From NCBI RefSeq assembly GCF_004320535.1, contig NZ_SIHY01000002.1, positions 124,001-188,000 on the forward strand: 64,000 bases of DNA, in the 5' to 3' direction. Below the pieces are notes generated by a model that saw only the letters and a list, made by a program, of their open reading frames with translations, was not told the origin of the DNA and did not search any database. Source of the stretch: Arthrobacter sp. S41 (GTDB lineage: Bacteria > Actinomycetota > Actinomycetes > Actinomycetales > Micrococcaceae). The translations under genes were made by a program, and so were the position numbers. Of the stretch, positions 1-64,000 are shown one piece after another (position 1 is the first letter of the stretch; each line of letters starts with the position of its first letter).

Positions 1-1097
1 CCAGCAAATGTCTGGTGACCACGTCCTGAGCCGAGTTCACGAATAATCTGACGAACCGTCAGATTTTTGCGGTATCCCAGATCCAAAATCAGGTCGCGAC
101 GTGAGGTGGATTTTTCCTTGGAAGTCGCTGTCTCCAGCCCCTCGGGGAGCACCTCGTCAAGCTCCAAAACATCCGGGGCTACGTGCAGTTGCTGCGCCAA
201 GGTCTTCTTTGCATACTCCGGAAGAATCAAGTCATCCAAGGCATCAGCCAGCTCAAGAGCTTCAGCTTCCGTTGATCCGAGGATGGGAACGATACCCGGC
301 AAAACTTTGACGGACTGCTCGGAGCGTCCGTAGCCCACGGCCTTGGTCTTGATCTCTTGATAGAAGTCCCTTGCTGATTCGAAGGACTGATGAGCCGTGA
401 ATATAGCTTCAGCCCATTGACCGGCAAATTCCTTGCCCGCCTGTGAGGCTCCGGCTTGAATAATCACCGGGTGTCCTTGAGGCGAACGCGGAACGTTCAG
501 CGCTCCCGCTACCTGGAAGTGCTCCCCCACATGAGCGGCTGGATGAATCTTGGCCGGATCCGCCCACGTGCCACTTGCCTTGTCAGCGATGACCGCATCT
601 GGCTCCCACGAATTCCACAATTTTTTCACCACGCTCAGGAACTCGTGCGCCCTGGCGTAGCGCTGTGAACTATCAAGCTGTGACTGTTGGGAAAAATTCT
701 GCGCAGCTGCGTCACCGGCAGTGGTCACAACATTCCAGCCTGCTCGTCCATTGCTGATCAGATCCAGCGTTGCGAACCGGCGAGCAAGGTTATAAGGATT
801 GTTGTAGCTAGTGGAAGCCGTAGCGATCAGTCCAATATTTTTAGTCACCGGCGCAATAGCGGAAAGCAGTGTCACTGGGTCCAGGATTCCGGCTGGTCGT
901 TGTGCCACCGGCCCTTGAAGCACCGGTCCGTCAGCAAAGAAGATTGCGTCGAGTTTGGCCTTTTCCGCAAGCTGCGCCAAGCGAATGTAGTGGTCAACTT
1001 CTGTTCCTGCATGGGGGTCGCTCTCGGGCAATCGCCACGAGGACTCGTGGTGCCCGGTAGTTAGCAAGAATGCGTTGAGGGTTAAAGTGCGTGCCAT
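1..1097 (-). CDS. NtaA/SnaA/DszA-family FMN-dependent monooxygenase, 3' end cut by window
   Basis: About 365 codons are open from the ATG at 1097 to the window edge; family members are usually near 440-460 residues, so the C-terminus is missing. The start reads MARTLTLNAFLLTTGHHESS. FFADG near residue 46 and the block TASTSYNNPYNLARRFATLD followed by SNGRAGWNVVTT are hallmarks of the nitrilotriacetate/pristinamycin/dibenzothiophene monooxygenase group, bacterial-luciferase-like TIM barrels that use reduced FMN supplied by a separate reductase. It is the last gene visible after the sulfonate-type ABC importer on the same strand, 32 bases away, so it probably oxidises the imported compound to release sulfur or nitrogen. 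The substrate cannot be read from the sequence. Confidence 0.9.
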   Translation of the reverse strand, partial: MARTLTLNAFLLTTGHHESSWRLPESDPHAGTEVDHYIRLAQLAEKAKLDAIFFADGPVLQGPVAQRPAGILDPVTLLSAIAPVTKNIGLIATASTSYNNPYNLARRFATLDLISNGRAGWNVVTTAGDAAAQNFSQQSQLDSSQRYARAHEFLSVVKKLWNSWEPDAVIADKASGTWADPAKIHPAAHVGEHFQVAGALNVPRSPQGHPVIIQAGASQAGKEFAGQWAEAIFTAHQSFESARDFYQEIKTKAVGYGRSEQSVKVLPGIVPILGSTEAEALELADALDDLILPEYAKKTLAQQLHVAPDVLELDEVLPEGLETATSKEKSTSRRDLILDLGYRKNLTVRQIIRELGSGRGHQTFA

Positions 1098-1128
1098 AAT
1101 TCTGGTCCTTATCCGTGAGAGTTGAGAG

Positions 1129-1971
1129 TTAGGCGCGAGCCCAGCGCGAAAAGTGTCGCTCCAATGCCACAAGGGCTGCATTAACAACAAAGCCGAGAAT
1201 GGCGACGGTCAAGATCGCTGCATACATTTTTGGAATGAGGAAGCTGGCCTGCGAGTTGGTGATCAGATATCCAAGACCAGCTTTTGCACCGATCATTTCA
1301 GCAGCAATTAGAACCAGCACTGCAGAAGTTCCTGCCATGCGAATGCCGGTAAAGATAATCGGCACAGAGGCCGGTAGGACGACCTTTGAAAAAATCTCAA
1401 AGTTGTTTAGTCCCAGCGTTTTGCCTGCACGAATCAGCAGTGGATCTACGCTGCGTGCGCCCAGAATGGTGTTGAGCAGAACCGGGAAGAACGCTGCGTA
1501 GAGCACGATGGTGACCTTGGAGAGTTCGCCAATGCCAAGAGTGAGAGTGAATACCGGTAACAGTGCCAGGGCCGCAGTGTTTCGGAATACTTCCAGAAGC
1601 GGATTCAGAAAATCTCCGATTCGCGAGAACCATGCCACCACTAGCCCCACCGGTACACCGATCACCAGGGCAAGAAGGAAACCGATGGCTGAGCGTCCTA
1701 AGCTGGCGGAAATATGTGTCAGCAGATCTCCGCTCACGATCATTTTCCATAATTGCTGAAGTACCTCGTGCAATGGTGGAAGGAAGACCTTGGAGGCCGG
1801 TTCAAGGAGAAATTGTGGAATCAGTTCCCACACCAGTAAGAACCCGATGATTGCTCCGGAACGGTAGAGCGTTTTCCTTATCGTTGCCCCAGCTCGTCCC
1901 GTTGGTGCTGTTCGTTGCGCGGACGAAGTTTCAACTCTGATCTGCTGATCTGGCAATGCTAGTGTGCTCAT
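1129..1971 (-). CDS. ABC transporter permease, sulfonate/taurine/nitrate type (SsuC-like)
   Basis: A 280-residue inner-membrane permease of the BPD_transp_1 class. About six membrane segments are visible, the first at roughly 37-55 (AIIGFLLVWELIPQFLL). The EAA loop with its conserved glycine falls around GKTLGLNNFEIFSKVVLPAS. The length fits SsuC/TauC. Its start overlaps the ATPase gene by four bases, a sign of translational coupling. With the ATPase and lipoprotein upstream it completes one importer. The N-terminal tail of about 35 residues is longer than in most relatives and hydrophilic. Family assignment is secure; the substrate (sulfonate, taurine or another small organic compound) is inferred from the neighbouring monooxygenase. 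Confidence 0.93.
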   Translation of the reverse strand: MSTLALPDQQIRVETSSAQRTAPTGRAGATIRKTLYRSGAIIGFLLVWELIPQFLLEPASKVFLPPLHEVLQQLWKMIVSGDLLTHISASLGRSAIGFLLALVIGVPVGLVVAWFSRIGDFLNPLLEVFRNTAALALLPVFTLTLGIGELSKVTIVLYAAFFPVLLNTILGARSVDPLLIRAGKTLGLNNFEIFSKVVLPASVPIIFTGIRMAGTSAVLVLIAAEMIGAKAGLGYLITNSQASFLIPKMYAAILTVAILGFVVNAALVALERHFSRWARA

Positions 1972-2813
1972 GCTGTGGCTCCTGAAGAAATCAAGGTTTT
2001 TTCGACCGACGCGGCTACGTCTTGGCGACTGTGGCTATGTAACAGTGACCAGATGTGATGACGGTACTCACCGAACTGCTGGGTTGAGCGGATGTCATCT
2101 ACCGACTGGCGATCTTGAAGATCAATGTTCACAATTTCCTTGATCTTCCCTGGTCTGGCGGACATGACCGCCACTTTCTGCCCTAGGTAGACCGCTTCTT
2201 CAATACCGTGGGTAATAAAAACGATGGTGGTCTTGGTGCGTTTCCAGATGTCCAGCAACAGGTCTTGAAGCTGTTCGCGAGTTTGCGCATCCAGCGCTGC
2301 GAATGGCTCGTCCATGAGCAAGACCTTTGGTTCGTGGGCAAGAGCTCGGGCAATCGCTACACGCTGTCTCATTCCTCCGGAAAGTTCGTGCGGGTACTTA
2401 TCTTCCACGCCTTCTAGGCCAACCAAGCGTAGGTATTCGTGCGCTCGTATCCGGCGTTCGGCCTTGTTCAGGCCCTGACCATGTCGCGCTTGGCTTTCCA
2501 AGCCGACCTGAACATTGGCTGCTGCGGTGAGCCACGGGAACAGCGCATATTGTTGAAAGACAACTGAGCGTTCCAGGCTAGGCCCAGAAATAGGCTGCCC
2601 GTCAACGAGAACTTCGCCTTGGCTCGGTGTGCTCAACCCAGCAAGGATGTCCAACAAGGTGGACTTACCGCATCCGCTCGGTCCCACCAAGGTGAAGAAT
2701 TCGCCGTCCTCAATCCACAGATCAAGTGAATCGATGGCCGTGACTGCGCTTTGGTCGCTAGCGCCAGTACGTTGGAACTTCTTGCTCAGATTTTTGATTT
2801 CAATTCTCGACAT
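1968..2813 (-). CDS. ABC transporter ATP-binding protein, sulfonate/nitrate/taurine type (SsuB-like)
   Basis: A 281-residue cytoplasmic ATPase that powers the importer. Walker A is GPSGCGKST, the Q-loop region is FQQYALFPWLTA, the signature is LSGGMRQRVAIARAL, and Walker B is VLLMDEPFAALD followed by the switch histidine in FITHGIEEAV. This matches the SsuB/TauB/NrtD family, including its typical length. It overlaps the permease gene by four bases, and the binding-protein gene stops ten bases upstream, so the genes form one operon read toward the monooxygenase. Confidence 0.95.
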   Translation of the reverse strand: MSRIEIKNLSKKFQRTGASDQSAVTAIDSLDLWIEDGEFFTLVGPSGCGKSTLLDILAGLSTPSQGEVLVDGQPISGPSLERSVVFQQYALFPWLTAAANVQVGLESQARHGQGLNKAERRIRAHEYLRLVGLEGVEDKYPHELSGGMRQRVAIARALAHEPKVLLMDEPFAALDAQTREQLQDLLLDIWKRTKTTIVFITHGIEEAVYLGQKVAVMSARPGKIKEIVNIDLQDRQSVDDIRSTQQFGEYRHHIWSLLHSHSRQDVAASVEKTLISSGATA

Positions 2814-2822
2814 GATCGGTCA

Positions 2823-3857
2823 TTACCCTTCGCTCGCGAGATCGTTAAATTCGTTGGTGTAGTACTCGCTGGGTGTTATTTCACCGTCAACGATTCCGGT
2901 GCTCTTCAACCATTCGGACCATCGGCTGAAGTCTTCATCTGAGATCGGCGCATTCTTGCCTACGCCATAACCGTTGAAATACTGCAGAGCTTCAACATCT
3001 TCGCCACGATCTCTGGACTCGATGATGTCCGTCAATTTTCTGAGCACTTCTTCACGTGAATGCGATGACGCCCAGTTCGCCGCTTTGGCGGTACCCGTTG
3101 CCAGAGCATGTGCCGCTTCGGGATATTCAGCGATGAAATCGTCACGCAATACGTATTCACCACCATTGAAGTTGTCAAAAACTTCAGTGTCCCGGAAGAC
3201 TTCCCGCAGATCCCCTTGTTTCACGGCATGGACCTGGGCTGCACCAGAGAGTGCCCCGACGTCTACCTGATGGGTGCGAACCGCTTGCTCGGTATCTGTC
3301 GGCGGCAGAACGACTAGCTGAACTTGGTCAATCTCGTCCGGGCTTAATCCTTGTGCTTTCAGATAGGTGTGGATCACGGCTTCGGAGTGAGCTCCGAGGG
3401 TGTTGACCGCGACAGTCTTTCCAATCAGATCCCGGGCTTCTTTAATGCCGCCGTCTTTCGCGGCATAAAAACCAACAAAGTAATCGTCATTGGAGCCGTA
3501 GTATGAGGCGACCGCGGTCACCGGGGAGCCAGCTTCTTGTAGCTTTACAACTGCGCCGGCAAATGCGCCACCGATGTCGGTCTCGCCGGTCGCCGTGTTT
3601 TGAATGGACAGCGGACCGCTGGAGTTATTGCCGACCCATTCCAGCTTAATGCCGTCAAGATATCCGAGGCCGGCAGCCAGCTCAATGAGCGTTACGGTGT
3701 TGGCTGCGCCTTCGTAGCGGACATTGACGGTGCCGTCTGCATTCTTCAGATCAGTGCCGTGTGCGGAGGCTGTGCATGACGCCAGCAAAAGTGCTGGTGC
3801 CAGCAATAGCGTTGCCGCGCCTTGGCGCTGCCGTCGAGTAAGCGGGGTCTTGAACAT
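2823..3857 (-). CDS. ABC transporter substrate-binding lipoprotein, SsuA/TauA/NMT1 family
   Basis: About 344 residues from the ATG at 3857, which has AAAGGAA upstream. A longer frame opens at 3911 but would put 18 residues ahead of the signal peptide. MFKTPLTRRQRQ, a hydrophobic stretch and the lipobox LLAS-C mark a lipoprotein anchored outside the membrane. The body has the NMT1-like fold of aliphatic sulfonate and taurine binders: an early IELAAGLGYLDGIKLEWVG, then DIGGAFAGAVVKL and GKTVAVNTLGAHSEAV. It is the first gene of the importer operon, so it should set substrate choice. The compound bound cannot be told from sequence alone. Confidence 0.92.
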   Translation of the reverse strand: MFKTPLTRRQRQGAATLLLAPALLLASCTASAHGTDLKNADGTVNVRYEGAANTVTLIELAAGLGYLDGIKLEWVGNNSSGPLSIQNTATGETDIGGAFAGAVVKLQEAGSPVTAVASYYGSNDDYFVGFYAAKDGGIKEARDLIGKTVAVNTLGAHSEAVIHTYLKAQGLSPDEIDQVQLVVLPPTDTEQAVRTHQVDVGALSGAAQVHAVKQGDLREVFRDTEVFDNFNGGEYVLRDDFIAEYPEAAHALATGTAKAANWASSHSREEVLRKLTDIIESRDRGEDVEALQYFNGYGVGKNAPISDEDFSRWSEWLKSTGIVDGEITPSEYYTNEFNDLASEG

Positions 3858-4308
3858 CTTTGGTATTCCATTTCCTTTGCCGGTGCGGGCTGTTGCTAGC
3901 CATACAAGCACCTTTGGAAAGGGTCAGAAAGGGGCTCTGAAACCTGGTGAAATTCAGTGAAACGCGAAGTCAAAGTCGCTATCAGATGTCCGGAAAAGTC
4001 CTTGATGTCTGCACCTGTTGTAGCCAGAGGAAACATCGGGTCATAGTGCCTTCAGCACGGCGTTAATTTGGTTTAACAAGTCGCACAGAGTCCCGTGTTT
4101 TTAGCGGGTATCGGCGCGGGCGACTCTACGTATCAGTCATAGAAAGACATGTTCAGTATGTGTGCGGCAGTAGAAAATCAGCTTGTCGATTTTTATGATG
4201 ATCTCCAGTTCACTCGTGCAGTGAACATGTCGCACAGGTGTTATCCGGGCATAAAAAATCCCCGCCTTCCAAAAAGGAAGGCGGGGATCTTCGCACCAGT
4301 GCGAAAGA
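3858..4308. other. Intergenic region upstream of the importer operon
   Basis: No convincing gene. It must hold the promoter of the minus-strand importer operon. The rpsO terminator lies at 4253-4288. Two inverted repeats stand out: a 10-base pair of arms, GACATGTTCA at 4146-4155 and TGAACATGTC at 4222-4231, and a shorter one, GTTCAC-N7-GTGAAC, at 4208-4226. No clear -35/-10 pair was found. A frame on the plus strand from 4149 runs through these repeats into rpsO and is taken as chance. Confidence 0.5.
4253..4288 (-). terminator. Rho-independent terminator of rpsO
   Basis: A perfect 13-base stem (ATCCCCGCCTTCC at 4258-4270 with its complement at 4276-4288) with a five-base loop. Six A's at 4253-4258 become the U-run on the minus strand. 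It begins 20 bases after the rpsO stop and should separate rpsO from the importer operon. Confidence 0.93.
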
Positions 4309-4578
4309 CTACTTACGTAGGCCCAAGCGCTCGATCAGCGTACGGTAACGCTCGATGTTGGTGTTCTTCAGGTAGCCGAGCATACGACGACGACGACCAA
4401 CCAGAGCCATAAGGCCACGGCGGGTGTGGTGATCATGCTTGTGCATCTTCAGGTGCTCGGTCAGGTCCAAGATACGGCGGGACATGACGGCAATCTGAAC
4501 CTCAGGCGAACCGGTGTCACCCTCGTGGGTAGCGTAAGCCTTGATGATTTCGTTCTTGATAGTGGCATCCAATGCCAT
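4309..4578 (-). CDS. rpsO: 30S ribosomal protein S15
   Basis: An 89-residue protein with the full S15 sequence, including [35 protein letters not shown] and the C-terminal [18 protein letters not shown]. The length is exactly that of bacterial S15. It binds the central domain of 16S rRNA with S6/S18 and helps form bridges to the 50S subunit. It ends the ribF side of the housekeeping run and is followed at once by a strong terminator. In most bacteria pnp (polynucleotide phosphorylase) follows rpsO; here an ABC importer does, so pnp must lie elsewhere. Confidence 0.99.
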
Positions 4579-4685
4579 AACAAACTCCTAGAGTTGGACC
4601 GCGTTCATAAGTCAGTGCAAACGCCGAAGCGTCTACGGTGGAAACTCGCAACCGCGGACTGCAGCGAGAACCATCGTCAATCATA

Positions 4686-5471
4686 TCACCGACGGGCACG
4701 CCGGCGGGACCTCCAGGCATGGGTGAGATACGGCACCTGTACCTTGTCGCCCAGTTCATGACCCAGATGCTCGTTCCAATACCACCGTAGGTTTGATTCA
4801 ACCTTGGCTTGGGTTGTCGGCGAAGATTTGCGGTAGTAGCTGCGCGACTTAGTCAGCTCAACGATCTCTTCAAAATCCAGCGACATCGACCAGTGCCAAA
4901 TACCGTGTTCAGGTTTGCTGAATTCACGACCCAAAGGCGGTTCAAGCTCGGGACGGTGTACATCTCCAGCATGCATAATGCGGGCTAGCCGGTGCACCCA
5001 CGGAACAGAGACGTCGAGTTGATTCCACAATAAAGTGAGCCAACCGTGATCATGCAGCAGACGGGCAGCCTCAGCACTGGCTTTGGGATGATCCACCCAG
5101 TGCCATGCTTGCGCGTAGGTCACCAGATCAACGCTGTCCTCGTCCAAGCTGGTAGCTTCGCCCGAAGCGCACACCGTGGCCACCTGTGGAAGTCGCTTCG
5201 CCAAGACCGAGAGCATGTCTTGGGACGGATCAACAGCGGTGACGTCCAACCCCTGTGCTACCAGTTGTTCGGTAAAGATCCCCGATCCACAACCAATATC
5301 AACTGCCACTTTTGGCTGGTCCTGCAGGGTGAAGTCCAAGGCCAGCTGTGGATAGGACGGACGGATCTTGTCGTAACTCTCGGCACCGGACTGGAATGCT
5401 GACGCTAATTCGTCACGACGCTTGGCACTGACCACAAAAGCACGTTGTGGCAGAGATGGAATTTCAGACAT
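4686..5471 (-). CDS. Class I SAM-dependent methyltransferase
   Basis: A 261-residue cytoplasmic protein. Motif I is VDIGCGSG at 57-64, motif II ends in VTAVDPSQ, and LVTYAQAWHWVD matches the post-I region of the methyltransferase_11/25 type. The W/H-rich C-terminal half resembles trans-aconitate/ubiquinone-type small-molecule methyltransferases annotated only in general terms. It starts six bases before the ribF stop region and may be co-transcribed with ribF and rpsO. The C-terminus is unusually basic (WRSRRRARR). The substrate is unknown. Confidence 0.85.
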   Translation of the reverse strand: MSEIPSLPQRAFVVSAKRRDELASAFQSGAESYDKIRPSYPQLALDFTLQDQPKVAVDIGCGSGIFTEQLVAQGLDVTAVDPSQDMLSVLAKRLPQVATVCASGEATSLDEDSVDLVTYAQAWHWVDHPKASAEAARLLHDHGWLTLLWNQLDVSVPWVHRLARIMHAGDVHRPELEPPLGREFSKPEHGIWHWSMSLDFEEIVELTKSRSYYRKSSPTTQAKVESNLRWYWNEHLGHELGDKVQVPYLTHAWRSRRRARR

Positions 5472-5476
5472 GAGAC

Positions 5477-6430
5477 TTAGCGCGGTTCAACGGCCAGCAC
5501 TGCGCGAGCTTGATCCACGTCCTGGGTCATCTGCTCAATCAAAGCTTCGATACCGCGGTAGGCGACCATAGGGCGCAGGTGTGAGATAAACTCAACAACA
5601 ATCTGCTGACCATAAAGGTCAAAGTCTTCAACACCTTCATCTGGGCGGTCGATCACGTGGGCTTCTACCACCCGGGAGACACCATCAAATGTTGGGTTAG
5701 AACCCACCGAAATGGCGGCTGGCCAACGGACCTCGGCCTCGTCGATAACCCAACCGGCGTACACACCATCGGCAGGAATGATGCCGGTGGCTTCAGGATC
5801 AAGGTTTGCCGTTGGAAAACCCAACTCGCGTCCGCGGGCATGCCCGTGGACCACTTCACCGCGCATCCGGTGGGGCCGGCCGAGGATCTGGGCTGCTGCT
5901 TCAACGTTGCCTGCAGCTAGTTCTTCGCGAACCCAGGTCGAAGACAAACGACGCTTATCCCCTACGTCTTGCACGCCGATGACATCGAAGTTGTACTTCT
6001 TGCCCAGCTCTTGCATGTAGCTGAAATCGCCGGAGTTGTTACGGCCAAAGCGGACATCATGACCAACCACGACCGCGACAGCGTGAAGCTTTTCAACGAT
6101 CAGTGAGCGGACAAAATCTTCAGCGCTTTGGTCAGCAAATTCAAGGGTGTAATGGATCATCAGCGTGGCATCCAAGCCAACGCTGGCCAAGGTATCGATC
6201 CGATCAGCGATTCCCATGATCAGCTGTGGAGCAGCCTCGGGGCGATGCACCAGTGCTGGGTGCGGGTCAAAGGTGATGGCCACCGATTGAGCAGAGCGCG
6301 CCTTGGCTTGAGTGACTGCTGCGTCGAGCACTTCGCAGTGCCCCAAATGAACACCATCAAAGTTGCCAATGGTCACGACAGTGGGAGCCACATCCGTGGG
6401 GACGGCGTCCAAGCCCTTCCAATAGTGCAC
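5477..6430 (-). CDS. ribF: Bifunctional riboflavin kinase/FMN adenylyltransferase
   Basis: A 317-residue enzyme making FMN from riboflavin and then FAD. The N-terminal FAD synthetase domain has the nucleotidyltransferase motif TIGNFDGVHLGH at 20-31 and an ISSTxxR-like SSTWVREELAAG. The C-terminal riboflavin kinase domain begins near 185 with GHARGRELGFPTANL. Its length is normal for RibF. It belongs to the truB-ribF-rpsO order seen widely in bacteria, here with two small membrane-protein genes between truB and ribF. It would also serve the flavoproteins encoded in this window. Confidence 0.97.
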   Translation of the reverse strand: MHYWKGLDAVPTDVAPTVVTIGNFDGVHLGHCEVLDAAVTQAKARSAQSVAITFDPHPALVHRPEAAPQLIMGIADRIDTLASVGLDATLMIHYTLEFADQSAEDFVRSLIVEKLHAVAVVVGHDVRFGRNNSGDFSYMQELGKKYNFDVIGVQDVGDKRRLSSTWVREELAAGNVEAAAQILGRPHRMRGEVVHGHARGRELGFPTANLDPEATGIIPADGVYAGWVIDEAEVRWPAAISVGSNPTFDGVSRVVEAHVIDRPDEGVEDFDLYGQQIVVEFISHLRPMVAYRGIEALIEQMTQDVDQARAVLAVEPR

Positions 6431-6492
6431 TTTGCTCCTTTAGAAATTCTTGTGGTGAGTAGAGAACCCACCGAGGCAATTCTTACACGTCT

Positions 6493-6960
6493 TTAGGCCA
6501 GACGCTCACTGCGGTTACGGTAAAGCCACCACAAGCCAACAATTGGCAGTACCAGCGGAATGTAACCGTAGCCTTCACCGAAACCACTCCACACCGATGG
6601 GTGGGCGAAAATTTCAGGATGAGTCAATGACAAAATGCCCACAACGATCACACCAACAAGTTCAACGCTCACTGCCCACAGCGAGACAAGCCATGCGCGC
6701 GACTTAGAAGATGACAGTGAGAACGTGGCGACAATGTAGATCAGGCCGGAAAGCAATGACAGCGTGTAGGCCACCGGCGCTTCATCAAACTTGCTCACGA
6801 TTTGGTACGCACCACGAACGGTTGCCGCCAGAGACAAGATGCCATAGACCGCAATAATCACTCGGCCTAGGCCAGTGGAGCGGCTTGGCTTTGGACCTTT
6901 AGCGGCATTGCGAGATTGTGCAGCCTGCATGATCCGTGAGTTACGAGGATTCTGACTCAT
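6493..6960 (-). CDS. Hypothetical four-helix membrane protein
   Basis: A 155-residue protein with a basic N-terminal tail of about 30 residues (ending in KGPKPSRSTGLGR) and four likely membrane segments, at about 32-52, 62-80, 90-110 and 128-146. The last helix is followed by YRNRSERLA, which favours both ends inside. I do not recognise a named family. It lies 11 bases downstream of a second small membrane-protein gene and in line with truB and ribF, so it is probably part of the same transcript. No catalytic motif is visible. Confidence 0.75.
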   Translation of the reverse strand: MSQNPRNSRIMQAAQSRNAAKGPKPSRSTGLGRVIIAVYGILSLAATVRGAYQIVSKFDEAPVAYTLSLLSGLIYIVATFSLSSSKSRAWLVSLWAVSVELVGVIVVGILSLTHPEIFAHPSVWSGFGEGYGYIPLVLPIVGLWWLYRNRSERLA

Positions 6961-6971
6961 GTTGTTTACTC

Positions 6972-7334
6972 CTAGTGCCAGATTTGTTCCATACGGAACA
7001 GCATGATGAAGGTGACGGCTGCCGAGGCACCCAACACCGCATTTGACCAGCGACTCTTTTCACTGACAGCCCAGAAGAATGCCAACGGTGGCATGATCAG
7101 CGCGGTGATCAGATATCCCCAGAATTCCAGCGGGTCGCCCTGTACAGCGTTTCCGCCGGCCTGCCTGATCGCGGCAGCAACGCCGTAAACAATCAAGAAG
7201 ACTTCAGTTGCAGCTGCGCCGATAAGAGCCCAGTCATCCGGGTGCTTGCGAATGATGGTCGCCACCACAGCAACAAGCAATGCCAGTGCACAAACGATGA
7301 CTCCGGCGATGAAAAATCCGTTCAAGGCAAACAA
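6972..7334 (-). CDS. Hypothetical four-helix membrane protein
   Basis: A 120-residue, very hydrophobic protein. Segments are seen at about 4-26, 36-54, 68-88 and 96-114 (WSNAVLGASAAVTFIMLF). It carries no known motif. It starts 11 bases after the truB stop and ends 11 bases before the next small membrane gene, so all three are probably translated from one message. The pair may work together in the membrane, but nothing in the sequence says how. Similar small membrane genes sit next to truB in related actinobacteria as far as I recall. Confidence 0.72.
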   Translation of the reverse strand: MFALNGFFIAGVIVCALALLVAVVATIIRKHPDDWALIGAAATEVFLIVYGVAAAIRQAGGNAVQGDPLEFWGYLITALIMPPLAFFWAVSEKSRWSNAVLGASAAVTFIMLFRMEQIWH

Positions 7335-7345
7335 CGGTTCAACCT

Positions 7346-8269
7346 TTACTTAGCGGTGAAGACTAGGGCCGTACGAGCTTTTTCGCCCTTGTCCTCCAGC
7401 AATGCCACCAGCACCCCATTGGGTGCAAAGGCTGCGACGGTCTGGCCAGGCTCAATGTCCATGCTCAGGTGGGATGCGGCAATGGTGCGCCCGAAGGACA
7501 GCTCCATCGCTTCATCCACGCTCACCGTACGGTTAGGGAACAACGCAGCGGCAGCCTTCTCAAGGGGCAGCATGGTGAATTCATTAGCCAGCTGTTCCAG
7601 AGTGCTAGTCAGATCAATCTTGTACGGGCCAACCTCGGTACGGCGCAACTCCGTCAGGTGTCCACCAACATCGAGTGCTTCGCCCAGATCGCGTGCCAGT
7701 GCACGGATGTAGGTTCCGGAGGTGCAAGAAACGGTGACGTCCACGTCAAGGATCTTGCCGCCGTTTTCTCGACGGATTTCGTGAATCTCGAAGCGTGAAA
7801 TAGTCACCGGACGCGCCTTGAGTTCTACCTGCTCGCCGGCTCGCACACGTGCATAGGAGCGCTTACCATCAACCTTGATGGCTGAAACTTGGCTTGGTAT
7901 CTGCTCAATATCACCGCGGAGCTTTGCTACTTCACGTTCGATATCTTCATCGGTGACCGCAGCAGCAATACGCTGAGAGATAATTTCGCCTTCAGCATCG
8001 TCGGTGACAGTGTTTTGTCCCAGACGGATGGTGGCGGTGTAGGTCTTATCGTGACCAACGATGTAGGTGAGTAAGCGGGTCGCCTTGTTAACACCGACAA
8101 CAAGCACACCTGTGGCCATCGGGTCTAAGGTGCCAGCATGGCCCACCTTGCGGGTGCCTGCGAGTCTACGGATACGACCAACCACGTCGTGGGAGGTCAA
8201 TCCTTGATCTTTGTCGACTAGTACCAGGCCCGAGGCCTGCTCTTGCGTGTTCTGCCCGGCTTTACTCAC
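7346..8269 (-). CDS. truB: tRNA pseudouridine(55) synthase
   Basis: A 307-residue enzyme that makes pseudouridine 55 in the T-loop of tRNAs. The catalytic block GHAGTLDPMATGVL places the nucleophilic aspartate at residue 49. The RLGQNTVTDDAEGE segment, SGTYIRALARDLG and the C-terminal PUA-like part (AFAPNGVLVALLED) are present, and the length is typical. In many actinobacteria truB directly follows rbfA; here about 4.2 kb of other genes lie between them. It heads the truB-ribF-rpsO half of the split operon and needs its own promoter in 8270-8528. Confidence 0.98.
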   Translation of the reverse strand: MSKAGQNTQEQASGLVLVDKDQGLTSHDVVGRIRRLAGTRKVGHAGTLDPMATGVLVVGVNKATRLLTYIVGHDKTYTATIRLGQNTVTDDAEGEIISQRIAAAVTDEDIEREVAKLRGDIEQIPSQVSAIKVDGKRSYARVRAGEQVELKARPVTISRFEIHEIRRENGGKILDVDVTVSCTSGTYIRALARDLGEALDVGGHLTELRRTEVGPYKIDLTSTLEQLANEFTMLPLEKAAAALFPNRTVSVDEAMELSFGRTIAASHLSMDIEPGQTVAAFAPNGVLVALLEDKGEKARTALVFTAK

Positions 8270-8421
8270 GCCTTCCAGTATATGGCTTAGGCAGAAAATT
8301 CACCCGTCTTGCCGTTCAACCGTGGCCGATGCCACGTCGCATCCCAGATTGTTCCTGCCACGGATTGCAGATAAGTCCTTCCAGGCTCTGCGAATTGGCC
8401 GCAAAATAAATTTTTTCAAGA

Positions 8422-8453
8422 GATTCCAATCCGTTGGGCATCCTGCCCCGAAT
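8422..8453 (+). promoter_or_regulatory. SigK-type promoter of the fasciclin lipoprotein gene
   Basis: GATTCCAATCCG at 8422-8433 and CCGAAT at 8448-8453, with CCAATCC and CCGAAT 15 bases apart. The same two blocks at the same spacing precede the molybdopterin oxidoreductase gene (10788-10819). From memory, mycobacterial SigK promoters carry CCATCC-like and CCGAAT-like blocks, which these resemble. A start near 8460 would give a leader of about 70 bases. Confidence 0.7.
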
Positions 8454-8528
8454 GCTCATTGACCACCTGATCCGCACGGACAGGAAAAGGACCGACGACA
8501 TCAGTCGCGGCGAAGCAAGGAGAAAATC

Positions 8529-9191
8529 ATGAAGCGCACATACAGCAAAGTCGCTGGAGCATTCGGGCTCATCGCAGTCGCCGCCATGGGACTGAGCGCC
8601 TGCTCGACCGGTTCGGAAACCATGGAATCACCCACCGCCTCCGCCACGGAGAGCAGCTCGTCCATGGCCAGCGAATCTGCAATGGATCCGGCAAGCAATC
8701 TGGTGGGCAGCGGCTGCGCAGCCTATGCCGAAGCAGTGCCAACCGGTGACGGTTCGGTAGCAGGCATGGCCAAGGATCCAGTGGCCGTTGCAGCTTCCAA
8801 CAACCCGCTGCTCACCACGCTGACTTCCGCAGTTTCCGGAAAGCTGAACCCGGACGTTGACCTGGTCGACACCCTCAATGGCGACGAATTCACCGTCTTC
8901 GCTCCGGTTGATGACGCATTCGCCGCAATCCCGAAGGATGACCTGGCCGCTGTGGCCAAGGACGCGGACACCCTGAGCAGCATCCTGACCTACCATGTGA
9001 TCCCCGGCCAGATCGCACCAGATGATCTGCCCGGAACCCATGCAACCGTCCAGGGCGAGGATGTAGAAGTCACCGGCAGCGGCGACGACCTCGAGGTCAA
9101 TGGCGCTTCGGTCATCTGCGGTGGCGTGCAGACCGCCAACGCGACCGTGTACCTGGTGGACACCGTCCTGATGCCACCAGCCAAAAAGTAG
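8529..9191 (+). CDS. Fasciclin-domain secreted lipoprotein (MPT70/MPT83-like)
   Basis: A 220-residue protein with an AAGGAG ribosome site. The signal peptide ends in the lipobox LSAC, so it is anchored to the outer face of the membrane. A Ser/Thr/Ala-rich linker follows, then one fasciclin (FAS1) domain from about 78 to 218, with NNPLLTTLTSAV, the H1-like DEFTVFAPVDDAF, LTYHVIPGQI and the closing TVYLVDTVLMP. FAS1 domains mediate adhesion or protein contacts. In Mycobacterium the homologous MPT70/MPT83 are main targets of SigK, and here sigK follows directly. The codons look richer in third-position G/C than the ribosomal genes around the module. Confidence 0.95.
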   Translation: MKRTYSKVAGAFGLIAVAAMGLSACSTGSETMESPTASATESSSSMASESAMDPASNLVGSGCAAYAEAVPTGDGSVAGMAKDPVAVAASNNPLLTTLTSAVSGKLNPDVDLVDTLNGDEFTVFAPVDDAFAAIPKDDLAAVAKDADTLSSILTYHVIPGQIAPDDLPGTHATVQGEDVEVTGSGDDLEVNGASVICGGVQTANATVYLVDTVLMPPAKK

Positions 9192-9220
9192 CAACGGCGC
9201 AATTGCAAGGCCGATGGCCT

Positions 9221-9259
9221 GAAGGTGATGCATGGAGTCCAAATCCAGGCATCACCTTC
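9221..9259 (+). terminator. Stem-loop after the fasciclin gene
   Basis: Perfect 11-base arms GAAGGTGATGC (9221-9231) and its complement (9249-9259) around a 17-base loop holding a second small TGGA/TCCA pairing. There is no T-run after it, so it may slow or partly stop transcription into sigK, or protect the lipoprotein message, rather than end it fully. Confidence 0.5.
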
Positions 9260-9359
9260 GCTGGTTCAACGGGCCGTGCTCCCCCATCGGCAACTTTCGC
9301 AAAGCGCCACGGAACAGCAGACAGCGAAACAGACACAGATGCGTGAGACTCTAGGATTC

Positions 9360-9941
9360 ATGAGTTCAAATAGACTCGACTCCATGGAAGACGATTCCGT
9401 TCAAACGCCGGACGCCCTGATGCAACAGGTCGCGCTGGGACAAGAAGCTGCCTTCGAATCGCTCTACGATGCCATGGCTTCCCGAGTCTTCGGACTCGTG
9501 CTGCGGGTGCTTCGCGACAGGGCGCAGAGTGAAGAAGTCACCCAAGAAGTTTTCGTCGAAGCCTGGCAGCAGGCCCGGCGCTTTGATCCGGCACGCGGCA
9601 CCGCAGCTTCCTGGCTGCTGACCATTGCCCATCGCCGAGCCGTGGACCGTGTGCGTTCGAGCCAAGCAAGCCAAGCGCGGGATTTGCGCGTTGGAATCAA
9701 GGACTTCCAAGACAGCTACGATGATGTGGAAGAGAACGCCATCTTGCACGATGAAACCGTGCGCGTTTCCCAGGCACTGCAACGGCTCAGCGCGCCACAG
9801 CGAGAGGCCATACACCTGGCCTACTTTGGCGGATACACCCACCTGGAAGTCGCCGAGATGCTGAAAATACCGGTGGGAACCGCCAAAACGCGAATACGCG
9901 ATGGAATGAGCAAACTTCGAGACCTGATGGGAGTGGCGTAA
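9360..9941 (+). CDS. sigK: ECF RNA polymerase sigma factor, SigK type
   Basis: About 193 residues from the ATG at 9360; the open frame extends upstream to 9225 but SigK proteins are near 187-200 residues and no better ribosome site is seen there. Region 2 holds FESLYDAMASRVFGLVLRVL and WLLTIAHRRAVDRVR. Region 4 holds APQREAIHLAYFGGYTHLEV followed by IPVGTAKTRIRDGMSKLR. These match SigK of Mycobacterium closely in layout. Its stop overlaps the start of the anti-sigma gene by one base (TAATG), so the two are translationally coupled. The flanking genes with the shared promoter element are its probable targets. Confidence 0.93.
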   Translation: MSSNRLDSMEDDSVQTPDALMQQVALGQEAAFESLYDAMASRVFGLVLRVLRDRAQSEEVTQEVFVEAWQQARRFDPARGTAASWLLTIAHRRAVDRVRSSQASQARDLRVGIKDFQDSYDDVEENAILHDETVRVSQALQRLSAPQREAIHLAYFGGYTHLEVAEMLKIPVGTAKTRIRDGMSKLRDLMGVA

Positions 9942-10765
9942 TGGACAAGCATGAGAACGAGCGAACCGACAGCTTCGCCCGGGACGCCCTGGGAGACAAA
10001 GAGCGCGAGGAGCTGCTCAACCAGTCTCCGAATTCCGCCCAGGCTCGCCAGGAACTCGACGCACTGCAGGAAACTGCCGGACTGCTTGGCTTGGCGGCAC
10101 AGCCGGTCGCGCCTCCGCCACGGTTGAAGGCCAACATCATGTCCGCCATCCGCACCACCGAGCAGCTCCCTCCCGTTGCGGACCAGGCACCCACCCTGGG
10201 CAGCTCCCCCGCAGCCGTCCCAGCCACCGAGGCTCCGGGGGAACCTGGTTCCGCTGCAGAACCTCCGGTCCAGCAGACAGGAACAGGACGCGGCACGCAG
10301 CGCTTCTTTGCCCTGGCCGCCGGTGTGCTGCTGCTGGCAGCAGTCGCCTTGGGAGGATTGGCGATCAACCAGACTTCCGAGCAGCGCGAGTTGGAGAACA
10401 AGATGGCCGCCATGGCCTCGCATGAAGAAGAGCTCGCGCGGATTCTGGGCGCCCCTGATGCGAAGTCAAAAACGCAGACCTTGGAGGACGGAGCCCGTGT
10501 CACGCTTTCCTATTCGGCCGATGAGGGCTTGATGGCTGTTTCCACCTCCGGCATGCCGGCTCTGTCCAGCGACAAGGGCTATGAGCTATGGCTGATTTCG
10601 GCCGATGGGGCAGTTTCTGCGGGCATGCTCGCCGGCCCCGATGCCGATGGCATGATCATGGTTTCAGATCCGATGAAGGACATCACGCATTTCGGGATCA
10701 CTGTGGAGCCAGCTGCTGGATCCCCTGCCCCGACAACAGATCCCATCATGGTCCAGTCGCTGTGA
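9941..10765 (+). CDS. rskA: Anti-sigma-K factor, RskA-like
   Basis: A 274-residue single-pass membrane protein. The N-terminal cytoplasmic part (1-120) starts with an acidic anti-sigma-like segment and runs into a Pro/Ala-rich linker. One membrane helix lies at about 122-143. The outer domain (about 150-274), with DGARVTLSYSADEGLMAV, GYELWLIS and FGITVEPAAGSPAPTT, is the RskA C-terminal domain. RskA holds SigK at the membrane until it is cut by proteases, the last step being by the RseP/Rip1 class; an RseP homologue is encoded at 29955-31304. No zinc-binding HxxxCxxC motif is seen, in keeping with RskA. Confidence 0.93.
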   Translation: MDKHENERTDSFARDALGDKEREELLNQSPNSAQARQELDALQETAGLLGLAAQPVAPPPRLKANIMSAIRTTEQLPPVADQAPTLGSSPAAVPATEAPGEPGSAAEPPVQQTGTGRGTQRFFALAAGVLLLAAVALGGLAINQTSEQRELENKMAAMASHEEELARILGAPDAKSKTQTLEDGARVTLSYSADEGLMAVSTSGMPALSSDKGYELWLISADGAVSAGMLAGPDADGMIMVSDPMKDITHFGITVEPAAGSPAPTTDPIMVQSL

Positions 10766-10787
10766 AGCCGCAAAAAATCTCGTAGCC

Positions 10788-10819
10788 GATTCCAATCCGC
10801 ATCGCAGGATGTTCCGAAT
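10788..10819 (+). promoter_or_regulatory. SigK-type promoter of the molybdopterin oxidoreductase gene
   Basis: GATTCCAATCCG at 10788-10799 and CCGAAT at 10814-10819. Both blocks and their spacing are identical to those at 8422-8453. The element begins just past the rskA stop, so it would start a separate message for the oxidoreductase with a leader of about 60 bases. Confidence 0.7.
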
Positions 10820-10888
10820 ACATGGTGAGTGGTTGTTCCCCTGCGATCGGCAGAGGAACATGGATCGCAACGCATGAGGTGAGTGGCA

Positions 10889-12448
10889 GTGGGCATTTCA
10901 ACGAAACGCAACGACAGAGTTCTCGTATTCCACGCGGTGGCTGGAATCTGTTCGGCAGCAGCCATGTTCGCCGTGGCCCAGTTCGCTTCGGCATTTTTTA
11001 ATAGCGCCTCGTCACCGTTTTTCGCCTTGGGCTCGGCCATCATCGACCTGACTCCGCCATGGCTCAAGGACTTTGCCATCGCGACCTTCGGCACCAATGA
11101 CAAGCTGGCGCTGTTCATATCCATTGGCGTCGTCGCAACGGTCCTGTCCGCGGTAGTCGGCCTGCTGGCTAAGCGAAGCTTCGCCCTTGCCTGCACCGCC
11201 ATCGTTGCCTTGGCCGTGGTGATGTCCAGCGCAGTGGTCACCCGTGCGTCCACCAGCCTGCTTGATATTGTCCCAACGGTACTCGGCGCGATTGCCGGCA
11301 TCGGGGTTTTGCAGTGGCTCAACCGGCTGGCTTCAGCCACGGCCGCGCCTCCGGGCGAGGACGCCAGCACCCCGGGTCCAAGCCGCAGAACCTTCCTGCT
11401 CGGTTCGGTCCTGGCCCTGGCCGCCTCGGCCATAGCTACCGGCGCTTCGAGCTCGATCTCCGCTGCGCGGAACATGGCTGAGGCTGCCCGCAAGGCCTTG
11501 CGCTTGCCTGCGCCCCGTACCAAGGCAAAACCCCTGCCGGCAGGGGTTCAGGTCGAGGAAGCGGATATGCCACGCTTCGTTACCCCGAACCGGAATTTCT
11601 ACCGTATCGACACCGCACTTTCGGTGCCCCAAATCGACCCGGGACAGTGGTCCTTGCGGGTTCACGGCATGGTGGAGAAGGAATTCACCATGAACTTCGA
11701 CGAGCTGCTGGACCAAGAGCTCGTGGAAACCTATCTGACGCTGACCTGCGTATCGAATCCGGTCGGCGGCGACCTGGTAGGCAACGCACAATGGCTGGGC
11801 TATCCACTGCGCCACCTGCTGGAACGCGCGATTCCCCAAGCCGGCGCAGATATGGTGCTCTCCACGTCGCATGACGGCTTCAGTGCTTCAACCCCGCTGG
11901 AAGTTCTGAGAGATGACCGGATGGCCTTGCTGGCGATCGGCATGAATGGAGAGCCGCTGCCATTCGAGCACGGGTTCCCGGTGCGCATGGTGGTTCCTGG
12001 CCTGTACGGCTACGTGTCTGCTACCAAATGGGTGGTCGATCTGGAAGTCACCCGGTTCCAGGACAAGGCTGCCTATTGGACGACTCGCGGTTGGTCCGAA
12101 CGCGGTCCTATCAAGATGTCTTCCCGGATCGATACGCCTCGCCCATTCGCCAAGGTACCCGCAGGGGACGTCGTGCTGGGCGGTACCGCCTGGGCCCAGA
12201 CCCGCGGCATTTCCCGCGTGCAAGTGCAGATCGATGACGGACCATGGGAAGATGCCGACTTGGCAGCCGAGGCCTCCTTGGATACGTGGCGGCAGTGGCG
12301 CTTCGTGTGGAAGGATGCGACTCCCGGCGCACATTCGGCAACTGTACGCGCCTACGACGCACAGGGCCAGTTGCAGACCAGCGAGAAAGCCAACCCGGTG
12401 CCCAATGGCGCCAGCGGCTGGCAACGCCTGCAATTCACCGTGCAGTAG
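10889..12448 (+). CDS. Membrane-anchored molybdopterin-dependent oxidoreductase (sulfite oxidase/MsrP-like)
   Basis: About 519 residues from the GTG at 10889, six bases after GAGGTGA; the frame also has a GTG at 10883, but that abuts the ribosome site. Four or five membrane helices fill the first 150 residues. A twin-arginine-like SRRTFLLGS precedes another hydrophobic segment. The outer catalytic domain has TLTCVSNPVGGDLVGN with Cys287 as the likely molybdenum ligand, then GFPVRMVVPGLYGY and WTTRGWSERG, and a C-terminal Mo-co dimerisation domain (GVSxV-like ISRVQVQIDDGPW). Such enzymes oxidise sulfite or reduce oxidised methionine; which one is unknown. The SigK-type promoter ties it to sulfur redox or envelope stress. 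In Mycobacterium SigK is also linked to thiol redox. Confidence 0.9.
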   Translation: MGISTKRNDRVLVFHAVAGICSAAAMFAVAQFASAFFNSASSPFFALGSAIIDLTPPWLKDFAIATFGTNDKLALFISIGVVATVLSAVVGLLAKRSFALACTAIVALAVVMSSAVVTRASTSLLDIVPTVLGAIAGIGVLQWLNRLASATAAPPGEDASTPGPSRRTFLLGSVLALAASAIATGASSSISAARNMAEAARKALRLPAPRTKAKPLPAGVQVEEADMPRFVTPNRNFYRIDTALSVPQIDPGQWSLRVHGMVEKEFTMNFDELLDQELVETYLTLTCVSNPVGGDLVGNAQWLGYPLRHLLERAIPQAGADMVLSTSHDGFSASTPLEVLRDDRMALLAIGMNGEPLPFEHGFPVRMVVPGLYGYVSATKWVVDLEVTRFQDKAAYWTTRGWSERGPIKMSSRIDTPRPFAKVPAGDVVLGGTAWAQTRGISRVQVQIDDGPWEDADLAAEASLDTWRQWRFVWKDATPGAHSATVRAYDAQGQLQTSEKANPVPNGASGWQRLQFTVQ

Positions 12449-12462
12449 GCGCTGACTGTAGC

Positions 12463-12909
12463 CTACTGGCTACGCAGCACCTTGATGACTTTCTCAACCC
12501 TGCGGGTGCGGGTATCTTCTCCCCTAGCTTGAACGATCGGGTCTACGTGCCCACGTTGTTTGCTGTAGGACAGCTGGCTCCACGCATCAAGTAGCTCTGG
12601 TTCCGCAGAGAGCAGCACAGCCAGCGGTTCAGGGATTTCCACGGTGCGTGGTTCTTCATCCAGCTCTAGCTTCACGGTAATTTCGTCCCCCGCACCTTTG
12701 CCGGTATTTGCACGAGTCTCGGAGTTAAAAGAAACAAGAAACTGTCCGCCCATGGAGGCGATAGTTGTTCGGTAGGTGTAGTCGCCATTAATTTGAACTG
12801 TCACCGGTACACGTTTGCCACGACCAAATCCGTAAACAATTTCATCGGGCACGACCAGCCCTACATTGTTCCCGGTGCTGGCAATCAGGGTGGTGGTGAA
12901 TTCTGGCAT
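12463..12909 (-). CDS. DUF1905/YdeI (OmpD-associated) domain protein
   Basis: A 148-residue soluble protein. The first 95 residues form the DUF1905 beta-barrel (FTTTLIASTGNNVGLVVPDE, GRGKRVPVTVQINGDYTYR, GDEITVKLELDEEPRTVEIP). The last 45 residues form the YdeI/OmpD-associated tail (AWSQLSYSKQRGHVDPIVQA, then ARGEDTRTRRVEKVIKVL). Proteins of this family are poorly understood; E. coli YdeI is linked to peptide resistance. It runs convergent to the oxidoreductase, 14 bases away, and in the same direction as rbfA 160 bases upstream. Confidence 0.88.
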   Translation of the reverse strand: MPEFTTTLIASTGNNVGLVVPDEIVYGFGRGKRVPVTVQINGDYTYRTTIASMGGQFLVSFNSETRANTGKGAGDEITVKLELDEEPRTVEIPEPLAVLLSAEPELLDAWSQLSYSKQRGHVDPIVQARGEDTRTRRVEKVIKVLRSQ

Positions 12910-13069
12910 CTACTTGCACCTTTGTTCGAATCCGTTAGTGGTTTCTCACGCTATCTCATCAGCAACGTGAGCACTAGGGTTCTGGCGTTTAAACGTCAGA
13001 TGCCCGGGCCACCACGCATTATGCGTAGTGATCCGAGCATCAAACTAAGTAGGACTAGAACAAGGAAGC

Positions 13070-13504
13070 TTAAGCTTCTTCTTCCTCTTCGTCCTTCTTG
13101 TATGGGTCCTGGTCCCCTGCGAAGTCTTTGCCTTCGCGAAGGGCTGCAACTTCAGCGTCCTTCTCGCGGGCCTTAGCCAGCAGTTCCTCAAGGTGCGAGG
13201 CACCTTCAGGGATTTCGTCGGCTACGAAGGCCAGCGTTGGGGTCAGACGGATGGTCAGGTTGCGGCCCAATTCCTTGCGCAGCGCACCGCCGCGCTTTTC
13301 CAGCGTTTCGGCGATATCCTTCTTCATCTCGTCATCACCAAAGACGGTGTAGTACACCGTAGCGTGCTGCAGGTCGTTGGTAACGCGGGCGTCGGTCACG
13401 GTGACATTATCGATGCGTTCGTCTTTGATGACGGTGCGCAGCGACTGGGCCATGAGGACCTGCACGCGCTTAGCCAAGCGTGCGGCGCGGGCTGAATCAG
13501 CCAT
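13070..13504 (-). CDS. rbfA: 30S ribosome-binding factor A
   Basis: A 144-residue KH-type protein that helps mature the 16S rRNA 5' end. It starts MADSARAARLAKRVQVLMAQ and contains the family block VTVTDARVTNDLQHATVYYT and LTIRLTPTLAFVADEIPEGA. The C-terminal tail of about 25 residues is acidic and glutamate-rich, as in other actinobacteria. It lies 101 bases after infB, with a stem-loop between them, and is the last gene of the rimP-nusA-ylxR-infB-rbfA run before the plus-strand SigK module interrupts it. Confidence 0.97.
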   Translation of the reverse strand: MADSARAARLAKRVQVLMAQSLRTVIKDERIDNVTVTDARVTNDLQHATVYYTVFGDDEMKKDIAETLEKRGGALRKELGRNLTIRLTPTLAFVADEIPEGASHLEELLAKAREKDAEVAALREGKDFAGDQDPYKKDEEEEEA

Positions 13505-13529
13505 GGTTTTCTCCTAATGGTTCAAAACT

Positions 13530-13569
13530 CGTGGGCGCTTGACCAAATCTTATCGGTCAAACGCCCACG
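13530..13569 (-). terminator. Stem-loop between infB and rbfA
   Basis: Arms CGTGGGCGCTTGACC (13530-13544) and GGTCAAACGCCCACG (13555-13569) pair with one G-T wobble. On the minus strand the stem is followed by AGTTTTG. The weak U-run suggests partial termination that would lower rbfA relative to infB. Confidence 0.55.
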
Positions 13570-13605
13570 AATCAGTGAGTCACACTGCTAATTGCTGGTG
13601 AGCAA

Positions 13606-16578
13606 TTAGTCGCGTGGCTTTTCGCGCATCTCGAAGGTCTCGATGATGTCGCCGTCCTTGATGTCGTTGAACGACCCCAGGCCGATACCACATTCGAAGC
13701 CTTCACGGACCTCGGTGACATCGTCCTTTTCGCGACGTAGCGATTCGATCGACAGGTTGTCGCCAACCACGTTGCCATCGCGTACCAAGCGAGCCTTGGA
13801 ATTACGCTTGATGGTGCCCGAGCGGATGATCGAACCGGCAATGTTGCCGAACTTCGAGGAACGGAAGACCATGCGGATCTCGGCGGTACCGAGGGCAACT
13901 TCTTCGTATTCCGGCTTGAGCATGCCCTTGAGCGCTGCTTCGATGTCGTCGATAGCGGAGTAGATGACCGAGTAGAAGCGCATATCCACGCCTTCTTTGT
14001 CAGCCAGTTCAGACACGCGCTCGGCTGGGCGGACGTTGAAGCCAATGATGATGGCGTTGTCCACGGTAGCCAGGTTGACGTCGTTCTGGGTGATAGCACC
14101 CACGCCGCGGTGGATTACGCGCAGCTGAACGTCGTCGCCAACCTCGATCTTCATCAGCGAATCTTCCAGTGCTTCAACAGCACCCGAAGCGTCACCCTTA
14201 AGGATCAGGTTCAAGGTATCGATCTTGCCATCAGCGACGGCCTTATCGAAGTCTTCCAAGGTGATGCGCTTACGACGCTTAGCCAGCATTGCGTTACGCT
14301 CTGCGGTTTCGCGCTTGTCAGCGATCTGACGAGCGGTGCGCTCATCGTCGGTGATCAAGAAGCCGTCGCCGGCGCGTGGCACCGAAGACATACCCAAGAC
14401 CTGAACCGGGCGCGATGGCAATGCCACGTCCAGGTTCTCGCCGTTTTCGTTGAACATTGCACGCACGCGGCCGTGGGCGGTACCCACAACCATGGTGTCG
14501 CCAACGCACAAGGTACCGGACTGAACCAGCACGGTAACAACCGAACCGCGACCCTTATCCAAGTTCGCTTCAATGGCTACACCACGAGCGGACTTGTCTG
14601 GGTTGGCCTGAAGTTCAAGCACATCGGAAGTCAGCAAGACAGCGTCGAGCAGCTCGTCGATGCCTTCCTTCTGCAATGCCGAAACCTTCACGAACATGGT
14701 GTCGCCACCGTATTCTTCAGGAACCAAACCGTATTCGGTGAGCTGACCCATGACCTTGTCAGGGTTAGCACCTTCCTTATCGATCTTGTTCACTGCAACG
14801 ATGATTGGCACACCAGCAGCCTGTGCGTGGTTCAGTGCTTCAACGGTCTGTGGCATAACGCCGTCGTCCGCTGCAACAACCAGCACGGCCACGTCGGTGA
14901 CCTCGGCACCACGAGCACGCATGGCGGTGAACGCCTCGTGACCCGGGGTATCGATGAAGGTCATTGCACGAGTGCGACCTTCGTGTTCGTGGTTGATCTG
15001 GTAAGCACCGATGTGCTGGGTGATGCCGCCGTGCTCGCCCTCAATAACGTTGGACTTACGGATAGCATCAAGCAGTCGGGTCTTACCGTGGTCAACGTGA
15101 CCCATGATGGTGATAACTGGGGCGCGCTCTTCAAGCTCGTCTTCGCCTTCAGCCTCAAGTTCGGCTTCCAGATCAAGGCCGAAGCCTTCAAGCAGTTCCT
15201 TGTCTTCGTCCTCTGGGGAGACGACAGAAACCTTGTAGCCCAGCTCTTCGCCGAGGACCTCGAAGGTTGCCTCGTCGAGCGACTGGGTGGAGGTAGCCAT
15301 TTCACCGAGGTGGAATAGTACGGTCACCAGTGCTGCTGGGTTTGCGCCAATCTTGTCTGCGAAGTCGGTGATCGAGGCACCACGACGCATACGGATCTCG
15401 GTCTCACCGGTACCGCGAGGTACGTTGACACCGCCCAGGCTTGGAACACTCATCTGCTCCAATTCCTGGCGCTTTGCGCGCTTGGACTTGCGCTGCTTAC
15501 CGCGACCGGCGCCTCCCTTACCGAAAGCACCGCCAACACCACCGCGACCACGTGGTGCACCTGGGCGGAAGCCGCCACCGGTACCGCCACCTGCGCCACC
15601 AGCGCCGCCACCGGCACCTGGGCGCCCGCGACCTGCGCCACCTGGACGACCGCCAGCTGCTGGAGCTGGACGATCAGTGCGGTTAGGCATCATACGTGGA
15701 GTTGCGGAGGTTCCTGCGCCTGCTGGACGTGGTCCACCTGCACCGGCACCGGCTGGACGTGGTCCACCTGCGCCTGCACCTGCTGGACGTGGGCTACGCT
15801 GGCCGTCACGTGCTGGACGTGGTCCACCCTGACCCTCGCGTGCCGGACGTGGACCGCCCTGACCTTCGCGTGGTGGGCGTGGACCGCCACCCTGCCCCTG
15901 ACCGGCTGGACGTGGACCGCGCTGGCCGTCACGTGCTGGACGTGCGCCACCCTGGCCACCTTCGCCGCGCATACCCTGCTGGGAAGAGAACGGGCTGTTG
16001 CCTGGGCGTGGACCGCCTGGACGAGGAGCGCCCGGACGTGGTGCACGGCCGCCTTCGCGGCTACCTTCGCGGTTTTGGCCGCGACGTTCGCCCGAGTCAC
16101 CCGAACGCATGCCCTGCTGGGATGAGAATGGGTTGTTGCCTGGGCGTGGAGCACCTGGCTTTGGGCCCGACTTGGCCGCTGGCTTTGGTGCTGCACCTGG
16201 AAGTGGTGCGCCCGGGGTTGCCTTAGCAGTCGGTGCTGCTGGGGCTGCCGGCGCCGCTGGAGCTGCCGGTGCTGGGGTCGCTGCTGCAGGCTTAGCGGCA
16301 GGCTTGGTGCCTGGCTTAGCTGCTGAAGAAGCAGCCGGAGCTGCCGCTGGCTTCGAACCCGGCTTTGGTGCGCCCGAGGTTGCTGGCTTAGCTGCAGCCG
16401 GCTTGGCTGCAGCAGCGTTGGAACCTGGGAAAGCATCGCGCAACTTGCGCGCTACTGGAGGCTCAACGGTCGAGGATGCGGAGCGAACAAATTCGCCCAT
16501 ATCCTGCAATTTGGTTAGTGCTTCTTTTGAAGTGATTCCGAGCTCTTTAGCGAGCTCGTGAACGCGGGGTTTAGCCAC
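13606..16578 (-). CDS. infB: Translation initiation factor IF-2
   Basis: About 990 residues from the GTG at 16578 ([20 protein letters not shown]) with AGGAGA just upstream; an ATG at 16608 lacks such a site. The N-terminal IF2_N fold is followed by about 330 residues of Ala/Pro/Lys and then Gly/Pro/Arg-rich repeats, a feature of actinobacterial IF2. A second IF2_N-like fold begins near 400. The GTPase domain has GHVDHGKT near 493, DTPGHEAF and NKID near 596. Domains II, III and IV complete the C-terminus. It brings initiator fMet-tRNA to the 30S subunit. It lies between ylxR and rbfA in the usual order. Confidence 0.98.
15715..15955 (-). repeat. Coding repeat in the IF2 N-terminal region
   Basis: A tandem array of 10-residue units based on [10 protein letters not shown] and then [10 protein letters not shown], about 30 bases each, with varying copies. 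Upstream in the same protein [13 protein letters not shown] and [13 protein letters not shown] form another duplicated unit. The array is in frame and probably unfolded, basic and RNA-binding. Confidence 0.8.
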
Positions 16579-16754
16579 ATCTCTCCTGTATCGATGTGAT
16601 CTGCTCAAACCCCAATTTCAAAGAAAAATCTTCTATGCAGGAGGTCTGGCAAATCAGCTGTGTAATTCGTGAAATTCTTCCGTCGCACGGTGGATCACGC
16701 AGAACTGATAGTTCATCGTTGTGCGCTCAACATTGTCGACTCATCGGGTTGCCA

Positions 16755-17114
16755 TCAGATTTCTGACCCGCTTTCATCATGTTTGCCAGATTGCTGACGT
16801 GCCGCCAGCTGATCTTCGTATGCGGTAAATTCCTGCACTACCTGCGAATCGTCGACGGCGGACCGGAAGGCCCGCGCGAATGCTTTTCGCTGTACTGCTT
16901 GCCGCACACACTTTTGTGTACCGTGGGTCCAGGTTCCTCGCCCGAAGGCGGAACCCTGCAAATCCAAGCTCACCGCACGAAGCGGAGTACCTTCATTGAG
17001 GACCCATCTGAGTAACTCGTTTTTACTGGTAATGGTTCGACAGCCAATGCACGTGCGTTGCTGATGCAGCTTCATGCGAGCGCCGTCGCCACCTTCCCTA
17101 GTTGTACGAGCCAT
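16755..17114 (-). CDS. ylxR: YlxR/DUF448 family nucleic-acid-binding protein
   Basis: A 119-residue protein with the YlxR fold: QQRTCIGCRTITSKNELLRW, then GRGTWTHGTQKCVRQAVQRK, holding the conserved CxxC and the basic helix. YlxR binds RNA/DNA and in other bacteria affects rnpB processing and expression of many genes. The family core starts at the internal ATG at 17075 (MKLHQQRTC), so the first 13 residues may not be translated; neither start has a clear ribosome site. It lies between nusA and infB, its usual place. Confidence 0.92.
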   Translation of the reverse strand: MARTTREGGDGARMKLHQQRTCIGCRTITSKNELLRWVLNEGTPLRAVSLDLQGSAFGRGTWTHGTQKCVRQAVQRKAFARAFRSAVDDSQVVQEFTAYEDQLAARQQSGKHDESGSEI

Positions 17115-17214
17115 CTACTAGTCTAGCGCGTTTGCACGCCATAGCGCGCATGAGTTGTGGCTCACACACGCTAGGCTTGCACGCGACTAACTAGCAATTC
17201 TTAGCAATCCAGCT

Positions 17215-18198
17215 TTAGAGCTGTGGCTCCTTGCCGCCGGATGCAGCCAAGATGTCAATGCGCCAGCCGGTCAGTTTGGCGGCCAGGCGGGCGTTCTGCC
17301 CCTCCTTGCCGATAGCCAACGACAGCTGGGAGTCTGGAACGACGACGCGAGCACGACGCTCTGCCTCATCAAGGATCTCTACCGAGACGACCTTGGATGG
17401 GGACAGTGCTGCGGCGATGAACTTCGCTGGATCTTCGTTGTAGTCAACGATGTCGATCTTCTCGTCGTTCAGTTCATTCATTACTGCACGAACGCGGGTA
17501 CCCATTTCACCGATGCAAGCGCCCTTGGCGTTCACGCCAGGCTTGGTTGCACGAACAGCGATCTTGGTGCGGTGACCAGCTTCACGAGCCAGTGCCTCAA
17601 CAACAACGGTGCCGTCAGCAATTTCAGGCACTTCCATTTCGAAGAGCAAGCGAACCATGCCTGGGTGCGAACGTGACAGGGTCACAGCTGGACCCTTGTT
17701 GCCGCGTTCAGCCGAGACGACGTAAGCGCGCAGGCGGTTGCCGTGCTGGTACTTCTCGCCTGGAGATTGCTCTACTGGTGGCAGCAATGCCTCCAGGTCG
17801 CCAATCTTTACCTGAACCATGTGAGCCGAGTAGCCCTGCTGGATCACGCCGGAGATCAAGGTGCCTACGCGGGTGGTGTATTCACCGACAACCTGTGCAT
17901 CTTCAGCTTCACGCAAACGCTGCATGATGACCTGACGAGCGGTGGAAGCAGCGATGCGTCCAAAGCCGTGTGGGGTGTCGTCAAATTCGCCGAGCAGAAC
18001 ACCGGCGTTATCGCGGTCCTCCACCAAGATGGCAACGTGACCGGTAGCGCGCTCAATAAAAGCACGCGCCCCTGGCATTGCGCCTTCGGTCTTGTTGTAA
18101 GCCAGCAGCAAAGCCGACTCGATGGTTGGAATCAGTACATCCATGGGGATGTCGCGGTCTTTTTCCAGAATACGCAGAGCGTTGAGATCAATATCCAC
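17215..18198 (-). CDS. nusA: Transcription termination/antitermination protein NusA
   Basis: A 327-residue protein, the short actinobacterial form lacking the C-terminal acidic repeats. An N-terminal RNA-polymerase-binding domain ([20 protein letters not shown]) is followed by an S1 domain around 105-165 and two KH domains ([20 protein letters not shown] and [20 protein letters not shown]). It modulates pausing, termination and rRNA antitermination. It starts two bases after the rimP stop, so the pair is tightly coupled. Confidence 0.98.
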
Positions 18199-18200
18199 GC

Positions 18201-18767
18201 TTAGCCCTCCAAATCTTCAGAATCAACGGTGTCTAGTGGTGCGTCATCGAAGTTCAGTTCTGGGTCGACGACAGCTTTACGGATATTTTCAAAAGTGTGG
18301 AGGGCAGGTTCTAGGACCTTAGTCTTCATACCCTTCTTGGCTGGCTCACGGTGCTCAGCAACCAACACATCAGCGTCGTTAACTTCCAACAGCCGGCCGC
18401 GCAGTTTGGTTCCGTCGGCCAAGGAAATCTTAACCATGCGGTTTAGGGCGCGAACCCAGTGACGCTTGGCAGTCAGCGGGCGGGAAAGACCTGGCGAGCT
18501 GACTTCCAGTTCATAAGGGTCAGCCGACGCATAAGCTGCGTCTTTGTCCAGAGCGTTGGAGATGGTGGTGGTTACTTCACCGAGTTCATCAAGAATCACC
18601 GAATCGTTGCCGTCTGGCTTGTCAACGATGATCTGAACGATCATCTGCTTGCCAGAGGGGCGCAAAGTAACTTCTTCTAGGAGAAGCCCGTGGGATTCTA
18701 CTTCCTTGGAAAGCAAAGCAGTCAGACGCTGCGCTTCCTGTTCGGTATCGGCCGGTATTCCGGTCAT
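18201..18767 (-). CDS. rimP: Ribosome maturation factor RimP
   Basis: A 188-residue protein needed for 30S maturation. The N-terminal domain includes LLLEEVTLRPSGKQMIVQII and the family core YELEVSSPGLSRPL. The C-terminal SH3-like domain has RMVKISLADGTKLRGRLLEV. The tail is acidic. It heads the nusA-infB-rbfA operon, so the promoter should lie in 18768-18941, shared with the divergent hypothetical gene at 18942. Confidence 0.97.
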   Translation of the reverse strand: MTGIPADTEQEAQRLTALLSKEVESHGLLLEEVTLRPSGKQMIVQIIVDKPDGNDSVILDELGEVTTTISNALDKDAAYASADPYELEVSSPGLSRPLTAKRHWVRALNRMVKISLADGTKLRGRLLEVNDADVLVAEHREPAKKGMKTKVLEPALHTFENIRKAVVDPELNFDDAPLDTVDSEDLEG

Positions 18768-18941
18768 GGATATCCTCCCACGCTATTCGATGTTGTCCGT
18801 TAAGCGTATATTGCGTTTCGCTTGTTGAGAACTATCAACCGCGCTCAGGTGAAAGAACTCACGAAGTTTTTCTTCTCGTGGTGGTGCGCAACACGAGAAT
18901 TGACCTAAATTCGAGCTCGAACGTGAAATGATCGAATCGCT

Positions 18942-20009
18942 ATGACTGAAAAATTCCCTCACGCCGATGCTCGCAAGAAGAAAATCGCTTCTCGTGCGCC
19001 GAGCTGGATCGCACCAGTGTTAGGCGGTGTTGTTGCTGCAGCACTCACCTGGGGAATTGGTAGCACGATATTTCATGGGGCCTTAGTTGATCAGGGTCTA
19101 CCAGAACAGGTCCAGTCCGCCTCGGACGATAAACGTGCCTTGTGGGTTCGAGGAGGCGAGCTCGCAGACCTCGCGGCCCGAGCCAACAAGCTCGCCGAGC
19201 TAACCGATGGTTCCAGCGCTGAAGCTTTGGCAAACCTAGGCGCTTCGCTGGCGCAGGGCGCTGCCTTACTCGGCGAATTGCAGTTCGAAGAGCAGACACC
19301 AACTGCATTACCGCAGTCCTACTCCCCCGAACTCGTACAAGAATTGGCTCAAGATGTGGCCAAGTCTTCAGCTTCGCTGCCTGCGCTGAAGAAGCCGTCG
19401 CTACAGAGCACAAAGCTTCTTTCTCAGATCGCGTTCCAGACCAACCTCGATGCCAACAAAGCGATGGACTCCTTGGGTGAAAAGAACCCACCGGAGCTTG
19501 CCAAGCCACTCGGTGCCGTCGCCGACCAGGATCAGAACCAGCCAGTGGCGTGCCTTCCCGATCCAAATTTGCTTAACGCTGACGCCGAGGTTAAAGACTC
19601 AAAGAACTTTGAGTCCGTCACCGTAGCTCGTGCATTGGACCGCGGTTATGCCTTGGACTATGCGTTGCAGCTACAGGCCGCCCGTGGTGTCTCCTCGCAA
19701 TCAGCCGCGATTGAGAAGAAACGAACTGCACTGAGCAAGCAGTTAGCAAGCTTGCGTTCGGCGGTAGATGCAAAGTGTGAAGATTTGCGCCAGCCTGCTT
19801 ACGCGTTGCCCAAAGATGGCCTGAAGGATCTGGGGAACGTCGTTTCAGATGCGACCGAGGATTTTGATCAAGCGTTAGTTCTTGCCGCTGGCAGCTCGGA
19901 TGAAGGCACTGGCCAACGCATCGCCGCTGTTGCTTTTGAAGTGCTGGACAACGAAGCTAAAGCCAATCCTGAGCACCGCATCCTAGTGTCCGGCGCCAGC
20001 GTCAATTAG
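18942..20009 (+). CDS. Membrane-anchored hypothetical protein, possibly DUF4439/ferritin-like in its C-terminal half
   Basis: A 355-residue protein with a basic cytoplasmic head (KKKIASRAPSW), one membrane helix at about 22-45 and a long alanine-rich, helical outer part. ARALDRGYALDYALQLQAAR, KKRTALSKQLASLRSAVDAK and ATEDFDQALVLAAGS suggest a four-helix bundle. In Mycobacterium the genes between rimP and proS (Rv2843, Rv2844) are also divergent from rimP and encode alanine-rich membrane proteins, one with a ferritin-like DUF4439 domain, as I recall. The synteny suggests a counterpart, but no metal-binding motif can be claimed. The function is unknown. Confidence 0.75.
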   Translation: MTEKFPHADARKKKIASRAPSWIAPVLGGVVAAALTWGIGSTIFHGALVDQGLPEQVQSASDDKRALWVRGGELADLAARANKLAELTDGSSAEALANLGASLAQGAALLGELQFEEQTPTALPQSYSPELVQELAQDVAKSSASLPALKKPSLQSTKLLSQIAFQTNLDANKAMDSLGEKNPPELAKPLGAVADQDQNQPVACLPDPNLLNADAEVKDSKNFESVTVARALDRGYALDYALQLQAARGVSSQSAAIEKKRTALSKQLASLRSAVDAKCEDLRQPAYALPKDGLKDLGNVVSDATEDFDQALVLAAGSSDEGTGQRIAAVAFEVLDNEAKANPEHRILVSGASVN

Positions 20010-20464
20010 AGCTGAATCCATCCTAGATTTTCGTGGAGTTCACCTCGAAGATAGCTATTACAAAATAATCACAACGTTGATATTTGCTCACCCGTGGCAT
20101 GATTCCGTGACGATAATTTACGCAGATATGCGGAGAGCTATCAGCACATTATTGTTGGTCACCTTGGCCAGCTCTCTGGATCCTTAGTGCAAACTCCCAA
20201 GACAACCGGTCTTTAGAGTCTTAGATCGTTTTCAGTTTCACCAGATATATCCGCCCTACTGCTATACGGAATCGTATTCGCGATTATCGAATTGTCCTTC
20301 GCAAGATCGTTCTCTCGCAATTCCTGAATAAAACGGCTATGGTGAAATCAAGGTTCAACGGTTCAAGTATTCACCGGCACAAGCTCCGGAGAATTCACGA
20401 AACCTGAGGGCCTTACATGGGAATCCAGACACTCGTTACAAAAACGTACACAGGAGGATGGATA
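20010..20464. other. AT-rich intergenic region
   Basis: No gene, tRNA or convincing terminator was recognised. The stretch is visibly richer in A/T than its surroundings and presumably holds the promoter and leader of the 148-residue protein at 20465. CACAGGAGGA just before 20465 is a strong ribosome site. Confidence 0.5.
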
Positions 20465-20911
20465 ATGCCAGGTCGATTTGTACGATCCAAGATTGCGGAA
20501 CTTGTCAGCGAAATCATTAATTCGCGACAGGGCCGTGCTCAGCTCAGCGCTCACGGCTGGGTTCAAGGAATGCCGATTGTCATTGCGCAACCGGAAGAGA
20601 GCCTCAGCGACGTGATGTCACTGGTAGCGGCCCACCAACCTCCAGTACTGGTCGCCACCACTGACCCAACAAATGGTGATCTGTGGTTTATGTACGTCTC
20701 CATCGGTTGCACTGCTTTGCAGGTTGTTGAGCCCCTTCCTCAAAAGACCACCATCGAGCAGCTGTACCGCTCGGCAATCCCAACAAGTTTCTTAACTTTC
20801 CGCATTGCTCAAATGCCGGCCAGCTCGGTGGTCCATGCAATCGCCCCACAGCACGTTAAGCATGAGGGCGGCTACACAACGGTGGAAGCTTCCACTTCAC
20901 ACAGTCTCTAA
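20465..20911 (+). CDS. Hypothetical protein, 148 residues
   Basis: The start at ATG 20465 is fixed by CAGGAGGA six bases upstream; the frame is open to 20417 but that start lacks a site. No signal peptide or membrane segment is seen. The sequence mixes a helical head (RSKIAELVSEIINSRQGRAQ) with alternating beta strands such as QPPVLVATTDPTNGDLWFMY. I do not recognise the family. It stands alone, convergent with the TauE exporter gene 21 bases away, after an AT-rich leader of about 450 bases. A regulatory or partner role is possible but not shown. Confidence 0.75.
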   Translation: MPGRFVRSKIAELVSEIINSRQGRAQLSAHGWVQGMPIVIAQPEESLSDVMSLVAAHQPPVLVATTDPTNGDLWFMYVSIGCTALQVVEPLPQKTTIEQLYRSAIPTSFLTFRIAQMPASSVVHAIAPQHVKHEGGYTTVEASTSHSL

Positions 20912-20932
20912 CCCTGCGCTTTAGGCGCATCA

Positions 20933-21742
20933 CTAGCCGGCGAAGATCATGTCCGATCCAAGCTTCATGATGAGCGCACTGACGACAACAACAAATACGA
21001 TGCGGATGAACCCGCTGCCTTTGGAAATCGCCATGCGCGCACCGAGGTATCCGCCGATCATGTTCATAACACCCATGGCCAGTCCCAGCCCAACAAGTAC
21101 GTGTCCGGTGGGGACGAACAAAAGTAGCGCGCCAGCATTGGTGCACAGGTTGACGATTTTTGCTTTCGCCGAAGACTGCAGGAAGTTGTAACCGAGCACG
21201 GTGACCATGGAGATGATCAAGAACGAGCCCGTTCCGGGCCCAACCATGCCGTCATAACCGCCGATAATGAGGCCAATCGCCAGGGCGCGCAGGTAGTGCT
21301 TGCGTCCGGTGTAGCGCAGCCGTGAAAGTTCGCCGGCTTTCGGTTTGAAGATGGTAAAGAGTAACACCGCAATTAGAGCGGCGATGATAATCGGTTTGAT
21401 CGCTTGTGCAGGCAGAATTGTTGCCAATCCCGCTCCACCGAATGCACCAACCAGCGCTGTAGCCGCCATAGGGAGTGCGGTCTTCAGATCCGGACTGGTG
21501 CGCCGATAGTACGTGACCGCACTGGTCGCGGTACCAAAAATTGACCCAAGCTTGTTAGTCGCGAGCGCCTGTACCGGAGTAATGCCCGGAAAAAGTAGTA
21601 GCGCGGGCAATTGAATCAGTCCGCCACCGCCAACCACCGCGTCGATCCATCCAGCACCCAAGGCAGCTAATAACAGCAATGCCAAGGGCCAGAGGGATAC
21701 GGGTTCACCGTTGACGGACAGGAATTCCAATACTTCTTGCAC
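20933..21742 (-). CDS. TauE/SafE-family sulfite/sulfonate exporter-like permease
   Basis: A 269-residue membrane protein with about eight helices. The family marks are the early GAGWIDAVVGGGGLIQLPAL with FPGITPVQALATNKLGSIFG and the repeat-half counterpart GGYDGMVGPGTGSFLIISMV. These proteins export sulfite, sulfoacetate or other organic anions. It starts 37 bases after the proS stop and points the same way. A link to the sulfonate importer at 1-3.9 kb is only thematic. Confidence 0.93.
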   Translation of the reverse strand: MQEVLEFLSVNGEPVSLWPLALLLLAALGAGWIDAVVGGGGLIQLPALLLFPGITPVQALATNKLGSIFGTATSAVTYYRRTSPDLKTALPMAATALVGAFGGAGLATILPAQAIKPIIIAALIAVLLFTIFKPKAGELSRLRYTGRKHYLRALAIGLIIGGYDGMVGPGTGSFLIISMVTVLGYNFLQSSAKAKIVNLCTNAGALLLFVPTGHVLVGLGLAMGVMNMIGGYLGARMAISKGSGFIRIVFVVVVSALIMKLGSDMIFAG

Positions 21743-21779
21743 CGCGCTACTCCCCTATTTAGTTTTTACGTACGGCCTT

Positions 21780-23567
21780 TTAGGCTGTCAGCTCAGCAAC
21801 AACATCTTCGACCTTGACGTCGCGACGTTCACCAGTGGCGCGGTCCTTGACCTCAACCACTCCGTCAGCCAAACCGCGGCCAACCACAACGATGGTCGGC
21901 ACACCGATGAGCTCTGCATCAGAGAACTTCACACCAGCAGATAGCTTTGGACGGTCATCCAAAATGACTTCCTGGCCGGCAGCTTCAAGCTCATTAGCCA
22001 GCTTCTCCGCAGCCTCAAGCATTTCGGCGCCCTTGCCAGTGACCACGATGTGAACCTGGGCTGGAGCAATCTGCTTAGGCCAAGCAAGACCGTTTTCATC
22101 ATGGTAAGTTTCGGCCAGTGCGGCTACTGCGCGGGTTACACCGACGCCGTAGGAGCCCATGGTGACAACCGTGAGCTTGCCGTTCTGGTCAAGAACCTTC
22201 AGGTCCAATGCCTGTGCGTACTTACGTCCCAGCTGGAAGATGTGGCCCATCTCGATGCCACGCTCGGTCCTTAGTGGACCGGAGCCGTCCGGAGCAGGAT
22301 CGCCTTCGAGTACGTTGACGCCTTCAATGGTGCCGTCAAAGGTGAAGTCGCGGCCTGCAACAAGACCGAAGACGTGCTTGCCCTGCTCGTTGGCGCCGGT
22401 GATCCAGGTAGTACCTGAAACCACGCGAGGATCAACCAAGTACGGGATGGCATTTTCGGTATCTTTGCCCAGCAACTGGTTATCCAGACCCAAGGCTGGG
22501 CCGAGGTAGCCAGTAACAATCTCAGGGTGGCTCTTCAAATCCTGCGCAGTAGCCTGCTCAACACCGACTTCGCCGTTGATACCCAGTGCGATACCAACGG
22601 TTGCTTCCAAACGCTTCTCGTCGACCTGACGGTCACCCGGAATGCCCAGAACAACTAGGTGGCGGTTTCCTTCAGGATCAATAACAGCCAGCACCACGTT
22701 TTTCAGGGTGTCTTTGGCTTCCCAAGCGCGATCTTCACGTGGACGCAGCTCGTTGGCTGCAGCTACCAGCGTGGCGATGGTTGGGGTATCGGGCGTTTCG
22801 ATGACTTCGTATGCCGGTGCATTGGTGAAATCAATGTCCTCAGGCACCACGGTGGTGACGGCTTCAACGTTTGCAGCATAACCGCCAGCCGAGCGGACAA
22901 AAGTGTCCTCACCGATCGGTGTTGGGTGCAGGAATTCTTCGGATTTGGAGCCACCCATGGCGCCAGCCTGCGCGAAGACCGGAACAACTTCCAGACCCAA
23001 GCGCTCAAAGATCTTCAGGTACGCACCACGGTGAGCCATGTAGGCCTCGTCCAGACCGGCATCATCGATGTTGAAGGAGTACGAATCCTTCATGATGAAT
23101 TCGCGTCCACGTAGCAGGCCCGCGCGTGGACGTGCTTCGTCGCGGTACTTGTTCTGGATTTGGTACAGGTAAACCGGCAGGTCCTTGTACGAGTTGTACA
23201 GGTCCTTGACCAGCAAGGTGAACATTTCCTCGTGGGTTGGGGCCAAAAGGTAGTCGGCATCCTTGCGGTCCTTGAGGCGGAACAGTCCATCCCCATATTC
23301 GGTCCAACGACCGGTCTGCTCGTATGGTTCGCGAGGCAGCAGTGCTGGGAAATGTACTTCCTGGCCACCGATGGCGTTCATTTCTTCGCGCACAATAGCT
23401 TCAACACGCGCAAGGACCCTCAAGCCCAGCGGCAGCCAGGTGTAGATACCCGGGGCTGCGCGGCGGATATAACCAGCGCGGACCAACAGCTTGTGGCTGG
23501 CGACTTCGGCGTCAACCGGATCTTCACGCAAGGTGCGCAAGAAGGTAGTGGAAAGCTTCAAGACCAC
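21780..23567 (-). CDS. proS: Prolyl-tRNA synthetase, bacterial type
   Basis: A 595-residue class II synthetase charging tRNA-Pro. Motif 2 lies around [20 protein letters not shown], with the [16 protein letters not shown] that follows. The editing (INS/YbaK) domain runs at about 235-400. Motif 3 is around [17 protein letters not shown], and the anticodon-binding domain closes the protein ([14 protein letters not shown]). The length is typical of the bacterial form with the editing insert. It lies between the GNAT/lipoprotein genes and rimP, as in Mycobacterium. Confidence 0.98.
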
Positions 23568-23923
23568 TGAGGGGCGTCCTATTCCGTCCGTCGACGCCGA
23601 AAGGGTATTTCGGTGCCGACTAGCTATGCAAAATCAAAAGGGTTTTTGGCCGCAAAGTCGACCAGTTCTAATGCTACCGCTTCGCATCACTTCCCAATAA
23701 ATTCAAGGGGAATCGGCTAGCTCGTGTTGCGGATTTTCCTTACCGTACATCTGCTGTCTATTCACCGGCGTCTTTGGTTACGCCCGAGCAAGACATGGGC
23801 AGAGCTTCCTGCCACTTGGAGATTCATTGCCGAGCATTGCTCAGCGCACCGGCACGACGAATTAGAAAAGCTCCCCTACAGTTCGATGTGAACTGTAGGA
23901 GAGCCTTCCGAATTTGCTACTGA
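23568..23923. other. Intergenic region upstream of proS
   Basis: It holds the presumed proS promoter on the minus strand and, at 23871-23903, the terminator of the lipoprotein gene. No gene, tRNA or T-box leader was recognised; no stem with a conserved T-box core such as AGGGTGGNACCGCG was found. Confidence 0.5.
23871..23903 (-). terminator. Rho-independent terminator of the lipoprotein gene at 23924
   Basis: Arms CTCCCCTACAGTTC (23871-23884) and GAACTGTAGGAGAG (23890-23903) pair with one mismatch around GATGT. The AAAAG before the left arm gives a short U-run on the minus strand, 20 bases past the gene's stop. Confidence 0.85.
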
Positions 23924-24667
23924 CTACTTAGCGGTTTCCTTGATTTCAGCAACGCCCTTGTTCAGCTCAGTGGTGAGCTTCTTCAGTACGTCTTCCGCAG
24001 ATTCTGAACCGTCGCCACCGGAGTAGGCGACGACTACAGCATTACTTCCCACGAGCCCCTGTACCTGGTACGAACCGCCCGGGAACTCCTGGCCATTGAC
24101 CGTCATGGTGGTTTGGGTGGCAATGGTGGTGTCAGCGTCAGAAGTCGCATCCAGGATCTTTGCCGATGCGGCGATCTCCTGGCCGGACATGGACATCGTG
24201 AACTTGTCACAGCCCTGCATATCCTTCTTTTCCGCCATTTGCTTTGCCTTGTCCAGCTTGGAAGTGTCCTCATATCCAATGACTGAATAGGTGGTGGACG
24301 CAGTGCCTTCACCGGTCACCATGGCGACTGCCATGTTAGTACCGTCGAGGTTCTCTGTTCCCTGCTGAGTGACCAGTTCGGCGCACTTCTCGGGCTTGAT
24401 GTTCATCTGCTCGATGAGCTTCTTGGAGTCAGGCAGTGCTGCCTTGATGGTGTCACTGTCCATGACCTGAGCCTTGGAGTCATCACCCACCATGGACTTG
24501 ACGACGGCGGTGGTCTGATCCGCGGTCAGTGCCTTGGCTTCGGGAGCCTGTGCTTCAGCGGCTTCAGTGGCACCGGAACTGCTTGCAGCGTTGTCGCTGG
24601 AGCCGCCACAACCGGTCAAAGCGAATGCTGCCGCGATCGGCAGCACCCAGAAAGCATGCTTCTTCAT
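23924..24667 (-). CDS. Lipoprotein, member 1 of a tandem paralogous trio
   Basis: About 247 residues from the ATG at 24667 (MKKHAFWVLPIAAAF), with GTGAGGAT upstream; the frame opens earlier at 24700. The lipobox ALTGC anchors it outside the membrane. After a Ser/Ala linker, a folded domain of about 180 residues has MNIKPEKCAELV and, about 65 residues later, MQGCDKFTM, so two cysteines may form a disulfide. The same pattern is in the next two genes. The layout resembles the PknH-type extracellular sensor domain, which also carries paired cysteines, but I cannot confirm it. Last gene of the trio, followed by a terminator. Confidence 0.85.
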   Translation of the reverse strand: MKKHAFWVLPIAAAFALTGCGGSSDNAASSSGATEAAEAQAPEAKALTADQTTAVVKSMVGDDSKAQVMDSDTIKAALPDSKKLIEQMNIKPEKCAELVTQQGTENLDGTNMAVAMVTGEGTASTTYSVIGYEDTSKLDKAKQMAEKKDMQGCDKFTMSMSGQEIAASAKILDATSDADTTIATQTTMTVNGQEFPGGSYQVQGLVGSNAVVVAYSGGDGSESAEDVLKKLTTELNKGVAEIKETAK

Positions 24668-24745
24668 GATGTAATCCTCACGTCGGTGATGAAATTCCAA
24701 CTACAGTATTACACAACACGTTCGAAATAAAAGTATTTACCAGAA

Positions 24746-25492
24746 CTATTGCACCGATTTGATTTCATCAAAAGCTTGATCCGTTAACTTGACTGCTTCG
24801 GTGGCAAGTTCGGCCGGTTGCACGGATCCGGTCTGCAGCGTAATTAGAACAAAATTATTGCCATCTAGCGCTTGAACTGCGACTGAATTCAACGTTTGCC
24901 CACCACCTGCATCCATAACCGTGGACATGGTCAGCGCGTGTTCGGCATTCACGTCCATAGGCAAGATCTGACGTTTTGCTTTGAGTTCTTTGCCGCTCTG
25001 TTCGATAGTCACCGTGCTGCAGTCTTCTAGGTCGTCAAAGGCCAGTGCATTTAATACATTCGCCCTGGTGGCTTCATCGGTGATGGAAAATATCTGGACC
25101 ACCTTGCCCACTTCTTCCGAACTGCTAGTCGAGGTCGCCGCCACCGAACTGGTTAGGTCTGTAACCGAATACTTGGCGTTGAGCTCTGCACATTTTTCAG
25201 GCTTAATTCCGGCTGGCATTTCTGCGTCTTTGGCAGCTTCAAGCTGGGGTTGCATCTGCTCGTTGCTTATAACCTGTACTGACTGGTCGGACTTTAACAA
25301 TGTGGATGCGACGGTTTCTACTTGCTTTGCGTCCAGACTCTTACCGTCTCCTGCGCCCTGGCTCTGGCTCTTTGCAGATTCAGAAGGCTGACCCGGCGTC
25401 CCGTTTTCTTCACTCTGCACACCGCCAGAACAACCGGCCAAGGCCAAAGATGCGGTCAGTGCAACCATGGAAAATACGAAACGCTTGGTCAT
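24746..25492 (-). CDS. Lipoprotein, member 2 of a tandem paralogous trio
   Basis: A 248-residue protein with a signal peptide ending in the lipobox ALAGC. The linker is Ser/Gln/Gly-rich. The domain repeats the pattern of its neighbours: AGIKPEKCAELN, then LEDCSTVTIEQSGKELKAKR. It shares IKPEKCAEL exactly with member 1, so the two are the closest pair. There are 78 bases to member 1 and 51 to member 3. No catalytic residues can be named; a ligand-binding or sensor role outside the cell is the most one can infer. Confidence 0.84.
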   Translation of the reverse strand: MTKRFVFSMVALTASLALAGCSGGVQSEENGTPGQPSESAKSQSQGAGDGKSLDAKQVETVASTLLKSDQSVQVISNEQMQPQLEAAKDAEMPAGIKPEKCAELNAKYSVTDLTSSVAATSTSSSEEVGKVVQIFSITDEATRANVLNALAFDDLEDCSTVTIEQSGKELKAKRQILPMDVNAEHALTMSTVMDAGGGQTLNSVAVQALDGNNFVLITLQTGSVQPAELATEAVKLTDQAFDEIKSVQ

Positions 25493-25543
25493 AAGTTGTC
25501 CTTAACGAGTGTTGAAATTGGGCCGCCTGGCGATCTGGATCGC

Positions 25544-26242
25544 CTATTTCAGCGTCTTGAGCAACTCGTTGATCGTCGATTGTGCCGCTTGAATTTGTTG
25601 TTTCGTTTGGCTTGGGGTTGTGGATTGCTGCAAGCCGATCAGCACATTTGAATTGCTGGAACTGACCACAAGCTGTTGCTGAGTAGATTTACCGTTACTG
25701 CTTGTGGACACGGAGGCCTCATCGTGATCCGCGTCCGAGTCCAACGCTTGTTCAGCTAGGTGGTAGGCCCGTCGTTCTCCATTGGCGGTCACCGAATAGC
25801 GCGAGCATTGCTCATTGGCAGCATTTTTGGTTTCCCAATGCTTTCTCAAAAGCTGCTCATCTTTGTAGATGGCAACCGTGAGGTGACGGCCTTCGAATTC
25901 AACCGCGGCCATAGTGGCATTCTTCAGCTGGTCGGCCACCGGCTGGGCGAAGGTGACTCCGCACTTACTTGGATTGACCTTGATTGATTCGAGCCATTCC
26001 TGCGCCTTTGGAATAGTTGAGCGCAACTGCTGGTCAGAGAGTACAACAGCGTTTTTATCCGAAGATGTGAAGTCCGCTAATTTACGTTGCAACTGGTCGC
26101 TATCAAGGCTAACTAGCTTTTGGGAACTTGGCTCAGGAGTTGGTTCAGGGATTGGCTCAGCCTGGCTACAACTACTCAGGGCAACGGCACCAATGCACAG
26201 CGCCATGGCCAGCAACAATCGAGAACCGTTAGAAGGAGCCAC
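25544..26242 (-). CDS. Lipoprotein, member 3 of a tandem paralogous trio
   Basis: A 232-residue protein. The signal peptide ends in the lipobox ALSSC, followed by a proline/glutamate spacer (PIPEPTPEPSS). The domain is more diverged: IKVNPSKCGVTF and NEQCSRYSVTANGE keep the two-cysteine pattern. The C-terminal part is Ser/Gln-rich with a closing helix (TINELLKTLK). First gene of the trio on the minus strand, 22 bases after the GNAT gene, so it could be read from the ispG-GNAT transcript. Confidence 0.82.
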   Translation of the reverse strand: MAPSNGSRLLLAMALCIGAVALSSCSQAEPIPEPTPEPSSQKLVSLDSDQLQRKLADFTSSDKNAVVLSDQQLRSTIPKAQEWLESIKVNPSKCGVTFAQPVADQLKNATMAAVEFEGRHLTVAIYKDEQLLRKHWETKNAANEQCSRYSVTANGERRAYHLAEQALDSDADHDEASVSTSSNGKSTQQQLVVSSSNSNVLIGLQQSTTPSQTKQQIQAAQSTINELLKTLK

Positions 26243-26264
26243 AAATTTTCCTATCTCAGATCAG

Positions 26265-27161
26265 TTAGAACAAGATGGTCGCGAACGTGTCGACCTGCTC
26301 AAAACCGATGCGCTGATAAGTCTTCATCGCGGGCACATTAAAGTCATTTACATAAAGGCTGGCAATGGGCGCAAATTGCAGCGCGTACTGGACGGTGGAG
26401 CTCATGTAAGCAGCTGCTAGGCCAAGTCCACGGTAGCGTGGATTGACCCAGACTCCCTGGATCTGGACCGCTTCATCAGTGACCGTTCCCAAATCAGCTT
26501 TGAAAATCACGTCACCATGTTCATCGCAGTCAATGACTGTGTGGCCGTCTCGAATGAGTTGGCGTACTCGGCTGCGGTAGAAGCTTCCGCCATTTTCTAG
26601 CGGCGAATACCCAAGCTCTTCTTCAAACATGGCAGCGCTGGCGGGAAGTACCAGATCAAATTCGTGAATCTTTGCGGCTCGCAAGGGATTCTGCTCAATG
26701 CCATCAGGAAGTTGCGAAATCGTCATCAACGGCTGATTTTCCCGCACATCAAAGATAGGCTGCGGTCCTTCGCGCAGCACTTCGTGCATCGGAAGAACCG
26801 ACGTGGCGGGCCCGAAAACCGAGGCAAAGCGCTGTCGAGAATCCAAGGCGTGGACTGCAAACTTTTGCGCCTGATCTTCGCTCATGGCGGTGGGCGCCAC
26901 GTTGGCACCCACCCAACATGCAGCTGCCAAACCATCGTCACCGTCGACCCCAACAATATGGGCAAAGCCATCGGGGACGGCTGAACGGTGCATACTCACC
27001 TGAGAACGGGTGAAAATATTGGCGACGGGGTCGCGGTCGAGTAGCTCGATGAGGGCCGTCGTATCACGACGGCCCAGAGTCCGCGGCACCCTTGTGTCGT
27101 CTCGTCGGCTTTCTTTAGCTGACGGAGACCACGGGAGAACCCGAGGTAGGATTCTCGTCAT
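26265..27161 (-). CDS. GNAT-family N-acetyltransferase (DUF4081 + GNAT)
   Basis: A 298-residue protein. The N-terminal half is the DUF4081-type domain found ahead of GNAT in actinobacteria; the C-terminal half holds the acetyl-CoA motif [20 protein letters not shown] and the closing [20 protein letters not shown]. The ATG at 27161 overlaps the end of ispG by 47 bases; a GTG at 27089 would avoid the overlap and still keep the domain, so the start is open. Mycobacterium has an equivalent gene in the same place after ispG (Rv2867c, from memory). The substrate is unknown. Confidence 0.88.
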
Positions 27162-28281
27162 CGTTCAGTCCCATTTCATCAGCCATACGGTTAGCTTCTT
27201 CGATCAGAGTCTCAACAATCTGGTCCTCTGGAACGGTCTTGATGACTTCGCCCCTGACGAAGATCTGGCCCTTGCCGTTGCCCGATGCCACACCAAGGTC
27301 AGCGTCGCGCGCCTCGCCTGGTCCGTTGACAACACAGCCCATAACGGCCACACGCAATGGAGCCTTCATTCCTTCAAGTCCCGCGGTGACCTGTTCAGCC
27401 AAGGTGTAAACGTCCACCTGGGCACGTCCACACGAAGGGCAGGAAACAATATCAAGCTTGCGAGGACGCAGGTTCAGCGATTCCAGAATCTGGTTGCCAA
27501 CCTTGACTTCCTCAACTGGAGGAGCCGAGAGCGATACACGGATGGTGTCGCCGATGCCCTTTGAAAGCAGTGCGCCGAATGCCGTAGCGGACTTGATGGT
27601 GCCCTGGAATGCGGGACCAGCTTCAGTCACGCCCAAGTGCAGTGGCCAGTCACCACGTTCGGCTAGAAGTTCATAAGCACGAACCATGATGACTGGGTCA
27701 TTGTGCTTTACCGAAATCTTGAAGTCGTGGAATCCATGCTCTTCGAAAAGCGAAGCTTCCCAGACAGCGGATTCGACCAATGCTTCTGGAGTCGCCTTGC
27801 CGTACTTCTGCAACAGGCGGCGATCCAGCGAACCGGCGTTGACGCCGATACGGATTGAGGTGCCGTGATCCTTGGCGGCCTGAGCGATTTCCTTGACCTG
27901 GTCATCGAACTGGCGAATGTTTCCTGGGTTCACTCGAACCGCACCGCAGCCAGCTTCAATGGCAGCAAAGACGTACTTCGGCTGGAAATGAATATCTGCA
28001 ATGACCGGGATCTGCGACTTCATCGCAATGATCTTCAACGCGTCAGCGTCTTTGTCCGTAGGACAGGCGACACGCACGATGTCACAACCGGCGGCAGTCA
28101 GCTCTGCAATTTGCTGCAAGGTCGCGTTGATGTCGTGAGTTTTTGTGGTGGTCATCGACTGGACCGAAATCGGCGAATCGGAACCTACACCAACCGAGCC
28201 GACCTGGAACTGGCGAGTCTGACGACGTGGTGTGAGAACCGGCGGTGGGCCTGCCGGCATGCCTAGGCTGACCGAAGTCAA
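27115..28281 (-). CDS. ispG: (E)-4-hydroxy-3-methylbut-2-enyl-diphosphate synthase
   Basis: A 388-residue [4Fe-4S] enzyme of the methylerythritol phosphate route to isoprenoids. The TIM barrel starts near [19 protein letters not shown] and the iron-sulfur ligands are C281 and C284 in SCPSCGR and C316 in [10 protein letters not shown]. The length is the normal short bacterial form. dxr of the same pathway is 3 kb upstream; in Mycobacterium dxr, rip1 and ispG are adjacent. Here three small genes (FMN reductase, ArfB, YciI) have come between rseP and ispG. Confidence 0.98.
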
Positions 28282-28356
28282 TGGACGCCTCCGAGTAAAT
28301 TGTGGATAAATCTCTTAGTCCAAGTATGTCACCGTATCGAGGTGAGCGGGTACTCA

Positions 28357-28395
28357 TGCGAGAAAGGCCACGGGGTCACCGTGGCCTTTCTCGCA
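28357..28395 (-). terminator. Perfect stem-loop after the FMN reductase gene
   Basis: A perfect 17-base stem (TGCGAGAAAGGCCACGG at 28357-28373 with its complement at 28379-28395) and a GGTCA loop. There is no separate T-run, but the end of the stem is T-rich. It lies between the FMN reductase stop and ispG, so it should insulate ispG. Confidence 0.75.
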
Positions 28396-28423
28396 GTAAT
28401 AGGCTGATTTTGCTGACTAGGTC

Positions 28424-28978
28424 CTAGTTGGCTTCAGCAATTTCTTTGATGCTGTTGAGCACGGCTGCAACCTGCTCAACAACCTCAGTGTCATCCTTCG
28501 GGTGCAGCTCAGCGAAGCGAACAACCGAGTTTGGAATTGCCAGCTTGACGTCTTCCAGGACGTTGGCGCCAGCGATGTTCAGTGCCTTGCGAGCTTCATC
28601 CTGAGCCCACACGCCGCCATACTGGCCGAATGCGGTGCCAACAACAACGGTTGGCATGCCCGAAACTGCGCCTGCACCGAATGGGCGTGAAAGCCAGTCA
28701 ATGGCGTTCTTCAGAACTGCTGGCATGGTGCCGTTGTACTCAGGGGTCACCAAGATCAACGCGTCAGCTTCGCCGGCTGCATCGCGCAGAACCTGTGCCG
28801 TTACTGGAACGGTACCTTCGACGTCAAGATCCTCATTGTAGAAAGGAATGTTTTCTAGGCCGCTGAATACCGAAACTTCGACGCCCTCTGGAGCGTGGTG
28901 AGCGGCAGCTTCTGCCAACTGAACGTTGGTCGAGCCGTTGCGGAGGGATCCAACGAGGGTGAGGACCTTTGTGGCCAT
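28424..28978 (-). CDS. NADPH-dependent FMN reductase
   Basis: About 184 residues from the ATG at 28978 (MATKVLTLVGSLRNGSTN), with AGGAG eight bases upstream; the frame opens earlier at 29026. GSLRNGSTN is the FMN phosphate-binding loop, and LVTPEYNGTMPAVLKNAIDW and VVGTAFGQYGG are the family's other marks. Such enzymes reduce FMN or quinones with NAD(P)H. A role as reductase partner for flavin monooxygenases, such as the one at 1-1097, is possible but the genes are far apart. Confidence 0.92.
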   Translation of the reverse strand: MATKVLTLVGSLRNGSTNVQLAEAAAHHAPEGVEVSVFSGLENIPFYNEDLDVEGTVPVTAQVLRDAAGEADALILVTPEYNGTMPAVLKNAIDWLSRPFGAGAVSGMPTVVVGTAFGQYGGVWAQDEARKALNIAGANVLEDVKLAIPNSVVRFAELHPKDDTEVVEQVAAVLNSIKEIAEAN

Positions 28979-29100
28979 GGGTGTGCTCCTAAAAGACGGA
29001 AATAGAAAAAGAAGCTGACGCTTCATCTATTTCCAACTATGAATGATGTCCATCCATTCCACGAAACAAGGTGACCGGGATCACTTCACCCTTAGACACA

Positions 29101-29523
29101 TCAATCTCGCCCTGGCTTTTGCCGTAGTTGCTTAGTGACCGAGCGGTTGGATTTTGCATTCAGTCTGCGTCGCTGCGAACCGCGGGTTGGCTTGGTCGCC
29201 TTGCGGGTTGGAGCATCCGGCGCCAAGGCTTTCGAAACAAGCAGAGCAAGCTTGTCCATAGCAATCTGTCGATTACGCCATTGGGAACGTTCCTCGGAGG
29301 CACGAACTACCACGGCGCCAGAAACGAGCCGCGATGCCAATTTCTGCAGGAGCCGCTCACGTTGCCAGGGCGAAAGTACTCGCGAGGCGCCGATCACCCA
29401 CGAAAGCTCAGCCCGAGAGTCGGAAGTATTAACGTGCTGGCCACCGGGACCCGAAGAACGGCTGAAATTCCACGAAAGCTCGGAGTCCGGTATGACTAGC
29501 GAATCGTTGACATGCAGATCCAT
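29101..29523 (-). CDS. arfB: Alternative peptidyl-tRNA hydrolase/ribosome rescue factor ArfB
   Basis: A 140-residue protein with the release-factor GGQ motif at 27-29 in SGPGGQHVNTSDSRAEL and a basic, probably disordered tail (SQRRRLNAKSNRSVTKQLRQ) that enters the empty mRNA channel of stalled ribosomes. The length and the lack of domains 1 and 2 distinguish it from RF1 and RF2. It frees ribosomes stuck without a stop codon. It lies between the YciI gene and the FMN reductase on the same strand. Confidence 0.95.
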   Translation of the reverse strand: MDLHVNDSLVIPDSELSWNFSRSSGPGGQHVNTSDSRAELSWVIGASRVLSPWQRERLLQKLASRLVSGAVVVRASEERSQWRNRQIAMDKLALLVSKALAPDAPTRKATKPTRGSQRRRLNAKSNRSVTKQLRQKPGRD

Positions 29524-29631
29524 CGTTGACTCCTCTCCCGGTCGGTCCCAGATGACTTCTCAATAGCTACTTAAATGCTGATGCCCTCGCCCTCCAGTTT
29601 CTGGAGCGCGAGGGCTTAGCCTACCAATAAT

Positions 29632-29931
29632 TTAGGAAGCGAATTCCTGCAATAGCCCGATAACTGGATTCCACTCGGTGACGGTCGTCTTTGCAATCGC
29701 GCCGACCTTGGCAAAGGGGTCATTGGCAAGGAACTCATTCAAGCCCTCTTCGGACTCGGCAGCAAAGATCAACAACGCACCATCATTGACCGGAGTCGGA
29801 CCCGAAACGAGAACTCGAACCGGTCCTTCAACAAGAAAATCGCACAGGTACTCACGGTGTGCCGGGCGGTGTTCGTTTCGTAGTTCATCGGAGTCTTGGG
29901 CGTACACGTATTCAACAGCATAAACAGTCAT
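29632..29931 (-). CDS. YciI family protein
   Basis: A 99-residue protein with the YCII ferredoxin-like fold. RNEHRPAHREYLCDFL holds the conserved His, and LLIFAAESEEGLNEFLANDP with PFAKVGA forms the second conserved part. The biochemical role of YciI proteins is mostly unknown; some relatives are chloro-compound lyases or small-molecule enzymes. It lies 23 bases upstream in position from the rseP stop and reads in the same direction, after rseP in the operon. Confidence 0.9.
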   Translation of the reverse strand: MTVYAVEYVYAQDSDELRNEHRPAHREYLCDFLVEGPVRVLVSGPTPVNDGALLIFAAESEEGLNEFLANDPFAKVGAIAKTTVTEWNPVIGLLQEFAS

Positions 29932-29954
29932 AACTACACCTTAATTCTTGTCGC

Positions 29955-31304
29955 CTAGAACAGTTGTATTGGCTTAAAAATATCTGCATATATTAAGAGG
30001 CCGCCCATAACCAGCATGGCTACTACGACAACGTAGGTCAGTGGCAGGAGCTTGACTGTGTCCACCGGCTTCACGTTTTTCAGTTTGAAGATCCGAGCAA
30101 AGAGCCGTTTGATGCCATCGTAAAGCGCGCCAACTACGTGACCACCGTCCAAGGGCAAGAGTGGAATGAGGTTGAATGCGAATAATGCAAGGTTCAGTCC
30201 CCCGACCAAGGACAGCAGGGTCGCGAACTTGTCCCCCACGGAAATGGAGTCTTCTGCACTGATTTCTCCGGCGATCCGACCGACGCCAACAATAGAGACC
30301 GGCCCATTCGGATCTCGCTCGCTACTACCAAAGGCAGCCTGAGCCACATCAACCATGCGCTGAGGCAAATGCAGGATTACGTCTCCGATGGTCAGAAGCT
30401 GATTACCAATCACTCCTGGCACCGAGCTCAATGGCTTTGTCATGTCCTTTTGTAAGGAACTCATTCCGACAAATCCAACCTTGGTCATGATGGTCTGGCC
30501 CTGATCATCTGTGAGCGCATAGCCGTTTTCATCGGTGGCAGGACGGTCAGTCAGATACGGCGTCATCGTGGTGGAGTGGCTACTGCCATCACGCTGGTAG
30601 TCCAACGTAATCGACTTTCCCGGGTTGTCTCTAATGACGTCGGTGAGCTCGTACCATTCGCCTTCTTTGACGGCATTGCCGTTGACGGCGGTAATGGTGT
30701 CACCAGGTCGGAGCCCCGCGGCATAGGCCGGCGCCTGCTCATCCTTATCGGTGCACTGCTTTTGATCCGCATCCTGCGCGGTGGAAATGCACTGGTAAAC
30801 CTCGGAAACGGTGGTGCTGGGAGTTGCTTGGCCGAAGCTGGTGAGCACGATGGCAATGACCACAAAACCAATGATCAGGTTCATCAGTGGCCCACCAAGC
30901 ATGATGATTACCCGCTTGTAGACCGGCAACTGGTAGAACAGGCGACCTTCGTCGCTGGGCAACACATTTTCATTCGCTTGTGAGCGAGCGTCGTCAACCA
31001 TCTGGCCGAAAACCTTTTGGAACAGGTTCGGTTTTTTCTCCGGCTGCCCCTCAACTGTTTTGGCTCGTGGTGGGTACATGCCCACCATGGAAATATAGCC
31101 ACCCAAAGGCAGGGCCTTGATCCCATACTGAGTCTCGCCACGTTTGAACGAGATCAGAGTTTTGCCGAAGCCAATCATGTACTGCGGTACACGCAGTTTG
31201 AAAAGTTTCGCAGGAACAAGGTGACCGATTTCGTGTAGCGCAATGGACAGGCCAACGGCCACGACCATAAAGAGGATGCCTCCTATGAACAGGATGACGC
31301 TCAT
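29955..31304 (-). CDS. rseP: Site-2 intramembrane zinc metalloprotease (RseP/Rip1)
   Basis: About 449 residues from the ATG at 31304, which overlaps the dxr stop by four bases (ATGA). The first helix carries the zinc site HEIGH at 24-28. A PDZ domain sits around 185-270 ([19 protein letters not shown]), and [20 protein letters not shown] in the third helix holds the other zinc ligand aspartate. This family cuts anti-sigma factors in the membrane; in Mycobacterium Rip1 acts on RskA and other anti-sigma factors. The RskA-like protein at 9941-10765 is a candidate substrate. Confidence 0.96.
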
Positions 31305-32515
31305 GCTTTGGATCCCACGATCTTCGTTGCATGGGCACGGGCCCAACGGTCGGTTTCAAGAACGGTTTCAACGCTGAGCTCAGCGTTGATTGGCGTGTAG
31401 TTATCTAGGACGCACTCAATGGTCTCAACGATGTCGGTGAACTGAATTTGTCCTTCATGGAATGCATCAACGGCAACTTCGTTTGCTGCGTTGTAAACGG
31501 CCATGTGAGTTCCCGAGGCCGCGGCGGCTTGCTTAGCAAGTTTCACCGCGAAGAATACGTCTTCGTCCAGGGGCTCAAAGGTCCAGCTAGCCGCCTTGGA
31601 GAAATCGCATGGTGTGGCGGCCCCGGTAACGCGGTGTGGCCAGTTGATGCCCAGAGCAATAGGCAGGCGCATGTCTGGTGGCGAGGCTTGCGCAATCACC
31701 GATCCGTCAATGAACTCCACCATGGAGTGAATGATTGACTGGCGGTGTACCACTGGCTCGATTTTCTCCAGTGGAACATCAAAGAGCAGGTGAGCTTCGA
31801 TGACTTCCAGCGCCTTATTGACCATGGTCGCCGAGTTAGTGGTCACCATGCGACCCATGTCCCAGGTGGGGTGAGCCAACGCCTGGGCCGGAGTCACGTC
31901 ACGCAATTGGTCATAGGTGTAGCCAAAGAATGGTCCACCAGATGCGGTGACCAATAACTTTGCAACTTCGTCAGGAGTACCCGAACGCAAAGCTTGCGCC
32001 AGCGCCGAGTGCTCAGAATCAACTGGCGATATCTGGCCCGGGGCAGCAATTTGCTTGACTACTTGGCCACCGATAATCAGCGACTCTTTATTCGCCAGGG
32101 CCAGTAAGTGGCCAGCTTCCAAAGCCGCAATCGTTGGCGCTAAGCCGATAGCTCCAGTGATGCCGTTGAGCACCACGTCGGCTTCGTTGAACCCAGCAAT
32201 GGTGGTCGCCGCACCTTCTCCGGCCACCAGTTCTGGTTCATAGCCGGTAACCGAAGCATCAGCAGCAGCCCGCTTGATCGCGGAGGCAAGATCATCGGTT
32301 GATTCCGACGCACAGCCGACAATTGCCGGGCGGAACTTCACCGCTTGCTGGGCTAGCAGATCCAAATTGTAGCCACCGGACAAGGCTGCCACAGAGAAGT
32401 TTTCTGGCGCCTTACTAATGACGTCTAGACCTTGAGTGCCGATGGAACCGGTAGAACCGATCAAGCTGACCCGGCGAGGATGCCCGGTTGGTACGAAAGT
32501 TTTTTGGGAGCTCAC
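31301..32515 (-). CDS. dxr: 1-deoxy-D-xylulose-5-phosphate reductoisomerase
   Basis: A 404-residue NADPH enzyme of the methylerythritol phosphate pathway. The NADPH loop is GSTGSIG at 20-26. [13 protein letters not shown], then [13 protein letters not shown] and the catalytic-loop region [13 protein letters not shown] follow, with [20 protein letters not shown]. The length is normal. It is coupled to rseP by a four-base overlap. No ribosome or cell-division gene lies directly upstream; the acyl-CoA dehydrogenase and a terminator do. Confidence 0.98.
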
Positions 32516-32552
32516 TCAACCATTATGGTTCGTTTAACTGTGAGCGCCCAAA

Positions 32553-32586
32553 GAGCGCCACACGTTGTGTTTAACGTGCAGCGCTC
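32553..32586 (-). terminator. Terminator of the acyl-CoA dehydrogenase gene
   Basis: On the minus strand GAGCGC-TG-CACGTT pairs with AACGTG-TG-GCGCTC around AAACAC, with TG opposite TG as an internal mismatch. TTTGGG follows. It starts 15 bases after the dehydrogenase stop and lies ahead of dxr. Confidence 0.75.
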
Positions 32587-32600
32587 TGCCGGTCTAGGGA

Positions 32601-33755
32601 CTACAGGCCCAGACTGCGAGCAATGAGCATTTGCTGTACTTGCGTGGTGCCTTCGCCGATCTCCAAAATCTTGGAATCGCGGTAGTGCCGTGCGACGAGG
32701 GATTCATTCATGAACCCGTATCCTCCAAAGATCTGGGTCGCATCGCGCGCGTTATCCATGGCAGCCTCGCTAGCAATAAGTTTGGCGTGAGCAGCTTCGA
32801 TCTTGAAGTCTTTTCCGGCCAGCATCTTGGCTGCGGCCGCGTAGTAGGCCAGTCGCGCGGTGTGTGCTCGGGATGCCATCCGAGCAATCATGAACGAAAT
32901 GCCTTGATTCTTGCCGATAGCGGTACCAAAGGTTGTTCGGGTCTTGGCGTATTTCACTGCCTCGTCCAAACATCCTTGCGCCGCCCCAGTAGCAAGGGCG
33001 GCAATAGCGATGCGCCCCTCATCCAGGATTTCCAAGAAGTAGGCATAGCCGCGTCCTCGTCCGCCCAAGAGGTTTTCTTCTGGGACACGTGCGTCATTGA
33101 AACTCAGTGGGTGGGTGTCGCTGGCGCGCCAACCAACTTTGTCGTAGGCCTTCTCTACAGTAAATCCTTCGGTTCCGGTGGGCACGATAATTGCAGAAAT
33201 TTCTTTTCTACCTGTTGCCTCATCCACCCCGGTTACTGCCGTGGCCGTGACGTGAGAGGTGATCTCAGTTCCGGAGTTGGTAATAAATTCTTTGGCCCCG
33301 TTGATAACCCATTGACCATTTTCCAGTGATGCTTTGGTTAGCGCCGCCGAGGCGTCAGAGCCTGCGCCCGGTTCAGTGAGTCCGAACCCTGCAAGACGCT
33401 GTCCGGTGGCAAGTGGTTCAAGCCAACGTTGCTTCTGCTCTTTGTTGCCGAACCGATATATGGGCATAGCCCCTAAAGAGACTCCAGCCTCTAAAGTAAT
33501 GGCCACCGATTGGTCAACCTTGCCCAGTTCTTCGAGTGCCAAAGCCAGATGGAAGTAATCTCCACCAGAGCCACCGAACTCTTCAGAAATCGGTAATCCA
33601 AAAAGCCCCATTTGTCCCATTTGTTTAACAACGTCATAAGGGAAAGCATGATTGGCGTCGTTTTCAGCGCTCTGTGGAGCAACGACTTCTTGGGCAAATT
33701 CGCGGACCATGTCTACCAGGTCTTGGTACTGGTCATCGAGTTCGAGGTTGATCAT
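32601..33755 (-). CDS. Acyl-CoA dehydrogenase
   Basis: About 384 residues from the ATG at 33755 (MINLELDDQYQDLVDMVREF); the open frame runs much further upstream but the family starts here and AAGAGAGAG precedes it. The FAD and substrate sites show in GFGLTEPGAGSDASA and VINGAKEFITNSG, and the end has QIFGGYGFMNESLVARHYRD and IGEGTTQVQQMLIAR. It oxidises an acyl-CoA to the enoyl-CoA and passes electrons to ETF. The class fits short or branched chains. It is divergent from a TetR regulator, its likely repressor, and 14 kb from the branched-chain oxoacid dehydrogenase operon. Confidence 0.95.
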   Translation of the reverse strand: MINLELDDQYQDLVDMVREFAQEVVAPQSAENDANHAFPYDVVKQMGQMGLFGLPISEEFGGSGGDYFHLALALEELGKVDQSVAITLEAGVSLGAMPIYRFGNKEQKQRWLEPLATGQRLAGFGLTEPGAGSDASAALTKASLENGQWVINGAKEFITNSGTEITSHVTATAVTGVDEATGRKEISAIIVPTGTEGFTVEKAYDKVGWRASDTHPLSFNDARVPEENLLGGRGRGYAYFLEILDEGRIAIAALATGAAQGCLDEAVKYAKTRTTFGTAIGKNQGISFMIARMASRAHTARLAYYAAAAKMLAGKDFKIEAAHAKLIASEAAMDNARDATQIFGGYGFMNESLVARHYRDSKILEIGEGTTQVQQMLIARSLGL

Positions 33756-33878
33756 CAGACTCTCTCTTCGTTGAGGAACTAACGCACGCGATACGCAGAA
33801 TGTTTGACGAGCCCAGTGATGATCGTTTGTTGCGATCAGCGAGCATATGTCTTGGAAGCACACTGCGCGACGCGTATG

Positions 33879-33917
33879 GTTAATACTTGTTAACTGATTG
33901 CCGCCTACTGGTCGGTA
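33879..33917. promoter_or_regulatory. Candidate operator sites between the dehydrogenase and TetR genes
   Basis: Two imperfect palindromes lie in the 242-base divergent gap: GTTAA-N6-TTAAC at 33879-33894 and TACTGGTCGGTA at 33906-33917, which has the symmetric look of many TetR sites. A TTGACA lies a little downstream. Assignment rests on position and symmetry only. Confidence 0.35.
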
Positions 33918-33997
33918 AGCAGCTTCATTTTTGACAGTAGTGGCACGCGTCACACTTGTCCAGAGTTCGGCGTAGCAGTCGTAAGGAGATGATGGTG

Positions 33998-34615
33998 ATG
34001 GCGAGCAGATATCAAGCCCTCAATGAACCAACTGACCGCGAACGCGCCAAGGCCGAGCGACGAGAAGCCCTACTGCGCGAAGCCACCAGACTGTTTGCCC
34101 AGCACGGTTACGCAGGAGTCTCTCTAGAAGATCTCGGTGCTGCCTGCGGGATCTCAGGCCCGGCGGTTTACCGTCATTTCGCGGGAAAACAAGCCGTATT
34201 AATTGCGCTCTTGGTAGACATGTCAAAGGACATCTACGACGGCGGACAAAAGGCCTGCGAAGCTGGCGGCACAGCCTTGGAAGTGCTCTCCCGCCTAGTT
34301 GATTTCCACACCGATTTTTCGCTGTCTCGCCCGGACATTCTTCAGGTTCAAGACCGCGATCTGAAATCCTTGCCCGCGGCGGAATTAGCCTTGGTGCGCA
34401 AGCTCCAAAACTCGTATATCGCGTTATGGACCAATGAACTTGCCAAGCTGCATCCGACTGGTTCCAAGCAATCTCACCGCTTCCGGGCCCATGCCGTATT
34501 TGGACTGTTAAACTCGACAGCCCACTCAGCTCACTCTCCGAGAACTAAAAAGTCTGGTCTTAAGCCACTTTTGTCTAATATGGCTCTCGCTGCGCTCACA
34601 TCCCCGGTAGTGTAG
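33998..34615 (+). CDS. TetR/AcrR family transcriptional regulator
   Basis: About 205 residues from the ATG at 33998; AAGGAG lies nine bases before it, and the ATG and GTG codons at 33989-33997 are alternatives. The N-terminal helix-turn-helix covers about 18-60 (RREALLREATRLFAQHGYAG, LEDLGAACGISGPAVYRHFA). The C-terminal ligand domain is helical, with LSRPDILQVQDRDLKSLPAA. It is divergent from the acyl-CoA dehydrogenase gene and may respond to an acyl-CoA. Related regulators in actinobacteria control leucine or fatty acid breakdown. Confidence 0.9.
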   Translation: MASRYQALNEPTDRERAKAERREALLREATRLFAQHGYAGVSLEDLGAACGISGPAVYRHFAGKQAVLIALLVDMSKDIYDGGQKACEAGGTALEVLSRLVDFHTDFSLSRPDILQVQDRDLKSLPAAELALVRKLQNSYIALWTNELAKLHPTGSKQSHRFRAHAVFGLLNSTAHSAHSPRTKKSGLKPLLSNMALAALTSPVV

Positions 34616-34684
34616 TTCCCAAGCCAATGTTCCGCAGCGTTCCGAAAACGGCATGCTGACCTACCCGATTGAAAGGCCTTTATC

Positions 34685-35146
34685 GTGCAGCTACGTGAAG
34701 TCCGCCCTTCCGACTTGGACGCATTCTTTGCTCACCAGCAAGAACCCGAGGCGAACCTCATGGCCGCTTATCAGGCGCGTAATCCAGCCGACCGCGCGGT
34801 ATTCGACCACCACTGGAACTCGATCTTGAATGATCCAAGTGTTCTAGTACGCACCATTGAAGACGACGGTGACGTCGTCGGGTCAATCTTGGTATTTGAC
34901 GGCGAAACTCCAGAAATCAATTTCTGGACTTCCACTAAGTACTGGGGCAAGGGAATCACCACCAGCGCGGTGGATGCCTTCCTCGCTGAGTACACCAAGC
35001 GTCCACTGACCGCACACGTGGTTCAGGACAATCTGGGATCCATCAAGGTACTTGAGCGCCGCGGCTTTAAGACCGTTGGCACTGAGCAGATCTTCTCGAA
35101 CGCTCGTGCCGAGGTTGTCACCGAAAACGTTATGCAGCTGGACTAA
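34685..35146 (+). CDS. GNAT-family N-acetyltransferase (RimJ-like)
   Basis: A 153-residue protein starting at a GTG with GAAAGG upstream. The fold of the acetyltransf_3/RimJ-RimL type is seen in MQLREVRPSDLDAFFAHQQ, INFWTSTKYWGKGITTSAVD (the acetyl-CoA loop, with GKGITT in place of RGxGxA) and VQDNLGSIKVLERRGFKTVG. It probably acetylates an amine or a protein N-terminus. It follows the TetR gene by 69 bases and ends at a strong hairpin. Confidence 0.9.
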   Translation: MQLREVRPSDLDAFFAHQQEPEANLMAAYQARNPADRAVFDHHWNSILNDPSVLVRTIEDDGDVVGSILVFDGETPEINFWTSTKYWGKGITTSAVDAFLAEYTKRPLTAHVVQDNLGSIKVLERRGFKTVGTEQIFSNARAEVVTENVMQLD

Positions 35147-35173
35147 AACTACAGTCCAAAAATAGCCGTTTAA

Positions 35174-35213
35174 TAGATGAGGAGCTGGCCCACTAGGGCC
35201 AGCTCCTCATCTA
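35174..35213 (+). terminator. Perfect stem-loop after the GNAT gene
   Basis: A perfect 17-base stem (TAGATGAGGAGCTGGCC at 35174-35190 with its complement at 35197-35213) and the loop CACTAG. It starts 28 bases after the GNAT stop. There is no clear T-run on either strand, so it could work in both directions weakly. Confidence 0.75.
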
Positions 35214-35413
35214 TTCACCATCAATCAGAACCGAGGATCGTAGTCCCCTTTGCCTCGGTCTATATCTTTGCGTGCCTTGCACAACGCTCTTGATGTGGGC
35301 GGGTCACGGTCTTCTAAGGCATCCGCCCTTTTATCCAAGCCTCTGAAGGCGCCGATGATAAATGGACACGCACAGCGCCGTTAGCGTTGCGTCGGACCTT
35401 CGGTACTCGAATA

Positions 35414-35457
35414 CCACTCAAGGAGCCAGATGTTCTCCGGCTCCTTGAGTGGTTTTT
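35414..35457 (+). terminator. Stem-loop with T-run between the peptide ABC operon and the GNAT gene
   Basis: Fourteen paired bases (CCACTCAAGGAGCC at 35414-35427 with its complement at 35439-35452) are followed on the plus strand by TTTTT. It lies just past the minus-strand ATPase stop. The T-run favours stopping plus-strand transcripts, but the stem can serve both. Confidence 0.8.
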
Positions 35458-35467
35458 CTGGTACTAC

Positions 35468-37165
35468 CTATCGTGCGTTGTTCAGCAAACGCCACGCTTC
35501 GCGACGTTCTGCCTGAGCATGCGGATCAGGCACAGGCGCGGCAGCCAAGAGGCGCTTGGTGTAGTCGTGAGTTGGCGAGTGCAGCACGGTGTTGACCATG
35601 CCTTGTTCCACGGCCTTACCGGACTGCATAACAACTACCGCGTCGGCAAGCATGTCCACCACGGCCAAGTCGTGGCTGACAAAGAGGCAAGCGAAGTTGA
35701 AGTCGCGCTGCAAGTCCTGAAGCATTTCGAGTACCAGGGCCTGAACGGAAACGTCCAGTGCACTGGTTGGCTCATCAGCGATCAGCAGTTCAGGATTCAG
35801 AGTCAGCGCGCGAGCAATACATATACGCTGACGCTGTCCACCGGAGAGCTCATGAGGGTAACGGTTGATCACGTTGCGTGGAAGCTTTACCGCATCGAGT
35901 AGTTCCTGCGCTCGCTTAATACGAGAAGCTTTGGTGCCTACCTTGTGAACTACCATCGGCTCGGTGATGCAATCGCCAATTGGGAAACGAGGGTTCAGCG
36001 AGGCAGCCGGATCCTGGAAGATCACACCGATCGATTTGCGAACCGCACGAGCTTCCTTTGGTGAAAGCTTCGGAAGGTTGTGCCCCTTGACCGACAGGGT
36101 TCCTTCGGCCACTGGTAGCAAACCGAGCACTGCCTTAGCGATGGTCGACTTACCTGATCCGGACTCCCCCACAATGCCCAAGACTTCGCCCTTGGCAATA
36201 TCAAAGCTCACGTTTTCCACGGCACGGAAAATAGTTCCACGCATGTCATATTCGAGAACAAGATCTTTGGCTTCCAATACCAGTTCACGACCCGGAGGAG
36301 CCGTAGCGGTACTGTGTGGAGCATGCTCAGCGATATCAATCGGAGCCGACAGTCGCGGCACTGCCGCCAGCAAACGCTGCGTATACTCATGCTGCGGATG
36401 TAGCAAAACTTGATCAACTGAACCGGTCTCAACCAAGTTTCCTTGGAACATCACGGCGACTTCATCAGCCATATCTGCCACCACACCCATGTTGTGGGTA
36501 ATGAGCAAGATACCGGTATTCAGACGGTCCTTGAGTTCGCGTAGCAGATCCAAGATTTCGGCCTGCACGGTTACGTCCAGTGCGGTGGTTGGCTCATCCG
36601 CGATGATCACCTTCGGATCACAAGAGATGGCCATGGCGATCACGATGCGCTGGCGCTGTCCACCGGAGAACTGGTGTGGGTATTGCTTGACGCGCTTTTC
36701 AGGTTCAGGAATGCCGACCAAACGCAGCAGCTCAATGGCTCTGTCGGTTGCTTCCTTGCCATAGGCAATGTCGTGCAGTTCCAGTGCTTCGGTGAGCTGG
36801 CGTTCAATGGTGAGCACCGGGTTCAGCGCCGTCATTGGTTCCTGGAATACCATGGCGATGTCGGTGGCCCGCATCTTGCGGAGCTTGCTTTCTTCTAAGC
36901 CGACCACATTGACGGTACCGACCTTGGCCGAACCTTCAACGATTGCGTTACTAGGTAGCAAACCCATCGCAGCCGTTGAGGTAACCGACTTACCAGAACC
37001 AGATTCACCGACTAATGCGACGACCCGTCCTGGACGAACCGTCAGCGACAATCCCTTAACTGCATGAACGTCTGATCCGGAGGTCTCAAAGGTGACGTTG
37101 AGGTCTTTAAAACTCAGTGCGTATCCGCTTGAGTCCTGTTCGTTTATTGGCGCTGCATGGCTCAT
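35468..37165 (-). CDS. Dipeptide/oligopeptide ABC transporter, fused double ATPase (DppD-DppF type), system 1
   Basis: A 565-residue protein with two complete ATPase halves. Half one has [13 protein letters not shown], the signature [15 protein letters not shown] and VIIADEPTTALD. Half two, from about 290, has [28 protein letters not shown] and [12 protein letters not shown]. Each half ends in the oligopeptide-type C-terminal extension. Most bacteria encode the two as separate DppD and DppF proteins; the fusion is common in actinobacteria. Its start overlaps the permease gene by four bases. Confidence 0.95.
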   Translation of the reverse strand: MSHAAPINEQDSSGYALSFKDLNVTFETSGSDVHAVKGLSLTVRPGRVVALVGESGSGKSVTSTAAMGLLPSNAIVEGSAKVGTVNVVGLEESKLRKMRATDIAMVFQEPMTALNPVLTIERQLTEALELHDIAYGKEATDRAIELLRLVGIPEPEKRVKQYPHQFSGGQRQRIVIAMAISCDPKVIIADEPTTALDVTVQAEILDLLRELKDRLNTGILLITHNMGVVADMADEVAVMFQGNLVETGSVDQVLLHPQHEYTQRLLAAVPRLSAPIDIAEHAPHSTATAPPGRELVLEAKDLVLEYDMRGTIFRAVENVSFDIAKGEVLGIVGESGSGKSTIAKAVLGLLPVAEGTLSVKGHNLPKLSPKEARAVRKSIGVIFQDPAASLNPRFPIGDCITEPMVVHKVGTKASRIKRAQELLDAVKLPRNVINRYPHELSGGQRQRICIARALTLNPELLIADEPTSALDVSVQALVLEMLQDLQRDFNFACLFVSHDLAVVDMLADAVVVMQSGKAVEQGMVNTVLHSPTHDYTKRLLAAAPVPDPHAQAERREAWRLLNNAR

Positions 37166-38220
37166 GGCTTGTCCTTGCGGGTTGGCATAGCAAATAGTCC
37201 GGCACGGCGACGGCGTTTCTTACCGGTTTGGCGTGGGTCAAAAGCATCTCGCATTCCGTCCCCGAGGAAGTTGACGGCTAGTGCGATCACCACGATGATC
37301 ATGCCAGGCCACCAGAACAGCCATGGACGGGTCACGAAGGCATTTTGGTACTGGCTAATGAGCAGTCCAAGTGACGACTCCGGTGGCTGTACGCCAAACC
37401 CAAGGAAGGACAGCGACGATTCGAGCAAAATGGCGCCAGCGATGGCGAAGGTCGCGTTCACAACGATCACACCGACGGTGTTTGGTAGCAAGTGTTTTGC
37501 GATCACACGGCTGGTTTTTGAGCCCATGGCTTGTGCCGCCGCGACGTATTCGCGTTCGCGAAGGCTGAGGATCTCACCACGAACAAGTCGAGCGAGTCCG
37601 GTCCAAGTGACCAAGCCCAGTACGAGCGCTAGGGTGATGATCGACCCTGAGCCGTGGCCTGCCATTTGGCCCAAAACAGCGGCCAGAACCAACAGTGGAA
37701 TCACGATGAAGAGGTCGGTGATGCGCATAAGCACTTCATCAACCCACCCGCGGAAGTATCCGGCCACAGCTCCGATAACTGCGCCAAGGAAAGTGGCAAC
37801 GAGCCCGACCACAAGGCCGATAATGATTGATTTCTGGGTGCCGTTCATGACCAAAGCAAAATAGTCTTTGCCGACCGAGTCCTGGCCGAAAGGATGATCG
37901 CCAATCCGAATTCCCGAACCGCCCAGCCATGTTGGCAATAGCGACAATGATGGCTTACCGCCATTGATCACGGAACCAGCATCTAGGTAGCTCTGTTTCC
38001 ACCAGCCGGGAATCGGGCCGATACCAATGGAGGTAAAGGCGATTACGGTGATTAGCACCAGCGTCACTGCGGAGATCATGGCTGGCTTATGTTTGAGGAA
38101 TCGCTCAAAAATGATCCGCGATTGGCTCTTCGATTGTTCGGTCGAAGCAGCAAGCTTCGCGTCCTCCACCTCAGCAATTGAGGTGAGGTTCTCTGGAGTC
38201 TTGTCGTTTATATTACTCAT
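37162..38220 (-). CDS. Peptide ABC transporter permease, DppC type, system 1
   Basis: A 352-residue permease with an N-terminal cytoplasmic tail of about 45 residues, the OppC_N segment (FLKHKPAMISAVTLVLITVI) and five further helices. The EAA loop is YVAAAQAMGSKTSRVIAKHL. FGVQPPESSLGLLISQYQNA matches DppC/OppC. A basic tail ends it (TGKKRRRRAGLFAMP). It sits between the DppB-like gene and the fused ATPase, with a four-base overlap into the latter. Confidence 0.95.
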   Translation of the reverse strand: MSNINDKTPENLTSIAEVEDAKLAASTEQSKSQSRIIFERFLKHKPAMISAVTLVLITVIAFTSIGIGPIPGWWKQSYLDAGSVINGGKPSLSLLPTWLGGSGIRIGDHPFGQDSVGKDYFALVMNGTQKSIIIGLVVGLVATFLGAVIGAVAGYFRGWVDEVLMRITDLFIVIPLLVLAAVLGQMAGHGSGSIITLALVLGLVTWTGLARLVRGEILSLREREYVAAAQAMGSKTSRVIAKHLLPNTVGVIVVNATFAIAGAILLESSLSFLGFGVQPPESSLGLLISQYQNAFVTRPWLFWWPGMIIVVIALAVNFLGDGMRDAFDPRQTGKKRRRRAGLFAMPTRKDKP

Positions 38221-38237
38221 CGGTAGTCCTTATTTCC

Positions 38238-39755
38238 TTAGACCCGGATCCGCGGATCAAGCAGCGCGTAAACTATGTCGGCGAGCAGATTGAAGAGGAC
38301 CGCAGCGGTACCCGTAACTAGGAAGAATGCCATCACTGGTGCAGGGTCGACGGCGTGTAGGCCGGTGCTGAACATATCGCCCATTCCCTTCCAGCCAAAG
38401 ACCGTCTCGGTAACTACCGCACCACCAATGAGGCCTGCAAAGTCGAAGGCCGCGATAGTGGCAATCGGGATCAGTGCGTTGCGGAATGCGTGGCGGAAAA
38501 TTACGGTTCGTTCGCTCAATCCCTTGGAACGCGCGGTACGGATGTAATCCTGCTGCTGTACTTCAAGCATCGACGAACGGGTGTACCTGGAATAACTCGC
38601 CAATGAAATGATCGCTAGCACGATCGTTGGCAACAAAAGCTGAGTTGCATTGTCTAGGAAGGAATCCCAGTACCCGCCACCAAGGTTGGCCGTGGAAGAT
38701 CCGATAGTTCCGATCGGACGTCCTTTCAGCTCAAGGAATCCAGGCCATGCGCGGAAAATATGATCCACGACGGTAAGGGTAGCGCCGACAAAACCAACCA
38801 GCATGGATACGCCGGCAGCAGTTTTGGAAAGGCGTCCACCCATGAACTTGCCGATTACTCCCGGGACAGCCACGGCCAGAATCGCGCCCATAATCAAGAT
38901 CCAGGTATTCGCATCTTTGAGTAGCCAGAAGGTTGCGTAGTACAGAGCTGCTACGAGAGCAACGGTGACCAAAGCCGGGTAAAGAATTTTCTTCTCTTTT
39001 AGACCACCGGTCATTGCGGTTGCAGAGAGCGCAAGAAGCAGGGTGAGGATCACAATGATCGCTGGACCCATTTGCGGATAGCGGTAGAAGTTCAACCAAA
39101 CACTGTATTGCAGGAGCAATGGAACGAAGATGGCGGTGATTAGAAAAGTCACTCCGCGCCGTTTGAGCGAACCGGCCAAGAGCATCTGCAAGATCAAGCC
39201 AACAACGACACCAATGAGGATACTTCTACCCAAAGATATTTCAGGGTTTTCCAACCAGTTGTTGTAGCCAATTGCCATGTACTCCTTGAGCAGAACGGCA
39301 GCCCAGAATACTGGCAAAGAGAAGAATAGGAAGGTCAAGAACGTGATGATGTAGTCAAGTCCAGAGTACTGACGAACGGCCGTAATCACGCCGATCGCGA
39401 TACCAAGAATCGCAGCGATGAATGTCGCCAAAAGTACCAAGCGCAAAGTCGAAGATGCTGCATTGGCCAAAAGCCCGCTGACTTCAACGCCGTTGATATT
39501 TCTGCCTAGATCGCACGAGCCGACAACGCATTTGCCGACCCCTCCTAGCCAGGAAATGTACCTCAGGTACCAAGGCTGATCAAGGTTCAAATAATCGGAG
39601 CGCTGTTGCATCAGGTATTCGCGATTTTCTGCGTTGCTCTCACGCAGGTCGGCCAACGGATCGCCGGCGTTGATTACCAGCACGTAGAGCAACAGGGAAG
39701 CTCCGAACAGCACGCCTACGGCGGAACCTAATCTCTTGAGAATGAACTTCAACAC
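38238..39755 (-). CDS. Peptide ABC transporter permease, DppB type with a large membrane insert, system 1
   Basis: A 505-residue permease, against about 310-330 usual for DppB/OppB. Residues 1-165 and about 375-505 match DppB: the start MLKFILKRLGSAVGVLFGAS, the EAA loop YIRTARSKGLSERTVIFRHA, GGAVVTETVFGWKGMGDM and the closing ALLDPRIRV. The roughly 190 residues between add five or six hydrophobic helices. No frame break is present, so the insert is translated. It may be a lineage-specific extension or may shape an added channel; I know similar long permeases only from actinobacterial genomes. Confidence 0.9.
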   Translation of the reverse strand: MLKFILKRLGSAVGVLFGASLLLYVLVINAGDPLADLRESNAENREYLMQQRSDYLNLDQPWYLRYISWLGGVGKCVVGSCDLGRNINGVEVSGLLANAASSTLRLVLLATFIAAILGIAIGVITAVRQYSGLDYIITFLTFLFFSLPVFWAAVLLKEYMAIGYNNWLENPEISLGRSILIGVVVGLILQMLLAGSLKRRGVTFLITAIFVPLLLQYSVWLNFYRYPQMGPAIIVILTLLLALSATAMTGGLKEKKILYPALVTVALVAALYYATFWLLKDANTWILIMGAILAVAVPGVIGKFMGGRLSKTAAGVSMLVGFVGATLTVVDHIFRAWPGFLELKGRPIGTIGSSTANLGGGYWDSFLDNATQLLLPTIVLAIISLASYSRYTRSSMLEVQQQDYIRTARSKGLSERTVIFRHAFRNALIPIATIAAFDFAGLIGGAVVTETVFGWKGMGDMFSTGLHAVDPAPVMAFFLVTGTAAVLFNLLADIVYALLDPRIRV

Positions 39756-39821
39756 GGTTCTAATGTCCTCTTTCTATTCACCTATTTGCGTTGACGCCAT
39801 CCGGTGCTGATGGTTGACGCA

Positions 39822-39853
39822 CCGCGGGGCCCGATATCGATCGGACCCCGCGG
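39822..39853 (-). terminator. Stem-loop after the system 1 binding-protein gene
   Basis: Arms CCGCGGGGCCCGAT (39822-39835) and ATCGGACCCCGCGG (39840-39853) pair with one wobble around ATCG. There is no T-run. It lies between the binding-protein stop and the permease genes, and probably protects the upstream message or lowers read-through. Confidence 0.6.
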
Positions 39854-39894
39854 GCGCTCACAGTTGGTGTTTGCTGTTGGTATGCCGTTGCGGC

Positions 39895-41694
39895 TTACTC
39901 AGCGCGGGACCACTGTTCAGCGTTCCAAACAATGCCACCCTGCGTGGCTGTGTGTCGGACGTTCTGGACATCTGAACCCGAAGCGCTCAGGCCAGGGTGG
40001 GCGAATACTGGGATTCCGTAGAGGTCATCCCACAACAGCTTTTCAATCTTCTTGGTCTGTTCAGCGTGAACTGCAGGGTCCAAGGAGGTTGCAAGCGTGG
40101 TCCAAGCTTTATCCACCTCTGGGTTTGAGTACTTGCCGTAGTTCTGTGGCTTGCCCGTTGCGTAGATGTTCTGACCGGAAGTAATCTGGCCCGAACCAGC
40201 CCAAGCGAACAGTGCTACTTCGTAGTCACCGCGTTCCTGGGTTCCGCCTGGTGCGAAGAATTTAGCATCGCCTGCATCTTCGACCTTGAATCCAGCCTTG
40301 TCACAGGAAGACTTGATCGCTGCGACCTCGTTGGTGCGGCGTTCGTTAGGGGCCGAGTAACCGATGCGAATCTTGGTTCCTACAGCGTCCTCAGATTCCA
40401 AGATCTTCTTGGCGCCTTCAATGTCTACCTGGTCATAACGGCCATCGTAAGCAGCGTCCACAGTCTCTTGGTAGTTTTCCTGGAATGGGAAGACTTCGCG
40501 TGCATTCATGACCTGAGCCTCTGGGTTCAGCGGCTTGATCAAGTTGTCAACGATTTCCTGACGAGGAACGCACATTGCGAATGCCTTACGCAGTTCCAAG
40601 TTGGTCATTTCATTGCCCTTGGCAAAGTTGAAGTCCAAGTGCTCCCAAGTTAGAGTGTCACCCTTTTGGATGTTGACTGCACTGCCCAGTCCCTCCAACT
40701 GCGCCAAGGTATCTACCGTTGGCTGAGGAGCGATGACGTCAACATCTTTGTTCTGCAGAGCCTGGACCATGCCGGTGTCTGCTAAGAAGCGGAAGGTCAG
40801 GTTCTTGGTGGCTGCCGGGGTACCGTAGTAGTTCTCATTGGCAGTCAAGGTGACCGACTCGCCGGCCTTCCAAGAGCCCAACTTGTATGGACCGGATACT
40901 GGCATATCTGCCTCATCAGGCAATGTGCCTGGCTTGGTCATCCAGCCTTCGTTCCAGAACTTGGCTGCTTTCTCAAGTTTCTTGGAATCGCCGTCACGCA
41001 CAGCCTTCACGAATTCTTCGGTGCTCAGGCCACCCTTCTTGGCAACGACGTGAGCTGGATGCATCATCCAGGTCTGAATCTGCCAGTCCGGATCTGGGTT
41101 CTTGAAGGTTACGGTGAATTCCTTGCTGTCCGCGGCCCCTTCAGGACCCTTAGGAACAGTGTCACCGAGGTCGGTCGAAACCGAGGAGAAGAGTGGCTTG
41201 TCCTTTGAACCGGTGTTGAGGTTCAGGTTCTGCATCGCCCAAGCCATCACTGCGTCAGCAGTGGTGATCGGAGTGCCATCGGACCACTTCGCGTTGTCAT
41301 TGATGGTGTACTTGATGGTCAGTGGATCATCGCTGACCTTCTCGTAGGAGCCGAGGTCGGTGTTTGGGTAGACCTTGCCGTCAGTACCCATGTAGTAGAA
41401 ACCAGCGAACAAACGGTCAGTGATGCCCGAGTTGTAGGTGGAGTAAGTCTGCGGGGTGTAGCCGTTGTAGCTAATGAATTCAGGAGCGCCAATAGTGGTC
41501 TTGATTTCATCATCTTTGGTGGTGACGTCACCCAAGTCCGCGAGGCCCGAGTTCTCGGCCTCGACTCCACCATTCGAGCCAGGACTCTTGCTGGCATCGC
41601 TAGTAGCGTCGCCGCCGCCTGGTGCACAAGCCGACAGTGCTAGGGCTAGAGCAGCGCCTACTGCTACTGCTTTCGAAACGCGTTGAATCCGCAT
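39895..41694 (-). CDS. Peptide ABC transporter substrate-binding lipoprotein (family 5), system 1
   Basis: About 599 residues from the ATG at 41694, with AAGGAGG upstream; the frame opens at 41760 but that start lies ahead of the signal peptide. MRIQRVSKAVAVGAALALAL and the lipobox LSAC are followed by a family 5 domain: YTINDNAKWSDGTPITTADA, FPFQENYQETVDAAYDGRYD and AKKILESEDAVGTKIRIGYS. It delivers peptides to the two permeases downstream. It is the first gene of system 1, with its promoter in 41695-42070. Confidence 0.95.
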   Translation of the reverse strand: MRIQRVSKAVAVGAALALALSACAPGGGDATSDASKSPGSNGGVEAENSGLADLGDVTTKDDEIKTTIGAPEFISYNGYTPQTYSTYNSGITDRLFAGFYYMGTDGKVYPNTDLGSYEKVSDDPLTIKYTINDNAKWSDGTPITTADAVMAWAMQNLNLNTGSKDKPLFSSVSTDLGDTVPKGPEGAADSKEFTVTFKNPDPDWQIQTWMMHPAHVVAKKGGLSTEEFVKAVRDGDSKKLEKAAKFWNEGWMTKPGTLPDEADMPVSGPYKLGSWKAGESVTLTANENYYGTPAATKNLTFRFLADTGMVQALQNKDVDVIAPQPTVDTLAQLEGLGSAVNIQKGDTLTWEHLDFNFAKGNEMTNLELRKAFAMCVPRQEIVDNLIKPLNPEAQVMNAREVFPFQENYQETVDAAYDGRYDQVDIEGAKKILESEDAVGTKIRIGYSAPNERRTNEVAAIKSSCDKAGFKVEDAGDAKFFAPGGTQERGDYEVALFAWAGSGQITSGQNIYATGKPQNYGKYSNPEVDKAWTTLATSLDPAVHAEQTKKIEKLLWDDLYGIPVFAHPGLSASGSDVQNVRHTATQGGIVWNAEQWSRAE

Positions 41695-42132
41695 TTCGCC
41701 TCCTTGAATTCGTGATGATACGAGTTGTGAATCGGTGCGATTCGTTGTGGACCAAATCACATGATCAATCCATTGAGCAATACACTAACCTGAATTTTCT
41801 GGCTTGGATAGAGAAAGATTCGCTTCACATCTCCCCCGACGCCACGTTCCTGCGACCGATTCGCAACGCGCTTGTTACGCATCAGTACAAGCGACCTACG
41901 CCACATCCGCGAGATTTCAAGGGTTTCTTTCACATTGAGAAAAACCAATCAGAACAACCGTGTTACCAGTATGTTTCACGGATGGTTTTATAACAGTTTT
42001 GCAACGTTTGCTTCAGGTTGAAAAAATCTGAAATATTCGTTGAATATGACGAAGTGTGGTCCTTTGGTTAAGCCAGAAGGGCCGTTGAAACCTTTCGGTT
42101 TCAACGGCCCTTCTGGCTGTAGGTGACGCCAA
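41695..42132. other. Intergenic region between the two peptide transporter systems
   Basis: It holds the promoter of system 1 and, at 42071-42118, the terminator of system 2. An ATATTC-GTT-GAATAT inverted repeat lies at 42033-42047. No gene was recognised. Confidence 0.5.
42071..42118 (-). terminator. Perfect 22-base stem terminator of peptide system 2
   Basis: Arms at 42071-42092 and 42097-42118 pair perfectly around TTTC. It begins 15 bases after the stop of the system 2 ATPase gene. Only a few T's follow, but the stem is the longest in the window. Confidence 0.85.
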
Positions 42133-43776
42133 TTAGATCAGCGATGCACCTGGAATAGCACCCAACAGGTTGCGGGTGTACTGGCTTTTAGGAGCGGCGA
42201 AGATCTGGTCGGCAGTTCCCTGCTCAACGATCTTTCCTCGTTCCATAACGCAAACGTTGTCGGCAATCTGACGGACGACAGCCAAGTCGTGGGTAATGAA
42301 CAAGTAGGTCAATCCCATTTCTCGCTGCAGCTCATCAAGAAGGTCCAGAACCTGCGCCTGAACCAGAACGTCCAACGCAGACACTGCCTCATCACAAACG
42401 ATCATCTCTGGCTGCAAAGCCAGTGCGCGGGCGATAGCAATACGCTGTCGCTGACCGCCGGAGAGTTCATTCGGGAATCGGTGCATGGTCGAAGCCGGCA
42501 TCGAGACCTGATCAAGCAGTTCTTCAACCTTCTTCTGTCGAGAAGCCGCATTGCCGATTCCGTGGATTCGCAATGGCTCTTCGATGGTTCGGAAGATCGA
42601 GTACATCGGGTCCAAAGATCCGTAAGGATCCTGGAAGATCGGCTGTACACGGCGGCGGTACTTGAACAATTTCTTCTCGCTCAAGTTACCAATCTGCTCA
42701 CCATCAAAGGTGATCTCACCGCTGGTCTTATCGAGCAAGTTGAGCACCATTTGCGCAATCGTGGACTTGCCCGAACCGGACTCGCCCACCACGGCAGTTG
42801 TGGTGCCCTTGGGGATTTCGAAGGAAACGTTGTCCACCGCGGTGAACTTTTCCTTGCGCCCGAAGCCCTTGCGGATGTCGAAGACCTTGGTCAGGTTGCT
42901 GATCTTCAGCAGCGGTTCAGCCTTACCCGGCACAATCTCGTCAACGATAGCTTCGTGCTTGTCGCCACGCTGTGCGGACAAGGAAGGAGCTGAGCTGATA
43001 AGACGCTTGGTGTAAGGGTGCTGTGGGTTGCGCAGGATGTCCAGAGCAGGGCCGTACTCAACGACCTGGCCCTTGTACATCACGACAACTTTTTCAGCAC
43101 GCTCTGCGGCCAAACCAAGATCGTGAGTGATCAGCAGAACCGCGGTGCCCAGTTCACTGGTCATCGTGTCTAGGTGATCCAAGATCTGCTGCTGAACGGT
43201 AACGTCCAGCGCACTGGTTGGCTCATCAGCGATCAGCAAACGCGGACGGCAAGCCAGACCGATAGCAATCAGCGCACGCTGGCGCATACCACCGGAGAAT
43301 TCGTGAGGGTACTGTCCTGCACGAGCCTCTGGGTTAGGCAAGCCAGCATCAGCCAGAATCTGGGTTACACGCTGCTTGGGGTTATCCCCCGCCAGACCGT
43401 TGGCCTTCAGCGTTTCCTTGACCTGGAAACCAATTTTCCACACAGGGTTCAGGTTGGACATTGGATCCTGTGGAACCATGCCAATGTGATTTCCGCGCAG
43501 TTCAACAAATCGCTTTTCACTGGCATGCGAAATGTCTTCGCCGTCAAAGAGAATCTGACCCGAGGAGACAGAACCATTGCCGGCCAATAGACCGATGGCA
43601 GCAAGTGCTGAAGTGGATTTACCGGAACCGGATTCGCCCACGATGGCCACGGTCTCGCCTGGCATCACCGTGAAGTTTGCATCGCGTACCGCGTGTACTG
43701 GTCCATCAGGGGTGGAGAAGGTAATCGCCAAGTCCTTGATTTCCAGCAACGGCTTAGGTGTTGCAGTTTCAGTCAT
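42133..43776 (-). CDS. Dipeptide/oligopeptide ABC transporter, fused double ATPase, system 2
   Basis: A 547-residue double ATPase like the one of system 1. The first half has [13 protein letters not shown], the signature [15 protein letters not shown] and [12 protein letters not shown]. The second half, from about 275, has [28 protein letters not shown] and the Walker [13 protein letters not shown], with alanine where proline is usual. Both keep the C-terminal oligopeptide extension. It ends the system 2 operon, three bases after the DppC-type permease gene. Confidence 0.95.
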
Positions 43777-43779
43777 ATT

Positions 43780-44802
43780 CTAGGCTCCCTTCCGGGCCTT
43801 GGGATCCAGTGCGTCACGCACTGCGTCACCGAGCATGATGAAGCTCAAAACTGTCACGGAAAGGAACAGTGCTGGCCACATCAACATCATTGGGTTGCTA
43901 CGAAGTTGCTGCTGTGCCAGGGAAATGTCGTTACCCCAGCTCATTACTTCGCCCGGCAAACCGACACCCAAGAAGGACAGCGTCGCTTCAGCCACGATGT
44001 ACACACCCAAGTTCACGGTGGCGACAACAATAATTGGAGCCAGCGAGTTCGGCAGCACGTGCTTGACCAACGACTTAAACCTCGACAGGCCAAGTGCGCG
44101 TGAAGCTTTCACATAGTCAGCATCTCGCGCTTCGATAACTGCACCACGAGTGATTCGAGCCAGCTGTGGCCAACCGAAGATTGCTAGCGTAACGATAACC
44201 GTCCACACACTGCGATGTTCGCGGAATGCAGGAAGCTGCATAACGATGATTGCACCAAGGATCAGTGGCAGAGCGAAGAAGATATCGCCCAGACGAGCCA
44301 AGATGGCGTCGATCCATCCACCGTAGAATCCGGCAAGGGCACCGAGTGCACCGCCGACGATGACAACGATGAGTGTGGTGAAGACACCAACAAGCAGCGA
44401 AGCACGCGTTCCGTAAATAACTCGCGCGTAAACGTCACAACCCTGCAGGTTGAAGCCCATGAAGTGGCCCGGACGCCCAGGCTCATTGGAGTTTTCAAGC
44501 TGACAAGCGTTTTGACCGTTGGGGTCAATCGAGGTGAACAAGTGCGGGAATGCCGCGACCACAATGACTGCAAGGATCAGGATCGCTGAAATGATAAACA
44601 GCGGTTGCTTGCGCAATGAACGCCAAGCTTCGGCCCACATGGACAGCGGCTTGCCGGTTTCCTTTACCGAGTCAACTGCCTGTAACGGAGTTTCCTCTAG
44701 CGGAGCAACAAAGTGCTCGATCTTGTACTTAGAAACCTTGCCGGCGCGAGGCGTGCTAATTTGCAGGCCGTCTTCCGGATTAAAGTTTTGGTTCTCAGGC
44801 AT
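43780..44802 (-). CDS. Peptide ABC transporter permease, DppC type, system 2
   Basis: About 340 residues from the ATG at 44802 (MPENQNFNPEDG), with AAGGAT upstream; it overlaps the previous permease by eight bases. The OppC_N helix (LRKQPLFIISAILILAVIVV), the EAA loop YVKASRALGLSRFKSLVKHV and the end SFIMLGDAVRDALDPKARKG fit DppC. The N-terminal tail before the first helix is about 65 residues, longer than usual. Its closest relative here is the system 1 gene at 37162. Confidence 0.94.
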   Translation of the reverse strand: MPENQNFNPEDGLQISTPRAGKVSKYKIEHFVAPLEETPLQAVDSVKETGKPLSMWAEAWRSLRKQPLFIISAILILAVIVVAAFPHLFTSIDPNGQNACQLENSNEPGRPGHFMGFNLQGCDVYARVIYGTRASLLVGVFTTLIVVIVGGALGALAGFYGGWIDAILARLGDIFFALPLILGAIIVMQLPAFREHRSVWTVIVTLAIFGWPQLARITRGAVIEARDADYVKASRALGLSRFKSLVKHVLPNSLAPIIVVATVNLGVYIVAEATLSFLGVGLPGEVMSWGNDISLAQQQLRSNPMMLMWPALFLSVTVLSFIMLGDAVRDALDPKARKGA

Positions 44803-45721
44803 AACGGATCCTTGGGTCAAGCAGTGCGTAAAGCATATCCACAACTAGGTTGGCGACGACAAAGACGATCACCAAAACACCGACGACCGCAACGACGGTC
44901 GGCGTTTCACCCTTTTGGATTGCTTGGTAGAGCAAGTGTCCAACACCGGGGACATTAAAGATGCCCTCGGTGACAATCGCGCCACCCATCAGTGAACCCA
45001 AGTCGGCTCCCAAGAAGGTAACCACTGGGATCAACGAGTTACGCAGGATGTGTACTGTAATAACGCGTCGACGGCTCAAGCCCTTGGCGGTTGCGGTACG
45101 TACGAAGTCGGCGCTCTTGTTCTCGATTACCGAGGTACGAGTCAATCGAACTACGTAGGCCAGCGATACCAGGCCGAGCACTAGTGCTGGGAGGAATAGC
45201 TCTCCCCATGTCGCGGCACCGGAAACCGTTGGTTTTACCAAATCAAGTTTCACGCCGACAACAAACTGAAGCACGAAACCCAAAACGAAGGTTGGCACAG
45301 CGATCACGATCAGTGAGGCAACCAAGATGGTCGAGTCGAACCACTTGCCTTTACGCATACCTGCGATAACACCGAAAATGATGCCGAAGACGCTTTCAAT
45401 CAGCAGGGCAAGAATTGCCAGGCGTGCGGTCACAGGGAAAGCACGGCCCAAGAGGGCGGAAACTTCCTGGCCTGAGAACGAGGTTCCGAGGTCGAAGGTC
45501 ACCAAATTCTTCAAGTACAACCCGTACTGAACCCAGAAAGGCTTGTCCAAGTTGTACTGGGCTTCCAGCGCAGCGCGAGTCGCATCAGACATCGGCTTGC
45601 CACCGGATAGTGCATCAATCGGGTTGCCAGGTGTGGCAAATACCAAGAAGTACACGAGCAAGGTTGCTCCGATGAAGACCGGAATCAGCTGCGCGATTCT
45701 TTTCAGCATGAAACTTAACAT
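44795..45721 (-). CDS. Peptide ABC transporter permease, DppB type, system 2
   Basis: A 308-residue permease of normal DppB size. It starts MLSFMLKRIAQLIPVFIGAT and has the EAA loop FVRTATAKGLSRRRVITVHI, GGAIVTEGIFNVPGVGHLLY and the closing ALLDPRIRYA. It lacks the membrane insert of the system 1 counterpart. It follows the binding-protein gene by 190 bases that contain a stem-loop, and overlaps the next permease. Confidence 0.95.
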   Translation of the reverse strand: MLSFMLKRIAQLIPVFIGATLLVYFLVFATPGNPIDALSGGKPMSDATRAALEAQYNLDKPFWVQYGLYLKNLVTFDLGTSFSGQEVSALLGRAFPVTARLAILALLIESVFGIIFGVIAGMRKGKWFDSTILVASLIVIAVPTFVLGFVLQFVVGVKLDLVKPTVSGAATWGELFLPALVLGLVSLAYVVRLTRTSVIENKSADFVRTATAKGLSRRRVITVHILRNSLIPVVTFLGADLGSLMGGAIVTEGIFNVPGVGHLLYQAIQKGETPTVVAVVGVLVIVFVVANLVVDMLYALLDPRIRYA

Positions 45722-45826
45722 GCGTGCATCTCACCTCGAGATGCCGGAGGGCACTTGGCCATTATTTCCCTCTTTCCGTCGCTAATTAGCGCGACGTTTA
45801 TTTTTGGGAGGCAGATCAACACGCCA

Positions 45827-45858
45827 AAGGGAGACCCATGAATATCCGGGTCTCCCTT
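45827..45858 (-). terminator. Stem-loop after the system 2 binding-protein gene
   Basis: Arms AAGGGAGACCC (45827-45837) and GGGTCTCCCTT (45848-45858) pair perfectly around ten bases, followed on the minus strand by TTGG. Like the stem at 39822 in system 1, it separates the binding-protein gene from the permeases and probably sets a higher level of binding protein. Confidence 0.7.
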
Positions 45859-45910
45859 GACATGCATTTCAGCGAATTTCAGACTTGACCAGTCCGAAAG
45901 CTGAAATTAC

Positions 45911-47542
45911 TTACTTACCAGTGATTTCGTTGTAGATTGGAACACCGTTCCAACCGAACTCAACGTTGGAAACATTAGTGCTCCATCCACCCTGAACTGC
46001 TTGGTACCACAGTGGGATGACAGGCATATCCTTGAACAGGATTTCCTGGGACTCGTTGAAGATCTTTGCACCCTCAGCTGGGTCAGTCGCCGCCAAGCCC
46101 TCAGAGAGCTTCTCGTCGAATTCCTTGCTGGAGTACTTGCCATCGTTCGAGCCTGCATCGGTACCAAATAGTGGGCCGAGGAAGTTGTAGAGCGATGGGT
46201 AGTCGGCCTGCCAGCCGGTGCGGAAGCTACCGGACATGTCGTAGGTCGTTACCTTGGCGCGCAGTTCCTTGAAGGAGCTGAAGGACTGGGCGGTTGCCTT
46301 GATACCAAGGTTGTTCTTGAGCTGGTTGACTACAGCTTCAACAAATTCCTTGTTACCGGCACCGTCAACGTTGTAGCCAACGCTGAATTCCTTGTCTGCA
46401 TCCCACTTGCTGATCTTGTCGGCTTCAGCCCAAAGCTTCTTGGCTTCGTCACCGTTGAATTCCAGCACGTCGCTGCCTGGCAGATCATCGCTGTAGCCTT
46501 CAAGCACAGGCGCGGTGAAGTCCTTAGCGATGGACTTGCCACCCTGGTAGACCTTGTCGATGATCAGCTGACGGTCAATTGCCTTGGAGATCGCGGCACG
46601 ACGCAGCTTACCTTCTTCATCTTCCTTGAAGTGATCAAGGTAGCTTGGGATGGTGATGGTTGCGTTACCTGCGTATGGCGAGTTGACTGAGTTTTCACCC
46701 AAGTCATCCTGGTAGGAAGCGAGCTGTCCTGGAGGAATCTGATCCAGTACGTCCAAGTTGTTGGACTGCAGATCCGAGTAGGCCGAGTCAGTGGACTGGT
46801 AGACCTTGAAATCAATGCCACCGTTTGCAGCCTTGCGAGGACCGTCATACTTCTCGTTGATGTCCATCTTCAGGTTGACGTCGTGGTTCCATTCGGTCAG
46901 CTTGTATGGACCGTTGCCGACTGGCTTTTCGCCGAAGGCCTTTGGATCCTTGAATGCTGCTTCTGGCAACGGCATGAAGGCGGTGTAGCCCAGACGCAGT
47001 GGGAAGTCAGATTCAGGCTGGGAAAGCTTGACGGTGAAGGTAGTGTCATCAACTACTTTCAGACCTTCCATCTTGTCTTCCTTGGACTTCTCAGCACTTA
47101 CCTTGTCGTAGCCCTTGATGGACTCGAAGAAGTAGGAGTTCAGCTGAGCGTTCTTGGCTGCGGCACCGAAGTTCCAAGCATCCACGAACGAAGCAGCAGT
47201 TACTGGAGAGCCGTCAGAGAAGGTCTGGCCAGACTTGATCTTGATGGTGTAGTTCTGGGAGTCCTTGGACTCAATGGACTCAGCGAGTTCATTGACAGGG
47301 GCACCCTTTGCGTCATAGCTGACCAAGCCCGTGAAGAGCAGGTCCATGACACGACCGCCACCAACTTCGTTGGTATTGGCAGGTAGAAGACCGTTCTGCG
47401 GCTCTGTGGTGTTAGCGGTGACGACGTATGAACCGTCCCCATCACCGCTGGCGGTGTCACTTGAACCGCCTCCACAAGCCGACAGGGTCAGTGCCAAGGC
47501 TGCTGAAAGAACGACAGCCTTAGATGCGTGCGAGTATCGCAT
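45911..47542 (-). CDS. Peptide ABC transporter substrate-binding lipoprotein (family 5), system 2
   Basis: About 543 residues from the ATG at 47542, with GAGGAG seven bases upstream; an ATG at 47560 has no site. The signal peptide ends in the lipobox LSAC. Family 5 marks are YTIKIKSGQTFSDGSPVTAA, YKLTEWNHDVNLKMDINEKY and AISKAIDRQLIIDKVYQGG. It resembles the classic oligopeptide-binding OppA/DppA proteins more than the system 1 protein does, so the two systems may take different peptides. Confidence 0.95.
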   Translation of the reverse strand: MRYSHASKAVVLSAALALTLSACGGGSSDTASGDGDGSYVVTANTTEPQNGLLPANTNEVGGGRVMDLLFTGLVSYDAKGAPVNELAESIESKDSQNYTIKIKSGQTFSDGSPVTAASFVDAWNFGAAAKNAQLNSYFFESIKGYDKVSAEKSKEDKMEGLKVVDDTTFTVKLSQPESDFPLRLGYTAFMPLPEAAFKDPKAFGEKPVGNGPYKLTEWNHDVNLKMDINEKYDGPRKAANGGIDFKVYQSTDSAYSDLQSNNLDVLDQIPPGQLASYQDDLGENSVNSPYAGNATITIPSYLDHFKEDEEGKLRRAAISKAIDRQLIIDKVYQGGKSIAKDFTAPVLEGYSDDLPGSDVLEFNGDEAKKLWAEADKISKWDADKEFSVGYNVDGAGNKEFVEAVVNQLKNNLGIKATAQSFSSFKELRAKVTTYDMSGSFRTGWQADYPSLYNFLGPLFGTDAGSNDGKYSSKEFDEKLSEGLAATDPAEGAKIFNESQEILFKDMPVIPLWYQAVQGGWSTNVSNVEFGWNGVPIYNEITGK

Positions 47543-47655
47543 CCTATTTCTCCTCAACATAAGGTTGCTGCTTCTGCATTTCGCAGAGCCGTGCGCGCAA
47601 GCGTGAGCTGTAGCACGTAGTGAATGAGATTACATCAAAAATTGCGAAACAACCA

Positions 47656-47667
47656 ATGAATATTCAT
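47656..47667. promoter_or_regulatory. Palindrome upstream of peptide system 2
   Basis: ATGAATATTCAT is a perfect 12-base palindrome, 114 bases upstream of the system 2 binding-protein start. A related ATATTC/GAATAT pair lies at 42033-42047, upstream of system 1. It could be a regulator site; no protein is known for it. Confidence 0.3.
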
Positions 47668-47738
47668 GAAAGCAATGCTTGAAATCGGTTTAGTCATTCC
47701 GTCAAAGATATTCTGTCCGGGTCAACATAACTTGAATG

Positions 47739-49040
47739 TCAAATAAAAATGTTCATCATTCCGGGGTCATGTAAAACTGATCCGACACCTGCGAGGAACT
47801 CGCTTGCTTCCTTGCCGTCAACCACCCTGTGATCAAAGGACAAAGCCAAAGTCATGGTATGGCGAAGCGCTACTTCGTCTTGGTATTCCCAAGGCCGACG
47901 CTTCACTTGGCCTAATGCCAAAATTCCAGCCTGCCCTGGGGGAAGAATTGGTGTTCCAGCGTCAACGCCGAACACTCCAACGTTGGTAATGGAGAAGGTG
48001 CCACCAGAAAGTTGAGCCGGAGACAATGTTCCGGACCGACCTTGATCGATGAGCTCACTCAGCCCGGTAGCCAATTGAACCAGCGGCATCGCCTGAGCCT
48101 CCTTGATTACCGGCACCAACAGGCCGCGGTCACTGGCGACAGCCATGCCAAGATTTACCGATCCGAATTCAACGATTTCATCAGCTTGTTCGTCCCACGT
48201 TGAGTTCAATGCCCGATAGGTCCCTAGCAAGCGAGTGACAACCAAGGCAGTGAGCGTAGTGATGTTGAGTTTGACGTCTTTCGTCAACCGGTGGGCCCGC
48301 ATATGTTCAACCAAAGCCAACGATTCGGTGACATCAATGGTCAGGAACTCCGTGGCATGCGGAGCAGTGAAGGCAGAACTCACCATGGCCTTAGCGGTAG
48401 CTCTACGCACTGCGGTGATTTTTACGTGCCTATCCCCCGCGTGCGCGTCCACCTTCGGTTGAGCAACCGAAGAATCACTGACCGAGCCAGAAGCATCAAT
48501 GGCCTGTTGAACATCACGCCGAAGCACCAGCCCATCTTCGCCGCTTCCAGCAAGCACCGAAATATCGACCCCGTGATCACGGGCAAGCTTTCGCACCGGG
48601 GGTGTACAACGAGTAACGGTGCGCTGATTACTCCCATGATCCACCACAACAGAAGTTGCCTGCCGAGAGTTACGGGTTTTGCGTTGCGGTCGAGCACCGG
48701 TAGCAGCGGGGGCACCATAACCCACAAGAGTCGGGGTGCGTTCGGCTCCGGAAGCATCTTGTGGTGATTGTTGTTGCGGTGAATCCTTAGCTGGTGCTTC
48801 GTCGCCAAAAGTCACTAGCGGGCCACCGACTTGAACAACTTCTCCTTGGGACGCATGAATCTGTTGGACCACTCCGGCAAACGGTGAAGGCAACTCCACC
48901 ACTGCTTTAGCGGTTTCCACCTCGGCAATGACCTGATTTAGGCTCACTTGCTCGCCGACCTTGATCTTCCAGTTCAAGACCTCGGATTCAGTCAGACCCT
49001 CTCCCAGATCTGGCAGTTTAAAAGTTTGATTGCTCATCAC
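47739..49040 (-). CDS. bkdC: Branched-chain 2-oxoacid dehydrogenase E2 (dihydrolipoyl acyltransferase)
   Basis: A 433-residue enzyme. The lipoyl domain (1-78) carries its lysine at 45 in VETAKAVVELPSPFAGV. A linker leads to a peripheral subunit-binding domain at about 145-180 (TPPVRKLARDHGVDISVLAG). The catalytic domain ends in LSFDHRVVDGKEASEFLAG, with His404 and Asp408. A GTG at 49040 and an ATG at 49037 can both start it. It is coupled to E1 beta by a short overlap. It transfers the acyl group to CoA; no E3 gene is present in the window. Confidence 0.94.
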   Translation of the reverse strand: MMSNQTFKLPDLGEGLTESEVLNWKIKVGEQVSLNQVIAEVETAKAVVELPSPFAGVVQQIHASQGEVVQVGGPLVTFGDEAPAKDSPQQQSPQDASGAERTPTLVGYGAPAATGARPQRKTRNSRQATSVVVDHGSNQRTVTRCTPPVRKLARDHGVDISVLAGSGEDGLVLRRDVQQAIDASGSVSDSSVAQPKVDAHAGDRHVKITAVRRATAKAMVSSAFTAPHATEFLTIDVTESLALVEHMRAHRLTKDVKLNITTLTALVVTRLLGTYRALNSTWDEQADEIVEFGSVNLGMAVASDRGLLVPVIKEAQAMPLVQLATGLSELIDQGRSGTLSPAQLSGGTFSITNVGVFGVDAGTPILPPGQAGILALGQVKRRPWEYQDEVALRHTMTLALSFDHRVVDGKEASEFLAGVGSVLHDPGMMNIFI

Positions 49041-50038
49041 TGGGCAGCTCCTTCGGTGGCTTCGTGGTGGGCCATGACCGCATCTACCGCGTGTAGCACT
49101 CGGTCTAGATCCGGCAAATGATGGCTCTCTAGTCGCGAGGGTGGATAGGGAACGTCAAATCCGGTCACACGCAAGGGCGCGTGCTCCAAGTAATCAAAAC
49201 AACGCTCGGTGATCTCGGCACAAATCTCGGCACCCAACCCCGCGGTCCGACTGGCCTCGTGAACCACAACCAGCTTTCCGGTGCGCTGGACCGACTGAGC
49301 GATGGTGTCGAAATCCAACGGATCTAAACTGCGCAGATCAATGACTTCTAGGCTGGTACCTTCGTCCTCGGCCGCTAGGGCAGCATCGATCAAGGTATAG
49401 GTGGTTGGCCCATAGCCGACCATCGTCACGTCATTTCCTTCTCGAACCACTCTTGCCTTAGGTGAAGAATCCGGCTCTGGCTCAATGAGTTCAGCGTCAG
49501 ACTTTTCGTGATAGCGGCGTTTAGGTTCAAAGAAGATCACCGGGTCATCGCAAGTGATGGCCTGGCGTAGCATTGTGTAGGCATCCTCCACACTGGAAGG
49601 TGCAAATACTCGCAGTCCCGCGGTGTGAGCAAAGTACGCTTCCGGTGATTCCGAGTGGTGCTCCGGAGATCCGATGCCACCACCGTAAGGAATACGGACA
49701 GTGACCGGCATTTTCACCCGTCCGCGTGAACGGTAATGCAGCTTAGCCAGCTGCGAAACCAACTGGTCAAAAGCCGGGTAAGTGAAGCCATCAAATTGGA
49801 TCTCCACCACCGGGCGGTAGCCACGGTAGGCCAGACCAATGGCAGTTCCGACAATTCCTGATTCGGCCAGCGGAGTGTCGACCACTCGGTGCTCACCAAA
49901 TTCGGACTTTAGCCCATCGGTGACACGAAAAACGCCCCCCAAGGTTCCGATGTCTTCACCGAGCAAGATAACTTTTTCATCTTCGCTGAGCGCATCGTGT
50001 AGCGACTTATTTAGCGCTTTGAGCATAGTTGTTGCCAT
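49037..50038 (-). CDS. bkdB: Branched-chain 2-oxoacid dehydrogenase E1 beta subunit
   Basis: A 333-residue transketolase-like protein. It starts MATTMLKALNKSLHDALSED, with LLGEDIGTLGGVFRVTDGL, PLAESGIVGTAIGLAYRGYR and RIPYGGGIGSPEHHSESPEA as family marks. Together with E1 alpha it decarboxylates branched-chain 2-oxoacids using thiamine diphosphate. It lies two bases after the E1 alpha stop and overlaps E2. The EHHSESPE segment is typical of the branched-chain rather than the acetoin or pyruvate class, though the latter cannot be ruled out. Confidence 0.94.
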   Translation of the reverse strand: MATTMLKALNKSLHDALSEDEKVILLGEDIGTLGGVFRVTDGLKSEFGEHRVVDTPLAESGIVGTAIGLAYRGYRPVVEIQFDGFTYPAFDQLVSQLAKLHYRSRGRVKMPVTVRIPYGGGIGSPEHHSESPEAYFAHTAGLRVFAPSSVEDAYTMLRQAITCDDPVIFFEPKRRYHEKSDAELIEPEPDSSPKARVVREGNDVTMVGYGPTTYTLIDAALAAEDEGTSLEVIDLRSLDPLDFDTIAQSVQRTGKLVVVHEASRTAGLGAEICAEITERCFDYLEHAPLRVTGFDVPYPPSRLESHHLPDLDRVLHAVDAVMAHHEATEGAAQ

Positions 50039-50040
50039 GA

Positions 50041-51156
50041 TTATTCACCACCTGAAAAGTCACCAAGATAATCCAAATATTCTTTAGCTGCCCGCTGCGT
50101 CGGTTCATGCTTCTCTGCATAAACATTGGAGAACAGCTCTTGGACCTTTGGATCTTCCATGGTGGTGATTGCGGCACGTAACTGAGCTGCCATGTCATCG
50201 GCGGCGTTCTGCGCACGCTGCTCATAAGACTGAACATCTGCACCCATTTCATGCAGGTACTTCACCAAGCGATCGATAGGATCCTTGGCTTTCCACTCTT
50301 CAAGCTGCTCGGTTTTACGGTATCGAGTTGGATCATCAGCGGTGGTGTGAGAACCCATTCGGTAGGTAACAGCCTCAATGAACGTTGGACCAAGTCCATG
50401 TCGGGCGTGGGCCAGAGCCGCCTTTGTTGCCGCATACACGGCCAGAATGTCATTGCCGTCCACCCGCCAGGTTTTTAGCCCGAAGCCATGGGCACGGTCA
50501 GCAATCTGGGTACGGCTTTGTAAGGCGACGGGCTCTGAGATGGCCCATTGGTTGTTCTGGCAGAAGAAGAGGACCGGCGCCTGGTAGCTGGCCGCAAAAA
50601 TCATCGCCTCATTAACGTCACCCTGACTGGTGGCGCCATCGCCAAAGTAAGCCACGGAAACTTGCTTGCCGCCATCAAACTTGATGCCCATCCCGTACCC
50701 AGCAGCGTGTAGCGCCTGGGAACCTATGACAATCTGTTGGCAAGCAATATTTACTTCGTTCGGATCCCAGCCACTGGCTTGGGCTCCGCGCCAAACGCTT
50801 AGTAGGTCTTCTGCTTTCACTCCCCTAGCCCACGCGACTCCGTGTTCGCGGTACGAGGGAAAGATAAAGTCGTCGTCTTCGGTGGCGCGCACCGAACCAA
50901 TTTGTGCGGCTTCTTGGCCGAGCAACGGAGCCCACAGGCCCAGTTGACCTTGGCGTTGCAGGGCGGTGGCCTCATTGTCCATCCGTCGCAGCACCACCAT
51001 GTCGCGCAAGAAATCGGCAAGGTCCGCTTCTTTGAGGTCCTTGAGGTGGTGGTCTAGTTCTTCGTCCGGAATTCGTTTCCCGTCGACGTTCAGCAGCTGA
51101 TGCGTTGGTAGGCATCCGGCGGCTACGTCCATGTGCTGTGTGGACACGATCGGCAT
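50041..51156 (-). CDS. bkdA: Branched-chain 2-oxoacid dehydrogenase E1 alpha subunit
   Basis: About 371 residues from the ATG at 51156; a GTG at 51168 in frame is an alternative, and no clean ribosome site decides. The thiamine diphosphate motif is GDGATSQGDVNEAMIFAASY with FFCQNNQWAIS about 10 residues on. YRMGSHTTADDPTRYR is the loop with the phosphorylatable-serine region of the eukaryotic enzyme. It is the first gene of the three-gene operon, divergent from the broken Lrp-type regulator. The operon feeds branched acyl-CoA into fatty acids or into breakdown. Confidence 0.94.
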   Translation of the reverse strand: MPIVSTQHMDVAAGCLPTHQLLNVDGKRIPDEELDHHLKDLKEADLADFLRDMVVLRRMDNEATALQRQGQLGLWAPLLGQEAAQIGSVRATEDDDFIFPSYREHGVAWARGVKAEDLLSVWRGAQASGWDPNEVNIACQQIVIGSQALHAAGYGMGIKFDGGKQVSVAYFGDGATSQGDVNEAMIFAASYQAPVLFFCQNNQWAISEPVALQSRTQIADRAHGFGLKTWRVDGNDILAVYAATKAALAHARHGLGPTFIEAVTYRMGSHTTADDPTRYRKTEQLEEWKAKDPIDRLVKYLHEMGADVQSYEQRAQNAADDMAAQLRAAITTMEDPKVQELFSNVYAEKHEPTQRAAKEYLDYLGDFSGGE

Positions 51157-51305
51157 CCTTACTTTCACGTAGTCGTTGGCGAGATTCCTGGTCGAACCCC
51201 GCTAAATGTGATGCTACTCACGTAACGCAAGACGCACAATGTTCAGCGGAAAATTAGCGCAAAACGCCCTATTTATCCTTCCTTTACGGTGCTAACGTGC
51301 TCATT

Positions 51306-51781
51306 ATGCACCTCTTGGACGTGACAGATCGACGAATCCTACTGGCGCTAGCCACTGCCAAAAACGAACCTGTTCGGCCATCGCTACGGCTTTGAACCTC
51401 GGACGTAATACGGTGCAGACTCGAATGACCAGACTTGAAAATGAAGTCCTGGATAATCCGGACCGTCGCATCCCTCCGGCCGCATTGGGCTACGGACTAC
51501 TCTCCTTCATTGAATTACATGTGGACCAGAGATATCTTGAGGAAATCACCGCTAAGTTAGCCACCATCCCTGAAGTGCTAGAAGCACACGGACTCACCGG
51601 TAATGCCGACATCTTGGTACGAGTGGCAGCCAAGGATGCAGAACAACTTTTTAGGGTCCACGGCCAGCTACTACATATTGATGGGGTCAATCGCGCTGAC
51701 TCAGCATTGTCCATGGCGCAGCTGGTCCCGTACCGAACCACCGCACTGCTACGACATTCGCTGCAAACCAGCAGCCAGTGA
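51306..51781 (+). pseudogene. Lrp/AsnC-family regulator of the bkd operon, frameshifted
   Basis: From the ATG at 51306 the first frame reads MHLLDVTDRRILLALATAKN and goes on to EPVR, then stops at 51393. The rest of the helix-turn-helix continues in another frame from about 51374: SAIATALNLGRNTVQTRMTR, followed by the RAM ligand domain (FIELHVDQRYLEEITAKLAT, HGLTGNADILVRVAAKD) to the stop at 51781. Adding one base near 51372-51376 would restore one protein of about 158 residues. The break lies in the first part of the DNA-binding helix pair, so a downstream start (TTG 51392) would give only a damaged domain. It is divergent from the bkd operon, the usual target of BkdR-type Lrp proteins. A sequencing error is an equal possibility. 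Confidence 0.85.
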
Positions 51782-51792
51782 TACCACACAAA

Positions 51793-51840
51793 AAGTTCTG
51801 GGGATCAACCATTGGTGGTTAATCCCCAGAACTGTGTTTT
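51793..51840. terminator. Bidirectional terminator between the Lrp and symporter genes
   Basis: AGTTCTGGGGAT (51794-51805) pairs perfectly with ATCCCCAGAACT (51822-51833), with an inner AACC/GGTT. Four A's precede it and GTGTTTT follows, so both strands have a U-run. It sits between two genes that converge. Confidence 0.9.
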
Positions 51841-51857
51841 ACCTACGTGTTATTTGT

Positions 51858-53483
51858 TTAGTGATCGACGGCCTTTTCAGCGCCCACACCGGTCAGCGAA
51901 CGAACTTCCATTTCAGCTGCCTTAGTTGGATCCTCGATCCTCTTATCGGTAACCGATCCCAACCAGCCCAGCAAGAAGGCCAACGGAATGGAAACGATGC
52001 CCGGGTTAGCCAGCGGGAAGATGGACATGTCGATGCTTGGGATCATCGAGGTTTCTGCCCCGGAGAAGACCGGGGAGAAAATGATCAGCAACAGGGCCGA
52101 ACCCAGACCACCGTACATAGACCAAACTGCGCCGCGGGTTTTGAATCCCTTCCAGAACAGCGAGTACAGGATGGTTGGCAGGTTAGCCGAGGCAGCGACC
52201 GCGAAGGCCAAAGCTACCAAGAAGGCCACGTTCTGCCCCTGAGCACCGATACCGCCAGCGATAGCAAAGACGCCGATAACTAGCACGGTTCGTCGAGCTA
52301 CTTTCATTTCCTTCTCTGGGGTAGTCCTGCCCTTAGCGATCACCGAAGCGTAAACGTCGTGAGCAAAGGAAGCAGCTGCAGTAATGGTCAAACCTGCCAC
52401 CACAGCCAGAATAGTTGCGAAGGCGACGGCCGAGATCAGACCCAGCAGAACCGTTCCGCCCAGTTCGTAAGCCAGCAGCGGCGCTGCCGAGTTCACGCCA
52501 CCTGGGGCGGCCTTGATCCGGTCTGGACCAATCAGTGCGCCGGCACCAAAGCCAAGAACCAGGGTGAACAGGTAGAAAGCACCAATCAACCAGATGGCCC
52601 AGACAACCGACTTACGTGCTTCCTTCGCGGTTGGCACGGTGTAGAAACGCATCAGCACGTGTGGAAGGCCAGCGGTACCAAGCACCAGGGCCAACGCCAA
52701 GGAGATGAAGTCCAACTTGGAAGTTTCACTCTTGCCATACTGCATACCCGGGTTCAGGATCTCTGGGTTGCCAGCCACTTCGGCGGCCTTGCCCAGCAGT
52801 TCCGAGAAGTTGAAACCGAAATTAGCCAGGGTCCAGACGGTCATGATCAACGCGCCAGCGATCAGCAGGCAGGCCTTGATGATCTGCACCCAGGTGGTGC
52901 CCTTCATGCCACCGACCAGTACGTAGAGAATCATCAGCGCACCAACGATGACAATCACCAGTGACTGACCAAGCTTCTGATCAATACCCAACAGCAACGA
53001 AACCAGCGCGCCTGCGCCAGCCATCTGTGCCAGCAGGTAGAACACACAAACTGCCAGGGTGGAGATTGCGGCAGCAATGCGAACCGGACGCTGCTTGAGG
53101 CGGAAGGAAAGTACGTCCGCCATGGTGAACTTACCGGTGTTTCGCAACAGCTCGGCAACGAGCAGCAGCGCGACAAGCCAGGCGACCAAGAAGCCAATGG
53201 AGTACAGGAAGCCGTCGTAGCCGTTGATGGCGATGGCTCCGACAATGCCCAAGAAGGACGCCGCCGAGAGGTAGTCACCGGCAATAGCTGTACCGTTCTG
53301 CGTTCCTGTAAAGGAACGGCCACCGGCATAGTAGTCCGCGGCGGTCTTGTTGTTTTTGGATGCTCGCAGAACGATCACCAAGGTAATGCCAACAAAGGCA
53401 ATGAAGATGCCGATATTAACCAGTGGGTTACCCACCTTGGTTGATGCGGCCGCACCTTGAGCAAGGAGTGTTAGTGACTGCAT
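51858..53483 (-). CDS. actP: Cation/acetate symporter (SSS family), copy 1
   Basis: A 541-residue sodium/solute symporter with about 13 helices. Family marks are YYAGGRSFTGTQNGTAIAGD, AASFLGIVGAIAINGYDGFL, VGGMKGTTWVQIIKACLLI and GLPHVLMRFYTVPTAKEARK. The length and sequence fit ActP/MctC, which take up acetate, propionate or pyruvate. Its start touches the stop of a YjcH-like gene, its usual partner. The pair is divergent from the LytS/LytTR genes across 195 bases that contain three direct repeats. Confidence 0.93.
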   Translation of the reverse strand: MQSLTLLAQGAAASTKVGNPLVNIGIFIAFVGITLVIVLRASKNNKTAADYYAGGRSFTGTQNGTAIAGDYLSAASFLGIVGAIAINGYDGFLYSIGFLVAWLVALLLVAELLRNTGKFTMADVLSFRLKQRPVRIAAAISTLAVCVFYLLAQMAGAGALVSLLLGIDQKLGQSLVIVIVGALMILYVLVGGMKGTTWVQIIKACLLIAGALIMTVWTLANFGFNFSELLGKAAEVAGNPEILNPGMQYGKSETSKLDFISLALALVLGTAGLPHVLMRFYTVPTAKEARKSVVWAIWLIGAFYLFTLVLGFGAGALIGPDRIKAAPGGVNSAAPLLAYELGGTVLLGLISAVAFATILAVVAGLTITAAASFAHDVYASVIAKGRTTPEKEMKVARRTVLVIGVFAIAGGIGAQGQNVAFLVALAFAVAASANLPTILYSLFWKGFKTRGAVWSMYGGLGSALLLIIFSPVFSGAETSMIPSIDMSIFPLANPGIVSIPLAFLLGWLGSVTDKRIEDPTKAAEMEVRSLTGVGAEKAVDH

Positions 53484-53828
53484 TTATTTCACTCCTTTAT
53501 CTTCTAGGCGTTCGCGAATGCGCGTGGCCTGCGGGTCGATCTTCTTATTGGCGTAGCTGACATAGGCTGCCGTGATGATGAAGGTCGAAACAAACTGCAA
53601 GAGCCCAAGGAGAATGCCGAGGTTGACGTTGCCCCAAACCTTGATTGACATGAAGTCGTGGAAATAGTCAGCTAGCAGTACGTAGGCGAAATACCAGACG
53701 AGGAAGAAGATCGCCATGGGGAATACGAAGCTACGGTGAGTTTTGCGTAGTTCCTGAAATTCCTCAGATTGACTCTCCTTGACGAAATCGACGTCGCCAG
53801 TGACGTCGGGTTCCGGGTTGGCACTCAT
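53484..53828 (-). CDS. DUF485 (YjcH-like) membrane protein, partner of the symporter
   Basis: About 114 residues from the ATG at 53828, with AAGGAGG upstream; the frame opens at 53888. Two helices lie at about 36-60 (FVFPMAIFFLVWYFAYVLLA) and 75-98. Before them EEFQELRKTHRSFVFP is the DUF485 signature. Genes of this family nearly always sit next to acetate symporters; a role in assembly or coupling is supposed. Translated first, it directly precedes the symporter. Confidence 0.92.
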   Translation of the reverse strand: MSANPEPDVTGDVDFVKESQSEEFQELRKTHRSFVFPMAIFFLVWYFAYVLLADYFHDFMSIKVWGNVNLGILLGLLQFVSTFIITAAYVSYANKKIDPQATRIRERLEDKGVK

Positions 53829-53940
53829 TGAGGCCCTCCTTGAGCGAGTTAGAGATGCGGGCGAGCTCACATCGAAAGTGTGACTCAATTCACTATTAGT
53901 GATGATTCCTCGCGCTACTAGGGAAATTCGAGGGAGCGTG

Positions 53941-53991
53941 GCTCAACGGGCTGTTTTATGCGCTCAACGGCACGCACCATCGCGCTCAACG
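53941..53991. promoter_or_regulatory. Three direct repeats in the symporter/two-component divergent promoter region
   Basis: GCTCAACG occurs at 53941-53948, 53962-53969 and 53984-53991, with starts 21 and 22 bases apart, about two DNA turns. LytTR-domain regulators are known to bind pairs of about 9-base direct repeats with 12-13 bases between, the same period. The complement CGTTGAGC also shares the central GTT of LytTR sites. It is a likely binding site for the response regulator at 55252. Confidence 0.6.
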
Positions 53992-54023
53992 CACAGGGTC
54001 TTGAAGGCCTTTAGGATGAGAAC

Positions 54024-55205
54024 ATGTCTCCAGCATTGCAAGTCACCCTGATCGTGGTCATCGTGGTGCTTGGCATTACTATCGTTGGCTACTTCGGTTT
54101 TAGGATTTCTCGCTCAACCAGAGAGATGGGCACCGATGCCGAAGAAGCTACCTACAAAACCCTGCACCATATGTCAGTTGCCGTACCCCATTTGGAACGC
54201 GGGCTGACTAAAGAAGGCGCCGTAAAAAGCGCCAAGGCACTGCGCCGGCTACTCAATTGCCAGGTGCTTTTGATCAGCGACAGCACCCGGATCCTCGCCA
54301 CCGACTCCGGAATCGAGTTCACCGCACAATTAGAAGAGGATGCCGCCGAGGCTTCGGCTTCTACACTGGCTACCGGCAAAACTCAGGTGAAGCATTCAAC
54401 GTCAATGGACATTGTTGCCGCTCCCATCATGGTGGGCGATCAAGTTGTCGGCGCGGTGATTGCTCTCTCGCAGCGCGCCGGTGCGAGCTTTGTTCGTGCA
54501 GTGTCAGAAGTCGCGGTTTTTGTCTCCGCACAGGTATCCACTGCGCAACTAGATGAGTCCAAAGCAATGTTGCTTGAAGCTCAGATGCGCGCATTACGCG
54601 CGCAAATCTCCCCACACTTCATTTACAACTCGCTAAACGCCATTGCCTCGTTTATTAATACCGACCCAGCCCGTGCCAGAGAATTGGTGATTGAGTTTGC
54701 CGACTTCACTCGTTACTCCTTTAGGCGCCGCGGAGAATTTACTACGTTGGCCGAAGAGCTCGAAGCGATCGACCGCTACCTTTTACTTGAAAAAGCCCGC
54801 TTCGGCGATCGAATCAAGGTCAGCTTGCAGATTGCTCCCGAAGTTCTCCCCACTCAAATTCCATTCCTCGCCTTGCAACCATTGGTGGAAAACGCCGTCC
54901 GCCACGGACTGGAGGCTCGCCCCGATGGTGGTGTCATTTCAATAACCGCCACCGAGGACGGCATGCATGCGGTGATCTCGGTTGAAGATGACGGGATGGG
55001 CATGGACCCGGAGCAATTGGCCAGCGTGCTCGCTGGCACCACCACAACCATGCATGTGGGACTTCGAAATGTTGACCTGCGACTGCGTCAGCTTTACGGC
55101 AACTCCAATGGGCTGATCATCGAGACCGCCCCGGGAGCTGGAACCTTGATCACCCTGCGCGTTCCTAAATTCCGTGCGCCAGACACCACCGGTGCTGAGG
55201 TTTAG
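54024..55205 (+). CDS. Sensor histidine kinase, LytS/YehU type with GAF domain
   Basis: A 393-residue protein with one N-terminal membrane helix (6-26). A GAF-like domain lies at about 45-170, with LLISDSTRILATDSG and DIVAAPIMVGDQVVGAVIAL. The His_kinase domain has RAQISPHFIYNSLNAIASF, in which His198 is the phosphorylated residue, and the ATPase domain ends the protein (PLVENAVRHGLEARPDGG and EDDGMGMDPEQL). Unlike classic LytS it lacks a multi-helix sensor part, so the signal is probably sensed in the cytoplasm by GAF or through a partner such as the symporter. The response regulator follows 46 bases later. Confidence 0.93.
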   Translation: MSPALQVTLIVVIVVLGITIVGYFGFRISRSTREMGTDAEEATYKTLHHMSVAVPHLERGLTKEGAVKSAKALRRLLNCQVLLISDSTRILATDSGIEFTAQLEEDAAEASASTLATGKTQVKHSTSMDIVAAPIMVGDQVVGAVIALSQRAGASFVRAVSEVAVFVSAQVSTAQLDESKAMLLEAQMRALRAQISPHFIYNSLNAIASFINTDPARARELVIEFADFTRYSFRRRGEFTTLAEELEAIDRYLLLEKARFGDRIKVSLQIAPEVLPTQIPFLALQPLVENAVRHGLEARPDGGVISITATEDGMHAVISVEDDGMGMDPEQLASVLAGTTTTMHVGLRNVDLRLRQLYGNSNGLIIETAPGAGTLITLRVPKFRAPDTTGAEV

Positions 55206-55251
55206 GAATCCCAAATGTTTAGAAACAGTAAGAAAACGGTAGAATTTTTGC

Positions 55252-55968
55252 ATGATTAATGTGGTGGTTGCCGATGATGAACTCCCAGCAGTGGAAGAGA
55301 TCTGTTTCCTGCTGAGCCAAGATTCGCGAATTGGCAAAATCCACCGCGCTACTTCTGGCGCTGCGGCGTTAAAAGCCTTAGAAGAAAACGAAGTTGATGC
55401 CTTGTTTTTGGACATCCACATGCCAGCCCTCTCCGGTTTAGACATCGCCCGAGTCATCACGCGCTTTGCTCATCCCCCACTGGTCGTTTTTGTCACCGCC
55501 GATGAAGACCAAGCGCTCCAGGCTTTTGAACTGGCCGCTATCGACTACGTACTCAAGCCCATCCGCCCACAGCGTTTGGCCGAGTCCGTGCGCCGCATTT
55601 GTGAACTGGTGGAGGAAACGCCTGCCAAGCCAGAAATGATCACCGTAGATCAGGGTGGCATCACCAAACTCATCCCGCGCGGCGACATCGCCTACGTTCA
55701 GGCTCAAGGTGATTACGCCCGGCTACACACCAAAGAATCTAGCTACCTGATTCGTGTTCCACTCAATGATCTTGAGCAGCAGTGGGGTGAGTCCGGCTTT
55801 GTACGTATCCACCGCTCCTATCTGGTCTGCATGGATAAGATCGAGACCGTGCGGCTACAGACTGGCAAGGCGGCAGTGGTTGTTCACGGAGCTGAACTTC
55901 CAATTTCTCGACGTGCCCTGCCCTACCTCCGCGAGCGTCTAGCGGCCAACCGCGTCCGTCCACTCTAG
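55252..55968 (+). CDS. LytTR-family response regulator
   Basis: A 238-residue DNA-binding protein. The receiver domain (1-120) has the acidic pair DD at 8-9, the phosphorylated Asp54 in LFLDIHMPALSG and the lysine of YVLKPIRPQ. The LytTR domain covers about 133-235, with IAYVQAQGDYARLHTKESSY, FVRIHRSYLVCMDKIETVRL and LPISRRALPYLRERL. It should act on the repeats at 53941-53991 and on the symporter genes around it, like other LytTR systems that control transporter genes. Confidence 0.94.
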   Translation: MINVVVADDELPAVEEICFLLSQDSRIGKIHRATSGAAALKALEENEVDALFLDIHMPALSGLDIARVITRFAHPPLVVFVTADEDQALQAFELAAIDYVLKPIRPQRLAESVRRICELVEETPAKPEMITVDQGGITKLIPRGDIAYVQAQGDYARLHTKESSYLIRVPLNDLEQQWGESGFVRIHRSYLVCMDKIETVRLQTGKAAVVVHGAELPISRRALPYLRERLAANRVRPL

Positions 55969-55970
55969 GA

Positions 55971-56408
55971 TTGCCCGGGGCCCGCGTGCAGAATCCAGCA
56001 GCTGGCGACAAACGCCAGAACACAAACTCGCCTGACGAAGCTTTGCCAGGACGATTTGCACAACAGCGCCCACAACGAGTGCTTGTCCAGGCACCGCAAG
56101 ATGCCTCGCTGACCGTGACTCGTCAGCCACCAGAGCACACAGCCGAAGAATTTTATGTCCGTCAGCTGATCCGTTCCCAACTGCGATTAGGCTGCTCGGT
56201 GGCTGCAGGATTATTGGCACTGTTGGTGGGCATCTGTTCACTACTGGTGTTTTGGCCAGTGGTCTCGAATATTCATCTGTTCCATATCCCCTTGCCCTGG
56301 TGGGTCCTCGGGGTAGGGATGTACCCACTGATCATTGTGGCCGGAATACTCTATAATCGGGCGGCAGCACGCAATGAGCGCAGGTATCGGAGCATCAGCC
56401 GTGGCTAG
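55971..56408 (+). CDS. Two-helix membrane protein, probable partner of symporter copy 2
   Basis: About 145 residues from a TTG two bases after the regulator stop; a GTG at 55986 is an alternative. A long hydrophilic head (1-70) leads to two helices at about 77-97 (VAAGLLALLVGICSLLVFWP) and 108-130. VRQLIRSQLRLGCSVAAGL and the tail ARNERRYRSISRG give the same layout as DUF485 proteins, which accompany acetate symporters. The similarity is in layout and context only. Its end overlaps the symporter start by 35 bases. Confidence 0.78.
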   Translation: MPGARVQNPAAGDKRQNTNSPDEALPGRFAQQRPQRVLVQAPQDASLTVTRQPPEHTAEEFYVRQLIRSQLRLGCSVAAGLLALLVGICSLLVFWPVVSNIHLFHIPLPWWVLGVGMYPLIIVAGILYNRAAARNERRYRSISRG

Positions 56409-57876
56409 TTTACTTTCGGTTTCCGCCCTCATCGTGGTCTGTCTGACCACCATGCTGATCGCTTTTTATGGCCTGCGAATTTCGCGCACCACCTCAGATT
56501 TTTATGTTGCTTCGCGTACCGTGCCTCCGTGGTGGAATGCCTCGGCCATCGGTGGCGAATATCTTTCCGCCGCATCATTCCTCGGCGTCGCCGGGCTCAT
56601 TGTGCTTTCCGGTCAATCAGGTTTGTGGTTCCCCATCGGCTATACCGCCGGTTACCTGATGCTGCTCTTGTTTGTGGCTGCCCCGTTGCGCAGATCTCGG
56701 GCCTACACGATTCCTGACTTTGCACAGATCCGCTTCGATAATTCGCCGATGTTGCGCAAGCTGACCACCTACCTAGTGGTGGTGATCTGCTGGCTATACA
56801 TCGTTCCGCAAATGCACGGCGCGGCACTGACCCTCTCAATCGCCACAGGCCTGCCCAGTTGGGTGGGACCGGTCGTAGTGGCCGTGGTCGTCTGCGTAAC
56901 CGTGCTCTCCGGCGGCATGCGATCAGTAACCTTTGTGCAGGCCTTCCAATACTGGTTCAAATTGGCCGCCTTGGTTATCCCGACCATCTTCCTGCTCTCC
57001 CGTGCCGTCCCAGAACACGCGGCCAGTGAACGAGCGCAGAGCCTCTACGTGCAGTTGGAATCGGTCAACACGATGAACATGTACGAGACGATCTCAATCA
57101 TCTTGGCCCTGCTCTTTGGCACCTTGGGCCTTCCTCATGTGTTGGTTCGCTTTTATACCAATCCCACCGGTCAGAGCGCCCGCACCACCACGGTGATTGT
57201 TCTCTGCCTTCTCTCCGCGTTTTACCTTTTACCCACCACCTTGGGCGTCCTTGGCATTCTTTACACCCCTGAGCTGGGGGCTACTAATGAAACCGACGCC
57301 ACGATTCTTTTGTTGCCATCCCGACTCTTTGATGGCTTCCTCGCCGATGCCCTCACGGCCGTCGTGGTCGGTGGCGCCTTCGCCGCGTTCTTGTCGACTA
57401 CTTCTGGTTTAGTAGTCTCGCTCTCCGGGGCAATCTCCCAAGAGTTCTTCAAAGGAACGGTTCGAGGCTTCCGCATTTCCACCGTTCTGGCCACGGCCCT
57501 GCCAGTACTTATTGCTGTGCTCACCAGCTCGCTGGCTCTGGCTGGAGCCATCGGCAACGTCTTCGCCTTTACCGCTTCCACGATCTGCCCATTGTTGCTT
57601 CTAGGGATTTGGTGGCGTTCACTGACCGCCAAGGGAGCAATCGCCGGACTGCTGGTCGGAGCCATCACCTGCGGCACATCGTTAATCATCGGCATCTTCC
57701 TGCCCGCTACCGATCAGTGGTGGATTCACCTGTTGCGCCAACCTGCCGCCTGGAGCGTTCCACTAGCCTTTGTGGTCATGATTGTGGTCTCTCGGGGCAC
57801 GCAACACGCTGTTCCAGAGAATGCTGATCGAGTGATGACACTGTTGCATGTGCCTGATCACGATCCGAAGTTTTAA
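56374..57876 (+). CDS. Cation/acetate-type symporter (SSS family), copy 2
   Basis: About 500 residues from the ATG at 56374 (MSAGIGASAVASLLSVSALI); the frame opens at 56335. About 13 helices are seen. SRTVPPWWNASAIGGEYLSA, LPHVLVRFYTNPTGQSARTT and AAFLSTTSGLVVSLSGAISQ are shared with copy 1, but the two differ enough to be old paralogs. It is the last gene of the lytS-lytR-small protein run, so the two-component system probably controls it. Its 3' end overlaps the convergent EamA gene by 101 bases. Confidence 0.92.
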   Translation: MSAGIGASAVASLLSVSALIVVCLTTMLIAFYGLRISRTTSDFYVASRTVPPWWNASAIGGEYLSAASFLGVAGLIVLSGQSGLWFPIGYTAGYLMLLLFVAAPLRRSRAYTIPDFAQIRFDNSPMLRKLTTYLVVVICWLYIVPQMHGAALTLSIATGLPSWVGPVVVAVVVCVTVLSGGMRSVTFVQAFQYWFKLAALVIPTIFLLSRAVPEHAASERAQSLYVQLESVNTMNMYETISIILALLFGTLGLPHVLVRFYTNPTGQSARTTTVIVLCLLSAFYLLPTTLGVLGILYTPELGATNETDATILLLPSRLFDGFLADALTAVVVGGAFAAFLSTTSGLVVSLSGAISQEFFKGTVRGFRISTVLATALPVLIAVLTSSLALAGAIGNVFAFTASTICPLLLLGIWWRSLTAKGAIAGLLVGAITCGTSLIIGIFLPATDQWWIHLLRQPAAWSVPLAFVVMIVVSRGTQHAVPENADRVMTLLHVPDHDPKF

Positions 57877-58759
57877 CCTGCACTCGATTAGCTAAGAACC
57901 CCAAAAACACCCCGGCAAGCACCATGGCCATACCGCTCAGACTTTGGACACCAAGGGTTTCGGAGGCCAGCAGGGTTCCCAGTATTACACCGGTGACCGG
58001 GTTCAGCAGGCCGAGCAGTCCCACCGTGGCAGATGGCAAATAGCGCAGTCCACTGAACCACGCGAGAAATGCTGCCGCCGTAGCAACAATGCTGAGGTAA
58101 CCGAATCCCAATATCGCTTGCCCATCGAGGGCCGACGGCGGCCCTTGAACGAGTCCTGCGACCGGCAGGAGCAACAACCCTCCTGCGACCAACTGCCAAG
58201 CGGTGGTGTCTAGGATCGGTTGCCCGCTTGACCATTTTTTGGCGAGGATGAATCCAAGGCCTGAAATACCCATGGCGGTGAGCGACAAGAGAATACCGAG
58301 CATATTGATTTGGCTCTGCCCGTCAAAGACCATGATCGCCACGCCGAGGAACCCCAGCCCGGCCCCGATCAGTGGCCAGCGAGTCGGCCGCTCCCCCATC
58401 AGTAGCCACGCCATGAGCATCAGCACCCCAGCAGAAACAGCCATCGTTGTTGCCGCAATGCTTGAAGGAAGTATCTGAGCCACCGCATACACCAATGCGA
58501 AAAACGCTCCGATGTTCAAGGTGCCCAGGACCAAGGATTTCCACCACCAACTGCCTCGCGGAAGCCTTCGGCAAACCAACAGCAGAATCAGCCCCGCAGG
58601 CAATGCACGGAAGACACCTCCCCAAAGTGCTGCATCGCTGGGCAGATACTCCCGGGTGACGTAGTACGTGGATCCCCACGCGATGGGCGCGATGGCGGTG
58701 AGGGCCAGCCTGCCTAGCTGGAAGCCGCGGGCTTGCCTCGTTCCTAAATTAGTTTCCAT
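57776..58759 (-). CDS. EamA/DMT-family exporter
   Basis: About 327 residues from the ATG at 58759 (METNLGTRQARGFQLGR), which falls inside a palindrome. Ten helices in two EamA halves are visible (AIAPIAWGSTYYVTREYLPS and LGFGYLSIVATAAAFLAWFS). Such proteins export amino acids or metabolites, or toxic compounds. A hydrophilic tail of about 35 residues overlaps the symporter gene on the other strand by 101 bases. It is divergent from a MarR gene across 40 bases, so that protein probably represses it. The -10-like TATTAT seven bases before the ATG suggests a leaderless message. Confidence 0.92.
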   Translation of the reverse strand: METNLGTRQARGFQLGRLALTAIAPIAWGSTYYVTREYLPSDAALWGGVFRALPAGLILLLVCRRLPRGSWWWKSLVLGTLNIGAFFALVYAVAQILPSSIAATTMAVSAGVLMLMAWLLMGERPTRWPLIGAGLGFLGVAIMVFDGQSQINMLGILLSLTAMGISGLGFILAKKWSSGQPILDTTAWQLVAGGLLLLPVAGLVQGPPSALDGQAILGFGYLSIVATAAAFLAWFSGLRYLPSATVGLLGLLNPVTGVILGTLLASETLGVQSLSGMAMVLAGVFLGFLANRVQVKTSDRDQAHATVSSLDQHSLEQRVACPERPQS

Positions 58760-58792
58760 GGAAACTATAATAGCTTCCGTGGAAAGTATAAT
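58754..58792. promoter_or_regulatory. Divergent promoter with two tandem palindromes, candidate MarR operator
   Basis: TTTCCATGGAAA (58754-58764) and CTTCCGTGGAAAG (58774-58786) are near-copies 21 bases apart, each followed by TATAAT (58766-58771 and 58787-58792). On the minus strand TATTAT ends seven bases before the EamA ATG; on the plus strand the second TATAAT ends seven bases before the MarR ATG at 58800. Both genes would then start at or next to their start codon. Confidence 0.65.
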
Positions 58793-58799
58793 GAAGAGT

Positions 58800-59303
58800 A
58801 TGGAGCATTTAGACCACGTTGCACGTATCCAACAGCAGTGGGCTGCCGAGCGCCCCGATCTGGACCCAACACCCCAAGGGATCATTGGCAGACTCCATCG
58901 ACTCGCAATTTTCCTGCGCGAAGATATCTGCACCGTGTATGCAGACCATGGGCTGACCGAAGCCGAGTTTGATGTTCTGGCCACCCTGCGCCGCAGCGGA
59001 GAACCCTACTGTCTAGCGCCAAGCGAACTGGCTGCCCAGACTATGGTCACTTCGGGAGCCACAACTAAGCGATTAGACCGGCTAGTATCGGCCGGCTATG
59101 TCGAGCGTCAGAGCGCGGACGGTGATCAACGTCGACGCCGCATCTCCTTGACCGCCGCAGGTAAGACAAAGATCGATGAAGTCATGACCTACCACCTCGA
59201 TAATGAGGCTCGACTGATCGCCCAGCTCTCTCTTACGCAGCAATCTGCGCTTGAAGGCGCCCTAAAGAGCTGGCTTAAACACTATGAGTCACCGCAAGGC
59301 TGA
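58800..59303 (+). CDS. MarR-family transcriptional regulator
   Basis: About 167 residues from the ATG at 58800 (MEHLDHVARIQQQWAAERPD); an ATG at 58791 overlaps the -10 element and is less likely. The winged helix is seen in LTEAEFDVLATLRRSG, SELAAQTMVTSGATTKRLDR and the wing VERQSADGDQRRRRISLTAA. Ends in a helical dimer part. It probably binds the palindromes at 58754-58792 and controls both itself and the EamA exporter, releasing DNA when it binds a compound. Confidence 0.92.
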   Translation: MEHLDHVARIQQQWAAERPDLDPTPQGIIGRLHRLAIFLREDICTVYADHGLTEAEFDVLATLRRSGEPYCLAPSELAAQTMVTSGATTKRLDRLVSAGYVERQSADGDQRRRRISLTAAGKTKIDEVMTYHLDNEARLIAQLSLTQQSALEGALKSWLKHYESPQG

Positions 59304-59336
59304 CCCGCATGCCTGAGGCACCCACAATAAGAAAAA

Positions 59337-59374
59337 GCGAGGACGGACAGGAGAAATCTCCTGTCCGTCCTCGC
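59337..59374 (-). terminator. Rho-independent terminator of the DivIVA-repeat gene
   Basis: Arms GCGAGGACGGACAGGAG (59337-59353) and its complement (59358-59374) pair perfectly around four bases. Five A's before it give a U-run on the minus strand. It starts 30 bases after the gene's stop; the MarR gene converges on it. Confidence 0.92.
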
Positions 59375-59403
59375 GGTTAAAGTTCAGCGTAGTTCGCAGC
59401 GAA

Positions 59404-59976
59404 CTAGTCGATGGATGCCATCAGCTCAACTACGCGGTCGAGGAACGCATCAACCTGCGACTCCTCATAACCATCAGTTCCCTGAGCAGAACGGAATTCA
59501 ACACGGCGTACGGCGTCCACGGCCATCGGAACATCGTTTTCGAAGTAATCGATGAGCTGGTCGCATAGACGGTCAACATCTTCAACGTTGTAGCTTGAGG
59601 CGTTGGTACGCGATGGGCGGCGGAAGCGCTCACCCTTGGCACGGTGCAGGCGTCCACGCAGAATGGCAGCTAGTCGTCCAACTTGCTGTAGCCAAACTTC
59701 TTCGCCCTGGTGGCTGATCAGATCGTCGCGTTCCCGCTTGGCAAACACGTCCTCTAACCTATCCAGCGCACCATCAACCTCGCGCGCCTGGTAGCCGCCC
59801 TTTTGAGGAGCAAAAGTGGTTCGGCGAATCAGGTGGCTGGTCACCACGCTGTCGTCGTTTCCCCCGCCGTTGAAGGTGGCACGGGCACGGCTAAGGAACG
59901 CATCAACTTGCTTTGCGTTGTAGCCAAACTCCGCATCCGGTACGCGGGAAAACGGAGCATCTTGCTGCTGCGACAC
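59404..59976 (-). CDS. Protein with four DivIVA-like motifs
   Basis: A 190-residue protein without a long coiled coil. Four copies of the short DivIVA N-terminal motif can be aligned: FGYNAKQVDAFLSRARATF (about 17-35), GGYQAREVDGALDRLEDVF, SSYNVEDVDRLCDQLIDYF and DGYEESQVDAFLDRVVELM (about 168-186). Each has a Tyr, then VD and a helix. Single motifs bind membrane or tether DivIVA/Wag31; repeated ones suggest a scaffold or assembly role at the pole or septum. It lies downstream of cdsA, close to the lipid and envelope genes, and ends in a strong terminator. Confidence 0.85.
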   Translation of the reverse strand: MSQQQDAPFSRVPDAEFGYNAKQVDAFLSRARATFNGGGNDDSVVTSHLIRRTTFAPQKGGYQAREVDGALDRLEDVFAKRERDDLISHQGEEVWLQQVGRLAAILRGRLHRAKGERFRRPSRTNASSYNVEDVDRLCDQLIDYFENDVPMAVDAVRRVEFRSAQGTDGYEESQVDAFLDRVVELMASID

Positions 59977-60132
59977 GACAGTTCCTTTTTCTCTAGAGAG
60001 ATGTCAGTGGCGTATCACCCTCAGGCGATACCCTCATATTCTATTTGTTCAAACCAATACTTGGCCCGATGGCCACACCAGCAGGTGTTCTCCAATCAAG
60101 GATTACACCATTCCCGCTGCGAAAACCTCGGA

Positions 60133-61260
60133 TCAGAAGACCGCTACGCTCCACGCAAGCAAGTGCGAAATTAAGTATCCCAGCGGGATAACAAAGAGCA
60201 CCGAATCAAGTCGGTCCATAATTCCGCCGTGCCCAGGAAGCAGGTTGCTCATGTCCTTAATGCCCAGTTCACGCTTGACCATCGACTCCGCGAAGTCGCC
60301 GGTGGTTGCTGCGATAGTGGTGAAGAAGGCCAAGATCACGCCAGTCCACCACGGCATATCCAGCCAGAAGTACATCGCGCAAGCACCAATAGCCATTGAG
60401 CCAATTAGCGATCCGCCAAAGCCCTCCCAAGATTTCTTCGGAGAGATCTTCGGCGCCATTGGATGTTTACCAATGAGCACACCAACAATGTAGCCGAAGG
60501 TGTCATTGGCAACGGCCAAAAGCAGGATCGTAGCAATCAGCAGCTGTCCGTCTTCTCCGTCAAGCATCAACAGCGCGAAGGAAAGCAACAGCGGAATCCA
60601 GCTAATGATGAACACACTGCTCATCACCGAGGCGACCGCACCCTTCAGACCTTCCATCAGCCTAAAGAGCAGTGCAACCAAAACGCAGGCAACAAAGCTA
60701 AACCCGAGGGCTTCTACTCCCCCAAGTATGGCGCTGACCGGGAGCAGGATCGATGCCAGATACAGCGGTATTTGAGGCACCGCAGTTTTGGCATGAGTTG
60801 TTGCTCGTGCCACTTCCCAGCAGCCGATGCCGCTTAGTACGGTGACGGCAAAGACCAGCAACGGTTCCACCCAGAATAGTCCTACGAGCACAACGCCCAG
60901 CAGTACTACCCCGACGCCGATAGCGGCCGGCAGGTTTCGGCCGGCGCGTGAGACCTTGGGTTCGGGGTTGCCGATGAGCAGTTCGGGCGGGATTGCCGCT
61001 TCCTTAGCATCGGGTTCACCAGTTTCGGCAAGATCCTCTGAGTCGGTTTCCGGCGGGGCCGGCACACGAAGTTCCGACTTGCTTACGCCCAACGACTTTT
61101 GGTCTGCACCTTTGTTTGCCTCGGTCGCATTTTGCTGCCCCTTGCTTTGAGCCTCACGCAGTGCGCGAGCCTCTCGCCGGGACATCGGCTGAGAATTACC
61201 GGATGCCACTGAGGGCACCGCCGAAGCGTTGCCCTCAGTGTTCTCTGTCGAGCCTGGCAT
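60133..61260 (-). CDS. cdsA: Phosphatidate cytidylyltransferase
   Basis: A 375-residue membrane enzyme making CDP-diacylglycerol for phospholipid synthesis. About eight helices follow a hydrophilic N-terminal tail of about 105 residues, found in actinobacterial CdsA but longer than in E. coli. The signature lies at 329-352: KRELGIKDMSNLLPGHGGIM followed by DRLD. The start overlaps the frr stop by one base. The rlmN gene that often follows cdsA is not here; the DivIVA-repeat gene is. Confidence 0.97.
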   Translation of the reverse strand: MPGSTENTEGNASAVPSVASGNSQPMSRREARALREAQSKGQQNATEANKGADQKSLGVSKSELRVPAPPETDSEDLAETGEPDAKEAAIPPELLIGNPEPKVSRAGRNLPAAIGVGVVLLGVVLVGLFWVEPLLVFAVTVLSGIGCWEVARATTHAKTAVPQIPLYLASILLPVSAILGGVEALGFSFVACVLVALLFRLMEGLKGAVASVMSSVFIISWIPLLLSFALLMLDGEDGQLLIATILLLAVANDTFGYIVGVLIGKHPMAPKISPKKSWEGFGGSLIGSMAIGACAMYFWLDMPWWTGVILAFFTTIAATTGDFAESMVKRELGIKDMSNLLPGHGGIMDRLDSVLFVIPLGYLISHLLAWSVAVF

Positions 61261-61817
61261 TAGACTTCCAGCAGCTCGGCTTCTTTTTTCTTCAGGATCT
61301 CATCGACTGAATCAACGTGCTTCTTGGTCAGCGCGTCAAGGTCCTTTTCTGCACGGGTACCCTCGTCTTCGCCAATTTCGCCATCCTTGACCAACTTGTC
61401 GATGGTGTCCTTAGCCTTGCGACGGTGGTTACGCAGTGCAACACGAGCGTCTTCACCCTTGGCCTTGGCCAGCTTGACGTATTCCTTGCGACGCTCTTCG
61501 GTCAGTACCGGAAGGGTCACGCGGATCATCTTGCCGTCCGAAGAAGGGTTAGCGCCTACTTCTGGGTCACCCAAAGCCTTTTCGATTTCGCGCAGTGCGG
61601 TCACATCGAATGGGGTGATGGTGATGGTGCGTGCTTCTGGAACCGCGAAGGATGCCAGCTGCTGCAGTGGGGTTGGCGAACCATAGTAGTCAACCATGAC
61701 CTTTGAGAACATACCTGGGTGGGCGCGACCGGTACGGATCGTCGCGAAGTCCTCCTTGGCGGCATCAATGGTGCGTTCCATCTTATCGGCGGTCTCCGCC
61801 AGCGTTTCCTCAATCAC
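61260..61817 (-). CDS. frr: Ribosome-recycling factor
   Basis: A 185-residue protein that splits ribosomes after termination with EF-G. The N-terminal helix, IRTGRAHPGMFSKVMVDYYG, PLQQLASFAVPEARTITITP and the long C-terminal helix with VALRNHRRKAKDTIDKLVKD match the family throughout. The length is standard. It lies between pyrH and cdsA in the normal order, 78 bases after pyrH. Confidence 0.98.
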   Translation of the reverse strand: MIEETLAETADKMERTIDAAKEDFATIRTGRAHPGMFSKVMVDYYGSPTPLQQLASFAVPEARTITITPFDVTALREIEKALGDPEVGANPSSDGKMIRVTLPVLTEERRKEYVKLAKAKGEDARVALRNHRRKAKDTIDKLVKDGEIGEDEGTRAEKDLDALTKKHVDSVDEILKKKEAELLEV

Positions 61818-61895
61818 CGGTACTCCTCAAGTTCTTCATCTGTGTTTCCGCTACGGGAAAATAAATCTACTTCAATCCTAGGCCACGTTCACCGA

Positions 61896-62618
61896 TTAAA
61901 CGGTGACGGTGGTTCCGATCCGCTCACCGCGGATGGCTGCAGCGACATTTCCTTCGCCTTCCATGCCGAAGACCAGCATGTCTAGCTTGTTGTCCTGGCA
62001 CATGGTCATAGCGGTCTGATCCATAACGCGGATGTTGTTCAGCAGGGCTTCGCTGTAGGTCAGCGTGTCCAGCTTCTTGGCGCTTGGGTCCTTCTTCGGA
62101 TCAGCGGTGTACACGCCGTCAACGCCCGACTTGGCCATCAGTACCTCGTCTGCGTCGACTTCCAAGGCACGCTGAGCGGCCACGGTATCGGTAGAGAAGT
62201 AAGGAAGACCAGCGCCGGCACCGAAGATGACCACGCGGTTCTTTTCCATGTGGCGGATGGCGCGACGTGGAATGTAGTTCTCTGCGACCTGAGCCATAGC
62301 GATGGCGGACTGAACGCGGGTTTCAACACCGCACTGTTCCAAGAAGTCCTGAAGGGCCAGGCAGTTCATGACGGTGCCCAGCATGCCCATGTAGTCGGCA
62401 CGTGAACGGTCCATGCCCGCAGCGGAAAGTTCTGCGCCGCGGAAGAAGTTGCCGCCGCCAACAACGATGGCCACCTCAACTTCTCCAACGGTCGCAGCGA
62501 TCTGCCGTGCAACGCCACGCACGGTGTCCGGGTCAACACCGACCTTGCCGCCGCCAAACACCTCACCGGAGAGCTTGAGCAGGACGCGACGACGTTTGGT
62601 TTCTGGGGTGGTTGTCAT
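61896..62618 (-). CDS. pyrH: UMP kinase
   Basis: A 240-residue amino-acid-kinase-fold enzyme that phosphorylates UMP. Marks include [33 protein letters not shown], the UMP-binding [19 protein letters not shown] and [20 protein letters not shown]. The length is normal. It is the first gene of the pyrH-frr-cdsA run and lies about 200 bases after the tsf gene and its terminator, so it has its own promoter. Confidence 0.98.
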
Positions 62619-62698
62619 AAGTTGTCTTACTCCTGGAGGTCGGAATCAAGCTGGGGGTAGTACTTCCCAGTTCCCAAGGTATCTTGAAATCCGGGCTC

Positions 62699-62753
62699 GA
62701 GAAAAGGGAGGCGAGTCACCGAGTTTTCTCTCGGTGCTCACCTCCCTTTTCTC
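62699..62753 (-). terminator. Terminator of tsf
   Basis: A long hairpin: GAGAAAAGGGAGG-C-GAG-T-CACCGAG (62699-62723) pairs with 62730-62753, with one mismatch and one bulge. On the minus strand the 3' arm is T-rich (CCTCCCTTTTCTC). It begins about 70 bases after the tsf stop, between tsf and pyrH. Confidence 0.85.
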
Positions 62754-62821
62754 TGATGCGGTCAGGTTACCCTGCCCGCCGTTCGCTTAAAACGTGCGGC
62801 TAGTGCCTAATGCGCTAAAGC

Positions 62822-63658
62822 TTAGGCGCCTACGCGGAAGCGAGCGAAAGCAACTGGCTTGGTGCCAGCTTCTTCAAAGACCTTGCCTACGGACTTCTTG
62901 GCATCCTTGGCGAAAGCCTGGTCAACCAGAACGATTTCCTTGAAGAATCCGGTCAGACGGCCTTCAACGATCTTGGTCAAAGCAGCTTCTGGCTTGCCTT
63001 CTGCGCGAGCGGTTTCGTCAGCGATACGGCGCTCATCGGCAACCTTATCTGCTGGAACCTCATCGCGAGTAAGGAAAGTTGGAGCCAATGCAGCGGTGTG
63101 AACAGCAACATCGTGTGCAACGGTGCCGGCAGCTTCGCTGTCAGCATCCACAGCCAGCAGAACGCCAACCTGAGCTGGCAGGTCCTTGCTGGTCTTGTGC
63201 AGGTAGGCTGCAACCTTGGCACCCTCGATGCGTGCTACACGACGAACAACGATCTTCTCGCCGAGGATTGCGCCCTCTTCGATGACGGTGTCGCCGATGG
63301 TCTTGCCGTCCAGCTCGTAAGCCAGCAGTGCTTCTGCATCTGCTGCGCCGGAAGCCACAGCGGCATCCAGAACCTTGTTGGACAGTGCGATGAACTTCTC
63401 GTTCTTTGCGACGAAGTCGGTCTCGCAGTTGATCTCGATCATAACGCCGACGGTGCCTTCAACCTTGGCAGCAACCAAGCCTTCAGCAGTCGAACGGCCT
63501 TCGCGCTTGGTAGCGCCCTTCAGGCCCTTTACGCGAATGATCTCGATGGCCTTCTCGGCGTCGCCGTTAGCCTCGTCCAGAGCCTTCTTAACGTCCATCA
63601 TGCCGGCGCCAGTGCGCTCGCGCAGTGCCTTGATATCAGCAGCGGTGTAGTTTGCCAC
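62822..63658 (-). CDS. tsf: Elongation factor Ts
   Basis: About 278 residues from the GTG at 63658 (read MANYTAADIKALRERTGAGM); an ATG four codons upstream at 63670 adds MGLH, which the family lacks, and GGGA lies ahead of the GTG. Marks: MDVKKALDEANGDAEKAIEI, then EINCETDFVAKNEKF and the C-terminal GRLTGFFKEIVLVDQAFAKD. It exchanges GDP on EF-Tu. It follows rpsB with two hairpins between them. Confidence 0.97.
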   Translation of the reverse strand: MANYTAADIKALRERTGAGMMDVKKALDEANGDAEKAIEIIRVKGLKGATKREGRSTAEGLVAAKVEGTVGVMIEINCETDFVAKNEKFIALSNKVLDAAVASGAADAEALLAYELDGKTIGDTVIEEGAILGEKIVVRRVARIEGAKVAAYLHKTSKDLPAQVGVLLAVDADSEAAGTVAHDVAVHTAALAPTFLTRDEVPADKVADERRIADETARAEGKPEAALTKIVEGRLTGFFKEIVLVDQAFAKDAKKSVGKVFEEAGTKPVAFARFRVGA

Positions 63659-63697
63659 GTGCAATCCCATTCAGCTAGGAGTTTCAAGTTTGATTTG

Positions 63698-63735
63698 CTT
63701 GTGGGACGGGTCGGTTTTCCGGCCCGTCCCACAAG
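63698..63735 (-). terminator. Stem-loop between rpsB and tsf
   Basis: CTTGTGGGACGGG-T-CGG pairs with CCG-G-CCCGTCCCACAAG across TTTTC, with a single T-G mismatch. No T-run follows on the minus strand. A second, imperfect hairpin with AATTTGCCT arms lies between it and the rpsB stop. This arrangement fits an attenuator lowering tsf relative to rpsB. Confidence 0.7.
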
Positions 63736-63803
63736 ACTTAGTCGAATTTGCCTCGATCAACACGCTAGTGTGTCAAGGCAAATTCTTAGAGTCACGCAGG
63801 TGA

Positions 63804-64000
63804 CTACTTAGCTTCGTCTGCCTCGGTTGCAGCTTCTGCAACAGGAGCTTCTTCAGCTGGAGCTTCAGCGGCAGGAGTTTCTTCCTTAGCCTTTTCGCCC
63901 TCAAGCAGTTCGCGCTCCCACTCAGCCAAAGGCTCAGCAGCACCCTCAGACTTACCGGCAGCCTTGTTGTTCTTGGCGATGAGGCCTTCGGCCACAGCGT
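63804..64000 (-). CDS. rpsB: 30S ribosomal protein S2, 3' end (start beyond window)
   Basis: The last 65 or so codons of rpsB, with [27 protein letters not shown] and an Ala/Glu-rich tail ([20 protein letters not shown]) typical of actinobacterial S2. The gene enters the window from the right. S2 binds the 30S head late in assembly. Its neighbour downstream is tsf, as in nearly all bacteria. Confidence 0.95.

Follow-up and report, generated by a model that had tools for sequence, protein, structure and literature searches.

Paired putative SigK-type promoter elements ahead of a fasciclin lipoprotein gene and a molybdoenzyme gene in Arthrobacter sp. S41

The stretch of DNA analysed (hereafter the window; 64,000 nucleotides of contig NZ_SIHY01000002.1 of Arthrobacter sp. 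S41) carries a cassette in which sigK and rskA lie between two putative promoters of the same type:

8426..8453, + strand: putative SigK-type promoter before the fasciclin gene (-35 CCAATCC at 8426-8432, N15, -10 CCGAAT at 8448-8453)
8529..9191, + strand: fasciclin-domain lipoprotein of the MPT70/MPT83 family, 220 aa (Pfam Fasciclin, 1.1e-27)
9221..9259, + strand: perfect 11-bp hairpin, lacking a T tract, between the fasciclin gene and sigK (z -3.4 over the surrounding 109 nt)
9360..9941, + strand: sigK, ECF sigma factor, 193 aa (ATG at 9360 chosen as start; frame open from 9225)
9941..10765, + strand: rskA, full-length anti-sigma factor, 274 aa (RskA_C, 3.8e-25)
10792..10819, + strand: putative SigK-type promoter before the molybdoenzyme gene (-35 CCAATCC at 10792-10798, N15, -10 CCGAAT at 10814-10819)
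10883..12448, + strand: sulfite-oxidase-family molybdoenzyme, 521 aa (Oxidored_molyb, 1.1e-43)

The identities given to these four genes by an earlier reading of the sequence alone (the sequence-only reading) were upheld by protein models, domains and structure matches. The fasciclin protein consists of a single fasciclin domain behind a lipobox-like LSAC; the linker that follows the lipobox contains methionines, and the protein's best solved structure is MPT70 (1nyo, residues 2-163 of 163, E 4.7e-57). SigK passed the cut-off of the NCBIfam SigK model (256.8 bits against 226), and its best solved structure is SigK 4nqw; the ATG of rskA overlaps the sigK stop by one base. The window SigK has no Cys and hence lacks the pair of redox cysteines that, according to PMC7509140, 94% of ECF18 and 56% of ECF19 members possess. 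The cysteine pair is not obligatory for SigK membership, since ECF19 members are often without cysteines, and no Cys was found in the matched part of 101 of 113 distinct SigK proteins sharing at least 55% identity. The hairpin upstream of sigK is a possible partial terminator or attenuator: 11 bp were reached in 1 of 500 shuffles of the fasciclin-sigK gap, and stems of at least 9 bp occurred in 18 of 24 named relatives compared with 22 of 1440 shuffles.

The molybdoenzyme is assignable, by its Oxidored_molyb domain and an invariant active-site Cys, to the sulfite oxidase (SUOX) fold superfamily. In an alignment of 22 sequences Cys289, probably the molybdenum ligand judging by alignment with SorA, and Arg241 were invariant. 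The protein carries a twin-arginine pair (R168-R169), and its N-terminal helices appear hydrophobic as read from the sequence alone; an AlphaFold2 model built from the 22 sequences was too poor to use (pLDDT 57). None of the relevant NCBIfam cut-offs was reached (SorA, 106 of 600 bits; SoxC, 90 of 420; SorT, 70 of 570; MsrP, 63.5 of 207). The enzyme could be a sulfite dehydrogenase for detoxification rather than a methionine sulfoxide reductase, in which case the regulon would answer sulfur stress. This alternative, which concerns function and not the promoters, is a serious possibility, if short of probable: SorA is both the best NCBIfam model and the closest solved structure (3e-19), but the score lies far under the SorA cut-off, the loop after the active-site Cys is missing relative to SorA, and the His near Arg241 is replaced by Asp, two features that we take to belong to the sulfite site. 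RskA is, moreover, enriched in methionine in its outer part, as is the fasciclin linker (mean of 6.6% Met over 20 relatives). Two comparisons set methionine against presence of the molybdoenzyme. The one based on these data is the cleaner but is confounded by phylogeny; the other was blurred, as fasciclin-centred loci were scored enzyme-less with the enzyme outside the fetched stretch. Our best guess is that the enzyme acts on oxidised sulfur compounds at the surface, most likely methionine sulfoxide.

The stretch GATTCCAATCCG is read at both 8422-8433 and 10788-10799, and the proposal of two CCAATCC-N15-CCGAAT elements flanking sigK-rskA was confirmed, with the fasciclin-side site 75 nt and the molybdoenzyme-side site 63 nt ahead of the respective start. 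With spacers of 13-17 allowed, the window holds exactly these two matches, compared with a mean of 0.01 in 100 dinucleotide shuffles, none of which gave two. The genome-wide search (3,472,078 bases in 7 contigs; same spacers) returned the same two exact sites, with no scatter at random places, and the reversed-pattern control gave 0 exact matches. Counts at N15 were 2 exact, 4 with one mismatch and 91 with two, whereas 0.11, 4.2 and 76 would be expected from base composition (taking the 55.4% G+C of the window); with 4 and 91 lying near expectation, only the exact class is exceptional. A larger regulon of weak sites in this genome was therefore rejected, although the counts exceed those of the reversed pattern at N15 (32 in all with up to 2 mismatches). 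Site-by-site annotation covered the four one-mismatch sites; a weak extra target may lie among the 91 with two. Each of the four is contained in an open reading frame (217-552 aa), and the site at C1:1682912 (locus L005) additionally stands 95 nt ahead of a 320-aa frame.

Conservation of the site was followed in 18 Glutamicibacter genomes, which provided 47 starts (26 fasciclin and 21 molybdoenzyme copies). All 26 fasciclin copies are preceded by the site with at most one mismatch (20 exact) at 62-75 nt, and 19 of the 21 molybdoenzyme copies with at most two mismatches (9 exact) at 56-64 nt; the two without it form a tandem pair in G005, the upstream DUF4383 gene of which has a 2-mismatch site. 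At fasciclin genes (25 copies) column identity was 0.97 in the -35 element, 0.44 in the spacer and 0.96 in the -10 element, these sets and those for the molybdoenzyme omitting the two G005 misses and two repeats. The best matches inside the same genes had 3-6 mismatches and identities of 0.51/0.27/0.47 (molybdoenzyme) and 0.50/0.27/0.41 (fasciclin). A separate pooled set, in which loci were partly fetched by the motif and only best matches were used, gives inflated element conservation, a bias that the genus sets with their in-gene control address. Five solo fasciclin paralogues located outside the cassette have kept the exact site as well, and G003, which is without sigK, fasciclin and molybdoenzyme genes, is without the site too. 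Chance matching of the two sites can be dismissed on the shuffles, the genome counts and the in-gene controls. Local duplication of a promoter is likewise excluded, in line with the sequence-only reading: the two window spacers have a common first G and differ thereafter, and spacers also differ between species. Since the elements are kept while the surrounding DNA changes, both genes are very probably under the control of the sigma factor as their activator.

In addition, 80 named SigK loci were gathered by SigK protein, without use of the motif. They contain 26 fasciclin genes, of which 23 are preceded by a site of no more than one mismatch, those of L103, L109 and L166 having none of that quality; in L104, L107 and L117 a moved molybdoenzyme gene is without a site of its own. 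The SigK clade and one -35 base co-vary: where SigK shares at least 55% identity with that of the window, position 3 is A (54 of 55 sites), and at 40-55% identity it is mostly C (17 of 21 sites). Loci of the latter, related clade carry CCATCC-N15-CCGAAT, usually as CCCATCC, and thus share the -10 element and N15 spacing with the window. Stray exact sites do occur in relatives, for example ahead of a phage-like Ead/Ea22 gene in G012. In one survey the genes following sites were labelled by longest frame, and at least one label was wrong (L084, an off-frame reading of the fasciclin gene). SigK sites have been described as highly conserved in Actinobacteria (PMC7509140).

In three species (G002, G011 and G013) the promoters are kept, but the cassette contains a very different sigma/anti-sigma pair, the sigma factor being only 34-38% identical to the window SigK, plus a photolyase gene. 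The window SigK is thus not the only factor able to accompany the site, a finding that lends something to the view that some other regulator, be it a repressor or a different ECF sigma factor, binds the elements, with sigK-rskA between them by chance or for some other reason. That view is nonetheless improbable: spacing is fixed at 15 in the genus (at N14 or N16 the best match at the 47 starts never had fewer than 3 mismatches), the layout is -35/-10-like and at promoter distance, Curtobacterium and its relatives have the same site ahead of sigK itself, the -35 base goes with the SigK clade, and the divergent factor still has SigK as its best NCBIfam model, though it scores below the cut-off. 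Very unlikely indeed is the notion that the fasciclin promoter alone works, the site before the molybdoenzyme gene being a chance match or a remnant in decay, for although this site is the less exact, with three copies at 2 mismatches and two absent, its elements are kept at 0.98 (-35) and 0.87 (-10) against 0.38 in the spacer (18 copies, 15 distinct sites), far above the in-gene control, the second molybdoenzyme copies of G010, G014 and G004 have it in exact form, and where a DUF4383 gene intervenes or is adjacent, it is that gene which the site precedes.

The molybdoenzyme gene would be one of several targets of this site. An unlinked DUF4383 gene with CCAATCC-N15-CCGAAG was found in 8 of the 18 genus genomes. 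DUF4383 genes outside the cassette were accordingly dropped as a plain negative control: one subfamily has the site at 8 of 8 genes, with spacers that vary and a distance of 54-78 nt to the start, and the other has only sites of 4-5 mismatches at 7 of 7. DUF4383 gave no match in the window's genome. The regulon, described as self-contained in the sequence-only reading, is so with respect to exact sites in this genome, but elsewhere the unlinked DUF4383 sites show that it is not. DipZ-like genes, where that reading had proposed to look, and CHRD-like genes are further genes preceded by the site in other genera. Photolyase is not a general SigK neighbour, being found in three cassettes of 58 compared loci and, with the same query, in none of the 80 named SigK loci. 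Two solo fasciclin paralogues also have a photolyase gene some 5 kb away or less, separated from them by other genes. The best matches to the site ahead of the photolyase genes themselves have 3-5 mismatches, so that these genes lack one of their own.

Taken together, both sites are, with high confidence, promoters for the window SigK, driving the fasciclin gene (with proposed read-through into sigK-rskA) and the molybdoenzyme gene; the earlier inference to this effect is well supported by comparison between genomes, in which the site tracks both genes within the genus and in other genera. RskA, a membrane protein, would keep SigK inactive. Upon inactivation of RskA, SigK-RNA polymerase would read CCAATCC-N15-CCGAAT, transcribing the fasciclin gene, then sigK-rskA by read-through past the hairpin, and the molybdoenzyme gene from the second site. 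The window has no site immediately ahead of sigK, the best match there having 4 mismatches, so autoregulation would rest on this read-through. The fasciclin arm is known SigK biology; no report of SigK control of a molybdoenzyme was found in the open literature searched.

Our best guess is that the regulon lets the cell envelope respond to oxidants or light, perhaps as a defence of the surface. The photolyase and swapped pair in one cassette, taken with reports that light and UV affect SigK systems, suggest a photo-oxidative envelope response. In its full form, which we offer tentatively and regard as doubtful, SigK-RskA would be a photo-oxidative envelope stress switch: oxidants made by light or UV would hit methionines on outer RskA and the fasciclin lipoprotein, RskA would be lost, and SigK would induce a sacrificial fasciclin lipoprotein and a self-anchored molybdoenzyme repairing oxidised methionines, photolyase having been built into the cassette of the three species whose swapped pair still uses the old promoters. 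If true, it would provide a concrete candidate for the mycobacterial SigK signal. In any case, these three species, with their swapped pair and retained promoters, are a natural experiment in promoter specificity.

RpoE of the Rhodobacter capsulatus RpoE-ChrR system is SigK-like (34% to M. tuberculosis SigK), and the system is induced by singlet oxygen and lies beside a cryptochrome/photolyase gene; it belongs to a different phylum, and the available part of the source mentions no fasciclin-molybdoenzyme pair (PMC7074977). The window cassette resembles in outline the SigF/NrsF-MrpX-YedY1 system of Azospira suillum and BcrS/AbcS-BcrXQP of Brucella (PMC5748585, PMC8315932), which likewise combine an ECF sigma factor and an anti-sigma factor with an exported protein that bears methionines and a molybdoenzyme of the sulfite oxidase family. 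Those systems have an ECF16 sigma factor and a DUF1109 anti-sigma factor, a methionine-rich peptide and MsrP with a separate MsrQ, whereas the window has SigK and RskA, a fasciclin lipoprotein with few Met and an enzyme with its own hydrophobic N-terminus. Open reading frame translations of the cassette contain no repeat peptide, and the combination of a strongly methionine-rich exported peptide with MsrP, as in SigF/NrsF-MrpX-MsrP, is absent from it; the likeness is best taken as analogy, not membership. Another close system is the mycobacterial SigK-RskA regulon, in which mpt83-sigK-rskA forms a minimal cassette with a SigK site upstream of the fasciclin gene and for which the SigK signal is stated to be still unknown (PMC7509140). 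Of the mycobacterial blocks named in the sequence-only reading, CCGAAT is the same here, but the window -35 is CCAATCC and not the mycobacterial-type CCATCC/CCCATCC. Unlike the mycobacterial system, the window genome has no further exact site, its SigK is without cysteine while RskA is full length, and the molybdoenzyme (elsewhere DUF4383 too) is added as a target. Like it, the window holds fasciclin lipoprotein, sigK and rskA together with a SigK site before the fasciclin gene, and such a non-mycobacterial two-promoter regulon with a defined second-target enzyme offers a simple system in which to find the SigK signal and to reveal the job of the MPT70/MPT83 fasciclins.

As the sequence-only reading had placed them, CCAATCC and CCGAAT stand 15 bases apart (N15) at 8426-8453 and 10792-10819, upstream of the fasciclin and molybdoenzyme genes; these were the sole exact matches in the window and the genome at spacers of 13 to 17 bases, with about 0.1 exact N15 sites expected in the genome. 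The features concerned are:

8529-9191, fasciclin lipoprotein gene, best solved relative MPT70
9221-9259, 11-bp hairpin without a T tract, between the fasciclin and sigK genes
9360-9941, SigK gene
9941-10765, RskA gene, full-length
10883-12448, sulfite-oxidase-family molybdoenzyme gene; product hydrophobic at the N-terminus, carrying a twin-arginine pair

Among named relatives, the closest SigK is that of Glutamicibacter sp. JC586 (99%), which makes Glutamicibacter very probably the genus of the window. The cassette is bordered in the window by truB on one side and by a DUF1905/OmdA gene beside rbfA on the other, and the same location hosts it in several loci fetched from relatives (L089, L090, L091, L135, L184-L188); truB and rbfA were not found within the fetched stretches of L092-L099 and L102, and that of L100 holds rbfA with no truB found.

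In 18 genomes of this genus (G numbers), the best N15 site within 220 nt upstream of each start was scored by mismatches over the two elements. All 26 fasciclin copies carried a site with at most one mismatch (20 exact), as did 19 of the 21 molybdoenzyme copies with at most two (nine exact, seven with one, three with two); the other two lie in tandem in G005, downstream of a DUF4383 gene that itself has a site with two mismatches. To this extent, the promoter sequences favour the earlier proposal that SigK drives both genes. Spacers of 14 or 16 bases never gave fewer than three mismatches at these starts, and control windows inside the same genes gave 3-6 in all 43 cases; the random-window background (72/4200 and 159/5200) includes true sites and is therefore overstated. 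With the tandem G005 pair and one repeat per gene excluded (18 molybdoenzyme and 25 fasciclin copies), element identity was 0.87-0.98, versus 0.41-0.51 from best-match choice alone in the control, and spacer identity was 0.38-0.44. Exact N14-16 sites occurred in 16 of the 18 genomes, with no matches to the reversed control, and family-wide in 80/197 genomes (reversed control, 7/197). Such sites are not always at the targets: the two in G002 are N14 or N16 and located elsewhere. G005 has no exact N14-16 site; the cassette sites of both genomes carry 1-2 mismatches. A search of G003 found neither fasciclin, molybdoenzyme and SigK nor an exact site.

A wider set of 80 named SigK loci was picked through the SigK protein and not the motif, and partly overlaps the genus set, of which it is thus not independent. 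By a count made by eye, a site with at most one mismatch preceded the fasciclin gene in 23 of the 26 loci possessing one (N15, or N16 in L105; absent in L103, L109 and L166). The molybdoenzyme was present in 21 loci, 14 with such a site; L090 and L091, apparent counterparts of G008 and G016, have 2-mismatch sites, and in the remaining five (L103, L104, L107, L108, L117) a site lies before an adjoining DUF4383 gene. In Curtobacterium and relatives, a site is found immediately upstream of sigK. All fetched loci together, many of them fetched by motif and with genes labelled as the longest frame after the site, held 105 distinct N14-16 sites: 88 N15, upstream of fasciclin (36), sigK (23), molybdoenzyme (17) or something else (12), and 17 N14/N16, none upstream of these three genes.

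In other genera, N15 or N16 sites also precede cassette DUF4383 genes, secreted CHRD-like proteins and DipZ-like genes (DsbD plus thioredoxin domains), the last named for comparison in the earlier reading alongside the fasciclin and molybdoenzyme genes; M. tuberculosis SigK is known to control DipZ and the fasciclins (PMC9861118). The CHRD-like proteins of L066, L068, L062, L073 and L074 have exact or one-mismatch SigK-type sites; several end in a membrane-anchor-like tail, and two score slightly under the Pfam CHRD cut-off.

Twelve of the 18 genus genomes contain DUF4383 matches, 16 in all, and the window's own has none. One is inside the G005 cassette. A subfamily of eight copies from eight genomes (L317-L324) carries CCAATCC-N15-CCGAAG 54-78 nt upstream of the start in 8/8, at position 1377 of each locus on the gene's strand, with spacers that differ between copies; the other seven (L309-L315) have best sites with 4-5 mismatches, the same as random windows. 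Since these eight genes are unlinked to the cassette, the regulon extends past it in those species; the description of a self-contained regulon thus holds for the two exact sites of the present genome and not for the genus. These eight sites slightly raise confidence in the promoter reading; both window sites are very probably SigK promoters for the fasciclin and molybdoenzyme genes. Solo fasciclin paralogues (L170, L171, L172, L174, L179) also have an exact site upstream; within the fetched 11-14 kb, no full sigK or rskA match was found and the matches were confined to weak fragments (L179, 33% over 132 aa; L170, 30% over 90 aa), which implies regulation in trans.

SigK would be held by RskA, whose loss would free it to start transcription at both promoters. 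In the window, sigK lacks a site directly upstream, the best candidate having 4 mismatches, so that positive feedback would depend on transcripts from the fasciclin promoter running through the hairpin. Of 24 named relatives, 18 have a hairpin of 9 bp or longer in this gap, with differing sequences, versus 22 of 1440 shuffles; the structure would fit an attenuator keeping the sigma factor low and the lipoprotein high.

The regulators appear to have been exchanged in G002, G011 and G013: fasciclin (75-77%) and molybdoenzyme (68-71%) remain close to those of the window and the promoters are kept (at most one mismatch), while the sigma factor shares only 34-38% identity with its window counterpart and the anti-sigma about 29-31%. 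A photolyase gene follows the divergent pair in these cassettes (L296, L175, L176). In a tree, a branch 2.81 changes per site long separates the three sigma factors from the rest; fast divergence may explain them instead of a swap, and so long a branch calls for caution. Second cassettes in G004 (L169 6620-10535, promoters retained) and G014 (L173 3994-7917) hold fasciclin, rskA and molybdoenzyme genes. At the sigK position, G004 has no frame of 120 aa and nothing beyond a 155-aa match at 35%, and no sigK match was seen in G014; each has an anti-sigma gene without a visible sigma gene, sigK being degraded or unrecognised.

Among exact CC[N]ATCC-N15-CCGAAT sites of protein-fetched SigK loci (L089-L168, L189-L248), the third -35 base is A in 54 of 55 where SigK shares 55% identity or more with that of the window, and C in 17 of 21 at 40-55%. 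The CCATCC block given in the earlier reading is the form found in the latter clade; that of the window is CCAATCC. Counting cysteines anywhere in the matched part, 101 of 113 distinct window-clade SigK sequences have none and 41 of 49 in the 40-55% group at least two. Missing SigK cysteines have been linked to altered RskA (PMC7509140), yet the window RskA is full length in a mostly cysteine-free clade.

The sigK-rskA-fasciclin arrangement is already known. In the open-access literature searched, the molybdoenzyme was not found as a SigK target, though earlier mention elsewhere is possible, nor were fasciclin and molybdopterin mentioned together; "molybd" is absent from PMC7509140.

Reports on light concern the systems of other organisms and not that of the window. 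In M. kansasii, light induces mpk83 and mpk70, less than the carotenoid and photolyase loci, and does not induce dipZ (PMC9861118); UV-B lowers RskA in Nesterenkonia sp. Act20, where SigK may coordinate the response according to its authors (PMC8965627); and a SigK-like pair near a cryptochrome/photolyase gene of Rhodobacter capsulatus is induced by singlet oxygen (PMC7074977). The molybdoenzyme belongs to the sulfite-oxidase superfamily, below the NCBIfam cut-offs for SorA, SoxC, SorT and MsrP. Methionine forms 6.6% of the fasciclin linker (20 sequences) and 4.8% of the last 125 RskA residues in 23 Micrococcaceae versus 1.7% in 53 others (background 1.7%), a comparison confounded by phylogeny. 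Analogy suggests methionine sulfoxide repair as the possible job of the enzyme: this enrichment and the molybdoenzyme resemble the systems of ECF sigma factor, methionine peptide and MsrP of Azospira and Brucella, as described in PMC5748585 and PMC8315932.
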